64,000 bases of DNA. It comes from Pandoraea communis (GTDB taxonomy: Bacteria > Pseudomonadota > Gammaproteobacteria > Burkholderiales > Burkholderiaceae). The notes beneath the pieces were generated by a model that was not told the DNA's origin, did not search any database, and was given only the letters and a program-made list of their open reading frames with translations. The stretch is from the NCBI RefSeq assembly GCF_902459745.1, contig NZ_CABPSJ010000010.1, forward strand, positions 1 to 64,000, read 5' to 3'. Shown piece by piece: positions 1-64,000 of this stretch. A program made the position numbers and the translations under genes. Position 1 is the first letter of the stretch. Each line of letters opens with the position of its first letter.

Positions 1-413
1 GGCAGCTTCGCCAGCGCCGCGAGCATCTGACCGGTTTGATTCGAGTCGTCGTCGATCGCCTGCTTGCCCAGGATCACTAGTTGCGGCTGCTCCTTGTCCA
101 CCACCGCCTTGAGCAACTTGGCCACGGCCAGCGGTTGCAGTTCTTCATCCGATTCGATCAGAATCGCGCGATCCGCGCCGATGGCCAGCGCCGTGCGCAG
201 CGTCTCCTGCGATTGCGCAACGCCCGCCGACACCGCGATCACCTCCGTCGCCACGCCCGCTTCCTTCAGGCGCACCGCTTCTTCCACCGCGATTTCGTCG
301 AACGGATTCATCGACATCTTCACGTTCGCGATATCGACGCCGCTGCCGTCGCTCTTCACCCGAACCTTTACGTTGTAATCCACTACCCGTTTGACCGGTA
401 CCAGGATCTTCAT
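1..413 (-). CDS. etfB: Electron transfer flavoprotein beta subunit (partial, C-terminus outside window)
   Basis: The reverse-strand reading begins [20 protein letters not shown] and continues with the [17 protein letters not shown] stretch typical of the EtfB adenine-nucleotide-binding fold. About 137 of the usual ~250 residues are present; the rest lies beyond base 1. EtfAB carries electrons from acyl-CoA and related dehydrogenases to ETF:quinone oxidoreductase in the cytoplasm. The start is supported by a GGGAG ribosome binding site 8 bases upstream. EtfA would be expected next, to the left of the window. Identification rests on sequence I recognise; I see nothing unusual in the visible part. 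Confidence 0.95.
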
Positions 414-488
414 GCGCAACTCCCTTGAATCAGAAAAACCGGGAGGCGGGCCGACTCGACGGCGCTCGCCCCCTGAGAAGATACGAAC

Positions 489-1718
489 TTACTCGATCTC
501 GCGCCCTTTCGTCTCGGGCAACAAGAAGGCGGTGACCAGCACGACAAGATAGGCACCGCCGGCGAACATACCGATGGCAGTTCCCAGGCCACTGGTCTTG
601 GCCAGATAGCCGACCAGACTCGGGAACAGCGCGCCGATGCCGCGCCCGAAGTTATACGCGAAGCCCTGCCCGTTGGCACGCACCGCCGACGGAAACAACT
701 CGGTCAGATAAGCGCCCATGCCACTGAAGATGCCCGATGCGGCGAAACCCAGCGGAAAACCGAGAATCAGCATCTGGTCGTTGCTCAGTTGGAACTGCGT
801 GTAAGCATAGATACTCGCCCCCGACAGCACGGCGAAGATCAGCAGGTTCGCGCGTCGCCCCAGACGGTCGGTCAGATACGCGCCCGTCAAATAGCCGATG
901 AAAGACCCCAGAATGATCACGAGCAAATAGCCGCCGGTGCCGATGACCGAGAGATGACGCTCGGTCTTCAGGAACGTCGGCAGCCATGTCGTCACGGCGT
1001 AGTACCCGCCCTGCACGCCGGTGCACAGCAACGCCGAGAGCGCCGTGGTCTTGATGAGTGACGGCGAGAAAATCGCCCACGCCGAGGTGCGCTTGGCCGC
1101 GTGCGCCTCCTGCTTGCGCGTGCGCTCGAACAGTTCCGGCTCCGGCACGTTCTTACGAATGAAGAGCACGAACAGCGCCGGGATCACGCCAATCCAGAAC
1201 AACACGCGCCAAGCGTACTCCTCAGGCAACAACGAGAACGACGCCGTGTAACACAGCGCCGCCACCGCCCAGCCGATGGCCCAGCCGCTTTGCACAGTGC
1301 CGACGGCACGCCCGCGATACTCGGTGCGCACGATTTCGCCCATGAGCACCGAGCCGACTGCCCATTCGCCGCCGAAGCCCAGCCCCTGCAAGGCACGCAG
1401 CACGAAAATCTGTTCGAAATTCTGCGCAAAGCCGATCAGGACCGTGCAGACGGAGAACCACAGAATCGTCGCTTGCAGAATGCGCACACGGCCGAAGCGG
1501 TCGGCAAGCACGCCCGCCACCCAGCCGCCGATGGCCGAGAACAATAGCGTAATGGTGGCCAGCATGCCGGCCTGCGCCTTGTCGATACTGAACACGGTGA
1601 TCAGCGTCGTGATCACGAAGGTGAATACCATGAAGTCGAGCGCGTCGAGCGCCCAACCGCCAAACGCCGCAATAAAAGTGCGCCGCTCGGTCTTATTCAT
1701 CTGGCGATACCAATCCAT
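489..1718 (-). CDS. MFS metabolite:proton symporter
   Basis: This is a 409-residue major facilitator with twelve predicted membrane segments. The first segment carries GGWALDALDFMVF, and the loop after segment 2 carries the MFS signature AGVLADRFGRVRIL. The pattern resembles the lactate/sialate/aromatic acid symporters of the inner membrane. I chose the ATG at 1718 because GGAGGAGACAAG precedes it directly; a longer reading to 1763 would bury that site. It is the last gene of a minus-strand unit that also holds a lactonase-like amidohydrolase, an FAD-linked hydroxyacid dehydrogenase and a GntR regulator, so its substrate is probably a hydroxy acid or sugar acid. The exact substrate cannot be read from the sequence. 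Confidence 0.85.
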   Translation of the reverse strand: MDWYRQMNKTERRTFIAAFGGWALDALDFMVFTFVITTLITVFSIDKAQAGMLATITLLFSAIGGWVAGVLADRFGRVRILQATILWFSVCTVLIGFAQNFEQIFVLRALQGLGFGGEWAVGSVLMGEIVRTEYRGRAVGTVQSGWAIGWAVAALCYTASFSLLPEEYAWRVLFWIGVIPALFVLFIRKNVPEPELFERTRKQEAHAAKRTSAWAIFSPSLIKTTALSALLCTGVQGGYYAVTTWLPTFLKTERHLSVIGTGGYLLVIILGSFIGYLTGAYLTDRLGRRANLLIFAVLSGASIYAYTQFQLSNDQMLILGFPLGFAASGIFSGMGAYLTELFPSAVRANGQGFAYNFGRGIGALFPSLVGYLAKTSGLGTAIGMFAGGAYLVVLVTAFLLPETKGREIE

Positions 1719-1855
1719 CTTGTCTCCTCCTCTTGTCCCTGCTGAATTGCGAGAGCGCGACATGCGCCCGGATAGGATAAAAATCAGTGGCGAAAAGCGT
1801 CAGTACATCGGGCGGCAATACCGCCGCCCGCGACGCCGCATACGCCGGTGCATCG

Positions 1856-2746
1856 TCAAACCGTTGCCGGGAACCCGTACAGACGTGCCGGGTTGTCCAC
1901 CAGAATGCGACGCCGCGTATCGGCGTCGGGCGCCCATTGCGGCAGCAGATTGCGCAACGCGCCCGTGTTCGGCATGCGCGTGAGCGACACATGCGGCCAG
2001 TCGCTTCCCCAGACCATGCGGTCGGGGGCGTCTTCGATCAAGGCTTGCGCGAAGGGGGTCACGTCGTCGAACGACGGGAAACGCTCGCTGATGCGATAGG
2101 CCCCCGAGAGCTTGACCCAATAGCCGTGGTCGCGAACGAGCGAGCGCAGCGCCGAGAAGCCAGGCGCGTCGAGCCCTTGCGCAACCGGCGTGTGTCCCAT
2201 GTGATCGACAATGCCCGGCACCGGCAGCTTCGTCATGCGCGGCATAAGTTCGGGCAACGCGTTCACATCCATCAGGAATTGCATATGCCAGCCAAGATCC
2301 TTGATGCGGTGCGCCAGCGCTTCCATCGCCGTGAAGCCGATACCGCCGCCGAACAACACGTTGATACGCAAGCCGCGAACACCTGCCGCGTGCATCGCTT
2401 CGAGTTCGGCATCGGTCACATCCGGCGAAACCACGGCGATGCCACGCAGGCGATCGTTGTGACGGCGCAGCGTCTCGAGCATGTAGCGGTTGTCCGTGCC
2501 GTAGACACTGATCTGCACGAGCACGCCGTAGGTCATGCCCGTGGCGTCGAGCATCGAGAGGTACTTGTCTTCGGGCGCGGGTGGCGGCGTATAGCTACGC
2601 TCGGGCACCATGGGATACGCGTCGCTTGCGGCAACCACATGCGCATGCGTGTCGACGGCACCGAACGGCACGTCGAAGGTGGGTGGATCAATCTCTGGCA
2701 GCGGGCCAAGGCACAGCGGCGCTCCGGCGGCAGGCGTTACGGTCAT
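1856..2746 (-). CDS. Amidohydrolase-2 family protein (lactonase-like)
   Basis: The 296-residue protein has the amidohydrolase metal motif VDTHAHV near residue 30 and the C-terminal GSDWPH motif, the layout of the COG3618 family, which includes 2-pyrone-4,6-dicarboxylate lactonase and galactarolactone isomerase. It should be a cytoplasmic TIM barrel acting on a lactone or cyclic ester. GAGGAG lies 6 bases before the ATG. It is transcribed with the FAD-dependent dehydrogenase upstream and the MFS carrier downstream, so a role in hydrolysing a lactone intermediate of a sugar-acid or aromatic breakdown route is reasonable. The substrate is an inference. Confidence 0.8.
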   Translation of the reverse strand: MTVTPAAGAPLCLGPLPEIDPPTFDVPFGAVDTHAHVVAASDAYPMVPERSYTPPPAPEDKYLSMLDATGMTYGVLVQISVYGTDNRYMLETLRRHNDRLRGIAVVSPDVTDAELEAMHAAGVRGLRINVLFGGGIGFTAMEALAHRIKDLGWHMQFLMDVNALPELMPRMTKLPVPGIVDHMGHTPVAQGLDAPGFSALRSLVRDHGYWVKLSGAYRISERFPSFDDVTPFAQALIEDAPDRMVWGSDWPHVSLTRMPNTGALRNLLPQWAPDADTRRRILVDNPARLYGFPATV

Positions 2747-2856
2747 GTCGACTCCTCAGGAGGCGCGAGGGCGACAGTCACAAACGTCGGGCTCACGCCG
2801 GGGGGGTAAATCAGATCGGGCACCGCCACTGCCGGCACCCGTCAGAAGGCAGCCGC

Positions 2857-4269
2857 TTACAGCAGCTTGCCCGGATTCATAATGCCGGCCGGATCGAAGA
2901 CGGCCTTGATCTCGCGCATCAGCCGCAGCTCCAGCGGCGACTTGTACTTCGCAAAGTACTCGCGCTTGAGTTGCCCGATGCCATGCTCGGCGCTGATGCT
3001 GCCACCGAAGCGCGCCACTTCGTCGAGCACTTCGGCGGTGATCGCCTCGCCATGTCTGACCATGAAGTCCGCCACTTCACCCGCCGGGCGCGACAGGTTG
3101 TAATGCAGATTGCCGTCGCCAAAGTGACCGAAGATGAACGGCCGCACTTGCGGGCAAACGCGTCGCACACGCACCTCGGCGCTCGTCATGAATTCCGGAA
3201 TGGCTTCGATCGGCAGCGAGATATCGTGCTTGAGATGCTGGCCGTCTGCGCGTTGCGCCTCTGAGATTTCCTCGCGCAACTTCCACATTTCCTCGACCTG
3301 CCCCAGCGTCGACGACACCACGGCATCCGCACACAGATCACGCTCGATGGCCGTCTCGATCACACGCTCCAGCAAGGCGGCCAACGATTGTTCGTCGGCC
3401 GTGTCGGCCAGTTCGATCAGCACATAACCGGCGTGACGCTCGTTGAACGGCGCACGCACACCGGGCACATGTGCCATCACCAGATCGACGCACTCGCCCG
3501 TGAAGAACTCGAACGCCTGCATGCGCGGGCCGCATTCGGCAAACAGCAACTCATACAGTTCCAGCGCCTGACGCGGCGACGTCACCGCCGCGATCACGAC
3601 CTGACGAACGGGTGTCGGTGCGTAGAGGCGAAGCGCCGCCGCCGTTATCACCCCCAGCGTGCCTTCCGAGCCGATCAGCAACTGCTTGAGGTCGTAGCCG
3701 GTATTGTCCTTGCGCAGCGTACGCAGGCCATGCAGGATTTCACCGTTCGGCAGCACGGCTTCCACGCCGAGTACGAGTTCGCGCGTCATGCCGTAGCGAA
3801 CGACGTTCACCCCGCCGGCGTTCGTCGCCAGATTGCCGCCAAGCTGGCATGAGCCTTCGGCCGCGAGACTGAGCGGCAACAGACGATTCGCGTCGCGTGC
3901 CGCGCGTTGAAGGTCTTCGAGAATGCAGCCCGCTTCAGCGACCAACGTGTTGGCGATGGTGTCCAGACTACGCACGGCATTCATGCGATCCAGGCTGAGT
4001 ACCACGTTCTGCGTGGAGGTGTCGGGCGTCGCGCCGCCGCACAGGCCCGTATTGCCGCCGCGCGGCACGACCGGCGTCGCCGTGCTCTGACAAAGCGCGA
4101 GAACTTTTGCGACGTCCTCCGTCGTTCGCGGACGCACGACGGCCTGAGCGTTGCCGCGATACATGCCGCGCCAGTCGGCCAGCCACGGGGCCACGTCGTC
4201 GGGCGAGGTGAATACACTGTCGGCACCGACAGCGTCGATAAGACGTTGAGCAAAAGCGGAGAGGGTCAT
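2857..4269 (-). CDS. FAD-linked D-2-hydroxyacid dehydrogenase (GlcD/D2HGDH family)
   Basis: The 470-residue flavoprotein has an N-terminal PCMH-type FAD domain with PRGGNTGLCGGATP at about residues 70-83 and a C-terminal FAD-oxidase domain with FGHFGDGNLHYNL and SAEHGIGQLKREYF, the His-rich metal/substrate signatures of D-lactate and D-2-hydroxyglutarate dehydrogenases. It would oxidise a D-2-hydroxyacid to the 2-oxoacid, handing electrons to an acceptor such as ETF; an etfB gene lies at the left window edge, although that is not proof of partnership. Length is normal for the family. It sits between the GntR regulator and the amidohydrolase on the same strand. Confidence 0.88.
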   Translation of the reverse strand: MTLSAFAQRLIDAVGADSVFTSPDDVAPWLADWRGMYRGNAQAVVRPRTTEDVAKVLALCQSTATPVVPRGGNTGLCGGATPDTSTQNVVLSLDRMNAVRSLDTIANTLVAEAGCILEDLQRAARDANRLLPLSLAAEGSCQLGGNLATNAGGVNVVRYGMTRELVLGVEAVLPNGEILHGLRTLRKDNTGYDLKQLLIGSEGTLGVITAAALRLYAPTPVRQVVIAAVTSPRQALELYELLFAECGPRMQAFEFFTGECVDLVMAHVPGVRAPFNERHAGYVLIELADTADEQSLAALLERVIETAIERDLCADAVVSSTLGQVEEMWKLREEISEAQRADGQHLKHDISLPIEAIPEFMTSAEVRVRRVCPQVRPFIFGHFGDGNLHYNLSRPAGEVADFMVRHGEAITAEVLDEVARFGGSISAEHGIGQLKREYFAKYKSPLELRLMREIKAVFDPAGIMNPGKLL

Positions 4270-4320
4270 AGGATCACGCGTCGGGGGGGTTACGGTGCAG
4301 AAGATGGCATCTGACGAGGG

Positions 4321-5052
4321 TCAGGCCCGGGTCGGCGCAATGGCGCCAGTGATGACGTCGCGTCCAGGCAGCGTCAGCCCCAGACGCGCCGAAGCACGCA
4401 GCAGATGCGAGAGCGACGCCGCGCGCGCCAGCAACGGGTCGCGTGCCTTGATGGCGTTGAACACGGCCACGTGCTCCTGATGCACCTGCGCGGCGAGCCC
4501 TTCGTGACGCAGCGTGTTCGTGCGCGCCGCCTGCACGACCTGCCGGATTTGCAGGTTCAGATACTGCAAAAGGTCAGCGTAGTAACGGTTATGCGTGGCG
4601 CGCGCAATGGCGGCGTGAAACGCGGTGTCGTACTCCACCCCGTTGTCCGCGTGATACAGATTCGTTTCCAGCTTTTCCAGAATGTCGGCGAGCCGGCGAA
4701 TGTCTTCGTCGGTATGACGAACCGCGGCGAGCGCCGCCGCGGTGCTCTCCAGATCGAGTCGCAATTCGTAGACGCTGGCGAGATCCGCCGCGTCTTGCCC
4801 GACGGGAACCTGAAAACCGCTGGACGGCGTGCGCGCCTTTACGGTCACCCCCGCCCCCTGCCGGCTATCGATCAGGCCCTGCGAGCGCAAACGCTCCGTG
4901 ACCTCACGGATCACCGCCTGACTCACCCCGTACGTTTCGGAGAGTTGCTTGCCGGTCGGCAACTTCGTGCCGACGGGATAGGTGCCCTGCCGGATAGCGT
5001 CCTGCAACTGCTGCGCAACCTGCTCGGTCAGGGTCTTGGGCTTGGTCGTCAT
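4321..5052 (-). CDS. GntR-family regulator, FadR/FCD subfamily
   Basis: The 243-residue protein begins MTTKPKTLTEQVAQQLQDAI and has a GntR winged helix (residues ~8-70, including GTKLPTGKQLSETYGVSQAVI) followed by an all-helical FCD ligand domain. Candidate metal ligands of the FCD domain are visible: D in YELRLDLE, H in AFHAAIARATHN and further His in QVHQEH and SLSHLL. The ATG at 5052 is preceded by GAGAGG; the upstream ATG at 5070 has no such site. FadR-type regulators usually repress the neighbouring catabolic genes and are released by a carboxylate effector, which fits the three genes downstream. It is the first gene of the unit. Confidence 0.9.
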   Translation of the reverse strand: MTTKPKTLTEQVAQQLQDAIRQGTYPVGTKLPTGKQLSETYGVSQAVIREVTERLRSQGLIDSRQGAGVTVKARTPSSGFQVPVGQDAADLASVYELRLDLESTAAALAAVRHTDEDIRRLADILEKLETNLYHADNGVEYDTAFHAAIARATHNRYYADLLQYLNLQIRQVVQAARTNTLRHEGLAAQVHQEHVAVFNAIKARDPLLARAASLSHLLRASARLGLTLPGRDVITGAIAPTRA

Positions 5053-5151
5053 CCTCTCGCGGCATCTCATATTTTTCTGGTTTGCATGTTATATGAAAAC
5101 TTTGAGCATTCACCACCGAGTTAACCCTTAGACTCCCGCACCATGAATGAC

Positions 5152-5191
5152 AAAGGCGGCGGGGAGTCTTGCTCCGCCACCGCCTTTTTTT
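5152..5191. terminator. GC-rich hairpin with T-run between gntR and the ABM gene
   Basis: AAAGGCGG and GGGAG pair with CTCC and CCGCCTTT around a TCTTG loop, with a seven-T run on the plus-strand side. It lies just beyond the stop of the minus-strand ABM-domain gene, where only TTTG follows the stem on the coding strand. I take it as that gene's terminator, possibly bidirectional. Confidence 0.6.
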
Positions 5192-5206
5192 GCTGCGTTG
5201 CGACGC

Positions 5207-5506
5207 TCAGAAACCGATCAGCGCTTCCGTGACGTGGCTCACGTTCGGTGGCGCGGCGAAGCAATCGCTCACGAGCGCGCGCCATTGCTGGAAGGCTTCG
5301 GAGTTGCGGAAGTGGACGGTGTGGTCTTCGAGCGTTTCCCACGTCACCACCAAACTGTAGTGGGTCGGCTGCTCGATGGACTTGAGCAGACGCATGCCGT
5401 GGCAGCCTTTCGAGCCCTTGAACAGCGGTGCGGCTTTCGCCACACCTTGCTCGAACGCGGCTTCGCTGCCGGGCTTCACTTCGATCTGGGCAATTTCAAA
5501 GATCAT
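5207..5506 (-). CDS. ABM-domain (antibiotic biosynthesis monooxygenase-like) small protein
   Basis: The 99-residue protein has the ferredoxin-like dimeric alpha/beta-barrel pattern of ABM proteins: MIFEIAQIEVKPGSEAAFEQ, then SLVVTWETLEDHTVHFRNSE with the WET/W and H residues usual in the family. Members include quinol and anthrone monooxygenases and heme-degrading enzymes, but most are uncharacterised, so no substrate is assigned. It is a single gene ending at a hairpin, and its upstream region contains an 18-base C tract. Length is normal for a one-domain member. Confidence 0.8.
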   Translation of the reverse strand: MIFEIAQIEVKPGSEAAFEQGVAKAAPLFKGSKGCHGMRLLKSIEQPTHYSLVVTWETLEDHTVHFRNSEAFQQWRALVSDCFAAPPNVSHVTEALIGF

Positions 5507-5625
5507 CGGATTTCCTAGAGGGTTTGGGTGTAGTGGTGCGAGTGTCGATCCTGTTGTCGTCGCACGAAGGCGCCGCGAGAACGCTCGATTCTATACCGCA
5601 CATTCGTGTGATGCATCGCATGCGA

Positions 5626-5643
5626 CCCCCCCCCCCCCCCCCC
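5626..5643. repeat. Poly-C homopolymer tract, 18 bases
   Basis: Eighteen consecutive C residues lie 120 bases upstream of the ABM gene start and about 211 bases upstream of the ammonium transporter start, in the 348-base divergent gap 5507-5854. Tracts of this length are prone to slipped-strand changes and to sequencing error. Apart from this tract I see no clear promoter boxes in the gap. Confidence 0.95.
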
Positions 5644-5854
5644 GTAACCATTCCGCATTTTCCACTTGCGTCACTCGCGTCTGCGCACGGACTTCGGTCA
5701 TCCGTCGGCCACACAGCACCATGAGCGTGCAGTCCGCCACCCCATTTCCACCTCACCTGACAAAACATCAATACAAATCAAACACCTGGAAAATGCTGGC
5801 ATCGCTCTTGCTTATCTTCTTTCTTCTTCATGTTTGCACCAAAAGAGCACATTC

Positions 5855-7057
5855 ATGCCCAATTCCAATACACCCGGCGACGTGCTGTTCCTTCTGCTCG
5901 GCGCGATCCTGGTGCTTGCCATGCACGCCGGCTTTGCGTTTCTCGAACTCGGCACCGTCCGCAAGAAGAATCAGGTCAACGCCCTGGTCAAGATCCTGAC
6001 CGACTTTGCCGTCTCCGGACTCGCGTACTTCTTTATCGGTTATCCGCTGGCGTACGGCGTCGACTTCTGGTCGAGCGCCACGGTGCTGTCCGAACACAAC
6101 GGCTACGCGCTGATTCGCTTCTTCTTCCTGCTGACGTTTGCGGCCGCGATTCCCGCCATCGTCTCAGGCGGCATTGCCGAACGTGCGAAGTTTCACCCTC
6201 AGTCGGTGGCAACCTTCTTCCTTGTCGGCGTGATCTATCCGTTCTTCGAGGGCATTGCGTGGAACGGACATCTCGGCATTCAGGACTGGCTCACGCGTGT
6301 CTTGGGTGCGCCCTTTCACGATTTCGCAGGCTCGGTGGTCGTGCATGCGGTCGGCGGCTGGATCGGGCTGGCGGCAGTGCTGCATCTCGGCGCACGCCGG
6401 GGACGCTACAACGGGCAGGGGCAAGTGGCCGCGCATCCGCCGTCGTCGATCCCCTTCCTGGCCCTCGGCGCGTGGATTCTGATCGTCGGCTGGTTCGGTT
6501 TCAACGTGATGAGCGCGCAGCGTGTGGGCGGCATCTCCGGGCTGGTCGCGGTCAACTCGCTCATGGCGATGGTCGGCGGCACCCTCGTGGCGATGTGGAT
6601 CGGCAAGGATGACCCCGGCTTCGTTCACAACGGCCCGCTCGCGGGGCTGGTCGCCGTGTGTGCCGGTTCGGACGTCATGCATCCGCTCGGCGCCCTCGTC
6701 GTGGGCGCCGTCGCAGGCGGCCTGTTCGTGTGGCTCTTCACGGTGACGCAGAACCGGCTGCGCATCGACGACGTGCTCGGCGTCTGGCCGTTGCATGGCG
6801 TGTGCGGCATCTGGGGAGGACTGGCGGCAGGCATCTTCGGACAGACGGCACTCGGCGGACTGGGCGGCGTGAGCTTCGTCGCGCAGGTTGCCGGGACGGT
6901 GATGGGCGTGGCGATTGCCTTCGCCGGAGGTTACGTCGTGTACGGCATCATCAAGCGCAGCGTCGGTCTGCGGCTCGACGACGAACAGGAGTACTACGGC
7001 GCCGACCTCTCGATCCACAAGATCACCGCGACACCGGAACGCGAGACGAACTGGTAA
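5855..7057 (+). CDS. amt: Ammonium transporter, Amt/Mep/Rh family
   Basis: The 400-residue inner-membrane channel has about eleven helices. It keeps the twin-His pore: H164 in HDFAGSVVVH with the preceding D156, and H314 in WPLHGVCGIWGG. AGFAFLELGTVRKKNQ marks helix 1-2. It conducts ammonium/ammonia into the cytoplasm. I start at the ATG of MPNSNTPGD because the channel fold begins there; the in-frame upstream extension is not channel-like, and only a weak AAAGAG precedes the ATG. No glnK/PII gene is next to it, unlike the common amtB-glnK arrangement, so regulation through PII, if any, involves a distant gene. Confidence 0.93.
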   Translation: MPNSNTPGDVLFLLLGAILVLAMHAGFAFLELGTVRKKNQVNALVKILTDFAVSGLAYFFIGYPLAYGVDFWSSATVLSEHNGYALIRFFFLLTFAAAIPAIVSGGIAERAKFHPQSVATFFLVGVIYPFFEGIAWNGHLGIQDWLTRVLGAPFHDFAGSVVVHAVGGWIGLAAVLHLGARRGRYNGQGQVAAHPPSSIPFLALGAWILIVGWFGFNVMSAQRVGGISGLVAVNSLMAMVGGTLVAMWIGKDDPGFVHNGPLAGLVAVCAGSDVMHPLGALVVGAVAGGLFVWLFTVTQNRLRIDDVLGVWPLHGVCGIWGGLAAGIFGQTALGGLGGVSFVAQVAGTVMGVAIAFAGGYVVYGIIKRSVGLRLDDEQEYYGADLSIHKITATPERETNW

Positions 7058-7073
7058 GTGCGCCAGTGAAGAC

Positions 7074-7119
7074 AAACAATCATTGTTTGCCTTCGTGCGG
7101 CAGCGCGACGCGCTGCCGC
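7074..7119. terminator. Two adjacent palindromes between convergent genes
   Basis: CAAACAAT-C-ATTGTTTG at about 7074-7090 is followed by GCGGCAGCGCG-A-CGCGCTGCCGC at 7097-7119 (11-base perfect arms). They fill the short gap between the ammonium transporter and the convergent orphan gene. Neither has a T-run, so a bidirectional terminator is likely but not certain. Confidence 0.5.
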
Positions 7120-7126
7120 CACCGAC

Positions 7127-8728
7127 TCAGACCCGAGTCGATTCGACGTCGATGTGCGCAACACCGGACCGTGTGCGCGTCACACCCGCCGGGTCGTCCG
7201 GCGGCGATTCGACATCGCGCGCCGCTCCCGCGCACGATGACGACGACACCGCCCGCTCCAGCAGCGCCGAACTCCAGTGCTGATACAGCAGCAATAGCCG
7301 ATACGACGCGCGCGCCGGGGTTGCAACGCCCCACCGCCACGCGTCGCCCGTCCAGCGATGTCCCCAAGGACTCTCCCCCGGGTTCAGGCTCAGATAGTTG
7401 ATGCCGTCGACGCATGACGTATGGCATAGCACGCCGAACCGCTCGCAAGCGCAATCGATCTCGCTTGCCGTCAACGACTCGCCCGAAGCGAGTAAGTGCT
7501 CGCGCAGCACGTCGTGCGATGCGATCTTCGTCAGGAGCGGCGTGTCGCAGTGCGCGCAGAGCTGCGTCATGCGCGCTACGCGGTGAAGCACCGCCGTCTG
7601 GTCCGCAGCAGGCACGTCTGCGAGCCGCGCACAAAGCAACCGCCACCGATGCGTCAAGTCTTGTGCGTCAAGCGTGAACGCGGTATTGCGCGCCCATGTG
7701 CCCAGCAGACTCGTCACTGCGCGACAGGAATCGAGCATGAGACCCGCCACGCGCAAGATGCCCCGGTAGCCGTTGATTTCGGCCGGCGGACTCGTGAACC
7801 ACGACGGCGCCCAGAGCCCCAGTCGCGCGGGCGGTATCGCCGTATTGGCAAATGTGAAAAGCGTCGCCACGTCGCGAGCCCGCGTGAGCGCGCCTAACGT
7901 GTTGCGCCACGATGCAGGTTCCGTCGGCGGCGGCATCGCGACACACGCCTCCAGCAACCGGCACCCCGCGTCCATGCGTTTGAGCACTTCGTCGACCGCG
8001 TGATGACGAATCAGCGTCGGCGAACCGAGCGACTGCGTGATCACCCCCTTCGCGCCCTCGAACGCCAGCAGCGTCCAGTCGGCCCAGGGCACCCCGAATG
8101 GCGTGTTCGCTAGCGCAGCACCGCGAACGGTGGCTTGCGGGCCGTCACCCTCCGTTGCCCCCTGTTGATGAAAGCACGCGGCGATGATCGCGAGCATCGA
8201 CAGATTGCCGACCAGGGACAACGCGTCGCGCGCCCCTCGAAAGTGCCACCCCCGGTCGCCCGTCGCGGCGATCGTCTCGAGCCATTGCGCAATATCGCGG
8301 TGCACCTGCTCGACCGCGATGCCGCCGGAGATGAAAAGGCCGGGAGCCGCGAGCGCGGCGTCGCCGTGAGTGGGCGCCAACATCGCTTCGACCTGCGCCA
8401 GCGTGTCGCCCAGACGCGCATCTCGCTTGTGTGCAAGATCGAACTCCTTGCGGTAGAAGTGCTGACATGGCCCGGTACTCACCCACAATCCCGCCCACGC
8501 TTGGGCAAATGCACGCGCCAGCTCAGGGTCGATACGAGGCGACGCGTCGATGCCGTTGCGCCGTGCGTTGCGGGCCGCGTTAGCTGTTCGCTCCAGACCT
8601 TCGCCAAGCCCATTTGCCCCGGAGCGATGCTGCACCGACGCCTCATGTATGTCCGCCAGATCAATGTCTGGCGTCGTGCGCCTGCTGACGTTCCCACCGT
8701 TTGCGCCTACACCGTTCGGGTACCCCAT
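7127..8728 (-). CDS. Uncharacterised 533-residue protein
   Basis: I do not recognise this family. The start at MGYPNGVGANGG is supported by GGAGGGAGCG directly upstream; a longer GTG reading to 8896 adds an Arg-rich, non-protein-like segment. The first ~70 residues are polar and Asn/Gly/Arg-rich, with no signal peptide. The rest is helical with Trp/Gly-rich patches. Cysteines cluster in two places, LCAHCDTP and EIDCACERFGVLCHTSC, suggesting metal binding or disulfides. The C-terminal ~35 residues are Ser/Asp/Thr-rich and probably disordered. A polar N-terminus without signal peptide would also suit a type III effector, but no secretion or chaperone gene is nearby. Base composition matches its neighbours. 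It stands alone between convergent amt and divergent PilZ genes. Confidence 0.75.
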   Translation of the reverse strand: MGYPNGVGANGGNVSRRTTPDIDLADIHEASVQHRSGANGLGEGLERTANAARNARRNGIDASPRIDPELARAFAQAWAGLWVSTGPCQHFYRKEFDLAHKRDARLGDTLAQVEAMLAPTHGDAALAAPGLFISGGIAVEQVHRDIAQWLETIAATGDRGWHFRGARDALSLVGNLSMLAIIAACFHQQGATEGDGPQATVRGAALANTPFGVPWADWTLLAFEGAKGVITQSLGSPTLIRHHAVDEVLKRMDAGCRLLEACVAMPPPTEPASWRNTLGALTRARDVATLFTFANTAIPPARLGLWAPSWFTSPPAEINGYRGILRVAGLMLDSCRAVTSLLGTWARNTAFTLDAQDLTHRWRLLCARLADVPAADQTAVLHRVARMTQLCAHCDTPLLTKIASHDVLREHLLASGESLTASEIDCACERFGVLCHTSCVDGINYLSLNPGESPWGHRWTGDAWRWGVATPARASYRLLLLYQHWSSALLERAVSSSSCAGAARDVESPPDDPAGVTRTRSGVAHIDVESTRV

Positions 8729-9131
8729 CGCTCCCTCCCACATCGTCGCCGCCGGGCGTGCCGGCAAACCGTCGACTATAGACAGGCGGTGCCGAACGCG
8801 TAGCACCCCGTCGAGCGGACACGCACGCCGGCCCCGGCAATCCGGTCTCGACGGCACCGAACGTCGCGCACAGCCCCCTCCCCAGCGAGTACCCACTTAC
8901 GCAGCTTGCACAAGCGCGGGAATGCCCCCCCCTCTCGCCAAGTGCCAATGCGGCGCGGTAGACTTTCGCCAAACCTGACATCTGCGGCCCTGTTTGCGCG
9001 CTTTGGCGAGTCCCCACTTCGCTGACATCGCTGCGAAGCCAGTGTGCCGATGCCACCCCTGCCAATCGGCCAACGATCACGACCTTTCGACGGCCCAACG
9101 CGAGCGCACCTGTCGCGCCCCCTAGCTCCTT
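8729..9131. other. 403-base divergent intergenic region
   Basis: The region holds no convincing gene. The only structure I see is an inverted pair TCGCCAAA (8966-8973) and TTTGGCGA (9002-9009) with a 28-base gap, about 125 bases before the PilZ gene. It may be a regulator site for either neighbour. Confidence 0.4.
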
Positions 9132-10073
9132 ATGTCCAACACCCCTTCTCAAGCGTCTGCCGCCACCGCGCTTCCCCTCGTCCCGCTCACACCCGACGAG
9201 ATACCGCTGGGAGAAGCCCTGCCCTGGGCTATCGTCGATCAAAACGGAGAACCGTTGCTCGCCGAAGGCGACATGATTCCCACGCAGGCCGGACGCGACT
9301 GGCTCTTCACCTCGTTCGCGCCGCACCGGGTGGCGAATCTCGGCGAAGACGACGCGACGCTGGCCGACGTGGCTCCGTCACCGGTGCCGGCCACCGGCGA
9401 GCCAACGTCCGCCACTGGGACACCCCCACCGCAGTACGCGCTCACCGACCTCAATCTGCGCCCCGGCGACTGGCTACAAATTCAATTGCCGCCAGGGGCC
9501 GGATCGCAGCGGGTGCGCACGCGCGTCATTGGTCATGCACCGAATCAGATGCTGTTCGTCACGGCGCCGACCGGCCGCACTGCGCCTCCCGCCTTGCAAG
9601 TGAGCGAGCGGCTTGAACTGTGGACTTTCTCGGGGGAGGACATTTACCACTTCGTCTGTACCGTCGAACGTGTCGAGCGAGCGCCGTTCGATTACGCCAT
9701 TCTCTCGGCACCCGCGCAAATTCGCCGCAAGGTACTGCGCCGTTCGCAACGCGTGTCTGCGAAGCTGATCGCGTCGGTCGTCGCGGGTGAGGCGCGTCAC
9801 CTCGCATTGCTACAGGACGTGAGCGCCGAAGGCGTTTCACTGCTGGCGGACACATCGCTTGGCGCACCCGGCGAAAGCATGCAACTGGCGTTTCGCGTGC
9901 GTGTCGGTGATATCGACATGCCCATCGACGCCGCCGGCACGATTCGCGGCGTTCACCAAGGCGATGACGGAAGCTATCTTCACGGCATCGAATTGCCCGT
10001 GCTCGAACCCTCGCATTACGTCGCACTGAAGTGCTACGTCTATGAGCGCCTGCTCGCGCTCGGGGGGGCCTGA
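9132..10073 (+). CDS. PilZ-domain cyclic-di-GMP effector (YcgR-like)
   Basis: The 313-residue protein has a ~190-residue N-terminal part with a YcgRN-like beta-rich segment, followed by a PilZ domain. The c-di-GMP signature is visible: RRKVLRRSQR at about residues 198-207 (RxxxR) and DVSAEGVSLL (D/NxSxxG) some 25 residues later. YcgR-like proteins bind c-di-GMP and slow the flagellar motor or act on other surface machinery; no flagellar gene is near, so the target is unknown. A Pro/Thr/Ala-rich insert (about residues 80-100) separates the parts of the N-terminal region. The stop overlaps the ATG of the IclR gene by one base, so the two are co-translated. Confidence 0.85.
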   Translation: MSNTPSQASAATALPLVPLTPDEIPLGEALPWAIVDQNGEPLLAEGDMIPTQAGRDWLFTSFAPHRVANLGEDDATLADVAPSPVPATGEPTSATGTPPPQYALTDLNLRPGDWLQIQLPPGAGSQRVRTRVIGHAPNQMLFVTAPTGRTAPPALQVSERLELWTFSGEDIYHFVCTVERVERAPFDYAILSAPAQIRRKVLRRSQRVSAKLIASVVAGEARHLALLQDVSAEGVSLLADTSLGAPGESMQLAFRVRVGDIDMPIDAAGTIRGVHQGDDGSYLHGIELPVLEPSHYVALKCYVYERLLALGGA

Positions 10074-10864
10074 TGGCAAAGCCGAAGTCTGTGCCGGCCG
10101 AGCGGCCCCGCACACTCGCCAGTCAGACACTTTTCCGCGGTCTCGATATCGTGGAAGCGGTCGCCGCCGGCATCGACACCGTGCCGGCCCTCTGCGCGCA
10201 CACCGGCATCACGCCGTCGACGACGCATCGCATTGCATCGGCCCTGGTGCACGCGGGGTATTTGCGATTCGAACCGCGTCGCGGTTATCGCCTGGGCAAC
10301 AAGCTCATCGAGTTGGGTTTTCTCGCGTATCGTCAGATCGACTTGCCGCGTGTCGCCCGGCCGACGCTGGAGCAGTTGGCGAGCGAGACGCAGGACACCG
10401 TGCATCTGGCCGTCGCCGATGGCTGGGAGGTGATGTACCTCGACAAATTGCCGGGGCAACGCGCCGTGGAAATCAGCTCGCGCATCGGCGGTCGCAAGCC
10501 GATCTGCGTGACCGGCGTGGGTAAGGCGCTGCTGCTCGATCAGGACAAAGCGCAATGGCAGGCGCAGCTCGAGCACTATCAGGCGGAGCGGCCCTCGCAT
10601 CCGATCGACACGGCGGCATGGCTCGCTCGCATGCATGACTATGCCCGCCACGGTTACGCCTTCGATCTGGAAGACGACACCCCGCAGATCCGCTGCGTAG
10701 CGGCCCCGGTGTACGACGCAAGCCAACATATCGTGGCCGCCATCAGTGTCTCGAGTACGACCAAGTACATGAGCCGCGAGCGCATGCAGGAACTCGTGCC
10801 ACGCGTGAAAGACGCCGCGGCACAGATCAGCCGTCAGCTCGGGTGGTCCGGCAGCGCACGCTGA
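10073..10864 (+). CDS. IclR-family transcriptional regulator
   Basis: The 263-residue protein has an N-terminal winged helix (residues ~15-75, including HTGITPSTTHRIASALVHAGYL) and a C-terminal IclR effector domain (residues ~85-258, with the VTGVGKALL and VAAPVYDASQHIVAAISVS signatures). IclR proteins respond to aromatic or small carboxylate effectors and often activate catabolic operons. The convergent mhpE/mhpF pair lies just downstream, and MhpR of the E. coli mhp operon belongs to this family, so control of that pair is a reasonable inference. A palindrome upstream of mhpF could be its site. It shares an operon with the PilZ gene. Confidence 0.9.
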   Translation: MAKPKSVPAERPRTLASQTLFRGLDIVEAVAAGIDTVPALCAHTGITPSTTHRIASALVHAGYLRFEPRRGYRLGNKLIELGFLAYRQIDLPRVARPTLEQLASETQDTVHLAVADGWEVMYLDKLPGQRAVEISSRIGGRKPICVTGVGKALLLDQDKAQWQAQLEHYQAERPSHPIDTAAWLARMHDYARHGYAFDLEDDTPQIRCVAAPVYDASQHIVAAISVSSTTKYMSRERMQELVPRVKDAAAQISRQLGWSGSAR

Positions 10865-10883
10865 TTCCCGTCATCGACAGACG

Positions 10884-10921
10884 AAAAAAGCCGGCCCCTG
10901 CCTAAAGAGGCGGGGGCCGGC
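10884..10921 (-). terminator. Intrinsic terminator of the mhpF-mhpE operon
   Basis: On the minus strand the stem GCCGGCCCC...GGGGCCGGC with loop CTTT is followed by TTTTTT. It lies 26 bases after the mhpE stop. It probably also stops the convergent iclR transcript. Confidence 0.9.
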
Positions 10922-10947
10922 ATCGCTACCGCGTCGGAGATGCTACG

Positions 10948-11967
10948 TCAGGCAGCGCGACGCTTGAGCAGATCGAGCGCAACGTCGACGATCATGTCCT
11001 CCTGACCGCCCACCATGCGACGCTGCCCCAGCTCGACGAGAATGTCGACGGTCTTGAGGTCATAGCGTGCCGCAGCAGCTTCGGCGTGACGCAGGAAGCT
11101 CGAGTACACACCGGCGTAGCCGAGTGCCAGCGTCTCACGGTCCACCCGCACGGCACGATCTTGCAGCGGACGCACGATGTCATCGGCCGCGTCCATCAGC
11201 GTGTACAGATCGCAGCCGTGGTTCCAGCCCAGACGCGACGCCGCCGCGATGAACACTTCCAGCGGCGCGTTCCCCGCGCCTGCCCCCATGCCCGCAAGGC
11301 TGGCGTCGATGCGATCGCAGCCCTCTTCCACGGCCACGATGGAGTTCGCCACCCCCAGGCTCAGGTTGTGGTGGGCGTGCATGCCCGTAAGCGTCTCGGG
11401 CTTGAGCACATCCTTGAATGCGCGGAAGCGGTCTCGCACATCGTTCATGCCCAGTGCACCGCCCGAATCGACCACATAGATGCAGGTCGCGCCGTACGAC
11501 TCCATCAGTTTGGCCTGTTCGGCCAGATGCTGAGGCGTGGTCATGTGGCTCATCATCAGGAAGCCGACGGTATCCATGCCCAACTCGCGCGCGTATGCAA
11601 TGTGCTGGCGGGAGACGTCGGCTTCGGTGCAGTGCGTTGCGACACGAACCACGCGAGCGCCGGCGTCGTAGGCTTCGCGCAGATCGTGCACGGTACCCAC
11701 GCCCGGCAGTAACAGCGTGGCGACCTTGGCATGCGTCACGGTCTCCGCTACGGCAGCGATCCACTCGAGATCGGTGTGTGCGCCAAAGCCATAGTTGAAG
11801 CTCGAACCGGCGAGGCCGTCGCCGTGCGCCACTTCGATGGAATCGACGCGGGCGGCATCCAGCTCGGCGGCAATCGCCTTCACGTTGGCAATGCTGTACT
11901 GGTGACGAATCGCGTGGCTGCCGTCGCGCAGCGTCACGTCGGAGATATAGAGCTTTTTCTGCGTCAT
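10948..11967 (-). CDS. mhpE: 4-hydroxy-2-oxovalerate aldolase
   Basis: The 339-residue protein is an HMGL-like aldolase. [18 protein letters not shown] near the N-terminus holds the catalytic Arg-Asp, and [14 protein letters not shown] holds the His metal ligands. It cleaves 4-hydroxy-2-oxoacids to pyruvate and an aldehyde, which is channelled to the acylating dehydrogenase encoded just upstream. I start at the ATG of [10 protein letters not shown] (family-typical N-terminus, GGAGA upstream); a TTG at 12003 overlapping the mhpF stop would add 12 residues and cannot be excluded. The upper part of a meta-cleavage route (hydroxylase, dioxygenase, hydrolase, hydratase) is not present in this window. 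Confidence 0.93.
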
Positions 11968-11999
11968 GATGGGATGTGTCTCCTGATAGCGCGCGACGT

Positions 12000-12944
12000 T
12001 CAAGCGGCAAGCGCCAGGCGAGTGGCGGCAATACGATCGGCACAGGCCAGCGCGGCGCTGGTCATGATGTCGAGGTTGCCCGCGTAGGCCGGCAAATAAT
12101 GCGCGGCACCTTCCACTTCGAGGAAGACCGAAGTCTTCAAGCCGGTGAGCTTACCCAGCCCCGGTACGTTCAGCGCCCGCGAAGCGTCGAACAACTCGAA
12201 CTGCACTTGTTGCTTGAGACGGTAGCCCGGCACGTAGGCATGCACCTTGTCGACCATCGCCTGAATACTGGCTTCGATGGCAGCCTGATCGCCCGGCTCC
12301 GACAGCACGAACACCGTATCGCGCATGATGAGCGGCGGCTCGGCCGGGTTCAGCACGATGATCGCCTTGCCGCGCGAGGCACCGCCCAGCACTTCGATCG
12401 CCTTCGACGTCGTTTCGGTGAACTCGTCGATATTGGCGCGTGTGCCGGGACCGGCCGACTTGCTCGAGATCGATGCGACGATCTCCGCGTAATGCACCTT
12501 CGCCACTTGCGAGATAGCCGCCACCATGGGAATCGTCGCCTGACCGCCGCACGTCACCATGTTGATGTTGCGCGCGTCCAGATGCGCGTCGAGGTTGATC
12601 GACGGGATCACGTACGGGCCGATGGCCGCAGGCGTCAGATCGATCACCTGCACGCCGCGCGCTTGCAACAGCGCGTTGTGATGCGCATGCGCCTTGGCCG
12701 ACGTGGCGTCGAATGCAATGCGAATGTCTTCGAAGCCCGGCATCGCCAGCAGACCGTCGATACCGCCGGCCGTGACCGGCACGCCCAGCCGCTGCGCGCG
12801 CGCCAAACCATCCGAGGCCGGATCGATACCGACCATCGCCCCCATTTCCAGATGCTCGCTGTTACGCATCACCTTGATCATCAGGTCGGTGCCAATGTTG
12901 CCCGAGCCAATGATCGCCACTTTCTGTTTGTGTCGTTCCGTCAC
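12000..12944 (-). CDS. mhpF: Acetaldehyde dehydrogenase (acylating)
   Basis: The 314-residue protein has the Rossmann motif [19 protein letters not shown] at the N-terminus and the catalytic cysteine in [14 protein letters not shown]. It converts acetaldehyde, NAD and CoA to acetyl-CoA and forms a channelling complex with the aldolase. The GTG at 12944 is chosen because AGGAGACGACA precedes it at ideal distance; the ATG at 12986 lies inside the promoter region. It is the first gene of a two-gene operon with mhpE. Confidence 0.93.
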
Positions 12945-12984
12945 TGTCGTCTCCTGAACGTGTCCGTCCGCCGGTATGAGGCGC

Positions 12985-13014
12985 ATCGTAATTCCGCGAC
13001 AACTTAAATGTCAA
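12985..13014 (-). promoter_or_regulatory. Candidate sigma-70 promoter of mhpF-mhpE
   Basis: On the minus strand TTGACA (13014-13009) is separated by 18 bases from TACGAT (12990-12985). This would place the transcription start about 34 bases before the GTG of mhpF. The -35 box is perfect and the -10 box matches four of six positions. Confidence 0.55.
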
Positions 13015-13024
13015 TATGTAAACA

Positions 13025-13047
13025 TTGATCTCATATATTGAGATCAA
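13025..13047. promoter_or_regulatory. Perfect palindromic operator upstream of mhpF promoter
   Basis: TTGATCTCA-TATAT-TGAGATCAA has 9-base perfect arms. It is centred about 58 bases upstream of the predicted start of mhpF transcription, a position typical of an activator site. The IclR regulator at 10073-10864 is a candidate ligand, but this is inference. Confidence 0.6.
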
Positions 13048-13060
13048 CGACGAGCATGGC

Positions 13061-13470
13061 TTATCCACACTTTTTGTTCACAAGCCCGTTGATAACTTGC
13101 GGAAAAGCATGACAAGTCGCTGATTCGACAGGGAAGAATTGCCGCGCGCGAAAGTTGTGCCGTGTGCTGCAAAACAAGGCGTGGCGCGGGTTCAGCCAAG
13201 GATGGGTTATCCACAGAATCTGTTTGCAAGCCAGTGGACAACTCGCGGATAGACGACTCAAGTCCTTGATCGGGTGGAGGAAAAATGCGGCGCGCATTTG
13301 CTGCGCCCTCCCGGTAACCTATGGAGCGCCAGTCTTCGCGCGGCCCGAGGCGTGCACCACCGGGTCTGCACCGCTCGGTGTTATCCACAGAAAATGTTCA
13401 CAACCCGGTGAATAACACGTCGATATCCGCGATATCTCATTGACGCAAAAGGACATCTTTGCCGCGCAAC
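13061..13470. repeat. Three degenerate direct repeats, each with a perfect DnaA box
   Basis: Perfect TTATCCACA 9-mers lie at 13061-13069, 13207-13215 and 13381-13389. Each is followed at a fixed distance by a TGTTCACA-like box (TTGTTCACA 13074-13082; degenerate TGTTTGCAA at 13221-13229; ATGTTCACA 13394-13402) and then by an inverted box ending in (G/C)A(C/T)AA or AATAA (13087-13095, 13233-13241, 13407-13415). Similarity extends further downstream in each copy, to a CCGCGC or GGCGCGC stretch. Spacing is 146 and 174 bases. No protein gene is credible in 13048-13678. Confidence 0.8.
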
Positions 13471-13678
13471 AGGTTGGGTCAATCAACGCTTCGTCAGTGA
13501 GCATTCGTGCAAAATGACGGCGTTTCGAACTTTTGCGATGACGGTGAGGTCTAGAGAGACTTGAATGCCGGTCACGCGACGCATTGCGGTAATGCCGCCA
13601 ATGTCCGCCATGTCCCTTTGTCCGCACGATGTCGACACTTGCCGTCGACACGTTTCTCGCAAGAAGACACACTCAACC

Positions 13679-14341
13679 ATGCCTACGAACCCCCGACTCA
13701 ACGGGCGGCTCGCGCTATCGATTCGACTCGCACCGCTTGCCTCCCCCTGCCGGAAGCCGCCACGCACTCGGCACCGCTCGCTCGCCGCCCTCGGCGCCGC
13801 ATCGATATTCCTGTCGCCGCTCGCAGCGCAGGCCAACGACGCTCCCGGCGGCATTTCGACCTGGGCCGGCGCCATCGTCGATGAATTCCGCGACGTGGCG
13901 ACACAAGGCGCAAGCGATCTGTACGTGCCGCTGCATACGCATCACCTGCGCTTCGCGTACACCCGCGAAAAAATCGCCCAGTACAACGAAAACCCGTGGG
14001 GGCTCGGCTACGGCCGCGTGCTGTCCGACGGCAAGAACGGCTCACGCATGCTATACGCCATGGCGTTCAAAGATTCGCACAACGACTGGTCGCCAATGGC
14101 GGGTTATGGGCGAATCTGGAACATCGCGAATGCCGGCCCAGTTCGATTCGGCCTCGGCTACACCGTCTTTCTGATGTCGCGCTCCGACACGCTCCGCGGC
14201 GTGCCCTTCCCTGCCGCGCTGCCCCTCGCAGAAATCGGCGTGGGGCGTGCATCCGTGTCGACCGCCTACGTGCCGGGCGGCAAAGGCAACGGCAACGTGT
14301 TGTTCATCTTCGGGCGCTACACGTTCGGCAAGCCGGGCTGA
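13679..14341 (+). CDS. pagP: Lipid A palmitoyltransferase PagP
   Basis: The 220-residue precursor has a long basic leader and a hydrophobic stretch ending LSPLAAQA, then a mature domain clearly like E. coli PagP: DLYVPLHTHHLRFAYTREKI, YNENPWGLGYGR, LYAMAFKDSHNDW, LPLAEIGVG and NGNVLFIFGRYTFG. The catalytic His of the E. coli enzyme aligns to H89, and the Asp-Ser pair to D132-S133. PagP is an outer-membrane beta-barrel that moves a palmitate from a phospholipid to lipid A, lowering permeability to cationic peptides. The start has only a weak AAGAAGA site. It is a single gene. Identity is certain; chain-length specificity is not. Confidence 0.93.
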   Translation: MPTNPRLNGRLALSIRLAPLASPCRKPPRTRHRSLAALGAASIFLSPLAAQANDAPGGISTWAGAIVDEFRDVATQGASDLYVPLHTHHLRFAYTREKIAQYNENPWGLGYGRVLSDGKNGSRMLYAMAFKDSHNDWSPMAGYGRIWNIANAGPVRFGLGYTVFLMSRSDTLRGVPFPAALPLAEIGVGRASVSTAYVPGGKGNGNVLFIFGRYTFGKPG

Positions 14342-14362
14342 ACTCCCTCTTCAACTGGCCGC

Positions 14363-15688
14363 TCACGTCGGCTTCACGGCCGCTTTCTCATCGGTGGCAT
14401 CGGTGCCGGATGCCGATTCGGTCATGGTGCGCGCGCACCATGTACCGAATCCGGCGATGTAGCCGTAGGCCAGCGCGGGGACAAGGAACGACAGCACGAT
14501 CCCGATACTGTCCGCCAGCGCGCCTTGCAGGTACGGCAATATCGCGCCGCCGACAATCGCCATGCAGATCAACCCGCCGCCCTCGCTCACCCGCGCACCG
14601 AGCCCGCCCACGGAGAGCGAGAAAATCGTGGGAAACATGATCGCGTTGCCAAGGCCGCAAGCCAGCAACAGCCACATCGCGAACGACGCAGGCAACGCCA
14701 GCGACGCGAGAATCAGCGTCAGGTTGTAAAGCGCGCACAGGCTCAAGAGTCGTCCCGCCGACACCTTGCGCAGCAGCCACGCCCCCACGAATCTCCCCAC
14801 CATCGCCCCACCCCAGTAAAACGCCAGATAACGGCTCGCATGCGCGTGGTCGAGAATGCCCGTGCCCGTTTGCGTCAGGTAGACGATCAGGAAGCTGCCG
14901 ATACTGACTTCAGCCCCGACATAAAGAAATAGCGCCACGATGCCGTAACGCAATGGACGGTGTGCCATCAAGCTACGTACGTTAACAAGCAAGCCCGGCG
15001 ATGTGGCATCGGCGGTGGGCCGCTCCGGCAGCGTCAGTCGCCAGAGCACCACACCGCCGATGGCGAGCACCGCGGCGAGCAAGCCGTAGGGACCTCGTAC
15101 GCTATCGACGGCATGAGCACTGGCTGTCGTTGTCTGCGGCGCGAGGATCCAGAGCGCGGCCAGCGGCGGCCCGACGGTCGTTCCCAGCGAGTTGAACGCT
15201 TGCACGAGTGTGAGGCGGCTTGCCGCAGCACCGCGCGAGCCCAAGGTTTCGACATAGGCGTTCACGGCGACTTGCAGCAGGGTAATGCCGCTCGCCAGCA
15301 CGAAAAGCGCGGCAAGAAAGCAGAGATAGGACGTCAGCGCAGCGGCCGGAAAGAACAGTGCGCAGCCCAGACCCGCCAACCACAGGGAGCTGGCCAGCGC
15401 ACGTCGATAGCCGACGCGCGCGGTGTATTGCCCCGCCGGGTACGACACCACGAAATAGGCAGCAAAGAAACTGGATTGAATCAGCGCCGCGTCGCGATAG
15501 GTCAGGTCGAAGGCCGCCTTGAAATGAGGCACGAGAATATCGTTCAGCGACGTAATGAGCCCCATGGCGAAGAAAAGCGCCGCGAGCATCGCAAGGACGC
15601 GATTCACGGACGGCATGGGGGATGTTGGGGAGTCATTGGGAGGGGGTAAATCGGAACGGCCGGGGGCATTCGTGCGATCGACAAGCAT
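14363..15688 (-). CDS. Sugar MFS transporter, FucP/GluP type
   Basis: The 441-residue protein has twelve membrane segments and the FucP-family pattern: FFAMGLITSLNDILVPHFKAAFDL in helix 1, FAAYFVVSYPAGQ in helix 2, and SEGGGLICMAIVGGAILPYLQGALAD in the C-terminal half. This family carries L-fucose, glucose or galactose by proton symport across the inner membrane. GGAGACATGC precedes the ATG. The extra ~27 N-terminal residues are polar and Pro-rich. No sugar kinase or isomerase lies beside it, so the sugar is not assigned. It ends 21 bases from the convergent pagP stop. Confidence 0.88.
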   Translation of the reverse strand: MLVDRTNAPGRSDLPPPNDSPTSPMPSVNRVLAMLAALFFAMGLITSLNDILVPHFKAAFDLTYRDAALIQSSFFAAYFVVSYPAGQYTARVGYRRALASSLWLAGLGCALFFPAAALTSYLCFLAALFVLASGITLLQVAVNAYVETLGSRGAAASRLTLVQAFNSLGTTVGPPLAALWILAPQTTTASAHAVDSVRGPYGLLAAVLAIGGVVLWRLTLPERPTADATSPGLLVNVRSLMAHRPLRYGIVALFLYVGAEVSIGSFLIVYLTQTGTGILDHAHASRYLAFYWGGAMVGRFVGAWLLRKVSAGRLLSLCALYNLTLILASLALPASFAMWLLLACGLGNAIMFPTIFSLSVGGLGARVSEGGGLICMAIVGGAILPYLQGALADSIGIVLSFLVPALAYGYIAGFGTWCARTMTESASGTDATDEKAAVKPT

Positions 15689-15900
15689 GCATGTCTCCAG
15701 AAACCAACGGGCAGTGGCTCATTGAATGAGGGGCCAATGCCCGTCAGTGTAGAACGCGCTATCGATGCCGGGATACGGGCGAATTCTCATAATTGCGTGA
15801 CGCTGCGATGGCATGCGATACGCCGTCGAGCCCCCGTTTCCCCTTGTTTTTCGCTGTTTTCGGCGCTTGTCAGCCGACGTCTTTTGATCGACTATCCGCA

Positions 15901-15915
15901 GGCATAGGATATGCC
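15901..15915. promoter_or_regulatory. Short palindrome before the secreted-protein gene
   Basis: GGCATA-GGA-TATGCC lies 20 bases before the ATG at 15936, within the 247-base divergent gap 15689-15935. It could be an operator or a small 5' stem; no partner is known. Confidence 0.35.
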
Positions 15916-15935
15916 GCCACATTCGAGGAAACATC

Positions 15936-16994
15936 ATGCGGGGTTTCAGTTCTTTAAGGATCGCGACGGGATGGCTCGTCGCGGGCATGCTCGGCCTGGC
16001 CGCGCAGGCACAGGCACAGTCCGGTGGCGCGTCGCGCGCTCCGGTCGCCGCGTGCAATTGCGCGCAGATCATTGCCGACTGCTCGGCCTCCGTGTCGGTG
16101 GTCCCGACACGCGCCACCAACAGTGTTTTCTCCGCCGACGTCGTGCTGCAAACCGACGCCCCCTCGTGCGCCAGGGTCGACTATCAGCTCGACGACACGC
16201 CTTACGTCACGATTTTGCGTGACGGCGCTCAGGGCGGGCAGCGGCTCTATGGTACGCGTCCGCTAACGCGCAACAGTCTCTCTCACATGTCGTGTCATGT
16301 GTGCGCAGCGGCCTCTGCACCGGTGCCGAACGATGGCCTGCCACCCGATATGGCGCGTGTGGACGGTGCACCAGGCACGTTCAGCGCGGCGCCCGCCGCA
16401 GTGCAACCGTCGCCCGGCAACACCAGCACTTACGCACCGCCCGCTGCTGCGTCGCAAAATGCCGCTATCGCGGCGACGGCCCCGCAAACCAGCACCCCGC
16501 TGCCGAGCGCCATTGGCGACACGCCGGGGCTGAACGCGGTGAACGCCACGAGCGCCGGCTCGCCGGAAGTCGCACGCGACGTCGCGGCAATCGATGCGCC
16601 GCCGCCCGCAGGGGCCACGCTCGTCACACCGCCGATCGCCCCAGGCACCGCTGCGCAGGCCGGCGCGCCAGCACCGTTGCGCGTCGTGAATCCGTCGGGA
16701 CGCTGGCGTGGTCTGTGCACAAACGCACCGCCGTGGTGGGGTTTTTGGGGCTCGCCGATGACACGGCTGATGGCGCTTGCACTCAACGGCGCGCAAGTCA
16801 CCGGCAGTATCGACGACGTCGAACCGAACATTCACACCTCCGTGCAGGGCACGCTTGCGGGTGATCGTCTGCAACTCGCAGGCAGCTATGGCGCGAAGCA
16901 CAACATCACTTTTGGCCCCGACGGCACGACGCTCACCGACGCTTGGTGCAACGGCGATGGCCGTTGCGAAACCTGCGAAATGCAGCGTTTCTAA
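15936..16994 (+). CDS. Secreted protein with Cys-rich N-domain, Pro/Ala linker and C-terminal domain
   Basis: I do not recognise this family. The 352-residue precursor has a signal peptide (GWLVAGMLGLAAQAQAQ, cleavage near residue 28). Its first domain (~30-125) contains five cysteines, including NCAQIIADC, SCARVDY and MSCHVC. A low-complexity Ala/Pro/Thr linker (~130-245) leads to a C-terminal domain (~250-352) with SGRWRGLCTNAPPWWGFWG and WCNGDGRCETCEMQRF. The paired cysteines suggest a disulfide-rich periplasmic or secreted protein. GAGGAAACATC precedes the ATG. It stands alone between the FucP and HU genes. Confidence 0.7.
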   Translation: MRGFSSLRIATGWLVAGMLGLAAQAQAQSGGASRAPVAACNCAQIIADCSASVSVVPTRATNSVFSADVVLQTDAPSCARVDYQLDDTPYVTILRDGAQGGQRLYGTRPLTRNSLSHMSCHVCAAASAPVPNDGLPPDMARVDGAPGTFSAAPAAVQPSPGNTSTYAPPAAASQNAAIAATAPQTSTPLPSAIGDTPGLNAVNATSAGSPEVARDVAAIDAPPPAGATLVTPPIAPGTAAQAGAPAPLRVVNPSGRWRGLCTNAPPWWGFWGSPMTRLMALALNGAQVTGSIDDVEPNIHTSVQGTLAGDRLQLAGSYGAKHNITFGPDGTTLTDAWCNGDGRCETCEMQRF

Positions 16995-17306
16995 GGGTTT
17001 CGGGGCCTTCGAGGTGGATAGCGATGCCTGATACGCGCACAAAAATCGCGTAAAAAAATCCGGCGAAACCCGCGAAGAAATCGCGCCAGGAATTCACGGC
17101 GACAGGAACGAATCGGCACGTTGCGAACGAAACGACTCGAAATGCAGCGCCGATCACCGCTCAGCCTTGTGCGGCAAGCGCGCAACATAATTCGCGCACT
17201 ACTCTCACAAAGCGATTTCTTAGGTAGAATCGTCGGCGCAGCAAGACGTATCATTCGGGTGGCCGTTCTCCGACGGCACTTTCTTATTCTCATCGATTGG
17301 ATCGAT

Positions 17307-17765
17307 ATGGCAACGGCAAAGAAAGCAGCAGCAAAGAAGGCCCCTGTGGCGAAAAAAGCTCCGGCAGCAAAGAAGGCTCCGGTAGCGAAAAAGGCAGCCC
17401 CGAAGGCAGCTCCCAAGGCAGCCCCGAAGGCAGCCGCCAGCGGCAAGGTTTCGCCGATCAAGGAAGCGTTCAACAAGACCCAGCTCGCAGCGCACCTCGC
17501 CGAACAATCGGCTGTCGCCGTGAAGGAAGTCAAGGCAGTGCTGGCCGCGCTCGAGAACACCATCGTCAGCTCGCTGCACAAGAAGGGCGCTGGCGAATTC
17601 ACGCTGCATGGCCTGTTCAAGGTCACGTCGCAACAAATCGCTGCCAAGGCGAAGCGTTTCGGCAAGGACCCGTTCACGGGTCAAGAGCGTTGGTTCCCGG
17701 CCAAGCCGGCTTCGGTGCGCGTGAAGGTTCGCCCGCTGAAGAAGGTCAAGGACGCTGCCCAGTAA
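17307..17765 (+). CDS. HU-family DNA-binding protein with histone H1-like N-terminal tail
   Basis: The 152-residue protein joins a ~48-residue tail of Lys/Ala/Pro repeats (AKKAPVAKKAPAAKKAP and KAAPKAAPKAA units) to an HU/IHF domain (~50-150) with NKTQLAAHLAEQSAV, LHKKGAGEFTLHGLF and the DNA-arm region KAKRFGKDPFTGQERWFPAKPASVRVK. Such proteins bend and compact the nucleoid; the tail resembles histone H1 and adds sequence-neutral DNA binding. Similar tailed HU proteins are known in betaproteobacteria, in addition to the short HU. I start at MATAKKAAAKK, since upstream in-frame codons look like untranslated DNA, although no clear ribosome site precedes it. A strong terminator follows, so it is monocistronic. 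The 312-base gap before it (16995-17306) holds only a possible -10 TAGAAT near 17225. Confidence 0.88.
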   Translation: MATAKKAAAKKAPVAKKAPAAKKAPVAKKAAPKAAPKAAPKAAASGKVSPIKEAFNKTQLAAHLAEQSAVAVKEVKAVLAALENTIVSSLHKKGAGEFTLHGLFKVTSQQIAAKAKRFGKDPFTGQERWFPAKPASVRVKVRPLKKVKDAAQ

Positions 17766-17837
17766 GTCTTGCTGTCGCGCCGCCGTGGCATCTGCGGCAG
17801 CGCGAATGGCAAAGACCCGGCAGGCAAGGCCTGAATA

Positions 17838-17866
17838 CGGTGCCGATTTCCGGCACCGTTTTTTTT
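17838..17866 (+). terminator. Intrinsic terminator after the HU gene
   Basis: CGGTGCC-GATTTC-GGCACCG followed by eight T residues, 73 bases after the HU stop. Confidence 0.92.
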
Positions 17867-18104
17867 CGTCCTCATTTTGTTTTCGCTCCCTGCCTGAGGC
17901 TGATTTCGTCATCCTCATCATTTTGGCGATGAAGCACCGCTCAACCGAAACTTAGGGTTTTCGCTGGGGTTTGTGCGGAGTGGACGCATCTTGTGGCGCC
18001 CGCTACCATCGCTCGGGGACAGCCGTCAGCCAGCAAATGGATGCACGCCTTGCACGACGAACTGGCGTTTTCGGCGATGTCTTCGCGGCCTCAGGAGACC
18101 CAGC

Positions 18105-19037
18105 ATGACTCGCAAGTTATCGCGTCACCCTGCGCAATCGCAACACGTGTCATCGCACCCCGCCAGCCGGCGAACCGTTCCGGGCAGCGTGGATATCAGT
18201 TCCCGCCGCGGTTTTCTCGCCACGCTCGGCGTTGCTGCCATGCCGGCCGCATTCGTCGGATCGCTCGGCGGCACACTCGGCGGACTGCTCACCAGCACGC
18301 TGTCGCTATTCTCCGCCCCCGCCCACGCGCAGACCGTTGCCGGCATCAAGAAGAAGGGCACGCTTAACGTCGGCATGCTTATCGACTTCCCGCCGTATGG
18401 CACGACGAATGCGCAGGCGCAGCCGGACGGTTACGACGCTGACGTCGCGAAACTGCTGGCCAATGATCTGGGTGTGAAGCTCAACATCATGCCGGTGACC
18501 GGACCGAACCGGATTCCGTATCTGCTCAGCGGCAAGGTAGATGTTCTCGTCGCCTCGCTCGCAATCACGCCCGAGCGTGCCAAGCAGGTCCAGTTCTCCA
18601 AACCGTACGCTGCCGCGACCATCGTGCTGCTCGGCAAAACGGGCGCGCCCATCAAATCGGCCGCCGATCTGAAAGGCGTACGTGTCAGCGTTGCGCGTGC
18701 GAGTACACAGGACATGGCGCTCACCAAGACGGCCCCCGAAGGCACCGAGATCCGCCGTTTCGACGACGATGCTTCCGCGATGCAAGCGCTACTCACCGGA
18801 CAGGTTGACGCCATCGGCTGCTCCGTGACGGTCGCGAACGCGATTCGTCAACGCGCGCCGGGCCAGTTCGAGCCGAAGTTCAATTTGCTGCAACAGGCGA
18901 TGGGCATCGCGATGCGCCTCAATCAGCCGGAGTTACTGGCCGCGGTCAACGACTTCGTCACACGCAATACGGTCAACGGCGAGCTGAACAAACGATATCG
19001 CAAGTGGCTCGAGACCGATCTTCCGAAGCTGGAGTAA
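18105..19037 (+). CDS. Tat-exported amino-acid-type ABC transporter substrate-binding protein
   Basis: The 310-residue precursor starts MTRKLSRHPA with CAGGAGACC upstream. A twin-arginine signal is present: SSRRGFLATLGVAAMPAAF, followed by a long hydrophobic stretch and AHA cleavage near residue 76. The mature part is a family-3 periplasmic binding protein: GTLNVGMLIDFPPYG, DGYDADVAKLLANDLGV and YLLSGKVDVLVASLAITPERAKQVQFS. It should bind a polar amino acid or similar solute. No permease or ATPase gene is adjacent, so it is an orphan binding protein, either pairing with a distant transporter or acting as a sensor. Tat export of a protein of this family is less usual than Sec export. Confidence 0.85.
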   Translation: MTRKLSRHPAQSQHVSSHPASRRTVPGSVDISSRRGFLATLGVAAMPAAFVGSLGGTLGGLLTSTLSLFSAPAHAQTVAGIKKKGTLNVGMLIDFPPYGTTNAQAQPDGYDADVAKLLANDLGVKLNIMPVTGPNRIPYLLSGKVDVLVASLAITPERAKQVQFSKPYAAATIVLLGKTGAPIKSAADLKGVRVSVARASTQDMALTKTAPEGTEIRRFDDDASAMQALLTGQVDAIGCSVTVANAIRQRAPGQFEPKFNLLQQAMGIAMRLNQPELLAAVNDFVTRNTVNGELNKRYRKWLETDLPKLE

Positions 19038-19213
19038 GCACCGCCGGTGATTCGCGCACGTTGCGCGTAGCACGGCAACAGTCCCCCCGAACCGTTGAGT
19101 GCCACACCAAGTCCGGCGATCTGGCACAACGAGCGAGCCGCATAAGACATAGCTCCCCATAGCCGCCGCGAGTCACTGCCCCTCAGCGGCCGGGTGCCGG
19201 GTACCGCATCGGC

Positions 19214-19237
19214 ATATCGAAACGCGCATTTCGATAT
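19214..19237. promoter_or_regulatory. Perfect 24-base inverted repeat, likely operator of the yqjI-like gene
   Basis: ATATCGAAA-CGCGCA-TTTCGATAT has 9-base perfect arms, 160 bases before the PadR gene. The half-site TTTCGATAT recurs nearer the gene. PadR-type regulators bind such AT-rich dyads, so autorepression is likely. Confidence 0.7.
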
Positions 19238-19336
19238 AGTTTCCGCACTTTTTCCTCCCTCCCAAATACCTCGCTCTCCCCGTCCGACAGGGATTTCACC
19301 CATTTTCCACAGGATCGCTACGTAAGAAAATTTTGC

Positions 19337-19364
19337 TTTCGATGCAATTTAGATATATCGTAAA
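19337..19364. promoter_or_regulatory. Second operator-like element near the PadR gene start
   Basis: TTTCGAT (19337-19343) and ATATCGTAAA (19355-19364) repeat the half-sites of the upstream dyad in the opposite relative orientation. AAGGAG and the ATG follow within 40 bases. The 360-base gap 19038-19397 holds nothing else I can support. Confidence 0.5.
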
Positions 19365-19397
19365 CATGTCTCAATTACATCGATAAGGAGTCGCATC

Positions 19398-20045
19398 ATG
19401 CGTGGATCACGTGGCGATTTCATGGGCCGTGGCCCGCTGGACCTGGACAAAATGGATTTTGGCGACGAGCGGCGTGGTGCACGCCACGGACGGCGCGGCG
19501 CTGGCGAAGGCTATGGTGACGGCCGTTTCGGACGTGACGATGAAGTCCGAGGCGCACGAGGTGGCCGGGGCGGACGCGGCGGCGGCCGCCTTTTCAGTCA
19601 CGGCGGCTTGCGACTCGTGCTGCTGCATCTGATTGCCCAACAACCGCGTCACGGTTACGAACTCATCAAAGCCATCGAAGAGAGCGTGAACGGGACGTAT
19701 AGCCCGAGCCCAGGCGTTGTCTACCCGACGCTCACGTTGCTCGAAGAAATGGGCTACATCCGCGTGCAGGAAAGCGCGGGCGACAGCCAGCGCAAGTCTT
19801 ACGAGATCACCGACGCCGGGCGCGAGTATCTGGCCGAAAACGAAGACTCGATCACGGAACTGCTCGCGCGGCTCGCAACACGCCGCGAACGCTCGGAAGA
19901 GATGCCGCCACAAGTCATGCGCGCGCTGCATAACTTCAAATATGCCGTGCATTTGCGTCTGGGCGGCGAGCCGCTCACGACCGAACAAGCCAACGCGTTC
20001 GCCGCGATTCTCGACGCGGCCGCGCAACAACTGGAGCGACTCTGA
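19398..20045 (+). CDS. PadR-family regulator, YqjI-like, with Gly/Arg/Asp-rich N-terminal extension
   Basis: The 215-residue protein has a ~64-residue extension rich in Gly, Arg and Asp, then a PadR winged helix. RLFSHGGLRLVLLHLIAQQ, RHGYELIKAIEESVNGTYS and PSPGVVYPTLTLLEEMGYI match E. coli YqjI closely as I recall it. YqjI is a nickel-responsive repressor of the ferric reductase gene yqjH. Here the overlapping downstream gene is a YqjH-like reductase, so the pair is conserved in function but arranged as an operon and not divergently. The E. coli extension is rich in His and Cys; this one has no Cys and hardly any His, so its metal sensing may differ. AAGGAG precedes the ATG. Confidence 0.85.
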   Translation: MRGSRGDFMGRGPLDLDKMDFGDERRGARHGRRGAGEGYGDGRFGRDDEVRGARGGRGGRGGGRLFSHGGLRLVLLHLIAQQPRHGYELIKAIEESVNGTYSPSPGVVYPTLTLLEEMGYIRVQESAGDSQRKSYEITDAGREYLAENEDSITELLARLATRRERSEEMPPQVMRALHNFKYAVHLRLGGEPLTTEQANAFAAILDAAAQQLERL

Positions 20046-20884
20046 TGCAAAACAACGCTGCACCGAACGCCATCCCCGATCGCACGCCGCAACGGGTGCG
20101 CCACGAACTTCGCATGCGGCTGCTCGAAGTGCGCAGCGTCGAGTCGCTCACGCCGCACATGGTGCGCGTGACGCTCTGCGGCAACGACCTCGAAGGCTTC
20201 ACCAGCCCCGGCTTCGACGACCACGTCAAACTCTTCTTCCCCAACCCCGAGACCGGTGAACTGGCACTGCCGCAGATCGGTGCCGAGGGCGTGGCCAAAC
20301 CGGCGCCCGGCGACGCACCGCGGCTCATGCGCGACTACACGCCGCGCCAATATGACGCGGCGACGAAAACGCTCGTGATCGATTTCGCCATGCATGAATC
20401 GGGGCCGGCCACCCAGTGGGCGCGCACGGCCAAACCGGGAGACCGCATCGGCGTGGGCGGCCCGCGTGGCTCGTTCGTCATTCCCATGAACTTCGACGGC
20501 TACGTGCTCATCGGCGACGACACGGCACTGCCGGCGATTGCGCGACGCCTGACCGAGCTACCCGCCGGCGCACTGGTGTTCGTCTTCGTTGAAGTCGACA
20601 GTCCGGCCGACCGTCTGCGCTTCGCGAGCAACGCCGATGTGGTGGTGGAATGGATCTATCGTGAAGGCAAGCCTGCTGGCGAAAGCACGGCCCTGCTCGA
20701 CGCGCTTCAGGTCGCCACGTTGCCCAGCGGCGATATCCACGTATGGGTCGCGGCCGAAGCTGGCGTGGCGAAGGCCGTGCGCCGCCATCTCGTCGACACT
20801 CGCGGCCTCAACCCGAAATGGGTGAAGGCGGCCGCCTACTGGCGACGCGGCGACGCCGCCGTGCACGAGAATCTGGACGATTGA
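20045..20884 (+). CDS. Siderophore-interacting protein / NADPH-dependent ferric reductase (YqjH/ViuB family)
   Basis: The 279-residue protein has an FAD-binding barrel (LMRDYTPRQYDAATKTLVIDF, the RxYTxR flavin signature; GPRGSFVIP) and a C-terminal SIP domain that binds NAD(P)H (GDDTALPAIARRLTELP; IHVWVAAEAGVAKAVRRHL; KWVKAAAYWRRGDA). It reduces ferric siderophores in the cytoplasm to release iron. Its ATG overlaps the stop of the YqjI-like regulator by one base, so the two are co-translated and probably autoregulated through the TTTCGATAT operators. Length is normal. Confidence 0.92.
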   Translation: MQNNAAPNAIPDRTPQRVRHELRMRLLEVRSVESLTPHMVRVTLCGNDLEGFTSPGFDDHVKLFFPNPETGELALPQIGAEGVAKPAPGDAPRLMRDYTPRQYDAATKTLVIDFAMHESGPATQWARTAKPGDRIGVGGPRGSFVIPMNFDGYVLIGDDTALPAIARRLTELPAGALVFVFVEVDSPADRLRFASNADVVVEWIYREGKPAGESTALLDALQVATLPSGDIHVWVAAEAGVAKAVRRHLVDTRGLNPKWVKAAAYWRRGDAAVHENLDD

Positions 20885-20943
20885 AGGCGTGGCAGCGCGT
20901 GTATGCTTTCTATCCTCTGCTCAAGAGAGAACGCTTAGTACGT

Positions 20944-21294
20944 ATGGATACGCCACCGTTGCCCGACACGAACCTCTTTGCCGGCCTGCCCTCGCACCCC
21001 GATCCGAAGGCGGCCGAGCAGTTCGACACATTGCTCGCCCGGCCGGGGCTGCGGGTCGAGCGCATCGTCTCGACCGGACAGGCATCCCCCGCGGGCTTCT
21101 GGTACGACCAGGCGCAGCATGAGTGGGTCGTGTTGCTCACCGGCGCTGCGGGTCTGGCTTTCGCCGATACGCCCGGTCAGACGCTTGTGCTGACAGCGGG
21201 CGACGCGGTGACGATTGCCGCCCATCGGCGTCATCGTGTGGCCTGGACAGCCCAAGGCGAAACCACCGTCTGGCTGGCGATTCACTACGATTGA
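20944..21294 (+). CDS. Small cupin-domain protein
   Basis: The 116-residue protein has a single cupin barrel: HEWVVLLTGAAGLAF (motif 1 reduced to one His and a Glu) and GDAVTIAAHRRHRVAWTA (motif 2). It may bind a metal through these residues. Homologues are annotated only as cupins; a phosphoribosylaminoimidazole-independent or sugar-binding role cannot be assigned. The ATG is preceded by AGAGAGAACG. It follows the ferric reductase by 59 bases and could be in the same transcript. Confidence 0.8.
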   Translation: MDTPPLPDTNLFAGLPSHPDPKAAEQFDTLLARPGLRVERIVSTGQASPAGFWYDQAQHEWVVLLTGAAGLAFADTPGQTLVLTAGDAVTIAAHRRHRVAWTAQGETTVWLAIHYD

Positions 21295-21447
21295 CGCCGG
21301 TCCGTCCGTCCCCTTTGGAGAAATTCCCTGCCGTATTTCGGAATTGCCTGATAGAAATGCCAGGAACAAATTCCGACTATGAAAACGCGCCCGGGGATGT
21401 CGAATCTCGGCACCCGGAGGGCGGTTCACCCAAGGGGGTACGACGAC

Positions 21448-21795
21448 ATGGAGCAACGCAAAAGACACGACGGCTTCGAGCGTTGGGCAGCGGGCGCGAC
21501 AGCGCGTCAGATAGGGCGGGACGATGCTCGTTGGCGCGTGTTTCGCGCACCGGAGCAGGCAGACTTTCACGGGTTCGTCGTCTGGTGTTACACGCAGGGC
21601 GTATTTCTCGGTCAGGAGTTTGACCGGCGTACCGACACCATCACGCATTGCTACGTGCGTAACGGTGCCTGGGCCGTGCAATTCGATTCGTATGGGGAAG
21701 CTTGTGAGCGTGCTTTCGACATTCACACGCCGACACTGATTCTGTACGCACCGGAGCGCAACGGCAGCGTTTTCATCACCAGCACCGAGCAGTAG
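21448..21795 (+). CDS. Hypothetical 115-residue protein
   Basis: I do not recognise a family. MEQRKRHDGFERWAAGATAR is preceded by AGGGGG nine bases upstream, which decides this start over the ATG at 21379. The protein has no signal peptide or membrane segment, contains two cysteines and several aromatic residues (WCYTQGVFLGQEF, WAVQFDSYGEACERAF), and looks like a small globular cytoplasmic domain. A strong terminator follows. Composition matches its surroundings. Confidence 0.65.
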   Translation: MEQRKRHDGFERWAAGATARQIGRDDARWRVFRAPEQADFHGFVVWCYTQGVFLGQEFDRRTDTITHCYVRNGAWAVQFDSYGEACERAFDIHTPTLILYAPERNGSVFITSTEQ

Positions 21796-21831
21796 GCAGC
21801 GCGTCACACCGCTGTCGGCTGCACCAAGACG

Positions 21832-21867
21832 GCACCGGCCGGCAGTACGCCGGCTGGTGCATTTTTT
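21832..21867 (+). terminator. Intrinsic terminator
   Basis: GCACCGGCCGGC-AGTAC-GCCGGCTGGTGC (one G-T pair) followed by six T residues, 37 bases after the hypothetical gene's stop. Confidence 0.9.
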
Positions 21868-21924
21868 GGGGGGGCTTCACCCGTCGCGCAGGTGGCGGCA
21901 AGCACTCGCGCCCGGCAGGCTGGA

Positions 21925-22680
21925 TCAGGGGTAGTGACGGATGTCGTCGATCTCGGTCTGGCCGAAATCGTCACGCTCGGTCAGCGCCAGAATGCGGCGA
22001 GCCACATCTTCCGGCGAAGCGAGTTTGCCGCTCGCCTTGAGGTCCTGAAAACGTGCCAGTGCCGGAAAACTCTCCGCGCTGCTGCTGCGAATGGTCTCCT
22101 GCATACCGGTATCGACCACGCCGGGGGCCAGCGACACCGCCTGCACACCGTGTTCCCGATGTTCAGCGTTGACCACCCGCGTATACATATCCAGCGCTGC
22201 CTTGGTCGAGCAGTAGACCGCCCAGCCAGCGTTCGGATTGCGGCCGGCGCCCGACGAGATATTCACAATCTGCCGTTTGGCGGCCAGCCCTTGCGTGGCG
22301 GTAAGAAAGCGGGCTGTGAGCAACATGACCGAGGTCACGTTCAGTGCGAATGCCGCACCGATGGCGGCCGGGTCCGTCAGGGCCGAGCTGTTGGCAACCG
22401 GGTTGACCGTCCCAGCGTTGTTGATCAGCAGATAGCGGCCGGCGTCGCGCGGCAGCGCGGCGAAGATTCGATTGGCGACCTGCGCCGTAGCCTGGGTATC
22501 GGCCAGATCGACGGCGATTTGTTCGAGCGTGACACCTTGCGCGCTCGCCAAGGCGGCGAGGTCGTCGTCCGTGCGACGTGCCAGCGTCACGAGATGGGTG
22601 CCGGGGGCGAGCAAACCGCGTGCGAGCGCCGCGCCGAGACCACGGGATGCGCCGGTAAGGATGGCAATCGTTTGGGACAT
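21925..22680 (-). CDS. Short-chain dehydrogenase/reductase
   Basis: The 251-residue protein is a classical SDR. It has the cofactor motif TGASRGLG at residues ~9-16, NNAGT, the catalytic Ser in NISSGAGRNPNAGW and the YCSTK motif. The pattern resembles the benzil/sepiapterin reductase group, which is NADPH-dependent. I start at MSQTIAILTGASRG because SDRs begin there; no clear ribosome site precedes it, so expression may be weak or the start may be wrong. It is a single gene, divergent from the phosphonate operon, and shows no evident link to it. Confidence 0.87.
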   Translation of the reverse strand: MSQTIAILTGASRGLGAALARGLLAPGTHLVTLARRTDDDLAALASAQGVTLEQIAVDLADTQATAQVANRIFAALPRDAGRYLLINNAGTVNPVANSSALTDPAAIGAAFALNVTSVMLLTARFLTATQGLAAKRQIVNISSGAGRNPNAGWAVYCSTKAALDMYTRVVNAEHREHGVQAVSLAPGVVDTGMQETIRSSSAESFPALARFQDLKASGKLASPEDVARRILALTERDDFGQTEIDDIRHYP

Positions 22681-23031
22681 GGGGAGATGTGCGGTCGGAT
22701 AACACCGCAAAAAGGGACTAACGGGAGCGCCATTATCCGCGCATCGACCCGGCACCGCTATCCCGGCCACTCGCCATTTGCCGGTCAAGCCGGGCGTGAA
22801 GGTTTGTGCGGACCGCTACCGGTGCGTCGAAACGACACCGGGTGCCGGCAAGCGAAACGGAGTATTGCGGAATATAATTGCAAATTCATTGCGCTTATAA
22901 CCTAAGGTAGTAAAAACGTATTTGGCGAGGCCCCGGAACGATCGGCACGCTAGCGCGGCGAGACGTTTATCGCGCGTCAATTCCCCGAATCGTCAAGGTT
23001 GTCGCGGTAAGTACAGGTCTTTTAGGTGCAC

Positions 23032-23060
23032 TGCACATTACCGCCTTATGGGTATATATT
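23032..23060 (+). promoter_or_regulatory. Candidate promoter of the phosphonate operon, possibly giving a leaderless mRNA
   Basis: TGCACA (23032-23037) is 17 bases from TATATT (23055-23060). The predicted start of transcription falls at about 23066-23069, the ATG itself being at 23069. No ribosome binding site precedes that ATG. The rest of the gap 22681-23031 contains TATAAT at about 22873 but no gene. Confidence 0.5.
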
Positions 23061-23068
23061 CCCCCCTC

Positions 23069-24580
23069 ATGGAAACGATACCGAAAATCATTTCGGCGCC
23101 TGCTGCTGCGCCGGCCACAAGCAATACCGCACGTCCCGTGCCGCCGCGCCCGCGCCAATACGATGCGCGGCTTGCGCGCTGGATGGTCACGCCGCTCGTC
23201 GACACCCGAGTCAGCCCGAACCACCTCACAACGCTTCGCCTGATCGTCGGGCTGGCCTGCACCTGGGCATTTGCGCAAGGTAGCTACGCGATGGCCAATC
23301 TGGGCGCCGTGTTGCTCGTGCTGTCGAACTTCATCGACCACACGGACGGCGAACTGGCGCGCATCAGCGGTAAGACGAGCCGCATTGGCCACCTGTATGA
23401 CCTGGCCTCGGACGCCTTGGTCACCGTGCTGCTGTTCGGCGGTATCGGCATGGGCGTGGCGGCTGTCGCCCCGGACCCATACCCGCTGCCCGTGCCGCTC
23501 TCGGCATCCGCGCTCGGCTGGATTGCCGGCATTGCGGTGGCCCTGGTCTTCTTCCTGCGCATGCGCATCGAAGACCGCGTGGGCAAGGCCGGCACGAAGC
23601 AGGCATCCGTCGGCGGCTTCGAGACGGAAGATGTGCTTTATCTGATGCCGCTCGTCACGCTGTTCGACGGCACGCGCGGCTTCCTGATTGCCGCCGCCAT
23701 CGGCGCGCCGATCTTCGCGCTGCTCGTGATCGCCGACTACGTGCGCGTCATGCGCCGCGCGCTGCCGGTCGAAGCCGGTGAGTCTGCCGCCACGGCCGAG
23801 GCCGCCACCGCCGTCGAGGCAGCCCAGCCGATGGCGCCTGCGGCGTTCGCGGCAGACGCCGAAATCGAACGTGCACTGGACGCCATCGACTTCGACGCCG
23901 CGACCCGCGAGTTCAAGTCGCAGGACGCATTCATCTATCTCGAGAAGTTCCTGCCGAAAGCGGTCACGGAACAATTGATCGCCGTGGTTCGCTCGGTCAC
24001 GCCGAACGTCAATCGCAACTACCTTCCCGGTCACAAACAGGGCGGCAGCGTGAGCCGTCATACGCTCGACGAGCTTGCCCCGTTCGTGGCCGAGTTGTAC
24101 CGCTCGCCCGCCCTGATGCGTTTCCTGGAGCGTCTGGCCGGTGAAAAGCTGTTGCCGTCGCCGCAAGACGACCCGCACGCATATGCGCTGTATTACTACA
24201 CGCGTCCGGGCGATCACATCGGCTGGCACTATGACACGTCCTACTACAAGGGCCGCCGCTACACGCTGCTGCTTGGCGTGGTGGACCAATCGAGCTGCAA
24301 GCTCGAATACCGGCTTCACACCCGCAACCCCGGCGTGGCGCAAGTCGAAGGCGCAGTGGCGTATCCACCCGGTGCGCTGGTGTTCTTCGACGGGGACAAA
24401 CTGCATCACCGGATCACACCGCTCGGCGAAAATGAGGAGCGAATCTCGCTCACGTTCGAGTATGTGACCGACCCGCGCATGGGCACATGGCAGCGCTTCA
24501 TCTCGAACATGAAAGACGCCATCGCCTACTTCGGTTTCCGCCAAGTGTTTCGTCAGCTATTGGGACGGACGAAACGCTAA
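23069..24580 (+). CDS. CDP-alcohol phosphatidyltransferase fused to Fe(II)/2-oxoglutarate oxygenase
   Basis: The 503-residue protein has two domains. Residues ~30-235 are a membrane CDP-alcohol phosphatidyltransferase with the full motif D90-x2-D93-G94-x2-A97-R98-x8-G107-x3-D111-x3-D115 and about six helices. An Ala/Glu-rich linker (~236-262) leads to a C-terminal double-stranded beta-helix oxygenase (~265-475) with H387-Y-D389 in DHIGWHYDTSYY and H446/H447 in DGDKLHHRIT, plus R458 for 2-oxoglutarate. The Asp is kept, so hydroxylation is more likely than halogenation. It heads the 2-aminoethylphosphonate operon. I infer that it joins a CMP-activated head group to a lipid alcohol and that the oxygenase modifies the head group or lipid. 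The next gene's ATG directly follows its stop. An earlier in-frame ATG at 23048 is possible. Confidence 0.85.
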   Translation: METIPKIISAPAAAPATSNTARPVPPRPRQYDARLARWMVTPLVDTRVSPNHLTTLRLIVGLACTWAFAQGSYAMANLGAVLLVLSNFIDHTDGELARISGKTSRIGHLYDLASDALVTVLLFGGIGMGVAAVAPDPYPLPVPLSASALGWIAGIAVALVFFLRMRIEDRVGKAGTKQASVGGFETEDVLYLMPLVTLFDGTRGFLIAAAIGAPIFALLVIADYVRVMRRALPVEAGESAATAEAATAVEAAQPMAPAAFAADAEIERALDAIDFDAATREFKSQDAFIYLEKFLPKAVTEQLIAVVRSVTPNVNRNYLPGHKQGGSVSRHTLDELAPFVAELYRSPALMRFLERLAGEKLLPSPQDDPHAYALYYYTRPGDHIGWHYDTSYYKGRRYTLLLGVVDQSSCKLEYRLHTRNPGVAQVEGAVAYPPGALVFFDGDKLHHRITPLGENEERISLTFEYVTDPRMGTWQRFISNMKDAIAYFGFRQVFRQLLGRTKR

Positions 24581-25603
24581 ATGAACCGGACTGCCATCGT
24601 ATCTCTCACCCTAGGTTTCGCCCTTTTTGTCGCCCTGCTCATTTGGCAGGGCACGGGATCGGTGATGTCTACGCTGGCGGTCGCCGGCTGGGGACTGTTG
24701 CCCATCGCCGCCTTCCACCTCGTGCCGCTGGTGCTCGACGCCGCCGCCATTCAGGTGCTGGTGGCGAAATCCTGTTCGCTGCGCCGCGCCACGCTCACGC
24801 GCTGGGTCGGAGAGTCGGTCAACAGCCTGCTGCCGGCCGGTCAGATCGGCGGGCCGATCGCGATGGTGCGTCAAATGAAGCAACGCGGGTTGGCCGGTCG
24901 CGAAGCGGCGGCCGCCATCACCGTCAGTACGACGCTACAGGCGGTGGCGCAGATCGTTTTCGCGCTGTTGGGATTGGCCGTCTTCGGGATCAGCGCAACA
25001 CAAGGCGCCGGTGACAGCCTGTGGCTGCCGATGCTGCTTGCCACCGCGCTCATCTCCGCCCTGCTATACGCGTTCTACGTTGCGCAACGGCGCGGCATCT
25101 TCGGCTGGGCATTCCGTATGCTCGCCAGAATGTCGTCCAAGCGCGACTGGTCGTCGCTGCTCGACCGGGCGGACGCCGTCGACGAAATCGTGCAACGCAT
25201 GTATGGCCAGCGCCGTCAGGTGCTCGCGAGCTTTTTGCTCAGCCTTGTTGGCTGGATCGTCGGCACAGTGGAGGTCTGGCTGATTCTGCAATTCATCGGC
25301 TACCCGGTGAGTTGGATCGACGCGATGCTGCTCGAAAGTCTCGGGCAGGCGATTCGCGGCGCTGCTTTCTTCGTGCCGGGTTCGCTCGGCGTGCAGGAAG
25401 GCGGTTACCTGCTGCTCGCCCCGCTCGTGGGCCTGCCGGCCGACGCCGCGCTGGCTCTCTCCCTGGCCAAACGTACGCGCGAGCTGCTGCTCGGCGTGCC
25501 GGGCCTCGTCTATCTGCATTTCTCCGAACGTGGCTGGCGCCGCCGGCGTGCCTCGCAACAAAGCGTGTCGCTGCCTGCCGCCACGGACTCTGCACCGCTC
25601 TAA
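24581..25603 (+). CDS. hpnL: HpnL-like integral membrane protein (flippase-like, UPF0104/LPTM fold)
   Basis: The 340-residue protein has about eight membrane segments and the lysylphosphatidylglycerol-synthase-type flippase core: WVGESVNSLLPAGQIGGPIAMVRQMKQRG and SLGQAIRGAAFFVPGSLGVQEGGYLLLA. Related proteins are found with hopanoid genes under the name HpnL. Function is unproven; lipid translocation is assumed from the fold. It begins at the base after the upstream stop, so it is co-translated with the CDP-alcohol transferase fusion. The context suggests it moves the phosphonolipid or its precursor across the inner membrane. Confidence 0.75.
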   Translation: MNRTAIVSLTLGFALFVALLIWQGTGSVMSTLAVAGWGLLPIAAFHLVPLVLDAAAIQVLVAKSCSLRRATLTRWVGESVNSLLPAGQIGGPIAMVRQMKQRGLAGREAAAAITVSTTLQAVAQIVFALLGLAVFGISATQGAGDSLWLPMLLATALISALLYAFYVAQRRGIFGWAFRMLARMSSKRDWSSLLDRADAVDEIVQRMYGQRRQVLASFLLSLVGWIVGTVEVWLILQFIGYPVSWIDAMLLESLGQAIRGAAFFVPGSLGVQEGGYLLLAPLVGLPADAALALSLAKRTRELLLGVPGLVYLHFSERGWRRRRASQQSVSLPAATDSAPL

Positions 25604-25618
25604 AGAAGGATATTCATC

Positions 25619-26383
25619 ATGCGGGCCATCATTCTCGCAGCAGGCATGGGCCTGCGTTTGCTACAGCCCGAAGATAAGCAGTCGCCCAAGTGCCTGCTGC
25701 CGTTCGACGGCATGTCGCTACTCGAGCGCCATCTGCGCATGCTTGCGGCGGCGGGAATCACCGATGTCGTGCTGGCGCTCGGCTTCCATCACGAGCAAGT
25801 GAGCGAAGCCCTCGATCGCCTGAACTGGACACCGCGTCCGCAGATCCGTCTGAACCCGGCGTTCCATCTGGGCAGCGTGCTGACCCTGCACACGGCCGCC
25901 GACGCGATGACCGCGGGCGGCGACGTCCTCGTCATGGACGCGGATGTGCTCTACGACCAACGCATTTTCAACGCCCTGGTGGCGGGTGAGACGGCGAACC
26001 GTCTGCTCATCGACCGCGATTTCGAAGTCGGTGATGAGCCGGTCAAGCTATGCCTGCGCAACGGCGTACCCGTCGAACTGCGCAAGCAGGTGATGGCAGG
26101 TCTCGAATACGACACCGTGGGCGAATCGGTCGGCTTCTTCCGCTTCAACGAAGCGACGGCGACACGTCTTGCGGAAATCACCCGCGATTACGTTGAATCG
26201 GGCCGCGCCAAGATGCCGCACGAAGAAGCCGTGCGCGATCTGCTGCTCGAGCGCGGCGCGCAATTCGAAACGGCCGATGTCACGGGCTTCCCGTGGATCG
26301 AAATCGACTACCCTGAAGATGTAAAGCGCGCCACCGAACAGGTGCTGCCGCAACTCGAACCGCTCACGATGGTGTCAGAATGA
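25619..26383 (+). CDS. Sugar-phosphate/phosphocholine-type nucleotidyltransferase
   Basis: The 254-residue protein is an NTP transferase of the LicC/IPCT type. It has [16 protein letters not shown] at the N-terminus, the KCLLPFDG substrate-loop Lys, and [12 protein letters not shown] for the metal. Enzymes of this group make CDP-choline, CDP-inositol or NDP-sugars. AAGAAGG precedes its ATG, and its stop overlaps the start of the PEP mutase gene (ATGA). In this operon it may make CMP-2-aminoethylphosphonate or activate the lipid-side alcohol. A second nucleotidyltransferase domain is fused to the next protein, so the two must share or divide the work. Confidence 0.82.
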
Positions 26384-28089
26384 ACGCTCCCGACGCATTC
26401 ACCCCGCCGCCGACCGCCACGCGCGCGTCGCAACTGCGCGCCATGCTGCGCAGCAATCAACTCGAATTCCTGATGGAAGCCCACAACGGCCTGTCCGCAC
26501 GTATCGTGCGTGAAGCGGGCTTCAAGGGCATCTGGGCATCGGGCCTCGCCATCTCGGCGCAATTCGGTGTGCGCGACAACAACGAAGCCAGTTGGACGCA
26601 GGTTGTCGAGAACCTCGAATTCATGGCCGACGCCAGCGATCTTCCGATCCTGCTCGACGGCGATACCGGCTACGGCAACTTCAACAACATGCGACGCCTC
26701 GTGCGCAAGCTCGAGCAACGTGGCGTGGCCGGCGTGTGTATCGAAGACAAGATCTTCCCGAAGACCAACAGCTTCATCGGCGGCGAGCGCCAGCCGCTCG
26801 CGGACATCGACGAGTTCTGCGGCAAGATCAAGGCAGGCAAGGACTCGCAGGCCGACGACGACTTCTCGATCGTGGCGCGCGTCGAAGCGCTGATCGCGGG
26901 CTGGGGCATGGAAGAAGCCCTGCGCCGGGCGGAGGCCTATCGCCAGGCCGGTGCCGACGCCATCCTGATTCACAGCAAACTCAAGCGTGCCGACGAAATC
27001 GTGCAATTCGCCCGCGAGTGGGATAACCGCTGCCCGCTGGTGATCGTGCCGACCAAGTACTACAGCACGCCCACCGACGTGTTCCGCGAAGCCGGTATCA
27101 GCGTCGTGATCTGGGCGAACCACCTGATTCGCTCCGCCACGTCGGCCATGCAGGCCGTGGCCGCCGAAATCCACCGCAGCGAGACCCTCGTCAACGTCGA
27201 AGACCGGATTGCGACCGTCGATGAGATCTTCCGCCTGCAAGACGCCGACGAATACACCCAAGCGGAAGACCGTTACCTGTCCGCCGCGAACGCACCGCGC
27301 TCGGCCATCGTGCTCGCCGCCAGCCGTGGAAAGAACCTCGAGAGCGTGACGACCGACCGTCCGAAGGTGATGCTGCCCGTTGCCGGCAAGCCCTTGCTGC
27401 GCTGGCTGGTCGACGGTTTCAAGAAGCAGAATGTGAACGACATCACGGTCGTGGGCGGCTATCGCGCCGACGCCATCGAGACCGCCGGCATCACGCTCGC
27501 CGTCAACGAACGGTACGCCGAAACCGGCGAACTCGCCTCACTCGCCCGCGTGGCCAATGCCTTCACGCACGACACGGTGATCTCCTACGGCGACCTGCTG
27601 TTCCGCAGCTACATCGTGCGCGATCTGGTGGAAAGCAACGCCGACTTCACCGTTGTCGTCGACTCGACGGCCGCGACCACGGCCAATGCTGCCAACGCCA
27701 GCGTGCGTGACTTCGCGTACTGCTCGGCCGGCGACGACCGTGGGCTGTTCGGTCAGCAAGTGCTGCTGGAGAAGATCAGCGGCAACGCCGCAGACGCCGG
27801 GCGCGCGCCCAATGGCCGCTGGATCGGCTTGCTCGGTGTGCGCGGCGACGAAGGCCGTGCGCAACTGCAACGCGTCTTCACGGCATTGCAGGCACGCCCG
27901 GACTTCGATCAGCTCGGCATGCCCGAACTGATCAACGCCCTCGCGGCGGACGGCGCCAAGATAGAGGTGCAATACGTGCACGGCCACTGGCGTGGTGTGA
28001 ACGACATGGAGGAATTCCGCCGCGCGGCAGACTTCGCCCATGGTCAGACGCCGTTTAGCAGCGCCGCCCCGGAGGCCCAAGGTGATTGA
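26380..28089 (+). CDS. aepX: Phosphoenolpyruvate mutase fused to a nucleotidyltransferase domain
   Basis: The 569-residue protein has an isocitrate-lyase-type barrel (~18-290) with [11 protein letters not shown] (metal ligands around D93-D95) and the PEP-mutase signature [10 protein letters not shown] at 122-131, which separates mutases from lyases. It converts phosphoenolpyruvate to phosphonopyruvate, forming the C-P bond. Residues ~307-555 are a nucleotidyltransferase domain ([43 protein letters not shown]). The usual LAAG glycine is Ser here. Fusions of this kind are known in phosphonate loci, and the partner domain would suit an AEP cytidylyltransferase. It overlaps both neighbours (4 bases upstream, 8 bases downstream). 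Confidence 0.93.
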
Positions 28090-29269
28090 GGCCGGACAGT
28101 TCGTCGAAGCCGCGCGCAAGCACGGCTTCACCTGGTACACCGGCGTGCCGTGTTCGTTCCTCACGCCGTTCATCAACTACGTGCTGCAAGACCCGACGCT
28201 GCACTATCTGTCGGCGGCCAACGAGGGCGACGCCGTCGCCATCGCGGCCGGTGCCACCCTCGGTGAGGGCAGTGGCGCACGCTCGGTCACGATGATGCAG
28301 AACTCGGGCCTCGGCAACGCCGTGAGTCCGCTGACTTCGCTCACATGGACCTTCCGCCTGCCGCAGTTGCTGATTGTGACGTGGCGTGGCCAGCCGGGCA
28401 TTACCGATGAGCCGCAACACGCACTCATGGGCCCGATCACGCCGGCCATGCTCGATCTGATGGAAGTGCCCTGGGAGCTGTTCCCCACCGAGCCCGAAGC
28501 GATTGCGCCGGCGCTGGAGCGCGCGGTCCGTCACATGGACGAGACCGGACGACCCTATGCACTCGTGATGCAAAAGGGCAGCGTAGCGCCCTACCCGCTG
28601 CAACCGGCCGAGCGCCCGGCGCGTCCGGCCCAGCCCGCGCCGGTGTCGCTCATGAAGGGTGTCGCCCCGTCCGAGATGCCCACGCGTCGCGACGCGCTGG
28701 CCCGTGTGATCGCCCACACGCCGCTCGAAAACACCGTCGTGCTGGCGTCGACTGGCTTCTGCGGCCGCGAACTGTATGCGCTCGACGACCGCGCCAACCA
28801 GTTGTACATGGTTGGCTCGATGGGCTGCGTGACGACGCTGGCGCTGGGCCTCGCCTTGGCGCGCCCCGACCTGCGCGTGGTCGCCCTCGACGGTGACGGC
28901 GCCGCGCTCATGCGCATGGGCGCCTTTGCCACGCTGGGTGCGTACGGCCCGTCGAATCTCATCCATCTGCTGCTCGACAACGCATCGCACGACTCCACCG
29001 GCGCGCAGGCCACGGTCTCGCCGACGGTGTCGTTCGCGGGCGTAGCCGCCGCAAGCGGTTATGCGCTCGCGCTCGAAGGCGATACGCTCGACGTCGTCGA
29101 GTCATTGTTCGACAGCCACACCGCCAGCCTGAGCGAGGGACCGCGTTTCGCTTGCCTGACGACGCGTCCGGGCACGCCTGACGGGCTGCCACGCCCGAAG
29201 ATCACGCCGGAAGCGGTAAAGGCACGCCTGATGGACCATATTGCACGACGCGCACCGGCTTCGGCCTGA
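28082..29269 (+). CDS. aepY: Phosphonopyruvate decarboxylase
   Basis: The 395-residue thiamine-diphosphate enzyme has the N-terminal pyrimidine-binding half ([32 protein letters not shown]) and the C-terminal diphosphate-binding motif [16 protein letters not shown]...[12 protein letters not shown]. It decarboxylates phosphonopyruvate to phosphonoacetaldehyde, the step that makes the PEP mutase reaction irreversible. I start at the GTG of [17 protein letters not shown] lies six bases upstream and the family N-terminus aligns; this makes it overlap aepX by eight bases. The longer frame to 28040 lies wholly inside aepX. Confidence 0.93.
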
Positions 29270-29310
29270 GCGTCTCCCCCATTCACGAAATCTGCCGAGG
29301 AAGCTTCGCC

Positions 29311-30384
29311 ATGCTGTTACTGAATCCGGGCCCCGTCACCCTGACCGAGCGCGTCCGCAAGAGCCTGCTGCAACCCGATCTGTGCCACCGCGAGCCCGAA
29401 TTCTTCGATCTGCAGGAAGAGGCCCGCGCACGTCTGACGGCGGTCTACGGCCTCGATCCGGCTGTGTGGGCCCCCGTGTTGATGACCGGCTCGGGCACCG
29501 CAGCCGTCGAGAGCATGACCGCAGGTCTCGTGCCGGAAGGCGGGCGCCTGCTGATCGTCGAGAACGGCGTGTATGGCGAGCGCATCTCGCAGATTGCGAA
29601 GCAGTACCGTATCGATCACGACGTCATTCACTTCGAATGGATGCAGGCACCCGATCTCGCGCAGATCGTCGACCGGCTCGACACGGCGGGAGACCGTCCG
29701 TACACGAACGTGGCGATCATCCACCACGAGACGACGACAGGCCGCCTGAACGATCTGACCGGCATCGCCGCCGCCTGTCGCGAGCGCGGCATCGATCTGC
29801 TGGTCGACGGCGTGAGCAGCTTCGCCGCCGAAGCCATCGATTTCGACGATTCGGGCATCGTGGCCGTTGCTGCGACCGCGAACAAGTGCTTGCACGGCGT
29901 GCCGGGCGTGTCCTTCGTGATGGTGCGCAAGGACGCTCTCGCCAAGGCCGCCAGCCGCACGTATTACCTTGACATCGCGCGCCTCGCCAAGCTTCAGGCC
30001 GAGCGTAATACGCCGTTCACGCCGTCTGTGCACGCCTACTACGCGCTGGTCGAAGCACTGCGCGAACTCGACGACGCCGGTGGCTGGCAACAGCGCCACG
30101 CCCATTACGGCGCGCTCGCCGAGCAAGCGCGCGCCGGTCTGGCCGCGCTGGGCATCGACAGCGTCTTGCCGCCGGGTGAGTCGTCGGTGGTGCTGCGCGC
30201 CTACAAGTTGCCCGCGGGTGTCGACTATGTGCGCCTGCACGACTGGCTCAAGGCCGACGGTTTTGTGATCTACGCAGGGCAAGGCGGTTTGTCCAAGTCG
30301 TTGTTCCGTATCTCGACGATGGGCAACCTCACGGCCGCCGACATCGACCGCCTGCTGGCTTCCGTCGCCAGACTGGTGAAGTGA
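29311..30384 (+). CDS. phnW: 2-aminoethylphosphonate aminotransferase
   Basis: The 357-residue class-V aminotransferase starts [19 protein letters not shown], as PhnW does, and has the PLP lysine in [11 protein letters not shown] and the DGVSSFAAE motif. In degradation PhnW makes phosphonoacetaldehyde from AEP. Next to PEP mutase and phosphonopyruvate decarboxylase the reverse direction, making 2-aminoethylphosphonate, is the sensible one. No phosphonoacetaldehyde hydrolase or phn uptake gene is nearby, which supports synthesis. GAGGAAGC precedes the ATG. It is the last phosphonate gene before dxs. Confidence 0.93.
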
Positions 30385-30406
30385 GCGCAGGGACGGACGT
30401 TCAGCC

Positions 30407-32323
30407 ATGAAAGATCTGCTAGCCAGCATCCAATCCCCATCCGAGTTGCGCGCGCTCTCGCGCGCCGACTTGCGTCGCGTGGCCGATGAATTGCGTGCCT
30501 GTGTGCTCGACAGTGTGTCGCGCACCGGTGGCCACCTCTCGTCGAATCTGGGCACCGTCGAACTGACGATCGCACTGCACTACGTTTTCGACACACCCAA
30601 CGACCGCATTGTGTGGGACGTGGGTCATCAAACCTATCCGCACAAGATTCTCACGGGCCGCCGCGACGCCATGCCGACCCTTCGGCAATGGCAAGGCCTG
30701 TCGGGCTTTCCGAAGCGCGACGAATCGCCCTACGACACGTTCGGCACGGCGCATTCGAGCACGTCGATTTCGGCAGCGCTCGGCATGGCGCTGGCCAGCA
30801 AGGTCAAGGGCGAGAAACGGCACGCGATTGCCGTGATCGGCGATGGGGCGATGACCGCCGGCGAGGCCTTCGAGGCCCTGAACAATGCCGGCGTCTACGA
30901 AGACCTGCCGTTCCTCGTTGTGCTCAACGACAACGACATGTCGATCTCGCCGCCGGTCGGCGCGCTCAATCAGTACCTCACACGACTCATGTCCGGTCAG
31001 TTCTACTCGGCCGGCAAGGAGAGCGTGCGCAATCTGTTGCGCAATGCCCCCGCCCCCATGCGCGAACTGGCGCACAAGCTCGAAGAACACGCCAAGGCCA
31101 TCGTCTCGCCCACGGGCACGATGTTCGAGGAGTTCGGCTTCAACTACCTCGGCCCTATCGACGGCCACGATCTGGACGCACTCATCCCCGCGCTCGAGAA
31201 CATCAAGGCGCTCAAGGGGCCTCAGTTCCTGCATGTCGTGACGCGCAAGGGCCGCGGCTACAAACTCGCCGAAGCCGATCCGGTGCTGTATCACGGCCCG
31301 GGCAAGTTCAATCCGAGCGAAGGGATTCGTCCGGCCGCGCCGGGCACGGTCTCGGCCAAGACCTATACGCAGATCTTCGGCGAATGGCTGTGCGACGCGG
31401 CGGCGGCAGACAAGCGTGTCATCGGCATCACGCCCGCCATGCGCGAAGGCTCCGGGCTTGTGGAATTCGAGAAGCGCTTTCCTGAGCGCTATTACGACGT
31501 CGGTATCGCCGAGCAGCATGCCGTGACGTTCGCAGGCGGGTTGGCGACCGAGGGGCTCAGGCCCGTGGTGGCGATCTACTCGACGTTCCTGCAACGGGCC
31601 TACGATCAGGTGATTCACGACGTGGCCCTGCAAAACCTGCCGGTCGTCTTCGCGATCGATCGAGGCGGTCTCGTCGGCGCCGACGGCGCAACGCACGCTG
31701 GGGCTTACGACATCGCCTACCTGCGCTGCATCCCCAACATGGTGGTCATGGCCCCGGCCGACGAAAACGAATGCCGACAGATGTTGCAGACGGCGCTCGG
31801 TATCGACGGCCCCTGCGCCGTGCGTTACCCGCGCGGCACCGGCCCCGGCGTGAAGACCGAGGCCGGCTTGACGACACTGCCCGTGGGCCGTGCCCAGGTG
31901 CGTCGCCGGAGCGCTGCCCCGGTGGGTCGTCGCGTGGCTATTCTGGCGTTCGGCTCGATGGTGACGCCGAGTGAACAGGTGGCCGCCGAATTCGACGCGA
32001 GCGTGGTCAACATGCGCTTCGTCAAACCGCTCGACGACGCCACGCTGCTCGACATGGCCCGCACGCACGACCTCATCGTCACGATCGAGGAAGGTGTTGT
32101 GATGGGGGGTGCCGGCACGGCGTGTGTCGAAGTCCTCAACGCCAATGGCGTGCTGATTCCGGTGCTGCAACTGGGATTGCCCGACACTTACATCGATCAG
32201 GGCACGCCCGCGCAGCAGCTCGCGTCGGTCGGGCTCGACGCGCAGGGCATTGCGGCGTCGATTCGCCGGGCACTGACCGAGCGTCTCGGCGGCAAGGTCG
32301 AGGCGGTGCCGTCGGCCCCCTAA
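30407..32323 (+). CDS. dxs: 1-deoxy-D-xylulose-5-phosphate synthase
   Basis: The 638-residue enzyme shows the DXS thiamine-diphosphate motif [18 protein letters not shown], the N-terminal [15 protein letters not shown], and the C-terminal transketolase part ([25 protein letters not shown]). It condenses pyruvate and glyceraldehyde-3-phosphate, the first and controlling step of the MEP isoprenoid route. It follows phnW by 22 bases and so belongs to the phosphonate operon. In this neighbourhood it most likely raises precursor flow to hopanoids; another housekeeping dxs may exist elsewhere, which I cannot see. Confidence 0.95.
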
Positions 32324-32368
32324 GCGAAGCGTTTCACCACACTTCCATATCCGTAGCAAAACGGCATC

Positions 32369-32399
32369 TTTTGATCTGATTTAGAGAGTCAGATCAAAA
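32369..32399. promoter_or_regulatory. Perfect 31-base inverted repeat between dxs and oprC
   Basis: TTTTGATCTGA-N9-TCAGATCAAAA has 11-base perfect arms. It lies 46 bases after the dxs stop and 255 bases before the copper receptor. No T-run follows on the plus strand, so it is either a weak terminator or an operator. The half-site resembles that of the palindrome upstream of mhpF. The remainder of the 330-base gap shows nothing I can support. Confidence 0.55.
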
Positions 32400-32653
32400 T
32401 GCACAGGGCAAACTCCCAAAGTTCACGCTCCCCGAGAACCGGGTTCGGCAATGCCGATATCCGGGATTTCGGCACCTTTGCCGCCAATTAGCGCCGCTTC
32501 TGCAAAACTGCGTAACGCCGCCGCTCGACACAATCCCATCTCAACGCCTCAGAATCCGGCTACGCGATTTTGCGAGCCCTTCGCCATGTGCAGGATTTTC
32601 CCTTCCGTTCGTGTCGGCGATCAGCCGCACCGACGTCTTTCCCGTACCGATTC

Positions 32654-34771
32654 ATGTCCTCCCAGTTCGTTCATCGTGCGCGCCCCCTCCGCGCGAAGCA
32701 CCGCTGGCACGTGCACAGCGTGACCCTTCCCGCACTTGCTGCTGGCGCCTTCCATTTCTCATACGCATTCGCGCAACCGGTGGGGGCCGAGCAGGCCGGC
32801 GAATTCGCGCACGCGGAACACGTGTTCATGCTCCCAGCGATCGAAGTGGTTGCCGCTCCTGACACAATACCGCTGGAGGTCGTCACCGATCCGAAAAGAC
32901 CACGCCAACCTCTGCCCGCGAGCGACGGTGCCGATTATCTGAAGACGATCCCTGGCTTCGCGTCGATCCGCAGCGGCGGCACCAATGGCGACCTCGTACT
33001 GCGCGGCATGTCCGGATCGCGGCTCCAGTTGCTGGCGAACGGCATGTCGACACTCGGTGCGTGTGGGGGTCGGATGGACTCGCCGACGTCCTACATCGCA
33101 CCAGAAAGCTACGACAAGGTAACCGTCATCAAGGGCCCGCAGAGCGTGCAATACGGACCAGGGGCATCGGCCGGCACAGTGCTATTCGAGCGAACGACAC
33201 CGCGCTTCAAGGCGCCCGGCATGCGTTTCGAAGGCAGTATGGTCGGCGGTTCATTCGGGCGCAACGATCAGAACCTGGACATCGCAGCGGGCACGCCGGA
33301 CTTCTATGGCCGGGTGACCGCAAATCACGCGCATTCGCAAGACTATAAGGATGGCAACGGGCGCGTGGTACCGTCGCAATGGAGCAAATGGAACGCGAAC
33401 GCGACATTCGGCTGGACGCCTGACAACGACACTCGACTCGAGATCACCACGGGCACAGGCGACGGGTATGCCCGCTATGCCGGGCGCGCCATGGACGGCT
33501 CGCGTTTCCGGCGTGAAACCTTCGGTCTGAAGTTCGACAGGAAGCGCATCGGTGGCCCGCTCGACCGGATCGAGGCACAGGTCTATTACAACGTAGCCGA
33601 TCATGTCATGGACAACTACACGTTACGAACTCCCGCTTCGACGGCAGGTATGCGCATACGCGTTGCCTCTGAGGTACGCCGGCGTATGGTGGGCGCGCGC
33701 ACCGCCGCAACCTGGCGCCTGGACGACGCGATCCAACTCGTGACGGGGATCGATGTGCAATCAAGCCGTCTCGATTTGCGCACGGCACGAGGAATGCAAG
33801 AGCGTGGTGGACAACCATGGAATCCGCGCGCGAACCTTTGGAACGCAGGGGCCTTCGGTGAGCTAACGTGGCTGGCCAGTCACGAATCACGCGTGATTGC
33901 CGGAGCACGGGCGGATCGTGCGTCGGCGCGCGACGAGCGCGCAACAGCTAGCGGGCCGGTCCAGCCCAACCCGACGTTCGACGTAACGCGCTCGCGAGTG
34001 CTACCGAGCGGATTCATTCGCTACGAGCACGATCTCGCATCGGTGCCCGTCACTTGGTACGCGGGCATCGGCCATACAGAGCGTTTTCCAGACTATTGGG
34101 AATTGTTCTCGGCCGCCCGAGGGCCAAGCGGTTCGGTGAATGCATTCTCGGCAATCCGCCCCGAGAAGACAACGCAACTCGATGTCGGCGCACAGTACAG
34201 AACCGAGAAACTCGACGCATGGGTATCCGCCTATGCGGGTCAGGTGCAGGACTTCATCCTCTTCAACTACGCGACGGGCCCGGCGAAGCAGGCGACTAAC
34301 GTCAATGCGCAGATCATGGGCGGCGAACTCGGCACGGCGTGGCGCCCTTTTGCGGCGTGGCGCTTCGATGGTTCGCTCGCATATGCGTGGGGACGCAATC
34401 GCCAAAACGGCGGACCGTTGCCGCAGATACCTCCGTTGGAAGCGCGCCTGGGGCTGGAATACACGCACGGATCGTGGACGGCTGGTGGACGATGGCGCAT
34501 CGTCGCACCACAGCGCCGTTGTGCGTTGAACCAAGGCAACGTTGCCGGCAAGGACTTCGGCCCGAGCCCCGGCTTCGGCGTGGTGTCGCTGCATACGCAA
34601 TATAAGGTGAGCAAGGCCGTGCACATCTCGATTGGCATGGACAACGTATTTGACAAGGCGTATTCGGAGCACCTGAACCTCGCCGGCAATGCTGGGTTCG
34701 GGTATGCGGCGAACGTGCCGGTCATGGAGCCGGGGCGTTCGGCTTGGGTACGTGTGGGGGCGAAGATTTGA
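32654..34771 (+). CDS. oprC: TonB-dependent copper receptor (OprC/NosA type)
   Basis: The 705-residue outer-membrane receptor has a leader ending near YAFAQ, a plug domain (~75-185: SDGADYLKTIPGF, GDLVLRGMSGSRL, KGPQSVQYGPGASAG) and a 22-strand barrel ending in RVGAKI. The copper site described for Pseudomonas OprC is conserved: CGGRM at C137-M141 (CxxxM) and HVM at H317-M319 (HxM). It imports copper ions in a TonB-dependent way. No ribosome binding site is obvious before the chosen ATG. It ends six bases from the convergent hpnN stop. A large palindrome in its upstream gap may be its control site. Confidence 0.92.
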   Translation: MSSQFVHRARPLRAKHRWHVHSVTLPALAAGAFHFSYAFAQPVGAEQAGEFAHAEHVFMLPAIEVVAAPDTIPLEVVTDPKRPRQPLPASDGADYLKTIPGFASIRSGGTNGDLVLRGMSGSRLQLLANGMSTLGACGGRMDSPTSYIAPESYDKVTVIKGPQSVQYGPGASAGTVLFERTTPRFKAPGMRFEGSMVGGSFGRNDQNLDIAAGTPDFYGRVTANHAHSQDYKDGNGRVVPSQWSKWNANATFGWTPDNDTRLEITTGTGDGYARYAGRAMDGSRFRRETFGLKFDRKRIGGPLDRIEAQVYYNVADHVMDNYTLRTPASTAGMRIRVASEVRRRMVGARTAATWRLDDAIQLVTGIDVQSSRLDLRTARGMQERGGQPWNPRANLWNAGAFGELTWLASHESRVIAGARADRASARDERATASGPVQPNPTFDVTRSRVLPSGFIRYEHDLASVPVTWYAGIGHTERFPDYWELFSAARGPSGSVNAFSAIRPEKTTQLDVGAQYRTEKLDAWVSAYAGQVQDFILFNYATGPAKQATNVNAQIMGGELGTAWRPFAAWRFDGSLAYAWGRNRQNGGPLPQIPPLEARLGLEYTHGSWTAGGRWRIVAPQRRCALNQGNVAGKDFGPSPGFGVVSLHTQYKVSKAVHISIGMDNVFDKAYSEHLNLAGNAGFGYAANVPVMEPGRSAWVRVGAKI

Positions 34772-34777
34772 TGAGCG

Positions 34778-37411
34778 CTATGGCTTCGAAGGCGCTTCCT
34801 TCTCGCGCGGCTTGCCCATGAGCACCGGCTGGAAGAACACCGCGCCGATCAGCGTGCACACGAGTGAGAGCGCCAGCAGCTTGCCCATGCTCGACGTGCC
34901 CGGATGGTGCGACAGCCACAGACTGCCGAAGGCGATGCCCGTCGTTGCGGCAGAGAGCACAATCGCCTGCGTCAGACTCGAGGCCAGCAAGTGGGTCTTC
35001 CCCTCTCGCCACGCGATCACGTAGTAGATCTTGAACGCCACGCCAACGCCAAGCAGCAACGGCAGCGCGATGATGTTCGCGAAGTTCAGCGGCAAACCGA
35101 TCAGCACAGTGATTTCGAGCGTGACGGCGGCCGAGACCAACAGCGGCACCAGCGTACGCAGCACGTCGCCGAAGTTGCGCAGCGCTAGCCACAGCAACAC
35201 AGTGATCGAAAGCAATGCCCAGAGGCCTGCCTCGATGAAGGCGCGGATAATCGTGTCGGCCGAGCGCAGGATCGAGATCGGGCCGCCAACGGCATCGGGT
35301 GCGCTCGCCAGCACGGCCGCACTGAACTTGCGCAGCATGGCGTCATCGCTCGGATCGGCGCCCTTCGCCACGTGCGGAGAGATGTTCACGAGCGCGCGTC
35401 CCTCGGCCGCGACCCATTGCGAAACGATGTCCTTGGGCAGCGATTCGCGCGTGACCTCACGCGGTTGCAACGCGTCGCGCAATTGGCCGAGGGCAAGCTT
35501 CAACGGCTCGGCGATCGCACGATCCGCCCGGTCGCGGGTGGCAGCATCGGCCGCCGCAAGCTTGCGCAAGGCCGTTGCCAGACGCTGCGCTTCCTTGGCC
35601 CCTTCGCCGGGGTGATCGAGCGCGGCGTCTTCCAACTGGCCGGCCGCCGTCTTGAGCGACGACACCCGCGCCGCATCGGCCACCGGGGCCAACGGCGTTT
35701 GCGAGAGCACCGGCAGCAGCGACGCGGCAGCCGTACCGATCTGCGCGAGCTTGGCCGGCTGCTCCGCCGGGATAAACGTCGTGAGCGTGACCACGCGGCC
35801 GACCTCGGGCACAGCGCGCAGCTTCGCGGCCTCGGCATTGGCCGCGTCAAGATTCGGGGCGAGCAGTTGCACGTCGTTCACGCCGGCTTCCGGCGAATTG
35901 GCCAGATCCAGCAGCGTCGCCATCGACTCCGTTTTCGGATCTTTCAAATGCAACGGGTTGAAGTCGAAATGCAGATGCGCCAGCAGTGGCAAGCCCGCGA
36001 TGACAAGGGCGAGCGTGCCATACAGCAACGGCTTGCGGTACTTGTCGGTGAAATCGTCGACCGGACCGAGGCTGCGAAAGCCCGGCGGGCTCGCTTCGCC
36101 CTTCGGTTTGAACACGCTGATGAGCGCGGGCAGCAACGTAATGGCCGACGGGAATGCCACACACAAAATGCCCACGCCGGCGATCAGCCCCAGCTCGGAC
36201 ACGCCGCGATAGTCTGTCGGCAGGAACGAGAAGAAGCTCGCCGCCGTGGCCGCCGCGGCGAGCGACAGCGGCATCGCAATCGCCTTGCCTGCCCCCGTGA
36301 GCGCGCCACGAAGCACGTCGTCGGCCGACGACTTGCCGTCGCTGTCCAGACGATGACGCTCGTCGCGGTAGCGCACGCCGAACTGAATCCCGAAGTCCAC
36401 GCCGATGCCGACGAACAGCACGGCAAACGCCACCGAAATCATGTTCAGTGCGCCAACCATCATCAGGCCGAGCGCAAACGTGACGACCAGCCCCGCCAGC
36501 AACGTGATGAACACCGCGAGAATCATCTTGCCCGAGCGTACCGCCAGCCACAGCACCACGAGCACGGCCAGCAGCGTGATGACGGCGTTCGACCCGGCGT
36601 CCTCGCGCACGGATGCGAATTCCTCATCGGACAGTGGACGCGGGCCCGTCAAACGAACCGTCGCGCCATAGCGCTCGGCGAGCTTCAGGTCGGCAGCCGC
36701 CTCGCGAATGCGCGATGCGGCGTTGGCGCCGGCTTCGAGCGCCGCATAGTCCAGCACGGGCTGCACCTGCACGTAGCTGCGCGCCACGGTATCCGGCACG
36801 ACGAGGGCCCGCCACGACATGCCCGCCGGACGGCCCGCCAGCACCGCCTCGGTCGTATCGGCCGCGCGGCCGAGCAGGCGCGCCATGTCCGGCAGCTTCA
36901 CCTGCCCGGTGAGCAGCGGCGTCTGCAACGTGACCGACAGGAGATTCGACAGGCCCGTGAGGCTGGGATCTTGTGCAAGACGGTTGAGCAGCGGCTTCGC
37001 GTCTTCGAGCTTGCCGGTGAGTGTTTTCACGTCGTCGAGCGACGCGAAGAGCAGCGCGTTGCGCGCAAAGAACTCGCCCGATCCCGGGCGGCTCACCGAG
37101 CGGAACACGTCCGTCTCGGTCGACAGCTTCTCGGCCAGTTCGGCGGCAGCCCGGTCGGCGAACTCCACGGCCGGGGCCTGCACCACGGCCAGCGTGATGT
37201 CGGCCTTCTGCGGGAAAGCGCGGTCGATTTCACGCCCGCGCTCGGCGGCGGGCGTGTTCGAATCGATCAGGCTCGAGATATCGGTGTTGATCGCGAAGTG
37301 CTTGGCGACGTAGACAGAACTCGCGATAACGAGAAGCAGCGAAGCGAAGATGACTGGGTACGCGTGCTTCGCCGAAAAACGGACGATGCGCACGACGAGC
37401 GAAGTCAGCAT
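34778..37411 (-). CDS. hpnN: Hopanoid-associated RND transporter
   Basis: The 877-residue protein has the MMPL/RND layout: a first membrane segment ([19 protein letters not shown]), a large periplasmic loop (~60-270), five more helices with [33 protein letters not shown], then a second loop and a second helix set. HpnN carries hopanoids from the inner to the outer membrane in Rhodopseudomonas and Burkholderia. It is transcribed divergently from hpnM, with 236 bases between them. The start has only a weak CGGAAC site. Length is normal for HpnN. Confidence 0.92.
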
Positions 37412-37647
37412 GTAGCGGTTCCGGAAGAAAGTGGAGGCCGCCCTCGCCTTCGGCCGCCTGGATCCATAAGGTCAAACGTTATGTATCCGATGCGCCGGGG
37501 AACCAATCGTGGACAAATTCCGTCGATCAGTTCATGGAAAACGAGGAAACGGTGAATTTACGAAATCGCAGCAGTATACAAGGCCGCGTGAACTACACTA
37601 CGGGCCTACTCGTTTTAACCGACTAAAACCGACGAAGACGAACTGGT

Positions 37648-38295
37648 ATGAACAAATTTCTGGTGACGGCAACCGCCGCCGTCGCATTGAGCAGCATCTG
37701 TGGCGTCTCAGGTGCCTGGGCACAGGCAAGCAGCGCGAATCCGAACGATCTGGTGAAGACGGCAGTCGAGACGGTCGTCAAGAATGCCAAGGCCGACCCG
37801 GCCGCCCGCGACGGCGATGTCGCCGCAACCGCACGTGTTGTCGCCCGCGACTTTCTGCCCTACACCGATTTCCACCGCACCACGCGCTATGCCGTGGGCG
37901 CAAAAGCATTCGATGCCGCCACACCGGCCCAGCAGCAACAGGTCTTCGAGCAGTTTCAGCAGTTGCTCGTGAACACCTTTGCGCTGCAACTCTCGCAAGT
38001 ACGCGGCACGCAGATCTCATTCAAGTTTGCCCCGGCCAAACTCACCGCGAACAGCACCGATGTGGTGGTGGGCGCCACGGTCAGCGGGACTGGCGACAAT
38101 CTTTCGGTCGCCTATCGTCTGGCCAAGACCGACAAAGGCTGGAAGATTTATGACATCAACATGATGGGCGAGAACGTGGCCGACGCATGGCTCATCCAGT
38201 TGTATCAGCCGCAGTTCAAGGCACGTATCGCTCAAGGCGGCATTGACGGACTGGTCACCTATCTGCGCGAGAAGAACGATCGTTTCGCCAAATAA
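37648..38295 (+). CDS. hpnM: MlaC/Ttg2D-family periplasmic protein HpnM
   Basis: The 215-residue precursor has a clear Sec signal (FLVTATAAVALSSICGVSGAWAQA). The mature part is of the toluene-tolerance/MlaC family: FLPYTDFHRTTRYAVG, QQQQVFEQFQQLLVNTFALQLSQ, GWKIYDINMMGENVADAWLIQLYQPQF. MlaC proteins shuttle lipids through the periplasm, and HpnM is the version found with hopanoid genes, presumably working with HpnN. It stands alone on the plus strand, divergent from hpnN. Confidence 0.92.
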   Translation: MNKFLVTATAAVALSSICGVSGAWAQASSANPNDLVKTAVETVVKNAKADPAARDGDVAATARVVARDFLPYTDFHRTTRYAVGAKAFDAATPAQQQQVFEQFQQLLVNTFALQLSQVRGTQISFKFAPAKLTANSTDVVVGATVSGTGDNLSVAYRLAKTDKGWKIYDINMMGENVADAWLIQLYQPQFKARIAQGGIDGLVTYLREKNDRFAK

Positions 38296-38654
38296 AACAA
38301 CAACTTAACGACGGGCATCGTGAACAGCGCGGCGCCTCCGGGGGCGTCGGTGTCAGCATCTCCCTCGACGGCTCGACCCACTTATCGGCAGATTCGGCCC
38401 AGATCCGTGGCAGATCGACGCCGATTCGTCAACATTTATGCAACACTCGCTGGCGCCTTCCCACGGGAGGTCGTCAGCAACATTTGGCTGCCGCGGTTAC
38501 AATCGCTGCTTGTCAAACGACCGGACGGCGGTCCCCCCGAGGGTGTGCGCGATTTGCCATCGAAACTGGCGCCGCGCGTTCCATGAGGCCATGGCTTCTC
38601 AACATGGACACCCGATAGCACCGCCATCCCGGCCGACCTGAGCCGGAGAGCTGA
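38296..38654. other. 359-base gap between hpnM and ispH
   Basis: No gene is supported here. A possible -10 box TACAAT lies at 38498-38503 for ispH, but no good -35 box stands before it. The gap's length suggests an independent promoter for the ispH-hpnHAB unit. Confidence 0.4.
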
Positions 38655-39614
38655 ATGCAAGTCTTCCTTGCCCAACCCCGCGGGTTTTGTGCGGGTGTCA
38701 TACGTGCCATCGAGATCGTGGAGCGCGCCCTGGAAAAATACGGCGCCCCCGTCTACGTCCGCCATGAGATCGTCCACAACAAGCATGTGGTCGATTCGCT
38801 CAAGGCCAAGGGCGCGCGCTTTATCGACGAGTTGTCCGAAGCACCTGCGGGCGCCGTGACCATTTTCAGTGCACATGGCGTCGCACGCGTCGTCGAACAG
38901 GAAGCGCAGACGCGCGGCTTGAAGGTGCTCAATGCCACTTGCCCGCTCGTCACCAAGGTGCACATTCAAGGCAAGAATTATGTGTCTGCCGGTCGTGAAG
39001 TCATTCTGATCGGCCATGCCGGCCACCCCGAAGTCGAGGGGACGATGGGGCAGATCGACGGTCCGGTGCATCTTGTGCAGACCGAAGAAGATGTCGACGC
39101 ATTGCCGCTCGCCGACAATACGCCGCTGTCGTACGTTACCCAGACCACGCTGTCGGTCGACGAGACTCGCGGTATCATTGCTGCGCTGCAACGTCGCTTT
39201 ACCAATATCGTCGGGCCGAACACCAAGGACATCTGCTACGCCACACAGAACCGCCAGACCGCCGTGCGCGAGCTGTGCGAGCGTGTGGACGTACTGCTCG
39301 TGGTCGGGGCGACGAACAGCTCGAACTCGAACCGCCTGCGCGAAATCGGCTCCGAAATGGGGCTGCCGAGCTATCTCGTGGCCGACGGCACCGAGTTGAA
39401 CCCCGAATGGGTGCGCGGCCAGGCCCGCATCGGCATTACCGCCGGGGCGTCCGCGCCCGAACGCATGGTCGAAGACGTGATCGACGCGCTGCGTCGTATC
39501 GACACCGTTGACGTGACCCTCATGGACGGCATTGAGGAAACCATCCAGTTTCGCTTGCCGTCGGAATTGATTAAAAACGAGCCGGTCGCCGCACAACACG
39601 CGGTCGCTGGCTAA
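38655..39614 (+). CDS. ispH: 4-hydroxy-3-methylbut-2-enyl diphosphate reductase
   Basis: The 319-residue enzyme has the three cysteines of its iron-sulfur cluster: C12 in PRGFCAGV, C96 in NATCPLV and C194 in [10 protein letters not shown], with the catalytic His/Glu region FSAHGVA and the TNSSNSNRL segment. It makes isopentenyl and dimethylallyl diphosphate, the last step of the MEP route. CGGAGAG precedes the ATG. It lies 23 bases upstream of hpnH, so it is co-transcribed with hopanoid genes, as in other hopanoid loci. Together with dxs the first and last MEP steps lie in this region. Confidence 0.96.
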
Positions 39615-39637
39615 CGCAACACGAACAGGAGCCGAAC

Positions 39638-40759
39638 TTGGCCATCCCCTTCCTGCAACAGGCGTATGTTGGCGCCTACCTGATGAAGCAACGCTTCAAG
39701 GGCAACAAGCGCTACCCGCTGGTGCTGATGCTCGAACCGCTGTTCCGCTGCAACCTCGCCTGCTCGGGCTGCGGCAAGATCGACTATCCGGATCCCATCC
39801 TGAATCAGCGTGTGTCGCTCAAGGACTCGCTCGACGCCGTGGACGAGTGCGGCGCACCGGTGGTCTCGATCGCCGGCGGCGAGCCGCTGCTGCACAAGGA
39901 AATGCCGCAGATCGTCAAGGGCATCATCGAGCGCAAGAAGTTCGTCTATCTGTGCACGAACGCCCTGTTGCTCGAAAAGAAGATCGACGACTACGAGCCG
40001 AGCCCGTTCTTCGTCTGGTCGATTCACCTCGACGGCGACCGTGAAATGCACGACGCCGCAGTGTCGCAGGAAGGCGTGTACGACCGCGCCGTGTCGGCCA
40101 TCAAGCTGGCCAAGTCGCGTGGCTTCCGCGTGAACATCAACTGCACGCTGTTCAACAATGCCGACCCGGAGAAGGTCGCCAAGTTCTTCGATTCGACGAA
40201 GGACCTGGGCCTCGACGGCATCACCGTCTCGCCGGGCTATGCCTACGAACGCGCGCCGGATCAGCAGCACTTCCTGAACCGCTCGAAGACCAAGCAACTG
40301 TTCCGCGACATTCTCAAGCGCGGCAACGGCGGCAAGGACTGGACGTTCAGCCAGTCGAGCCTGTTCCTGGACTTCCTCGCCGGCAACCGCTCGTACCACT
40401 GCACGCCGTGGGGCAACCCGACGCGTACCGTGTTCGGCTGGCAGCGTCCGTGCTACCTGCTTGGCGAAGGTTATGCCAAGACGTACACCGAACTGATGAA
40501 CACCACCGACTGGGACAAGTACGGTGTGGGCAACTACGAGAAGTGCGCCGACTGCATGGTGCACAGCGGTTTCGAAGCCACGGCCGTGAACGAGACGCTG
40601 ACGCGTCCGCTGCGCGCGCTGGGTGTGGCGCTCAAGGGCGTGCGTACCGATGGCCCGATGGCCGAAGACGTCTCGTTCGCCAAGCAGCGTCCGGCCGAGT
40701 ACGTGTTCTCGAAGCACGTCGAGATCAAGCTCGACGAACTGCGCCGGGCCAAGGCGTAA
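39638..40759 (+). CDS. hpnH: Hopanoid side-chain radical SAM enzyme HpnH
   Basis: The 373-residue protein has the radical SAM CxxxCxxC motif at C38, C42, C45 (RCNLACSGCGKIDYP) and a C-terminal Cys cluster (YEKCADCMVHSGFEA). HpnH adds the 5'-deoxyadenosyl group of adenosylated cofactor to diploptene, giving adenosylhopane, the first extension of the C30 skeleton. Translation starts at TTG with AGGAG eight bases upstream; this start is needed to give the family-typical MAIPFLQQAYVGAYLMKQ. hpnA follows its stop directly. Confidence 0.95.
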   Translation: MAIPFLQQAYVGAYLMKQRFKGNKRYPLVLMLEPLFRCNLACSGCGKIDYPDPILNQRVSLKDSLDAVDECGAPVVSIAGGEPLLHKEMPQIVKGIIERKKFVYLCTNALLLEKKIDDYEPSPFFVWSIHLDGDREMHDAAVSQEGVYDRAVSAIKLAKSRGFRVNINCTLFNNADPEKVAKFFDSTKDLGLDGITVSPGYAYERAPDQQHFLNRSKTKQLFRDILKRGNGGKDWTFSQSSLFLDFLAGNRSYHCTPWGNPTRTVFGWQRPCYLLGEGYAKTYTELMNTTDWDKYGVGNYEKCADCMVHSGFEATAVNETLTRPLRALGVALKGVRTDGPMAEDVSFAKQRPAEYVFSKHVEIKLDELRRAKA

Positions 40760-41755
40760 ATGCGCTCGCGTGTGCTGGTCACCGGAGCCTCCGGGTTCGT
40801 CGGTTCTGCGGTGGCACGCACGGCGCTCGCGCGCGGTCACGAGGTTCGCCTGCTGGTGCGTGGCACCAGCCCGCGCGCGAACCTCGCCGACCTGCCCGTG
40901 GAAGTCGTGGAAGGCGACATGCGCGATGCGGCATCGATGCAACGCGCGCTCACCGGGATGGATGCCCTGCTCCACGTCGCCGCCGACTACCGCCTCTGGG
41001 CGAAAGATCCGAACGACATCATGCGGGCCAACATCGTCGGCACGCGCACGGTCATGGAAGCCGCGCTGCGTGCAGGCGTCGAGCGGGTGGTATATACCAG
41101 CAGCGTTGCCACGCTGCGTGTGCACGACGCCACCGGCCCCGTCGATGAAACCTCCCCGAACGACGAAGCCACGACCATCGGCGTGTACAAGCGCAGCAAG
41201 GTCGCGGCCGAACGTCTGGTCGAACGGATGATCGCGAACGACGGTCTGCCCGCCGTGATCGTCAATCCGTCCACGCCCATCGGGCCGCGCGACATCAAGC
41301 CCACACCGACCGGGCGCATCATCGTCGAAGCCGCGCAAGGCAAGATCCCCGCATTCGTCGATACCGGCCTGAATCTCGTGCACGTCGACGATTGCGCCGA
41401 AGGCCATCTGCTGGCCCTCGAACGCGGCCGCATCGGTGAGCGCTACATTCTTGGCGGCGACGACGTCCTGCTGCGCGACATGCTCGCGACCATTGCAGGC
41501 CTGGTCGGCCGCAAGGCCCCGACGATCGCCCTGCCGCGCTGGCCGCTTTATCCGCTCGCGATGGCAGCGCAAGGCGTCGCGCGCTTCACGGGCAAAGAGC
41601 CGTTCGTTACCGTTGATGGCCTGAAGATGTCGCGCTATCACATGTTCTTCTCGTCCGAGAAGGCGAAGCGCGACCTCGGCTACACCGCCCGCCCCCACCC
41701 CGAAGGCCTGCGCGACGCGCTCGCCTGGTTTGGTTCTGCCGGATTTTTGTCATGA
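40760..41755 (+). CDS. hpnA: Hopanoid-associated NAD-dependent sugar epimerase/dehydratase HpnA
   Basis: The 331-residue extended SDR has the Rossmann motif VTGASGFVGSAVARTAL at the N-terminus, YTSSVATL for the catalytic Ser and a YKRSK motif near residue 157. HpnA occurs in hopanoid loci but its substrate is not firmly known; a role in the head-group sugar or in side-chain oxidation state has been suggested. It starts at the base after the hpnH stop and overlaps hpnB by four bases (ATGA). Confidence 0.9.
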   Translation: MRSRVLVTGASGFVGSAVARTALARGHEVRLLVRGTSPRANLADLPVEVVEGDMRDAASMQRALTGMDALLHVAADYRLWAKDPNDIMRANIVGTRTVMEAALRAGVERVVYTSSVATLRVHDATGPVDETSPNDEATTIGVYKRSKVAAERLVERMIANDGLPAVIVNPSTPIGPRDIKPTPTGRIIVEAAQGKIPAFVDTGLNLVHVDDCAEGHLLALERGRIGERYILGGDDVLLRDMLATIAGLVGRKAPTIALPRWPLYPLAMAAQGVARFTGKEPFVTVDGLKMSRYHMFFSSEKAKRDLGYTARPHPEGLRDALAWFGSAGFLS

Positions 41756-42954
41756 CTGTTTTGGCCTGGATTGCCGCGTTGTCGCTGGCCATCTGGATCT
41801 ATCTGCTGAGTTCTCAGGGCGGCTTCTGGCGCGCGCGTGAGCGCGACGATCTGGACGAAGACCGTCTGCCTGTGCCCGATGTCTGGCCCGCCGTGGCCGT
41901 TGTCATTCCCGCGCGCAACGAGGCGGAGTCGATCGGACAGGTAGTCGAATCGCTGTGCCGTCAGGACTATGCAGGACGGCTGCGCATCGTGGTGGTGGAC
42001 GATCAGAGTCACGACGGCACGGCCGACCTCGCCCGCGAAGCCGCCGCACGCGCTGCGGCCGACGGTTTTACGCGACGCGTGGACGTGCTCGGTGGTCAGC
42101 CGCTGCCCGGTGGCTGGACCGGCAAGATGTGGGCGGTGCGCCAGGGCGTGGCGTTCGCCAGCGATCCCGGCACGAACGACGGCGGCATCGCCCCCGACTA
42201 CCTGCTGCACACCGACGCGGACATCGCGCATTCGCCCGAGAACGTGCGCCGGCTGGTCACGCGCGCCACGGGCGACCATCGCGTGCTCGTCTCGCTCATG
42301 GCGAAGCTGCGTTGCACGGCATGGTTCGAGCGCACGCTGATCCCTGCGTTCGTGTTGTTCTTCCAGATGCTGTATCCGTTCGCCTGGGTCAACGATCCGA
42401 AAAAGCGCATGGCAGCGGCGGCCGGCGGATGCATGCTGATCCATCGCGCCTCGCTCGAAGCCGGTGGCGGTATCGAAGCCATTCGCGACGAGATCATCGA
42501 CGACTGCGCCATGGGTCGCCTGCTCAAGAAACAAGGCGCGATCTGGCTAGGCCTGACGGAGCGCGCGGTGAGCGTGCGTCCGTACGACAATCTCGGCGAG
42601 ATTCGCAAGATGGTGTCGCGCACGGCGTACGCGCAGTTGCAGTACTCGCCGGTGTTGCTGGCGGGCACCATCGTGTCGCTGCTGCTTACGTTCATCGTGC
42701 CGCCGGCCATGACGATCTTCGCCTCGGGCATTGCCCAGTGGCTGGGGCTCTTCGCCTGGATAGCGATGACGCTGTCGTACCTGCCGATGCTGCGCTTCTA
42801 TCGTCAGCCGTCGAGCTTCGGGCCGCTGCTGCCGCTCGTCGCTGCGCTGTACACCGTCTTCACGTTCGACTCGGCGCTGCAACACTGGCGCGGTCGTGGC
42901 GGCATGTGGAAGGGACGCGCTCAGGCGCGCGGACAGCAATCGTCGGACGCGTGA
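41752..42954 (+). CDS. hpnB: Hopanoid-associated glycosyltransferase HpnB
   Basis: The 400-residue protein is a family-2 glycosyltransferase with an N-terminal membrane anchor (LAWIAALSLAIWIYLLSSQGG), a catalytic domain with VVIPARNEAESIGQV, VVVDDQSHDGT and LLHTDADIAHS (DxD), and three C-terminal helices. It probably builds or modifies the polar head of extended hopanoids at the inner membrane; its exact reaction is unknown. It ends the ispH-hpnHAB operon at a strong terminator. Confidence 0.92.
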   Translation: MTVLAWIAALSLAIWIYLLSSQGGFWRARERDDLDEDRLPVPDVWPAVAVVIPARNEAESIGQVVESLCRQDYAGRLRIVVVDDQSHDGTADLAREAAARAAADGFTRRVDVLGGQPLPGGWTGKMWAVRQGVAFASDPGTNDGGIAPDYLLHTDADIAHSPENVRRLVTRATGDHRVLVSLMAKLRCTAWFERTLIPAFVLFFQMLYPFAWVNDPKKRMAAAAGGCMLIHRASLEAGGGIEAIRDEIIDDCAMGRLLKKQGAIWLGLTERAVSVRPYDNLGEIRKMVSRTAYAQLQYSPVLLAGTIVSLLLTFIVPPAMTIFASGIAQWLGLFAWIAMTLSYLPMLRFYRQPSSFGPLLPLVAALYTVFTFDSALQHWRGRGGMWKGRAQARGQQSSDA

Positions 42955-42983
42955 TCCAGCACACACGGGCATCTGCCCAAAAT

Positions 42984-43023
42984 GAAAATGCCAGCCCGTC
43001 AGTTCAGACGCGCTGGCATTTTC
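42984..43023. terminator. Bidirectional terminator between hpnB and hpnG
   Basis: GAAAATGCCAGC-C-CGT-N8-ACG-C-GCTGGCATTTTC forms a long stem with A/T ends on both sides. It serves the convergent hpnB and hpnG transcripts. Confidence 0.9.
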
Positions 43024-43068
43024 TTGGGCGACACCCGCGTTTGACCGGACGCGCGAAGTACCGCTCGC

Positions 43069-43764
43069 TCAGATGCCTGCGGCCACCGCACCGAATCCGT
43101 CCCCCAGCTTGAGGGCAACGATCTCGCGCCCGTGACGCATGGCCTGCCTGGCGAGGCTCGCGTCTTTGCCGATGCGCAGCAAGGCAGGCAGTTGCAACGG
43201 ATTAACGGCGAGCGAGCGCAGCACGCCGAAAATATCGGTAGAGCCGTCGCTGCGAAGTCCGGCGAGCGCCGCCGGGGGAAGCGAACGCTCCGCCGGGTCG
43301 ATCACCACGCGGGCGGCAACGAACGGCAGCCCGTGCGCCTGCGCCACTCGCGCCACGATATGCGACTCCATATCCGCCGCCGCCGCCCCGCTCTCGCGGA
43401 ACAACTTGGCTTTGTCCCCGGCGGTCACCACGGGCGCGCTCACACCGGCCAGATCGGCACGTAAGGCGCCTGGCATGGCGCGGCGCAGCGCATCCGCCCA
43501 GCCAATCGCCGAGACATATTCACGCGCCTGCTGAGGCATATCCAGCACCTTGTGCGCAATGACCCACTGACCGGGCTTCACGCCGGGAATCAGGCCGCCG
43601 GCCGTACCGAAGCTCACCAGGCCGCGCGCACCGCCCTGTGCCATTGCGGCCTCGAGGTCTGCGGCGAGCGTATTGTTCTGCGCGCAGACCACGAGCACGC
43701 CGTCACCGCGCGCAATGCGGGCTTCGAAGGGCATGCCGGTCACAACGATGATGGGCGGTGTCAT
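43069..43764 (-). CDS. hpnG: Adenosylhopane nucleosidase/phosphorylase HpnG
   Basis: The 231-residue protein has the purine nucleoside phosphorylase/nucleosidase fold: VVTGMPFEARIARG, GLVSFGTAGGLIPGVKPGQWVI and the ADMESHIVARVAQAHGLPFVAARVV substrate motif with Met-Glu. It removes adenine from adenosylhopane to give ribosylhopane, the step after HpnH. It lies 12 bases downstream of the squalene-hopene cyclase stop, as the last gene of the hpnD-hpnE-shc-hpnG unit. Confidence 0.92.
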   Translation of the reverse strand: MTPPIIVVTGMPFEARIARGDGVLVVCAQNNTLAADLEAAMAQGGARGLVSFGTAGGLIPGVKPGQWVIAHKVLDMPQQAREYVSAIGWADALRRAMPGALRADLAGVSAPVVTAGDKAKLFRESGAAAADMESHIVARVAQAHGLPFVAARVVIDPAERSLPPAALAGLRSDGSTDIFGVLRSLAVNPLQLPALLRIGKDASLARQAMRHGREIVALKLGDGFGAVAAGI

Positions 43765-43776
43765 GGCGTTCGCGTC

Positions 43777-45849
43777 TTACATGCCGCAGGGCACGGGGCA
43801 ATCGTTGCGCACCGTCAGATTCCGGTAGCGCGCGAGCGCCCACAGCGGGAAGAACTTGCGATAGCCGTGATAACGCAGATAGAACACGCGCGGGAAGCCT
43901 GTCGCCGTGTAGCGTTCCTCGTCCCACAGCCCGTCTTCGTTCTGGGTATTGAGCAGATAGTCGACACCGCGCTTGACCGCCGGATCGTTCGCCTTGCCTG
44001 CCGCCATCAGGCCGAGCAATGCCCATGCCGTCTGTGACGCGGTGCTCGGTGCTGCCTCATAGCCCTTGTAGTCGAGTTTGTAACTATCGCCGTCCTCGCC
44101 CCAGCCGCCATCGGCGTTCTGGATCGAGAGGAGCCACTGCGCCGAACGGGCCAGCGCCGGATGCTCCGGCGGCAAACCCGCCGCCTGCAAACCGCACATG
44201 GCCGACCACGTGCCGTACACGAAATTCATGCCCCAGCGGCCGTACCAGCTACCGTCGGCTTCCTGATCGTCGAGGATGTACTTCAACGCCAGGTCGGCAG
44301 ACGCCTTGCGCGCCGGCGACGACGGCAATTGCGCCAGCATCGACAGACAACGCGCCGAGACGTCCACCGTCGGCGGATCGAGCAACGCACCGTGATCCGA
44401 GAACGGGATGTTGTTCAGATACAGATGGGTGTTCTCGGGCTCGAACGCGCCCCAGCCACCGTTGCCGCTCTGCATGCCGATCACCCACTCCGTGCCGCGA
44501 TCGATGGCATGGCGCATCGGACGCGTGCTCGCATCGACCTTGTCGTTCTCGAAGGTGCCCGCGAGCTTCTCGTAGCGATCCATCGCCATGGCGACCACCG
44601 CGGTGTCGTCCACGTCCGGGTAATGGGGGTTGGCGAACTGGAAGGCCCAGCCGCCCGGCCGCACATTTGGACGACGCGAGATCCAGTCGCCCCGCACGTC
44701 CAGAATCTGAAGCGGGATGAGCCACTCGAGCCCCTTGCCAGCCAGTTCGATGGCGCGCTTGTCGCCGGTTTCGAGCAACGCGTGCGCTGAGAGCGCGGTG
44801 TCCCACACCGGCGACAGACACGGCTGCACGTAAGTCTCATGATCGGCCGGCGTCACCAGCTTTTCGACCGACTTGCGGGCAATCGCACGGCTCGGATGAT
44901 CTTCCGGATAGCCGAGTACGTCGTACATCATGACCGCGTTCGCCATCGCCGGATAAATCGCGCCAAGGCCGTCTTCGCCGTTCAAACGCGCTTCGACGAA
45001 ATCGACGGCGCGCTTGATCGACTTCTCGCGCAGCGTCTTCGGAAAGTACGGATCGAGCGCACGCAGCACGTGATCAACACCCGAGAAGAACGTGAACCAG
45101 AAACGGCTCTGATGCGGGGCGCGCTTCGGCGGCCCCACGTCTTTGGGGTTGCCGATGAACAGTTCGTCGATGCCGATCCCCTTCGGATTGCGCGCGAGCG
45201 GACGCTTGGCCTGCAACACGAGCAGCGGCACGATCACGGTGCGCGCCCAGTACGACACCTTCGACAAATGGAAGGGGAACCACTGCGGCAGCAGCATGAT
45301 CTCGACGGGCATCATCGGTACCGCACGCCAGGAGAGTACGCCATACAGCGCCAGCAGAATGCGAGTGAAGACGTTCGAATTCTGCGCGCCGCCACGCGAG
45401 AGGATGGCCTCGCGTGCCCGCACCATGTGCGGGGCGTCGATCGGCTCACCGATCATCTTGAGCGCGAAGTACGCCTTCACACTGGCGCTCATGTCGAACT
45501 TGCCATTGTGAAACAGCGGCCAGCCGCCATGTTCGCCCTGAATACGACGCAGGTAGGCGGCGATCTTCGCTTCGAGTTCGGCGTCGACCTTCTCACCCAG
45601 ATGGTGACGAAGCAGCACATATTCGGCCGGAATGGTCGAGTCGGCTTCCAGTTCGAACAGCCAGTGACCGTCTTCCTGTTGCAGGTCGAGCAACGCCGTG
45701 ATCGAGCGGTCGATTCCCGTCTCGAGAGTTTGCGTGGCCATTGCCGTGCTCACCTTCTTGGCAAGCTCCGTATGCAGCTTCAGATCCACGGCCGTGGCGG
45801 TGGCCGTGCGTCGCGCTTCCTTTTCGGAAGCATCGCGTATCGTATCCAT
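43777..45849 (-). CDS. shc: Squalene-hopene cyclase
   Basis: The 690-residue enzyme has the catalytic acid motif D412-V-D414-D415-T-A, repeated QW motifs (for example QQEDGHWLFEL, QSGNGGWGAFEPEN, QNADGGWGEDGDSY, QNEDGLWDEE) and the WFPFH region. It folds squalene into hopene/diplopterol at the inner membrane. Length is slightly over the ~630-660 usual size because of ~40 polar N-terminal residues; a later start at MATQTLETGIDRS is possible. The gene is also named hpnF. It is followed by hpnG after 12 bases and preceded by hpnE after 120 bases. Confidence 0.97.
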   Translation of the reverse strand: MDTIRDASEKEARRTATATAVDLKLHTELAKKVSTAMATQTLETGIDRSITALLDLQQEDGHWLFELEADSTIPAEYVLLRHHLGEKVDAELEAKIAAYLRRIQGEHGGWPLFHNGKFDMSASVKAYFALKMIGEPIDAPHMVRAREAILSRGGAQNSNVFTRILLALYGVLSWRAVPMMPVEIMLLPQWFPFHLSKVSYWARTVIVPLLVLQAKRPLARNPKGIGIDELFIGNPKDVGPPKRAPHQSRFWFTFFSGVDHVLRALDPYFPKTLREKSIKRAVDFVEARLNGEDGLGAIYPAMANAVMMYDVLGYPEDHPSRAIARKSVEKLVTPADHETYVQPCLSPVWDTALSAHALLETGDKRAIELAGKGLEWLIPLQILDVRGDWISRRPNVRPGGWAFQFANPHYPDVDDTAVVAMAMDRYEKLAGTFENDKVDASTRPMRHAIDRGTEWVIGMQSGNGGWGAFEPENTHLYLNNIPFSDHGALLDPPTVDVSARCLSMLAQLPSSPARKASADLALKYILDDQEADGSWYGRWGMNFVYGTWSAMCGLQAAGLPPEHPALARSAQWLLSIQNADGGWGEDGDSYKLDYKGYEAAPSTASQTAWALLGLMAAGKANDPAVKRGVDYLLNTQNEDGLWDEERYTATGFPRVFYLRYHGYRKFFPLWALARYRNLTVRNDCPVPCGM

Positions 45850-45969
45850 GGCGTTCTTGCCTACTCAAAGGCGTATGAGCGGCGCGTGGCACGCGCCGGT
45901 TAAACATTCACTCTTGCGATTGCGCCGGGTTCTTCTGCCCGGCTGGCGCATAAGACGATACGGCAGGGC

Positions 45970-47223
45970 TCAAGCCGGACGCAGCGTGTCGGCCGCCCGG
46001 TTGCCGCTGCGCAGCGCACCTTCGATGGTCGCGGGCAGCCCCGTGGCCGTCCAGTCGCCGGCCAGCACGAGATTGCGCCAGCGTGTCTGCGTGCCTGGGC
46101 GACGCTTGTCCTGCGCCGGTGTCGCTGCGAACGTGGCGCGCTTCTCGCGCACCAACTGCCACACCGGCATCGGCGTGGACGGCACCTGACAGGCGCGTGC
46201 GACTTCTTCCCAAATGCGAAGCGCGAGCGATTCCCGCGATTCGTCGAGCAAATGGTCCGCACCGCTGATCGTGACCGACAGTCGGCCGTCGAACGCGAAG
46301 ATCCAGTCGCTCACACCGTTCACCACGCCGATCATCGGCGGGCAACCCGGCGGCGGCGGCACCTGAAAGTGCGCGTTGACGATCGCCCGGTATTCATCCG
46401 GTGTGGTCAGTTCCGGCACCAACGCAGCCGCCACGTTCGGCGGTACGGCGAGCACTACGGCATCGTCGGCCGCCAGCGTTTGCGGTCCGTCGCCAAAATC
46501 GATCGATTCGACACGGCTGCCGTCCGGCGCATAGCCTAACGCGCGCACGCGGTGCTGCATCATCACGCGCGCGCCCTTCGCATCCAGGTAGGCCAGCGCG
46601 GGCGTGACGAACGACACGTCCAGACCGTCGCTAGCAATCAGCGGATGACAAGCCTTGCCGCCGGCCGCGAGCGTCTCGCGAATGACGGCGGCGGCCATCT
46701 GCGCCGAGCCTTCCGCCGGATCGGCGTTGAGCACAGCGAGAAACAACGGGTGAATCAACCGCTTGTACAGCGTGGGCGGGCAATTCATGGCGTCCGTCAT
46801 CGTCGCGTCGGGCCCTGCGCGCAGCAGCGGTGCGAGCGATAGATAGTCAGACCATTTCGTGCCCGGCACGCGAGCACCTTTATCGAAAATCCACCACGGC
46901 AGGCGCCCTTCCGACAGACGCACTGTCCAGCGCGCATCGCCATCGAGGTCGATGAACGCGAACTCGGCGCGATCGGGGCCGCTCAGCGTGTGCTCGGAAC
47001 CGATGGTGCGCGTGAATTCGCGCATCGTCGTATTGCCCGAGAGCACCAGATGATTGCCGTTATCGATCACGGCATTCAACTGCCGGTCGAAATACGAGCG
47101 GCAACGTCCGCCCGCCTGCGGCGCGGCCTCATGCAGCACAACAGGCACACCTCGCGTGGCGAGCCTTACCGCGGCGGCCAGCCCTGCAAGGCCGGCGCCG
47201 ATGACGTGAACCGTGCCCGCCAT
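45970..47223 (-). CDS. hpnE: Squalene-associated FAD-dependent desaturase HpnE
   Basis: The 417-residue flavoprotein starts MAGTVHVIGAGLAGLAAAVRLA (FAD Rossmann motif GxGxxG) and ends with the FAD-contacting NLVLAGDWTATGLPATIEGALRSG typical of phytoene-desaturase relatives. HpnE reduces or rearranges hydroxysqualene to squalene. Together HpnC, HpnD and HpnE replace squalene synthase. Its ATG overlaps the hpnD stop. Confidence 0.94.
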   Translation of the reverse strand: MAGTVHVIGAGLAGLAAAVRLATRGVPVVLHEAAPQAGGRCRSYFDRQLNAVIDNGNHLVLSGNTTMREFTRTIGSEHTLSGPDRAEFAFIDLDGDARWTVRLSEGRLPWWIFDKGARVPGTKWSDYLSLAPLLRAGPDATMTDAMNCPPTLYKRLIHPLFLAVLNADPAEGSAQMAAAVIRETLAAGGKACHPLIASDGLDVSFVTPALAYLDAKGARVMMQHRVRALGYAPDGSRVESIDFGDGPQTLAADDAVVLAVPPNVAAALVPELTTPDEYRAIVNAHFQVPPPPGCPPMIGVVNGVSDWIFAFDGRLSVTISGADHLLDESRESLALRIWEEVARACQVPSTPMPVWQLVREKRATFAATPAQDKRRPGTQTRWRNLVLAGDWTATGLPATIEGALRSGNRAADTLRPA

Positions 47224-48071
47224 CAGAAGACCATCTGCCGCAGCAGCATCAGAATGAGGCGCCAGCGCGGCACACGCACGCGCTCGCGAGGCACGGCAAA
47301 ACCGCGTGCGACGAGCTTGTCGAGAATCGCCCCGTAGGCCTTGGCCATCACGGCGGGTGCGACGACCATGCGACGCGGATGCCGCACCATGATCGCCCGC
47401 GCCCTTGCATAGTGCTCGCGCGCGCGCGTCACGAGCGGCGCGCAGGCACGGTCGAGCTTGGCAGCCACGACCATCTCGGGGGTCACGCCCACGAGACCGG
47501 CGTCGGCCAGCGTTTCACGCGGCAGATAGACCCGGCCGATGCCGGCATCTTCGTCGATATCACGCAGAATATTCGTCAATTGCAAGGCACGGCCGAGGTG
47601 ATAAGACAGGTCGATGCCATCTTGCTCAGGCATGCCGAACACCTTGACCGACAAGCGTCCGACGGCGCTCGCCACGCGATCGCAATACAGATCGAGCGTG
47701 GCGAGATCGGGCGCGACGATGGGGCCGCAGGCGTCCATTTCCATGCCTTCGATGACGGCAAGGAAGTCTTCGTGCTTCAGGCCGAATTGCTTGACCACTC
47801 GGGCGAGTTTCACGAGCGACGGCGCGGGGCGGCCGTCGTACAGATCGGCCAGATCGCGCCGCCAGACGGCCAGACGCGACATACGGCTCGCCGACGTGTC
47901 TTCGCCGTCGTCGGCAATGTCGTCCACGGCGCGGCAAAAGGCGTAGATCTCGAACATGCCTTCGCGTTGCGCAGGCGGCAGGATACGCATGGCAGCGTAA
48001 AAACTGCTGCCCGACGCCACACGTGCGCTGCTTTGCTCAGGCGAAATATCGATGGGTTCGGCGACGCTCAC
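47223..48071 (-). CDS. hpnD: Presqualene diphosphate synthase HpnD
   Basis: The 282-residue protein is a trans-isoprenyl diphosphate synthase with the two Asp-rich motifs CRAVDDIADDGED and LTNILRDIDEDA and the RVYLPRE motif. It joins two farnesyl diphosphates to presqualene diphosphate. I start at GTG (VSVAEPIDISPEQ) since GAGGAG stands four bases before it; the in-frame ATG at 48209 would add 46 non-conserved residues across the divergent promoter gap. It is the first gene of the hpnDE-shc-hpnG operon. Confidence 0.94.
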   Translation of the reverse strand: MSVAEPIDISPEQSSARVASGSSFYAAMRILPPAQREGMFEIYAFCRAVDDIADDGEDTSASRMSRLAVWRRDLADLYDGRPAPSLVKLARVVKQFGLKHEDFLAVIEGMEMDACGPIVAPDLATLDLYCDRVASAVGRLSVKVFGMPEQDGIDLSYHLGRALQLTNILRDIDEDAGIGRVYLPRETLADAGLVGVTPEMVVAAKLDRACAPLVTRAREHYARARAIMVRHPRRMVVAPAVMAKAYGAILDKLVARGFAVPRERVRVPRWRLILMLLRQMVF

Positions 48072-48248
48072 GAGGCTCCTCGTCGTGCAGGGGAACAGGG
48101 TGACACCACGGAAAAAACTCTGGAGATTCTTGCAAGGAGGGAAGTATACCGGGGATTGGCGCGACTTTCCCGCCAGAATTTGCAACGATAGCATAGAATC
48201 TTGGGGCACTCAGCGCAGCCGCGTTGCCCCAATTGCCTCACCAGCCCG

Positions 48249-49112
48249 ATGACTTCCGACGCCAAGATCGAGCATTACGAGAACTTCCCGGTCGCCAGTA
48301 TCCTGCTGCCGCGCGAGATGCGCGCGCCGGTCGGCGTGATCTACAACTTTGCCCGCACCGCCGACGACATTGCCGACGAGGGCGATGCGACCAACGCCGA
48401 GCGGCACGCCGGCCTCGCCGCCTATCAGGCCGAACTCGACAAGATCGCCGCCGGACAGCCGACATCTCCCGACAAGCCGCTGTTCGCCGCCCTGGCGCGC
48501 GTCATCGCCGAGCATCGCCTCGCCGTTCAGCCCTTCTCCGACCTGCTCTCGGCGTTCGATCAGGATATCGAGGTCAAGCGCTACGCCACCTTTGCCGACT
48601 TGCGCGACTACACCCGGCGTTCTGCCGACCCGGTCGGGCGCATCATGCTCGGTCTGTTCAAGCTCGACACGCCCGAGAACGTCGCTCGCTCCGACGATAT
48701 CTGCTCCGCCCTGCAACTCATCAACTTCTGGCAGGACGTGGCAGTCGACTGGCGCAAGGCGCGCGTCTATCTGCCGCAGGGCGACATGGCCCGCTTCGGC
48801 GTGACCGACGCCGATATCGGCGCGCAGACGTTCGACGACCGCTGGCGCGCGCTCATGCGTTACGAGGTCGACTTCGCGCGTCAGATGATGCTGCGCGGCG
48901 CACCGCTCGCCAACCGGGTGCCGGGGCGTTTTGGGCTCGAACTATGCTGCGTGGTGCATGGCGGCTTGCGCATTCTCGACATGATCGAAGCGGCCAACTA
49001 CGACGTCTTCCGCCACCGCCCGCAACTGGGAAAATCCGACGGACTGCGCGTGTTCTTGCGCGGCCTCGGTATGAAACTGAGCGGCACACCGCCCAAGGCA
49101 CGCGCCAACTGA
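48249..49112 (+). CDS. hpnC: Hydroxysqualene synthase HpnC
   Basis: The 287-residue squalene/phytoene-synthase family protein has FARTADDIADEGD (first Asp motif), LINFWQDVAVDWRKARVYLPQGD (second motif) and the HYENFPVAS start typical of HpnC. It converts presqualene diphosphate to hydroxysqualene. The ATG of MTSDAKIEHYENF is chosen for this conserved start, although it lacks a good ribosome site; a TTG at 48201 would add 16 residues. It is transcribed divergently from hpnD, with 177 bases between the two starts, so the three squalene genes probably share a control region. Confidence 0.93.
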   Translation: MTSDAKIEHYENFPVASILLPREMRAPVGVIYNFARTADDIADEGDATNAERHAGLAAYQAELDKIAAGQPTSPDKPLFAALARVIAEHRLAVQPFSDLLSAFDQDIEVKRYATFADLRDYTRRSADPVGRIMLGLFKLDTPENVARSDDICSALQLINFWQDVAVDWRKARVYLPQGDMARFGVTDADIGAQTFDDRWRALMRYEVDFARQMMLRGAPLANRVPGRFGLELCCVVHGGLRILDMIEAANYDVFRHRPQLGKSDGLRVFLRGLGMKLSGTPPKARAN

Positions 49113-49278
49113 AACCGTTCCGCCCTGTCGCGGCCCTCAGCCGCGCGGGGTTCGGCGCACCGTGGCACCACCGATTGCCTCGCTTCTGGCGCTTCTCCGG
49201 CTTGCACAGGTGTCCTAACGTGACGGGATAGCGCGTCCCGCCTGTCGCGGCACGCCCATCTGCAACCTACGGGAGCCC

Positions 49279-50235
49279 GTGCGCGTGAACCTGCCTGCCA
49301 GTCTCCAACGTCTTGCCTCGAATCGTTCCCCCGTGCGCTCGCACGCCGGTGTGCTCTTTACCATCGTCATCGTGGCGTGGGGCGTGAACTGGCCGGTGAG
49401 CAAGGCATTGCTCCTGCATGTCTCTCCATGGTGGAGCGCGGCACTGCGCTCGGTCGTCGGCATGACGACGCTCTTCGTCATCTGCGCCCTCACCCGGCGT
49501 CTCGTGCTGCCGCGCCGGGGCGATCTGCCCGTCATCCTGAGCGTGGGCTTGTTGCACATGACGGTGTTCTCGCTGCTCGTCGCGTTGAGTCTTCAATACG
49601 TCAGCGCGGGACGCTCCGCCGTGCTCGCCTACACCACGCCCCTCTGGGTGATGCCAGCCGCACGCGTGTGGCTGGGCGAAGCGCTCACACCGCGCCGTGC
49701 GCTCGGACTCGCGTGCGGCCTGTTGGGTCTGGCCGTGATGTTCAACCCGCTCGCATTCGACTGGCACGACCGTCAGGCCGTGTTCGGCAACGCGCTGGTG
49801 CTGGCGGCGGCCTTCGCCTGGGCGGTGGCCATCGTCCACGCGCGAGCGCACCGCTGGGTCAACGGTCCGTTCGAACTCAGCCCGTGGCAGTTGCTGCTCG
49901 CCAGCGGTGTGATGTGCGCGCTCGCGCTCGTGGTCGACGGCGCGCCGCATATCAGCGGCTGGCGCGGGTTCTCGGGATTGCTCGCCTACGGCGGGGTGAT
50001 CGGCGGCGGCATTGCCTATTGGCTTGCCGGCGTAGTCACGCGTCGGTTGCCGGCGGGCGTCACTTCGCTCGGATTGCTCGGCGTACCGGTCGTCGGTACG
50101 CTGGCCTCGGCCCTCATCCTGCGCGAGTCGCTGGGATGGGACGTCTGGCTTGCCCTCGCCCTGATCGTCGGCGGCATCGCGCTCGGCACGGCGACGGGCA
50201 CTGCGACGTCATGCCGCACGGACGCCACCGCCTGA
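49279..50235 (+). CDS. EamA/DMT-family transporter
   Basis: The 318-residue protein has ten membrane helices in two EamA repeats (VAWGVNWPVSKALL..., LAYTTPLWVMPAARVWLGE; AYGGVIGGGIAYWLAGVVTRRLPAGVTSLGLLGVPVVGTLASALILRE). DMT carriers export amino acids, nucleosides or other metabolites across the inner membrane; the substrate is not readable. It starts at GTG; a GTG three codons later in MRVNLPAS is equally possible. It follows hpnC by 166 bases and need not belong to the hopanoid set. Confidence 0.87.
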   Translation: MRVNLPASLQRLASNRSPVRSHAGVLFTIVIVAWGVNWPVSKALLLHVSPWWSAALRSVVGMTTLFVICALTRRLVLPRRGDLPVILSVGLLHMTVFSLLVALSLQYVSAGRSAVLAYTTPLWVMPAARVWLGEALTPRRALGLACGLLGLAVMFNPLAFDWHDRQAVFGNALVLAAAFAWAVAIVHARAHRWVNGPFELSPWQLLLASGVMCALALVVDGAPHISGWRGFSGLLAYGGVIGGGIAYWLAGVVTRRLPAGVTSLGLLGVPVVGTLASALILRESLGWDVWLALALIVGGIALGTATGTATSCRTDATA

Positions 50236-50360
50236 GCCCCCCTGCGCTTGACCCATCGCAAGAACCGTTTGCCCGGCAGGTGCCAGACTGCCTTCTCGCG
50301 CGCGCAACGCCATCTCGGCGCCTTTGCGCGAGCGAGCCAACTTCGACGAACGGAACTGAC

Positions 50361-51536
50361 ATGAACGAGCAATGGTTGACGCTGGCCGGCCGCCGGCTGG
50401 TGCCGGTGGTGCAAGGCGGCATGGGAATCGGCATCTCCGCGCACCGGCTGGCGGGCACAGTCGCGCGGCACAACGGCATGGGCACGATCGCGAGCATCGA
50501 TCTGCGTCACCATCACCCCGACCTGCTCGCCCAAGTCGAAGGCACGCGGGACAAGGCGGCCATCGAGGCCGTCAATCTGATCGCGCTGGATCGCGAAGTC
50601 CGCGCCGCCAAGGCAATTGCCGACGGCAACGGGCTAGTGGCGGTCAACGTCATGAAAGCGGTGAGCGCGCACGCGTCGCTGGTGCGCCAGGCGTGCGAGA
50701 GTGGTGCGGACGCCATCGTCATGGGCGCGGGACTGCCGCTCGATCTGCCCGAACTCACGGCCGAGCATCCGCACGTCGCCCTCATTCCGATTCTGTCGGA
50801 CTCACGCGGCGTGAGTCTGGTACTGCGCAAGTGGATGAAGAAGGGACGCCTGCCGGACGCCATCGTCATCGAGCATCCGGCGCATGCGGGCGGGCATCTC
50901 GGCGCATCGCGCATCGAGGATCTGGGCGACGCGCGCTTCTCGTTCGACCGCGTGCTCGCGGAGTGCCGCGAGATCTATGCCGCACTCGGCATCGACTGGG
51001 ACAGCGTGCCGCTGATCGTGGCGGGCGGCATCCATCGTCACGAGCAGGTCCTGCATTGGCTCGACAAGGGTGCGGCCGGCGTACAGTTGGGGACGGCATT
51101 TGCCGTCACGGAGGAATCGGACGCCCATCCGGCCTTCAAGGAAGTGCTCGCTCGCGCCCGCCCCGAAGACATTGCCGAATTTACCAGCGTGGCCGGACTG
51201 CCTGCGCGCGCGGTGCTCACACCGTGGCTCAAGAAATATCTGTCGCGCGAGACGGCCTTGCAGGCCAAGGCGAAGGTGCGGCAATGTCTGGAAGGGTTCG
51301 ATTGCTTGCAGGCCTGCGGGTTTCGCGACGGCGTGGCGCGCATCGGGCAGTTCTGCATCGATCTGAAGCTTGCACAGGCGGTGCGTGGCGACGTGGCGCG
51401 CGGACTCTTCTTCCGAGGCCGCGACCCGCTGCCGTTTGGCGATCGCATACGTCCTGTGGCCGATCTCATGCGCTACCTGCTCACGGGCGAGCGGCCGGAC
51501 GAGGGGAACACGGCAACAACAGCGACAACGGCGTAA
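50361..51536 (+). CDS. Nitronate monooxygenase-like flavoprotein
   Basis: The 391-residue FMN-dependent TIM barrel has VVQGGMGIGISAHRLAG, VIEHPAHAGGHLGASR (with the catalytic-His region), LIVAGGIHRHEQVL and GAAGVQLGTAFAVTEES. The family oxidises alkyl nitronates, but many members have unknown roles, and the longer C-terminal part (CLEGFDCLQACGFRDG...) places it in the group often annotated as 2-nitropropane dioxygenase. It is cytoplasmic. A GGAA site precedes the ATG. It follows the EamA gene by 125 bases and ends six bases from a convergent gene. Confidence 0.85.
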   Translation: MNEQWLTLAGRRLVPVVQGGMGIGISAHRLAGTVARHNGMGTIASIDLRHHHPDLLAQVEGTRDKAAIEAVNLIALDREVRAAKAIADGNGLVAVNVMKAVSAHASLVRQACESGADAIVMGAGLPLDLPELTAEHPHVALIPILSDSRGVSLVLRKWMKKGRLPDAIVIEHPAHAGGHLGASRIEDLGDARFSFDRVLAECREIYAALGIDWDSVPLIVAGGIHRHEQVLHWLDKGAAGVQLGTAFAVTEESDAHPAFKEVLARARPEDIAEFTSVAGLPARAVLTPWLKKYLSRETALQAKAKVRQCLEGFDCLQACGFRDGVARIGQFCIDLKLAQAVRGDVARGLFFRGRDPLPFGDRIRPVADLMRYLLTGERPDEGNTATTATTA

Positions 51537-51542
51537 TCCGGC

Positions 51543-52175
51543 TCACTTTATCGATGGTATGGACGGTGTGTCCACGGTGGCGTCCGGCGATGCGTCTGGC
51601 GCACGGGTGCCGTCCGGCGGGCTCGTGCCCCCCTTCTCCTCTCGCGCCGCCATTCGCCGGTCGAAAAACGCGGCCAGCGCCGGATCGTTCACTTTGAGAT
51701 CGAACTGAAAATCGTCGACGGCGTTGAAATAGCCGTCGCACAAATCGGCCTTCTCGGCCTCGGTCGGTTGATCGTCGATACTGCGCGAGTACACGACGAA
51801 CTGACGCTCGACGAGCGTGGGCAACTGCGTGCGCAACAGGTCATCGAAACGCTCGCGTGCCTGCGCGTCGGTGTAAGCGGCCTGCAATTCGGCGCGCACG
51901 CGCCGGCCCTCGGCGAGATAGTCACGGTGACGCGCCTGCCACGCGCGCAACGCCGCGTTGCCATGCGCTCGGGTCGGCTCTCCGTAGAGGCCGCATTTCT
52001 GCACCAGCCGCTCCAGCACCAGCCCCACGCCTTCGGGTGAGGCAATCGCCGCCCCCATCAGTTCGGCGTCATTCCGGTATTGAGGCGGTTGCGCGGGCGC
52101 GGGCGCCGTCCACACGAAGCCCGCGCCCGCCATGGCACAGGCGACGAGGCGTCGCAATGCGTTGCCACGTAGCAT
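51543..52175 (-). CDS. Secreted hypothetical protein
   Basis: The 210-residue precursor has a signal peptide (LRRLVACAMAGAGFVWTAPAPAQ). The mature part is helical and charged, with two cysteines (QKCGLYGEP and KADLCDGYFNAVDDFQFDL) that could form a disulfide, and a disordered Pro/Thr/Asp tail (last ~35 residues). I do not recognise the family. It is probably periplasmic. GAGCTGGAACG precedes the ATG. It is a single gene between convergent nitronate monooxygenase and the LysR gene upstream on the same strand. Confidence 0.7.
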   Translation of the reverse strand: MLRGNALRRLVACAMAGAGFVWTAPAPAQPPQYRNDAELMGAAIASPEGVGLVLERLVQKCGLYGEPTRAHGNAALRAWQARHRDYLAEGRRVRAELQAAYTDAQARERFDDLLRTQLPTLVERQFVVYSRSIDDQPTEAEKADLCDGYFNAVDDFQFDLKVNDPALAAFFDRRMAAREEKGGTSPPDGTRAPDASPDATVDTPSIPSIK

Positions 52176-52308
52176 CGTTCCAGCTCAAAGGGATGGCGTG
52201 CTCGGACGGCTACGCTCTTGGAGATATCGCATCGGCCACGACGTCGATGGCAGCATCTTAGCCCAAGTGAAGGCAAGACGTGCCACCGCCTTCCGCGCGG
52301 CCCGGCCA

Positions 52309-53247
52309 TCAGGCCGACGTCGCGGCCGGGCAGGCCTCGGGCCCCAGTTTTGCGACCATGTAACGAACGAAATCGTCGAGCTTCGACGACACGAAGCGTC
52401 CGGCAAGATGCACGAGGTGCATGGGCTCGCTTAGTTGCACATCGGCCTCGAGCACGCGCACCAGCCGTCCCGCTTGCACTTCGGGCGCGAGCAGATACTC
52501 CGGCAATAGCGCAATGCCCATGCCATGCACGGCCGCCTGCAACTGCGCAAGCGGATTGTGGGCGATGAGCCGGGCGTCGCGAACCGTGCCGCCACTCGCC
52601 CCGGCTTGCGTGAACACCCAACGGCCCAGCACGTCGTCATAGCGGAACCCGAGACAATCGTGTCCGGCCAGATCGACGGGTTGCCGGGGCACGCCGCGCC
52701 GCGCCAGATAAGCAGGCGACGCGCATGCCACACGCGTCACGCCGCGCAGGGTATGCGCCACCAGCCCCGGCACGGGATTTCCGCCCGCCTGAAAGGCCGC
52801 GTGAATTCCCTCTTCCTCAAGATCGACAACGCGATCCTTGAGTGCGAGATCGAGTGCGACGTCCGGATGCGATTGCAGGTACTCGGCAAAGATCGGCATG
52901 AGCAGGTGCGAGCCCACGGTTGTCGGTGCGCTCACGCGAAGCTGACCGACGGGCCGTGAAATTGCCCCTGGCATCGACGCCCCCGCGGGCCCGGCATCGC
53001 CCAGCGCATCGGCGTTCTCCACCCGCGCGAGCACTTCCGCACACTCGGCGAAGTACCGCTGGCCCAACGCCGTCGGCACCTGGCGCCGCCCGTTACGCCG
53101 CAGCAGCGGCTGCCCAAGGCGCGCCTCGAGCACCTGTACGTGACGCGCGGCGGTGACTGCCGACATGCCACAGGCCGCCGCGCCAGCGGACAAACTGCCG
53201 GCGCGCACGACCTGTACGAACACCTCCATGCATTTGAGGCGATCCAT
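52309..53247 (-). CDS. LysR-family transcriptional regulator
   Basis: The 312-residue protein has the LysR winged helix at residues 1-60 (MDRLKCMEVFVQVVRAGSLS, SAVTAARHVQVLEARLGQPLLRR) and a periplasmic-binding-like effector domain (~90-300). The start at 53247 is the ATG two codons inside a TTG alternative. It begins two bases after the cyoD stop, on the same strand, so it may be transcribed with the oxidase genes as well as from its own promoter. Such CrgA-type LysR regulators often control neighbouring oxidoreductases; the target here is not known. Confidence 0.9.
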   Translation of the reverse strand: MDRLKCMEVFVQVVRAGSLSAGAAACGMSAVTAARHVQVLEARLGQPLLRRNGRRQVPTALGQRYFAECAEVLARVENADALGDAGPAGASMPGAISRPVGQLRVSAPTTVGSHLLMPIFAEYLQSHPDVALDLALKDRVVDLEEEGIHAAFQAGGNPVPGLVAHTLRGVTRVACASPAYLARRGVPRQPVDLAGHDCLGFRYDDVLGRWVFTQAGASGGTVRDARLIAHNPLAQLQAAVHGMGIALLPEYLLAPEVQAGRLVRVLEADVQLSEPMHLVHLAGRFVSSKLDDFVRYMVAKLGPEACPAATSA

Positions 53248-53249
53248 GA

Positions 53250-53621
53250 TCAATCGCGCAGCTTTGCCCGTTCGATGGACATGTGCGTGGGCATCATATT
53301 GGTATTGGCGTTATGCATCACCCAGAGCGAGCCGGCGACGATGATGGCGATCAATCCTGCGGTACACAGGAAGATGGCCGAGTTCTGACGCTGGCTGCGC
53401 TTCGCGCCGATGTGCAGGAAGTACACGAGCTGCACGATCAGCTGCGCCACACACAGCACGACGATGCTCGCCAATCCCATGCCCGCCGGCACCAGCTTGA
53501 GCATGACCGCACCGAACGACGCGAACGTGAGCACCAGCGAAAGGAAGAAGCCGATGACGTAATCGCGCAGGTGACTTTGCGAGGCATACGCCGCATGGTC
53601 GTGGACTTGAGCGCGCGTCAT
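53250..53621 (-). CDS. cyoD: Cytochrome o ubiquinol oxidase subunit IV
   Basis: The 123-residue protein has three membrane helices ([66 protein letters not shown]), the CyoD pattern. It assists assembly of the copper site in the bo3-type oxidase. Its ATG overlaps the cyoC stop by four bases. It is the last oxidase gene; no cyoE heme-farnesyl transferase follows in this window. Confidence 0.92.
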
Positions 53622-54253
53622 ACGAACTCCCGCAGATAGACGAAGGTGAAGACACAGATCCAGACGAGGTCCAGAAAGTGCCAGAACAAGCTCAGGCATT
53701 GCAGGCGGCGGCGCACCACGGCGTCGAAGCCGAAGCGCCCGATCTGGTGGATCATCACGACGAGCCACAGCAGACCGCACGTGACGTGCAGGCCGTGTGT
53801 GCCCACAAGCGTGAAGAACGCCGACAGGAATGCGCTGCGTCCCGGCCCGGCGCCTTCGTGGAGCAATGCCGAGAATTCGTAGATTTCCATGGAGACGAAC
53901 GCCGCACCGAGCGCGAACGTCACCCACAGCCAGCGCTGGACGATGGCCTCGTTACCCGGGCGCATGGACAGCGACGCGAGGCCGAACGTGAAGCTGGAGA
54001 GCAGCAGCAGCATGGTCTCGCCGAGCACGAACGGCAGCTCGAACAACTCGCGGCCGGTCGGCCCGCCAGCGGTGTTCTGCACAAGCACGCCGAACGTGGC
54101 GAACAGCACGCAGAAGATGAGACAGTCGCTCATCAGGTAGATCCAGAAACCAAGCGTCGTGGTGGCGCCGGTGTCGTGATGACCGTGAGCGTGATCGTCG
54201 GACGGCGCGTTGGCGCCGTGCCCGTGATGAGGATGAAGGGATGCCGAGGACAT
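53618..54253 (-). CDS. cyoC: Cytochrome o ubiquinol oxidase subunit III
   Basis: The 211-residue protein has a His-rich N-terminus ([20 protein letters not shown]) and five membrane helices with [51 protein letters not shown] and [18 protein letters not shown], the subunit III pattern. It belongs to the inner-membrane quinol oxidase that pumps protons while reducing oxygen. The ATG overlaps the cyoB stop by one base. The His tail may hold metal near the oxidase, but that is inference. Confidence 0.94.
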
Positions 54254-56259
54254 CAGGCGGCCTTTTGCAGGGATTGACGCGCAGGAAGCGCTGCACGCAG
54301 GTCGGCAAAGCGGGCGTTTTCGATACGCTCCACTTCGGCCGCCGGCACGTAGTAATCGACGTCGCGGTCGTAGGTACGCCACAGGAAGACGGCAAGCGTG
54401 GCGACGAGGCTCGCACCGGCGAGCCACCAGATGTGCCACACGAGCGCAAAGCACATGACACCGCTGAACACCGAGACGAGGAAACCGGTGCCGGTGTTGC
54501 GCGGCATATGGATGTCTTCGTATTGCTTGGGCTCACGCCATGCGAGGCCGCGCGCTTTGTCGTCCCAATGCTGCTCGAGCGAGTCGATGTGCGGCACGTG
54601 CGCGAAGTTGTAGAACGGCGCCGGCGACGACGTTGCCCACTCCAGGCTGCGTGCGTCCCACGGATCGCCCGTCAGGTCGCGGTTGGCGTTGCGGTCGCGA
54701 ATGCTCACGGCCAGTTGCACGATGAACGCCAGAATACCCAGTCCAATCACCGCCGCGCCCACGGCGGCCACGATCAGGTACGGCTGCCAGTCGGGTTGCA
54801 CGTAGTGGTTCATGCGGCGTGTCATGCCCTTGAAGCCCAGCACGTACAGCGGCATGAAGGCCAGATAGAAGCCCACCAGCCAGCAGGTGAACGAGATCTT
54901 GCCCCAGCGTTCGTTAAGCGTGAAGCCGAACACTTTCGGGAACCAGAACGTAATCCCCGCGAGGCACCCGAAGACGACGCCGCCGATGATGACGTTGTGG
55001 AAGTGCGCCACGAGGAACAGCGAGTTGTGCAGCACGAAGTCGGCCCCCGGCACGGCGAGCAGCACGCCGGTCATGCCGCCGATGGCGAACGTCACCATGA
55101 ATCCGATGGTCCAGAGCGTGGACGAGTGGTATCGGATACGGCCCTGATACATGGTGAACAGCCAGTTGAACAGCTTCACGCCGGTCGGAATCGAGATGAT
55201 GGTCGTCATGATCCCGAAGAACGCGTTGACGTTGGCCCCGGAGCCCATGGTGAAGAAGTGGTGCAGCCACACGAAGAACGACAAAATGCCGATGGACGAG
55301 GTGGCGTAGACCATGGACTTGTAGCCGAACAGGGGCTTGCGCGAGAACGCGGCGATGATTTCGGAGAACGCGCCGAACGCCGGCAAGATCAGGATGTACA
55401 CCTCGGGGTGACCCCATATCCAGATGAGGTTCACGTACATCATGGCGTTGCCGCCCAGTTCGTTGGTGAAGAAGTGCATGCCCAGGTAGCGGTCGGCGGT
55501 GAGCAGCGCGAGCGTGGCGGTCAGCACCGGGAACACGGCGACGATGAGGATGTTGGTGATCAGCGCCGTCCAGGTGAACACGGGCATCTTCATCAGGTTC
55601 ATGCCGGGCGCACGCATGCGCAGGATGGTGACGATGAAGTTGATGCCGGTCAGCGTGGTGCCGAGCCCCGATATCTGTAGCGACCAGATGTAGTAGTCCA
55701 CCCCGACGGTCGGGCTGTACCCCAGTTCGGACAGCGGCGGATACGCGACCCAGCCGGTGGCGGCAAAATCGCCCACGAACATGGACATCATGACGAGCAC
55801 GGCGCCCATGGCGGCGAGCCAGAACGACAGGGAGTTCACGAACGGGAAGGCGACGTCGCGCGCGCCGATTTGCAGCGGCACGATCACGTTCATCAAGCCA
55901 AGCACGAGCGGCGTGGCCACGAAGAAGATCATGATGACGCCATGCGCCGTGAAGATCTGATCGTAGTGATGCGGCGGCAGATAGCCCGCCTCTCCTCCGG
56001 CGGCAACCGCCTGTTGCGCGCGCATCATGATGGCGTCGGCAAAGCCGCGCAGCAGCATGACCAGCGCGAGCACGATGTACATCACGCCAATACGCTTGTG
56101 GTCGACTGAGGTGATCCACTCTTTCCAGAGGTAGCCCCATTTCCGGTAGTACGTGATGGCGCCCAGAAGCGCCGCGCCACCCATCAGCACCACGGCAAGC
56201 GTGCCCATGATGATGGGCTCGTGCAGCGGAATGGCGTCGAGATCGAGTTTTCCAAACAT
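54253..56259 (-). CDS. cyoB: Cytochrome o ubiquinol oxidase subunit I
   Basis: The 668-residue protein has the heme-copper oxidase core with about fifteen helices. [22 protein letters not shown] holds a low-spin heme His. [22 protein letters not shown] holds the copper His and cross-linked Tyr. [24 protein letters not shown] holds the two copper His, and [13 protein letters not shown] holds the two heme His. It reduces oxygen with quinol electrons and pumps protons. Length matches the E. coli subunit. It lies three bases after the cyoA stop. Confidence 0.97.
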
Positions 56260-56262
56260 GAC

Positions 56263-57345
56263 TTACTCCGTGAACGCGCGCGGCGCAGCAGGTGGCACAC
56301 CGGCTTCGCGCTCGGGACGCTGCGCGAGAAGCGCGCGGCGATCCAGTGGGCCGAGTTGGCCGTCCACACGGCAATTGGCGGCGGCGATGATGTCGTCGAG
56401 GGCACTGCCCGCGACACGCATGCCTTGAGAGGTGCCGTCCATGGGCCCCATGTATTTGCCGACGATGGCGTCGAACAGCCCCGGCATGACGTTGGCGTAA
56501 ATCGCGACGGGCGCACCGGTGCCCGGCTGTTCGAGCTTGACGTAGGTCGGTGCGTCAAGCGCGTCGGGCACGGCCTGCGCTTCCCTGACCCATTTGTCGA
56601 AGTCACCGCGCGAAGTCACATGCGCCTTGAAGTGCATGTCCGAAAAGCCCGCCCCGCTGTAGGCGGACGACATCCCGGCATACGTGCCGGTCTGGTTGGC
56701 GATCAGGTGCAGCTTGGTCTGCATGCCCGACATGGCGTAGACCATGCTCCCAAGCTGCGGGATGAAGAAGGCGTTCATCAACGACTCGGCCGTGAGCTTG
56801 AACTCGACGGGCGTGTCGACCGGCAACACGAGCTTATTAACGGTGGCGACGTGGTAGTCCGGATAGATGAAGAGCCACTTCCAGTTGAGCGCCACGACTT
56901 CGACTCGCACGGGCGGCTTGTCAGACACAACGGGCTCGATGGCACGGTACGGATCGAGCTTGTGAGTCGTCTCCCAGATCATCACGGCAAGCGCGACGAC
57001 GATGACGACGGGGATACTCCACACGACCACTTCGATCTTGGTCGAGTGCGCCCATTTGGGCGAGTAGGTCGCAGCGGTGTTGGTCTCGCGATAGCGCCAG
57101 AAGAACACGAGCGTGAGCACGATCACCGGAATCACGACAAGCAGCATGACACCCATGGCGATCAGGATCAGATGCTTTTCCTGCTCCCCGACACTGCCCT
57201 TCGGGTCAAGCAGCTCCAGCGTGCAACCGCTCATGGACACCACCGCCATCGCCGCCGCAACCCGCGCACACCACATGCGCCAACGCGCGACAGGTGTCGT
57301 GTCTGCCCTTCCCCTCTCGGTGGGCAAGACGTTATGCATGGACAT
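56263..57345 (-). CDS. cyoA: Cytochrome o ubiquinol oxidase subunit II (lipoprotein)
   Basis: The 360-residue precursor has a signal ending in the lipobox VSMSGCTLELL, two membrane helices (LILIAMGVMLLVVIPVIVLTLVFF and VVVWSIPVVIVVALAVMIWE) and a periplasmic cupredoxin-like domain lacking the copper-A cysteines, as quinol oxidases do. The C-terminal COX-arm region (~270-330) is present. AGAGGC lies a few bases before the ATG; MHNVLPTER two codons later is an alternative start. It is the first gene of cyoABCD. Confidence 0.94.
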   Translation of the reverse strand: MSMHNVLPTERGRADTTPVARWRMWCARVAAAMAVVSMSGCTLELLDPKGSVGEQEKHLILIAMGVMLLVVIPVIVLTLVFFWRYRETNTAATYSPKWAHSTKIEVVVWSIPVVIVVALAVMIWETTHKLDPYRAIEPVVSDKPPVRVEVVALNWKWLFIYPDYHVATVNKLVLPVDTPVEFKLTAESLMNAFFIPQLGSMVYAMSGMQTKLHLIANQTGTYAGMSSAYSGAGFSDMHFKAHVTSRGDFDKWVREAQAVPDALDAPTYVKLEQPGTGAPVAIYANVMPGLFDAIVGKYMGPMDGTSQGMRVAGSALDDIIAAANCRVDGQLGPLDRRALLAQRPEREAGVPPAAPRAFTE

Positions 57346-57356
57346 TTAAAGCCTCT

Positions 57357-57412
57357 ATGTATGGATACACAATTTGCGTGACGAATGCTACGCATATACA
57401 TATTCCATACAT
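57357..57412. promoter_or_regulatory. Inverted repeat in the cyoA leader/promoter region
   Basis: ATGTATGGA (57357-57365) and TCCATACAT (57404-57412) are perfect complements 38 bases apart, immediately upstream of cyoA. They could be paired operator half-sites on the two sides of the promoter. Confidence 0.45.
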
Positions 57413-57541
57413 CGCGACATAATGACGCAGGCCGGTACTTCGTAGTTTTGCTTTTCTTTTGGCTCTTTTGAGCTTGTTTTTTGCGTGGCTGAAAACCACC
57501 TTTTTCACCACGCTCAGGTACTGATTACCCCAGCGGCACCA

Positions 57542-57606
57542 GACCGGAGACCCCCTTCCGATACTCAAACAGTGACCCAACTCGTCTCGGAAGGGGGTCC
57601 CCGGTC
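57542..57606. terminator. Long hairpin between the autotransporter and cyoA
   Basis: Arms 57542-57561 and 57587-57606 (20 bases, one mismatch; core GACCCCCTTCCGA / TCGGAAGGGGGTC) enclose a 25-base loop. It lies 51 bases beyond the autotransporter stop. No T-run follows on the minus strand, so it may be a terminator, an mRNA-stabilising end or a processing signal. Confidence 0.5.
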
Positions 57607-57657
57607 CGGCCTGTTACGCCCTCCCCCCCCGGTTCCCCCTCCTTCTTTCTCCGTTTC

Positions 57658-60600
57658 TTAAAAACGCCACGTTGCCGACACCGACCCCGCCACGTCCGCA
57701 CTCCCCGCCTTGTAGAGGTTGCTCGACACCGCCGCACCAAACACAACGCGCTGCGCCAACCGATACGACACCCCCGCCTGCAACCCAAGGCTGTCTCTAC
57801 CCACTACCTCACTACGCGTTGTGAACGCCGCGCCCGGATATCCCGCGAAGTACGCACTCTGTGTCACTGCGCCACCCGTCAACTCATGATTCCACGTGGC
57901 CTGCATACTCGCCGTCAACGCATTGCCGGAAATCATCGGCAATTCGAAACGCACTTCACCTCCAAGACGACTCCGCAGCGAATTGAACGTCTTGCCGTTA
58001 ACATGCAAACGCACACCGTCAGCATTGCCTTCGGTAAGACTCGGTCGATATAGCGCCGTGTAGTCGAGCGCCGCAATCGGCCCCGCACTCGTCGTGCCAC
58101 TCAACTGCCAGCGCCAACCACCACCCACGGTGGCCGACGCCGTCGCTCCCGTCCACGTCCCCCTCGGCGCCGCCGAATACCCGTTCACCGCAATCGAACG
58201 ATCCACCCGGCCATCCTCAACCCCCACCCGCGCCGACGCAAACGCATGCGGCCCAGCATTCAAGTCCGGCGCATACCTCGCATGCACACCGACATCGAGC
58301 GCCGTAGTCTTTCCAGAGCCAGGCGTCTGACCGTCCAGACGCGTCGACTGACCACTGATGGCACCATGCGCGCCCAACGTCCAGTCGCGCCCCTCACCCG
58401 CCACCCTCTCAACGCCAAACACCACGCCGTAGGTATTGCCGCTCGCACCCGCCATGTCTCCAGCGCTTCCGCGCCAATATCCACTGCCGAAAGGCATCGC
58501 GAACGCACGCCAGTTGCCCTTGAGCGCGCCCTCACCCGCTCCCTTCACGCCATCGGCGCCAACAGCCGCCGCAACCATGTCGGTAATCTGACGCTCACGC
58601 AACAAACCACCCGTGTACATGGCGCCATACGCGGCCGGAGTGAGTTGCGGCAACGCCCTGGCAATGCCGCTGCCGTCCGCCGCAGAAAAGTCGAGCGCCG
58701 CCACCAACGGCTGCAGGTCCGCACCGGCACCGCCCGCGAGCTTGTCGAGCGCCAATCCGACCCGCTGGCTATTGCCGTCGACACCGTATCGGGAATATGC
58801 ACTCGCCGCGCGTGTGATAGCCACGCGGTAGGTGTTGTTGCCCAACGACGTGGCACTGGCGTTCAGCGTCGGTGATGCCAGCAAGGCCGTTACGCTGGCA
58901 AAGGCACCCGTGATGCTCGACGCATTGAGCCACTGGTTCGATGTGACGCTGAAACCGCTCGCGTACCAACCGCGCTGCGGCGCAATCGCCAGCGTGCCGT
59001 CCAGAGTGGCATTGCCGGAGACGACCAGTTTGCTGAAAGTGCCGTCGGCCGCGAGCGAGCTCAGCAAGCGGCCCGTGCTCGCTTGTGTGTAGTCTCCGCC
59101 CACACTGATGAAACCGCCAGCCAGCAACGGCGCGACCGTGCCCGCGTTGACGAAGCGCCCGGCAGCATCGAGTTGATAGCGACTGTTGCCGGTAAGGGTT
59201 GCACCATTGGCCACATTCACGTCGTAGACCGTGTGATCGCCGTTGATCTGTGTGGTGCCACCAACCATCGACAGCGACAGATTGCCGCCGACGATGTTGC
59301 CGTCGAAGCGCAAGTTGAAGGCTGCATCCGGCTGCAAGGTGGCACGGCCGTTTGCATCCGGCGTCAAACCGAATTTGAGTTGCGTCAACCGTAGCGCACC
59401 GCTGCTGTCGCGCTGCGAATAGAACGACAGAATGTCGCCATAGAGCGCCGCCCCGCGCATGATGTTGATCTGCCCGACATAACCGCTCTCGGACATGTAG
59501 AGCGAAGCGTATTTGCCCGCGAGCCGGCCCGTGACGTCGACTTGCGATACCAATGGCCCGTTGATTTCGTCGGGCAACGGCAGCGGATTGTTCTGCTCCT
59601 GGCGGATGTACGAGCCCCGATATTCGAAATCCTGACCGTCGCCGAGAGGGTTGTAGCCAAAGTCGAAGCTCGCCGCGATGCCATGCTCGCCCATTGCCTG
59701 GACGTCGCCACGCTGCACAAAGGTGTGATTCTTGCCGTAGGTGAACATCACGCCACGCCCATAGGCACCGTCGGCATACACGCGCGTTCCGGGAAGCACG
59801 ACGACAGTATTCCCCACACCGTCAACGCGAATGCCCGCGCCACCGGGCCCCGCGCTCAACAGATCGGCCAATTGCGAGACGTTGTTGTAGCTGCCGTAGA
59901 TGTGTAACCCCAGGCCTTGCGTGGCGGTGTTGTAGACGTTCGGCAAGTAGGCCGTGCCGTCGGCGTTGCGGCCGAAGTACGGCCTGTCGTTAACGATGGT
60001 CAGCCCGTCGTTGTAAATCGAGCGGCCGAAGAAGTTGCGACGATCGATGTTGTAGCCAAGGTCCTGAAGCGCCGCCAGTTCGGCCTCCATGAACCCGGTG
60101 TAATTGCGATACTGCTGGTGACTCATCAAGCTGTTTTTCAACTCGATGTGCGACATGAACGGAAGGTCGGCCGCGTTGCTATCGAGTCCCGTCGTAACCA
60201 CGGGAATTCCCTTCATCGCGCCCGCCAGCACTTCGCTCACGTGGTCGCCGGCGAAGTATCCCCCCTCCGAACTGACGTCGAACGGATTGGCCGACGGGGT
60301 ATTCACGCAAACCGGACAATGGATGACTTGTCCCGGCTGGGCCGGATTGCCTTTGCTGTCGCGCAAGTGGGAAGTCCAGACGTCGAGCTGCTGCGGGAAA
60401 GACGCAGCGTACGGCGCCCCGCCTGAGTAATTCATCACGATATTCGTGCCGATACCCAGGTTATGCGCCACCTCATGAAAGATCACCGCAGGCAGATCGG
60501 CCTGCCGATTGAGCGGTATCTGCGACGGAATGTACGGCGCCGGCGAGAAATTCATGTCGGTAATGGTGATTTCTCCATGCGCCTTGAAGAAAGAAGGCGC

Positions 60601-61002
60601 CGGAGCCTCGCCTTTGAGCAGCGCTGAAACCACCAGTGTGTCGACGCCGTTACCGTCAGCACCAAACGGGCTGTCGGCATGGGTGCCGCCGGTCTTCGAC
60701 AGGCCGATGTTGAGAACCGCAGGCACCTGCCCCTGCGGAAACCTGAGAATTTCGCCCCAGTAGCGCAATGCAGCCACTGTCTGCGCCCTTTGGATTGCCG
60801 AAATGGTGTCGCTCGACGGCACGCCCAGCCCCGTGGTTTCCGAGTATCGATAATCGCCAAAGGACGGCGTCACGAAGCGCGCATCGATGAACGGCACCCC
60901 GTTTCCGTCGGTGATGTGCTCGATATCGTCGGCTTCTGCCACTGGCGACATCATCATGCAAAGCGCCGCAAACGCGACGCCAGTCATACGAATCGTCATC
61001 AT
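57658..61002 (-). CDS. Type V autotransporter with HExxH (zincin-like) N-terminal passenger domain
   Basis: The 1114-residue protein has a signal peptide ([15 protein letters not shown]). An N-terminal domain (~25-340) carries HEVAHNLG at H176-H180, the zinc-protease HExxH motif, and a Cys pair (CPVCVN). A passenger with Gly/Asn/Thr-rich beta-helix repeats (~350-760) follows, then a C-terminal autotransporter barrel (~835-1114) ending in VSATWRF, with the terminal Phe needed for outer-membrane assembly. It should place its passenger on the cell surface. The third metal ligand of a metzincin is not obvious after the motif, so catalysis is a prediction. It is a single gene, divergent from the micropeptide operon. 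Confidence 0.88.
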
Positions 61003-61081
61003 TCAGTACTCCATACCCATTTTCGTATTTCGTAATGATTTGTAATACGAAGCGCATGGTACGGAGTGCTCGATGGAGTGT

Positions 61082-61171
61082 CACTGCGATTTATACGGGG
61101 TTTGGGCAAAACCACTCGCAAATCCTTGTTAAACAAGGATTTTTTTGTTTTTCACACTGCGATTTCACGGG
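61082..61171. repeat. Direct repeats flanking a hairpin upstream of the micropeptide operon
   Basis: CACTGCGATTTATACGGG (61082-61099) and CACTGCGATTTCACGGG (61155-61171) are near-identical and 73 bases apart, with a terminator-like hairpin between them. The second copy overlaps the candidate -35 box, so the pair could bind a regulator of the operon. Confidence 0.5.
61120..61147 (+). terminator. Terminator-like hairpin in the divergent gap
   Basis: AAATCCTTGTT-A-AACAAGGATTT followed by a T-run, reading on the plus strand. No plus-strand gene lies upstream, so it may isolate the peptide promoter from read-through or act as an attenuator in a longer leader. Confidence 0.6.
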
Positions 61172-61193
61172 AAATCGGTCCGGCTTGTATTAA
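61164..61193 (+). promoter_or_regulatory. Candidate promoter of the micropeptide operon
   Basis: TTCACG (61164-61169) is 18 bases from TATTAA (61188-61193), about 105 bases before the first micro-ORF. Matches are four of six in the -35 box and moderate in the -10 box. Confidence 0.4.
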
Positions 61194-61297
61194 TCACAGT
61201 TTCGCCAGGGTGGGGCAGTGACGATACTTCACTCACCGACTGACGCAACACAGCGGCAGCCGAAACCCGGACCCCGGACCCTTCAAGGAGAAACGAC

Positions 61298-61372
61298 ATG
61301 CCCGCCATCATCGCCTACGGCTTTCCCTCACTCCTCGGCCTCGTGGGCGTCATCGCCCCGATCTTCGGCTGA
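61298..61372 (+). CDS. Micro-ORF 1: hydrophobic 24-residue peptide
   Basis: ATG at 61298 opens a 24-codon frame: Met-Pro-Ala, then a stretch of Ile, Leu, Val, Gly and Phe with no charged residue, ending at TGA 61370. AAGGAG stands seven bases before the ATG, a near-ideal ribosome binding site. The peptide is hydrophobic enough to insert into or cross a membrane. Its leader (CAAGGAGAAACGAC) and its first codons (ATGCCCGCC) closely match those of micro-ORF 3, suggesting duplication. It is the first of three consecutive micro-ORFs ending at a terminator. No family is recognised; it could be a signal, a small toxin or a membrane regulator. Confidence 0.65.
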   Translation: MPAIIAYGFPSLLGLVGVIAPIFG

Positions 61373-61411
61373 GCCGCCCCTCACCCCGACCAGAACCCGG
61401 AGAACGACATC

Positions 61412-61516
61412 ATGAGCCACCTCTTCGACTTCATCGACAGCCTGCTGACCAACGAAACGTGCGTCGAAACCGGTATGCAGTGCGCCGTGACCATCGGCCA
61501 CTTTTTTGCCTACTGA
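61412..61516 (+). CDS. Micro-ORF 2: 34-residue acidic peptide with two cysteines
   Basis: ATG at 61412 opens a 34-codon frame beginning MSHLFDFIDSLLTNETC and ending with His-Phe-Phe-Ala-Tyr before TGA at 61514. Two cysteines lie seven residues apart (C17 and C24) and could form a disulfide. The first half has the spacing of an amphipathic helix with Asp/Glu on one face. CCGGAGAACGAC precedes the ATG. It follows micro-ORF 1 by 39 bases. No family is recognised. Confidence 0.6.
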   Translation: MSHLFDFIDSLLTNETCVETGMQCAVTIGHFFAY

Positions 61517-61558
61517 TACGCGGCACGATCGCCGCCCCCCAGATCAAGGAGAAACAAT

Positions 61559-61633
61559 ATGCCCGCTGCCCTCTATTGCGCCGCCACGGAACTGTTCGAG
61601 AAATTCGGCCACCTTCTTCCTTTCAATCTCTGA
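61559..61633 (+). CDS. Micro-ORF 3: 24-residue peptide with one cysteine
   Basis: ATG at 61559 opens a 24-codon frame beginning MPAALYCAATELFEKFGHLL and ending Pro-Phe-Asn-Leu before TGA at 61631. AAGGAG stands seven bases upstream in a context almost identical to that of micro-ORF 1. It has one cysteine and an amphipathic helix pattern. The terminator at 61650 begins 17 bases after its stop, which fits the end of a three-gene transcript. No family is recognised. Confidence 0.62.
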   Translation: MPAALYCAATELFEKFGHLLPFNL

Positions 61634-61649
61634 ATCACCCTGATTGCCA

Positions 61650-61684
61650 CGAAGAAAGGACCGCCCCAAGCGGTCCTTTCTTCG
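61650..61684 (+). terminator. Strong terminator after the micropeptide operon
   Basis: CGAAGAAAGGACCGC-CCCAA-GCGGTCCTTTCTTCG has 15-base perfect arms. The T-rich part lies in the distal arm. It separates the peptide genes from the two-component genes downstream. Confidence 0.88.
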
Positions 61685-61813
61685 TTATGCAACACGGTGA
61701 ACCCATCGCGCATAACCGATATGCCACCAACGCGGAAATTAAGAAGAACTTCGTCGTCCGGCAATTTTTTAGTACGATTTCGGCATTCACATACAAAAAT
61801 CGGGGCCAGAGGG

Positions 61814-62416
61814 ATGTCATCTCCCACCAAAGTATTCTGCATCGAGGACGATCATGATTCAGCCGACCTGATTCGCGAAGACCTGACGGATCGGGGCTAC
61901 GTCGTCAAGGTGGCGCACGACTTTACGACGGCACTGGCGACGCTGGCGTCGTTCATGCCGGACGTCATCCTGTGCGACATCAATGTGCCGGGCATGACCG
62001 GCTTCGAGTTTCTGGAAAGCGCCCGCAGCATCATTCAGGGCGAGCGAAAGATTCCCTTCATCTTCCTCACGGGCAACGCCGACAAGGCGTCGATCATGCG
62101 CGGGCATAGCACCGGCGCCGACGAATACATGCTCAAGCCGGTCGACTTCGACGTGCTCGACACTGTCATCCGCAAGTACACCGAGCACGACGAAACGCCG
62201 GATGACGCGCCGCTGCCGTTCGGCCTGACGAAACGGGAAGTGGAAGTGCTGCAATGGTCGGCACGCGGCAAGACGTCCGCCGAAATCTCGATCATCCTCG
62301 ATCTGGGCAAACGCACGGTGGACTTCCATATCGATAACGCCCGCGAGAAGCTCAATGTCGCCACGCGCACGGAAGCCGTGGTACGCGCCGCGCTGCTCAA
62401 CATCATCCAGCTTTGA
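61814..62416 (+). CDS. Response regulator with LuxR-type DNA-binding domain
   Basis: The 200-residue protein has a receiver domain (1-~120) with the acidic pair D12-D13, phospho-acceptor D55 in VILCDINVPG, the Thr in FLTGNADK and the Lys in YMLKPVD. Its LuxR-type helix-turn-helix (~135-197: LTKREVEVLQWSARGKTSAEI, GKRTVDFHIDNAREKL, ATRTEAVVRAAL) resembles that of quorum-sensing LuxR proteins more than NarL. AGAGGG directly before the ATG decides the start; longer frames run back into the terminator. It is followed by a histidine kinase gene after 36 bases. The micropeptide operon lies 130 bases upstream, on the same strand. Confidence 0.92.
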   Translation: MSSPTKVFCIEDDHDSADLIREDLTDRGYVVKVAHDFTTALATLASFMPDVILCDINVPGMTGFEFLESARSIIQGERKIPFIFLTGNADKASIMRGHSTGADEYMLKPVDFDVLDTVIRKYTEHDETPDDAPLPFGLTKREVEVLQWSARGKTSAEISIILDLGKRTVDFHIDNAREKLNVATRTEAVVRAALLNIIQL

Positions 62417-62452
62417 TCGCATCAGACTCTCTTTCCGCGACGGATCGCCCGC

Positions 62453-64000
62453 ATGGCTAAAGCGTCTTCATCACCCAACAAGCAACTCCCGATCCGGCGC
62501 AGGATGTATTTACTGCTCGCCCTCAGCCTCATCGCCATGGTCGCGGTGGGCGTTGTGGTGCACCGCAAAGTCGATGCATCCCAGCGCCGCGCCATCGAGG
62601 CCGAACGCACGCAGATAGAACACCTCAGCGTGCTTGAGGAACTCAACGATTACATCTCGGACTTTCGCACCGTAGAATCCGAAGCCCTCGCCCCGATGTC
62701 GCCCAAAGCGCTCGCCGATACCCGCGCCGCCGCCGCCGAGTTCGACGACAAGATCAAAACGGCCTCGGAGCGCTATCAGAAGGTGCTGGTGCACGACGAA
62801 TTCCGTCTGGCATTCTCGAAATTCCAGACGCAGTGGGCTCAGTATCGGCGCGCTTCGAATCAGGTGTTCCAGCTCGCCCAGAGCGGCAAGCTGAACGACG
62901 CCGCCAAGCTCTATCGCGGTGAGTCGAACAACAAGTACACGCAGGCGAATAGCACCTTCGGCTCGCTGGTGTTTCGCAGCACCGAAGCCCTCATCAAGGA
63001 AGTCGAAGCCAAGAACAAGGCGGCTCGCAACCGTCTCCTGCAAATCGACGGCCTCATCGCCGCGATGATTATTTTGACGCTGCTCTGCCTGGTCTACGTG
63101 GACACGGCCATCCTCAAACCGCTCACGCGCCTGATCCGGATGTCGGGCAACGCGGTGTCGGGTAAGGAAAAGCTGCGACTGCCCTGGCTTGCGCGCGGTG
63201 ACGAAATCGGCACGCTGTCGCGCTCGCTCGCCAAGTTCCAGGAAAGTACGTCGTCGCTGGTGCGCAATCAGAAGCTCGCGACAGCCAAGAACACGATCCT
63301 GCAACGTGCACTGGCCAACGAGGAACGCCTCAACAACTTCCAGAAGACCTTCCGGTCGATGGCCACGCACGAGTTCCGCACGCTGCTCAATGTGATCGAC
63401 GGCCACGCGCAACGCCTGCTGAGCCCGCGTAACGAGGAAACGGATTCGAGTCCGCGCTATACGAAGATTCGCGAAGCCGTCGCCAAGCTCAACCATCTGA
63501 TTCAGAACTGGCTGGATGCCGCGCAAAGCGCATCGCTCGACGACCCGAAGTTCGGCAAACGCGCCGAGTTGTCGCTCGTTGCGCTGCTCGAAGACGTGCG
63601 CGGCGTCGGCTCGGATATGTTCCCGAACGCGACGATTACGGTGCAAGCCCCCCAAGGTCTCGACAGTCGCATGATCGGCGACAGCAACGTGCTGTTCCAC
63701 GCGTTCATCAACCTGATCAGCAATGCCACCAAGTACACGATGGTGGCGCCCGCGATCGATATCGGCGTGTCCGATACGGGCAGGGCCTTGTGCGTCGTCT
63801 TGCGCGACAACGGCACGGGCATTCCGGAGGACGAACTCAGGGAAATCTTCCAGATGTCGTTCCGCTCACGCAGCAACGCGGTGCTGGAGGACGGCTCGGG
63901 CGTGGGCCTCGCGGTGGTCCACGCCGCCATCGAATTCCATAAGGGAACCATCGATGTGACGAGTCAGGTCGGTGTTGGCACCACGTTCACGATCACGCTG
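62453..64000 (+). CDS. Sensor histidine kinase (C-terminus cut by window end)
   Basis: The first 516 residues are present. A membrane helix (~19-37) is followed by a ~160-residue periplasmic helical sensor (~38-198), a second helix (~199-219), a HAMP domain (~220-272), a HisKA domain with H306 in SMATHEFRTLLN, and an ATPase domain with NLISNATKY (N box), RDNGTGIPE (G1), IFQMSFRS (F box) and GSGVGLAVVH (G2). It should phosphorylate the response regulator encoded just upstream. The helical sensor resembles the four-helix bundles of chemoreceptors. Only a few residues are likely to be missing at the end, unless a receiver or Hpt domain follows. No clear ribosome site precedes the ATG. Confidence 0.92.
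   Translation, partial: MAKASSSPNKQLPIRRRMYLLLALSLIAMVAVGVVVHRKVDASQRRAIEAERTQIEHLSVLEELNDYISDFRTVESEALAPMSPKALADTRAAAAEFDDKIKTASERYQKVLVHDEFRLAFSKFQTQWAQYRRASNQVFQLAQSGKLNDAAKLYRGESNNKYTQANSTFGSLVFRSTEALIKEVEAKNKAARNRLLQIDGLIAAMIILTLLCLVYVDTAILKPLTRLIRMSGNAVSGKEKLRLPWLARGDEIGTLSRSLAKFQESTSSLVRNQKLATAKNTILQRALANEERLNNFQKTFRSMATHEFRTLLNVIDGHAQRLLSPRNEETDSSPRYTKIREAVAKLNHLIQNWLDAAQSASLDDPKFGKRAELSLVALLEDVRGVGSDMFPNATITVQAPQGLDSRMIGDSNVLFHAFINLISNATKYTMVAPAIDIGVSDTGRALCVVLRDNGTGIPEDELREIFQMSFRSRSNAVLEDGSGVGLAVVHAAIEFHKGTIDVTSQVGVGTTFTITL

Follow-up and report, generated by a model that had tools for sequence, protein, structure and literature searches.

Several described systems bear comparison with the locus reported here. 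Multicopy type I toxins such as Ldr, Ibs and AapA are small hydrophobic peptides encoded at several loci, MgrB is the membrane-peptide precedent for the kinase PhoQ, and AgrA is a regulator of another type than the LuxR/GerE regulators. In staphylococci, psm-alpha encodes several leaderless peptides of 20-25 amino acids on one transcript, which is activated by a two-component system and whose products are exported by an ABC transporter (PMC6428751). MacB-family pumps are reported to export enterotoxin II of E. coli as well as cyclic lipopeptides (PMC8277102). Pandoraea, the genus examined here, is an opportunist in cystic fibrosis and in bloodstream infection (PMC12066476). The findings below suggest an unrecognised peptide system in this Gram-negative bacterium; a literature search mostly confined to material outside subscription journals found no report of such peptides in Pandoraea.

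The cassette in the window and its neighbours

The DNA analysed, referred to throughout as the window, is a stretch of 64,000 nucleotides from Pandoraea communis (NZ_CABPSJ010000010.1, contig C10 of its own genome, G000). The features that concern us are as follows.

57658..61002, minus strand: autotransporter (Pfam Autotransporter), divergent, 182 nt from the box
61120..61142, plus strand: terminator-like hairpin upstream of the box (terminator scan)
61185..61235, plus strand: putative promoter box TTGTATTNNTCNCAGTTTCG-N18-GATACTTCANTCA, found at 39 places in Pandoraea (column counts)
61237..61251, plus strand: conserved start of the 5' leader, CG.C..ACGC.A, outside the search pattern
61298..61372, plus strand: micropeptide A1, 24 codons, MPAIIAYGFPSLLGLVGVIAPIFG, uncharged and hydrophobic
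61412..61516, plus strand: micropeptide A2, 34 codons, MSHLFDFIDSLLTNETCVETGMQCAVTIGHFFAY, acidic, two Cys, conserved C-terminus
61559..61633, plus strand: micropeptide A3, the variable member, 24 codons, MPAALYCAATELFEKFGHLLPFNL, amphipathic
61649..61685, plus strand: cassette-closing 16-bp hairpin, intrinsic-terminator-like (folding)
61814..62416, plus strand: LuxR/NarL-type response regulator (Pfam Response_reg and GerE)
62453..64000, plus strand, running on to contig position 64033: histidine kinase with a 4HB_MCP-type four-helix periplasmic sensor (Pfam 4HB_MCP_1 and HATPase_c)
contig about 64127-68880, opposite strand: outer membrane efflux protein, MacB and HlyD-type (MacA-like) adaptor (domains)

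A sequence-only reading of this DNA had proposed three successive frames of 24, 34 and 24 codons, each behind a strong ribosome site, with a terminator at the end of the cassette. All three frames lie where that reading placed them, the GGAG of the ribosome site ends 7, 9 and 7 nt 5' of the ATGs of A1, A2 and A3, and folding reveals the 16-bp hairpin at 61649-61685, which is absent from the output of a simple terminator scan. The same scan found the one hairpin at 61120..61142, shuffled sequences averaging 1.0. The description of the peptides also agrees with ours, A1 being uncharged and hydrophobic, A2 acidic with two cysteines, and the third peptide bearing one cysteine, which is not conserved among its relatives. 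Setting the start of the unit at 61298 captured the frames and left the conserved promoter region, 61185-61251, outside. The suggestion that A3 arose as a duplicate of A1 did not survive: the supposedly shared leader is merely the style of ribosome site found throughout the family, which is all that the two have in common, and the MPA start gives way to MSA, MPV, MLE or MVR among relatives of A3. The nearest relative of the cassette locus is in genome G005, with 94% DNA identity.

Pfam domains agree with the regulator and the helical-sensor kinase that had been noted downstream. The receiver and GerE domains, with an adjacent kinase carrying HATPase, identify a two-component system of the LuxR/NarL type; the HisKA domain of the kinase scores slightly below the Pfam cut-off (E 1.5e-5). 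Just outside the window (locus L129), MacB_PCD, ABC and FtsX domains, an HlyD-type adaptor and an outer membrane efflux protein make up a tripartite exporter of the MacAB type. An autotransporter homolog stands divergently beside the box, 182-193 nt away, in 16 of 18 comparable (A-type, see below) loci. Pfam finds only the beta-domain of the window copy (57658-61002); its passenger contains a 10-residue stretch that resembles a metzincin-type zinc-protease motif. The region upstream of the regulator (TTTCGTC..TCCG..ATTTTTTAGTACGATTTC, about 61740-61813) shows apparent conservation across the nine loci compared, and contains TTTCG and ACGAT pieces like those of the box at another spacing.

A promoter and leader box shared by 39 cassettes

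Searching 61 genomes with the cassette DNA gave matches in 22, all of them Pandoraea. Some of these matches were short, covered the upstream leader only and lay at other loci, and it was this leader that defined the box. Allowing at most three mismatches, the box occurs at 39 places in 23 of 32 Pandoraea genomes and in none of 366 other Burkholderiaceae, and the reversed pattern used as a control gave no match. A shorter exact form retrieved 24 stretches, all Pandoraea, from the GTDB collection, which may omit some records. Within the collections searched, the box is found only in Pandoraea.

A class II activator would be expected to bind just upstream of the -35 and to overlap it. We infer that the box comprises such an activator site, overlapping a -35-like TTTCGC that is followed by a 17-nt spacer and a -10-like GATACT. 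Conservation extends into the leader, where, from +14 to +28 relative to the -10-like hexamer, 8 of 15 columns are identical in 38-39 of the 39 loci. The bases CGGCTNACGCAAC (61237-61251 in the window), with which the cassette transcripts presumably begin, are strongly conserved. A T-run lies 5' of the box in most of the A-type loci inspected (by eye).

At every one of the 39 loci, a frame that has a ribosome site and 24-49 codons starts 95-161 nt past the start of the box. When the same stretches were sampled at random positions for such a frame (ATG, 20-59 codons, ribosome site, start 90-165 nt after the box start), 126 of 31,861 (0.4%) had one; the link between box and short frame is not due to chance. 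We regard it as nearly certain that these frames are real genes with a shared promoter. The cassette noted in the window is real and belongs to something larger than had been supposed, a set of 39 micropeptide cassettes spread over 23 of the 32 Pandoraea genomes. One apparent promoter and leader type precedes one to four short frames at every place found.

In the window's own genome, the 20-base upstream half-box alone gave two matches and its reversed control four, which gives no basis for claiming a wider regulon. This, and the presence of the box in front of all cassettes that the box search found, make the peptides look more like outputs of the regulator than like its input, although they may be both.

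Composition of the cassettes

Within 620 nt of the box, 15 cassettes have one frame, 7 have two, 15 have three and 2 have four, and the several frames of the 24 longer cassettes are unlike one another. We grouped the cassettes ourselves into four types. The A-type, at 18 loci beside the two-component system, has A1, A2 and variable further peptides, the third peptide turning over from species to species; in L112, A2 alone passes our criteria, and A2 of L098 and the third frame of L113, seen by eye, failed the ribosome-site filter and are uncounted. In the B-type, found at 4 loci with the same system (G006, G009, G010 and G027), other peptides replace those of A. The end of B1, I/M-TVGHFFGY, resembles that of A2, the two sharing the form [IVM][TH][VI][GA]H[VF]F. 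The regulator lies 1.7-4.7 kb from the cassette in three B-type loci (L110, L115 and L121). In these, a gene of 210 amino acids sits between micropeptides and regulator, accompanied by further genes in L115; its L110 copy has no Pfam match. The C-type (11 loci elsewhere) encodes peptides of the form MP...P-F-F/W/L-Q/H and variants, and the D-type (5 loci elsewhere) encodes MNPI... peptides. No ortholog of the regulator, kinase or MacB lies within the stretches fetched around C and D cassettes, those of L097 and L124 being shortened.

Plasmids carry a further arrangement. At plasmid locus L105, A1 and A2 are fused into a single frame of 49 amino acids behind a box. Further fused frames without the full box are found twice on pPO70-1 and once on pPF72-1 (the latter by eye), and two of these three have lost one cysteine. 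Three fused frames, on P. faecigallinarum pPF72-1 and P. oxalativorans pPO70-1, are annotated as hypothetical proteins (WP_157112500.1, WP_157123031.1 and WP_157122937.1); 49 residues long, they are the annotated relatives that the plasmid collection yielded; unlike the window genes they are fused and plasmid-borne, and both pPO70-1 copies lack the full box. The divergent fused frame at L208:1464-1613 (NZ_CP011518.2), on a conjugative plasmid, retains the -10 and leader and is missing the upstream half-box. In G018, the chromosomal cassette has been lost and the sole box is on a plasmid. The fusion argues that A1 and A2 act together. A receiver gene beside the plasmid cassette of pPF72-1 was considered as a counterpart of the regulator and set aside, as it encodes a short, different protein with no BLASTP match to the window regulator at E<=10.

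Evidence for coding and character of the peptides

For each group of frames, we compared the unique changes from the group consensus with the same changes randomly placed 5000 times. Changes were more conservative than expected in A1 (p=0.0012, n=17), A2 (none of 5000 randomisations reaching the observed score; n=17, selected on a length of 34), D (p=0.0002, n=5), C26 and Ciii (none of 5000 each; n=4 and 3), Cii (p=0.0002, n=3), the MVRA group (p=0.0002, n=3) and A3a, a close subgroup of A3 (p=0.046, n=6). The MIEN group fell short of significance (p=0.053, n=4), as did B1 (p=0.67) and B2 (p=0.058), which offer few changes (3 and 2). In-frame pN/pS is 0.35-0.71 across groups. A1 has the value of 0.71 and its +1 frame is no higher (0.66), so the case for coding in A1 rests on the conservative-change test, its constant length and the fusion. 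Lengths are fixed (24 codons in every one of 17 A1 frames, 34 in each of the 17 unfused A2 frames listed), and the spacers vary. By their substitutions, most groups of frames evolve as coding sequence.

The 39 cassettes contain 82 frames encoding 66 distinct peptides, with lengths of 23-34 amino acids except for the fused 49. No signal peptide is apparent in the sequences by eye, and 32 of the 66 have proline at position -4 from the C-terminus. Net charge (K/R minus D/E) is 0 in 23 peptides, -1 in 25, -2 in 6, -3 in 3 and -4 in 9; with none positive, cationic antimicrobial peptides were rejected as an identity.

Database searches are a weak test for queries this short: 8 peptides had no match in Pfam or NCBIfam at E<=1, and 6 had none in PHROGs at E<=0.1. 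An A2 profile run against 398 Burkholderiaceae genomes gave some match at E<=1 in 147, those below 1e-4 being all Pandoraea and the best outside the genus reaching E 0.0089. A2 is predicted to be helical, with a mean pLDDT of 68.7, a model too uncertain to be used in a fold search, and the best hit in a profile search of the PDB had E 0.43. Phage origin was considered and dropped, A2 having matched no viral contig and no phage record.

Co-occurrence with the two-component system and MacB

Orthologs of the regulator (at least 90% identical) are present in 24 of the 32 Pandoraea genomes, and the same 24 have orthologs of the kinase (at least 79% over the first 300 residues) and of MacB (at least 87%). 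In all of them MacB shares a contig with the regulator, at a distance of about 3-30 kb (9-30 kb in 6 of the 24). The proposed link between micropeptides and two-component system holds up: the box occurs in 23 of the 24 genomes with the system and in none of the 8 without it. The exception, G011, keeps regulator, kinase and MacB and has lost box and cassette, leaving a relic of the GGACCGC terminator hairpin that resembles the closing hairpin flanking A3 and is also found in L098 (by eye). As judged from these orthologs, the genomes that harbour the cassette family also have a specific two-component system of the LuxR type and, linked to it, a MacB.

On a purH tree (FastTree, midpoint root), five of the eight genomes without the system fall outside the rest, and the other three (G003, G019 and G028) form a nested clade (support 0.986) lacking box, regulator, kinase and linked MacB, so the informative joint absence amounts to a single event. 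A second MacB paralog (G000:C4:535541-537565 and relatives), 55-57% identical to the first, has a nearly identical pattern: at E<=1e-200 it is present in 22 of the 24 genomes and in none of the 8. The co-occurrence is therefore partly phylogenetic and should not be over-interpreted. Much of the co-occurrence of box, system and MacB is shared ancestry.

More distant relatives of the regulator, 51-54% identical, are found in another genus, g48, in 7 of the 16 genomes. Six loci were fetched; none has a comparable small frame in the 1.6 kb upstream, and a large RND-like transporter (named by eye) adjoins the regulator. A box near these relatives was rejected, the best matches having 11-13 mismatches (4 of 6 loci) where the next-best place in the window has 12.

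Discussion

The reading that we tentatively prefer, at somewhat under even confidence, is that the cassettes constitute a regulon specific to Pandoraea and tied to the two-component system, whose products are hydrophobic peptides, leaderless and uncharged to acidic, that act jointly on membranes and are secreted. The anatomy of the cassettes (promoter type, short leader, strong ribosome sites, often several unlike peptides, terminator) points to what would be coordinated, high-level production of small hydrophobic peptides. The response regulator would bind the TTGTATTnnTCnCAG element next to the -35 and activate all cassettes; adjacency and joint distribution make it the best candidate activator, and we consider its control of the cassettes probable. 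Autoregulation of the regulator is possible. The peptides would associate with membranes and act together. They would leave the cytoplasm or the envelope via the linked pump of MacA, MacB and outer membrane factor, the most economical route because no signal peptide is apparent. Outside the cell they may be membrane-active (surfactant-like or antagonistic), possibly feeding back on the four-helix sensor of the kinase. A secreted, diversifying product would account better than a housekeeping regulator for the turnover of peptide sequence between lineages, for the losses and for the copies that are dispersed or on plasmids.

Alternatively, the peptides could remain in the inner membrane and act there as small regulators, whether of the kinase, of the pump or of further envelope proteins, providing intracellular feedback. 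Their hydrophobicity and size (nearly all 23-34 amino acids), the four-helix periplasmic sensor, the proximity of cassette and kinase at 22 loci (18 A and 4 B) and the precedent of a membrane peptide in PhoQ/PhoP (PMC2789325) speak for this. Regulators of the MgrB kind are likewise small hydrophobic peptides linked to a two-component system (PMC2789325), yet the Pandoraea cassettes hold one to four unlike peptides and also lie away from the kinase. The third peptide turns over while the regulator stays at least 90% and the sensor half of the kinase at least 79% identical, and G011 retains its kinase without a box. We consider inner-membrane regulation unlikely. Conservation of the partners bears in the same way on the earlier hypothesis of secreted autoinducing signals sensed by the kinase, which the related C-terminal ends of the otherwise different A2 and B1, the frequent proline fourth from the C-terminus (32 of 66), and the linked kinase and pump would suit: the peptides are less conserved than kinase and regulator, those of A and B differ largely even though the first 300 residues of the corresponding kinases are about 80% identical, and no processing protease came to light. 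Autoinduction strikes us as decidedly unlikely.

In size, hydrophobicity and multiple dispersed copies, the peptides also recall small inner-membrane toxins of type I, such as Ldr, Ibs and AapA, restrained by antisense RNA, and the window cassette mRNA is structured (z -3.2, closing hairpin included). Against this, 24 of the 39 cassettes carry several different frames per transcript, the ribosome sites are strong, the window has no Rfam match at gathering score, and a consensus scan, a weak test since such promoters need not match it, saw no antisense promoter-like site in the window cassette. A toxin role is improbable. A conserved RNA, acting as small RNA or attenuator with incidental frames, might explain why the 5' leader is conserved beyond the promoter; conservative in-frame substitutions, fixed frame lengths between variable spacers and the A1-A2 fusion all run counter to it. 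The RNA-only explanation is disfavoured by the substitution test, and we give it hardly any weight.

Comparison with known systems

A two-component operon for biofilm formation in Burkholderia was set aside as unrelated, being of the CreB type (PMC5192318). The genes beside the kinase share with exporters of the MacAB-TolC type an outer membrane efflux protein, MacB and HlyD-type adaptor domains, and their connection to micropeptides in Pandoraea is one of presence and linkage.

Our preferred reading, a secreted and jointly acting set of peptides, resembles in its logic that of the staphylococcal phenol-soluble modulins (psm-alpha, AgrA, Pmt), and we do not claim membership. Both have leaderless short peptides, often several per transcript, and the regulator that co-occurs with the box would correspond to the two-component activator of the modulins; in Pandoraea, such peptides of about 20-45 amino acids come two to four to a cassette in 24 of 39 and singly in 15. 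In contrast to the modulins, the peptides tested match no family (8 in Pfam and NCBIfam, 6 in PHROGs, a weak test for very short queries), none of the 66 distinct peptides has a net positive charge, the host is Gram-negative, the cassettes are dispersed with one promoter, and the regulator is of the LuxR/GerE type. A linked MacB is present in all 24 genomes with the system, and export through a pump of this type would take the place of dedicated ABC export. A Gram-negative counterpart of modulin and Agr logic, in which dispersed, fast-diversifying micropeptides, leaderless and uncharged to acidic, driven by a two-component system exit through a MacAB-type pump and either act in concert on neighbour or host membranes or serve as signals to the kinase, is a possibility that we hold with considerable doubt; if true, this would be peptide secretion of a kind not met in the literature searched. 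The shared promoter has brought to light 82 very short frames, and the list of 39 cassettes doubles as a list of candidate targets for one regulator. With it, whether Gram-negative bacteria run leaderless peptide systems like the modulins becomes a testable question.
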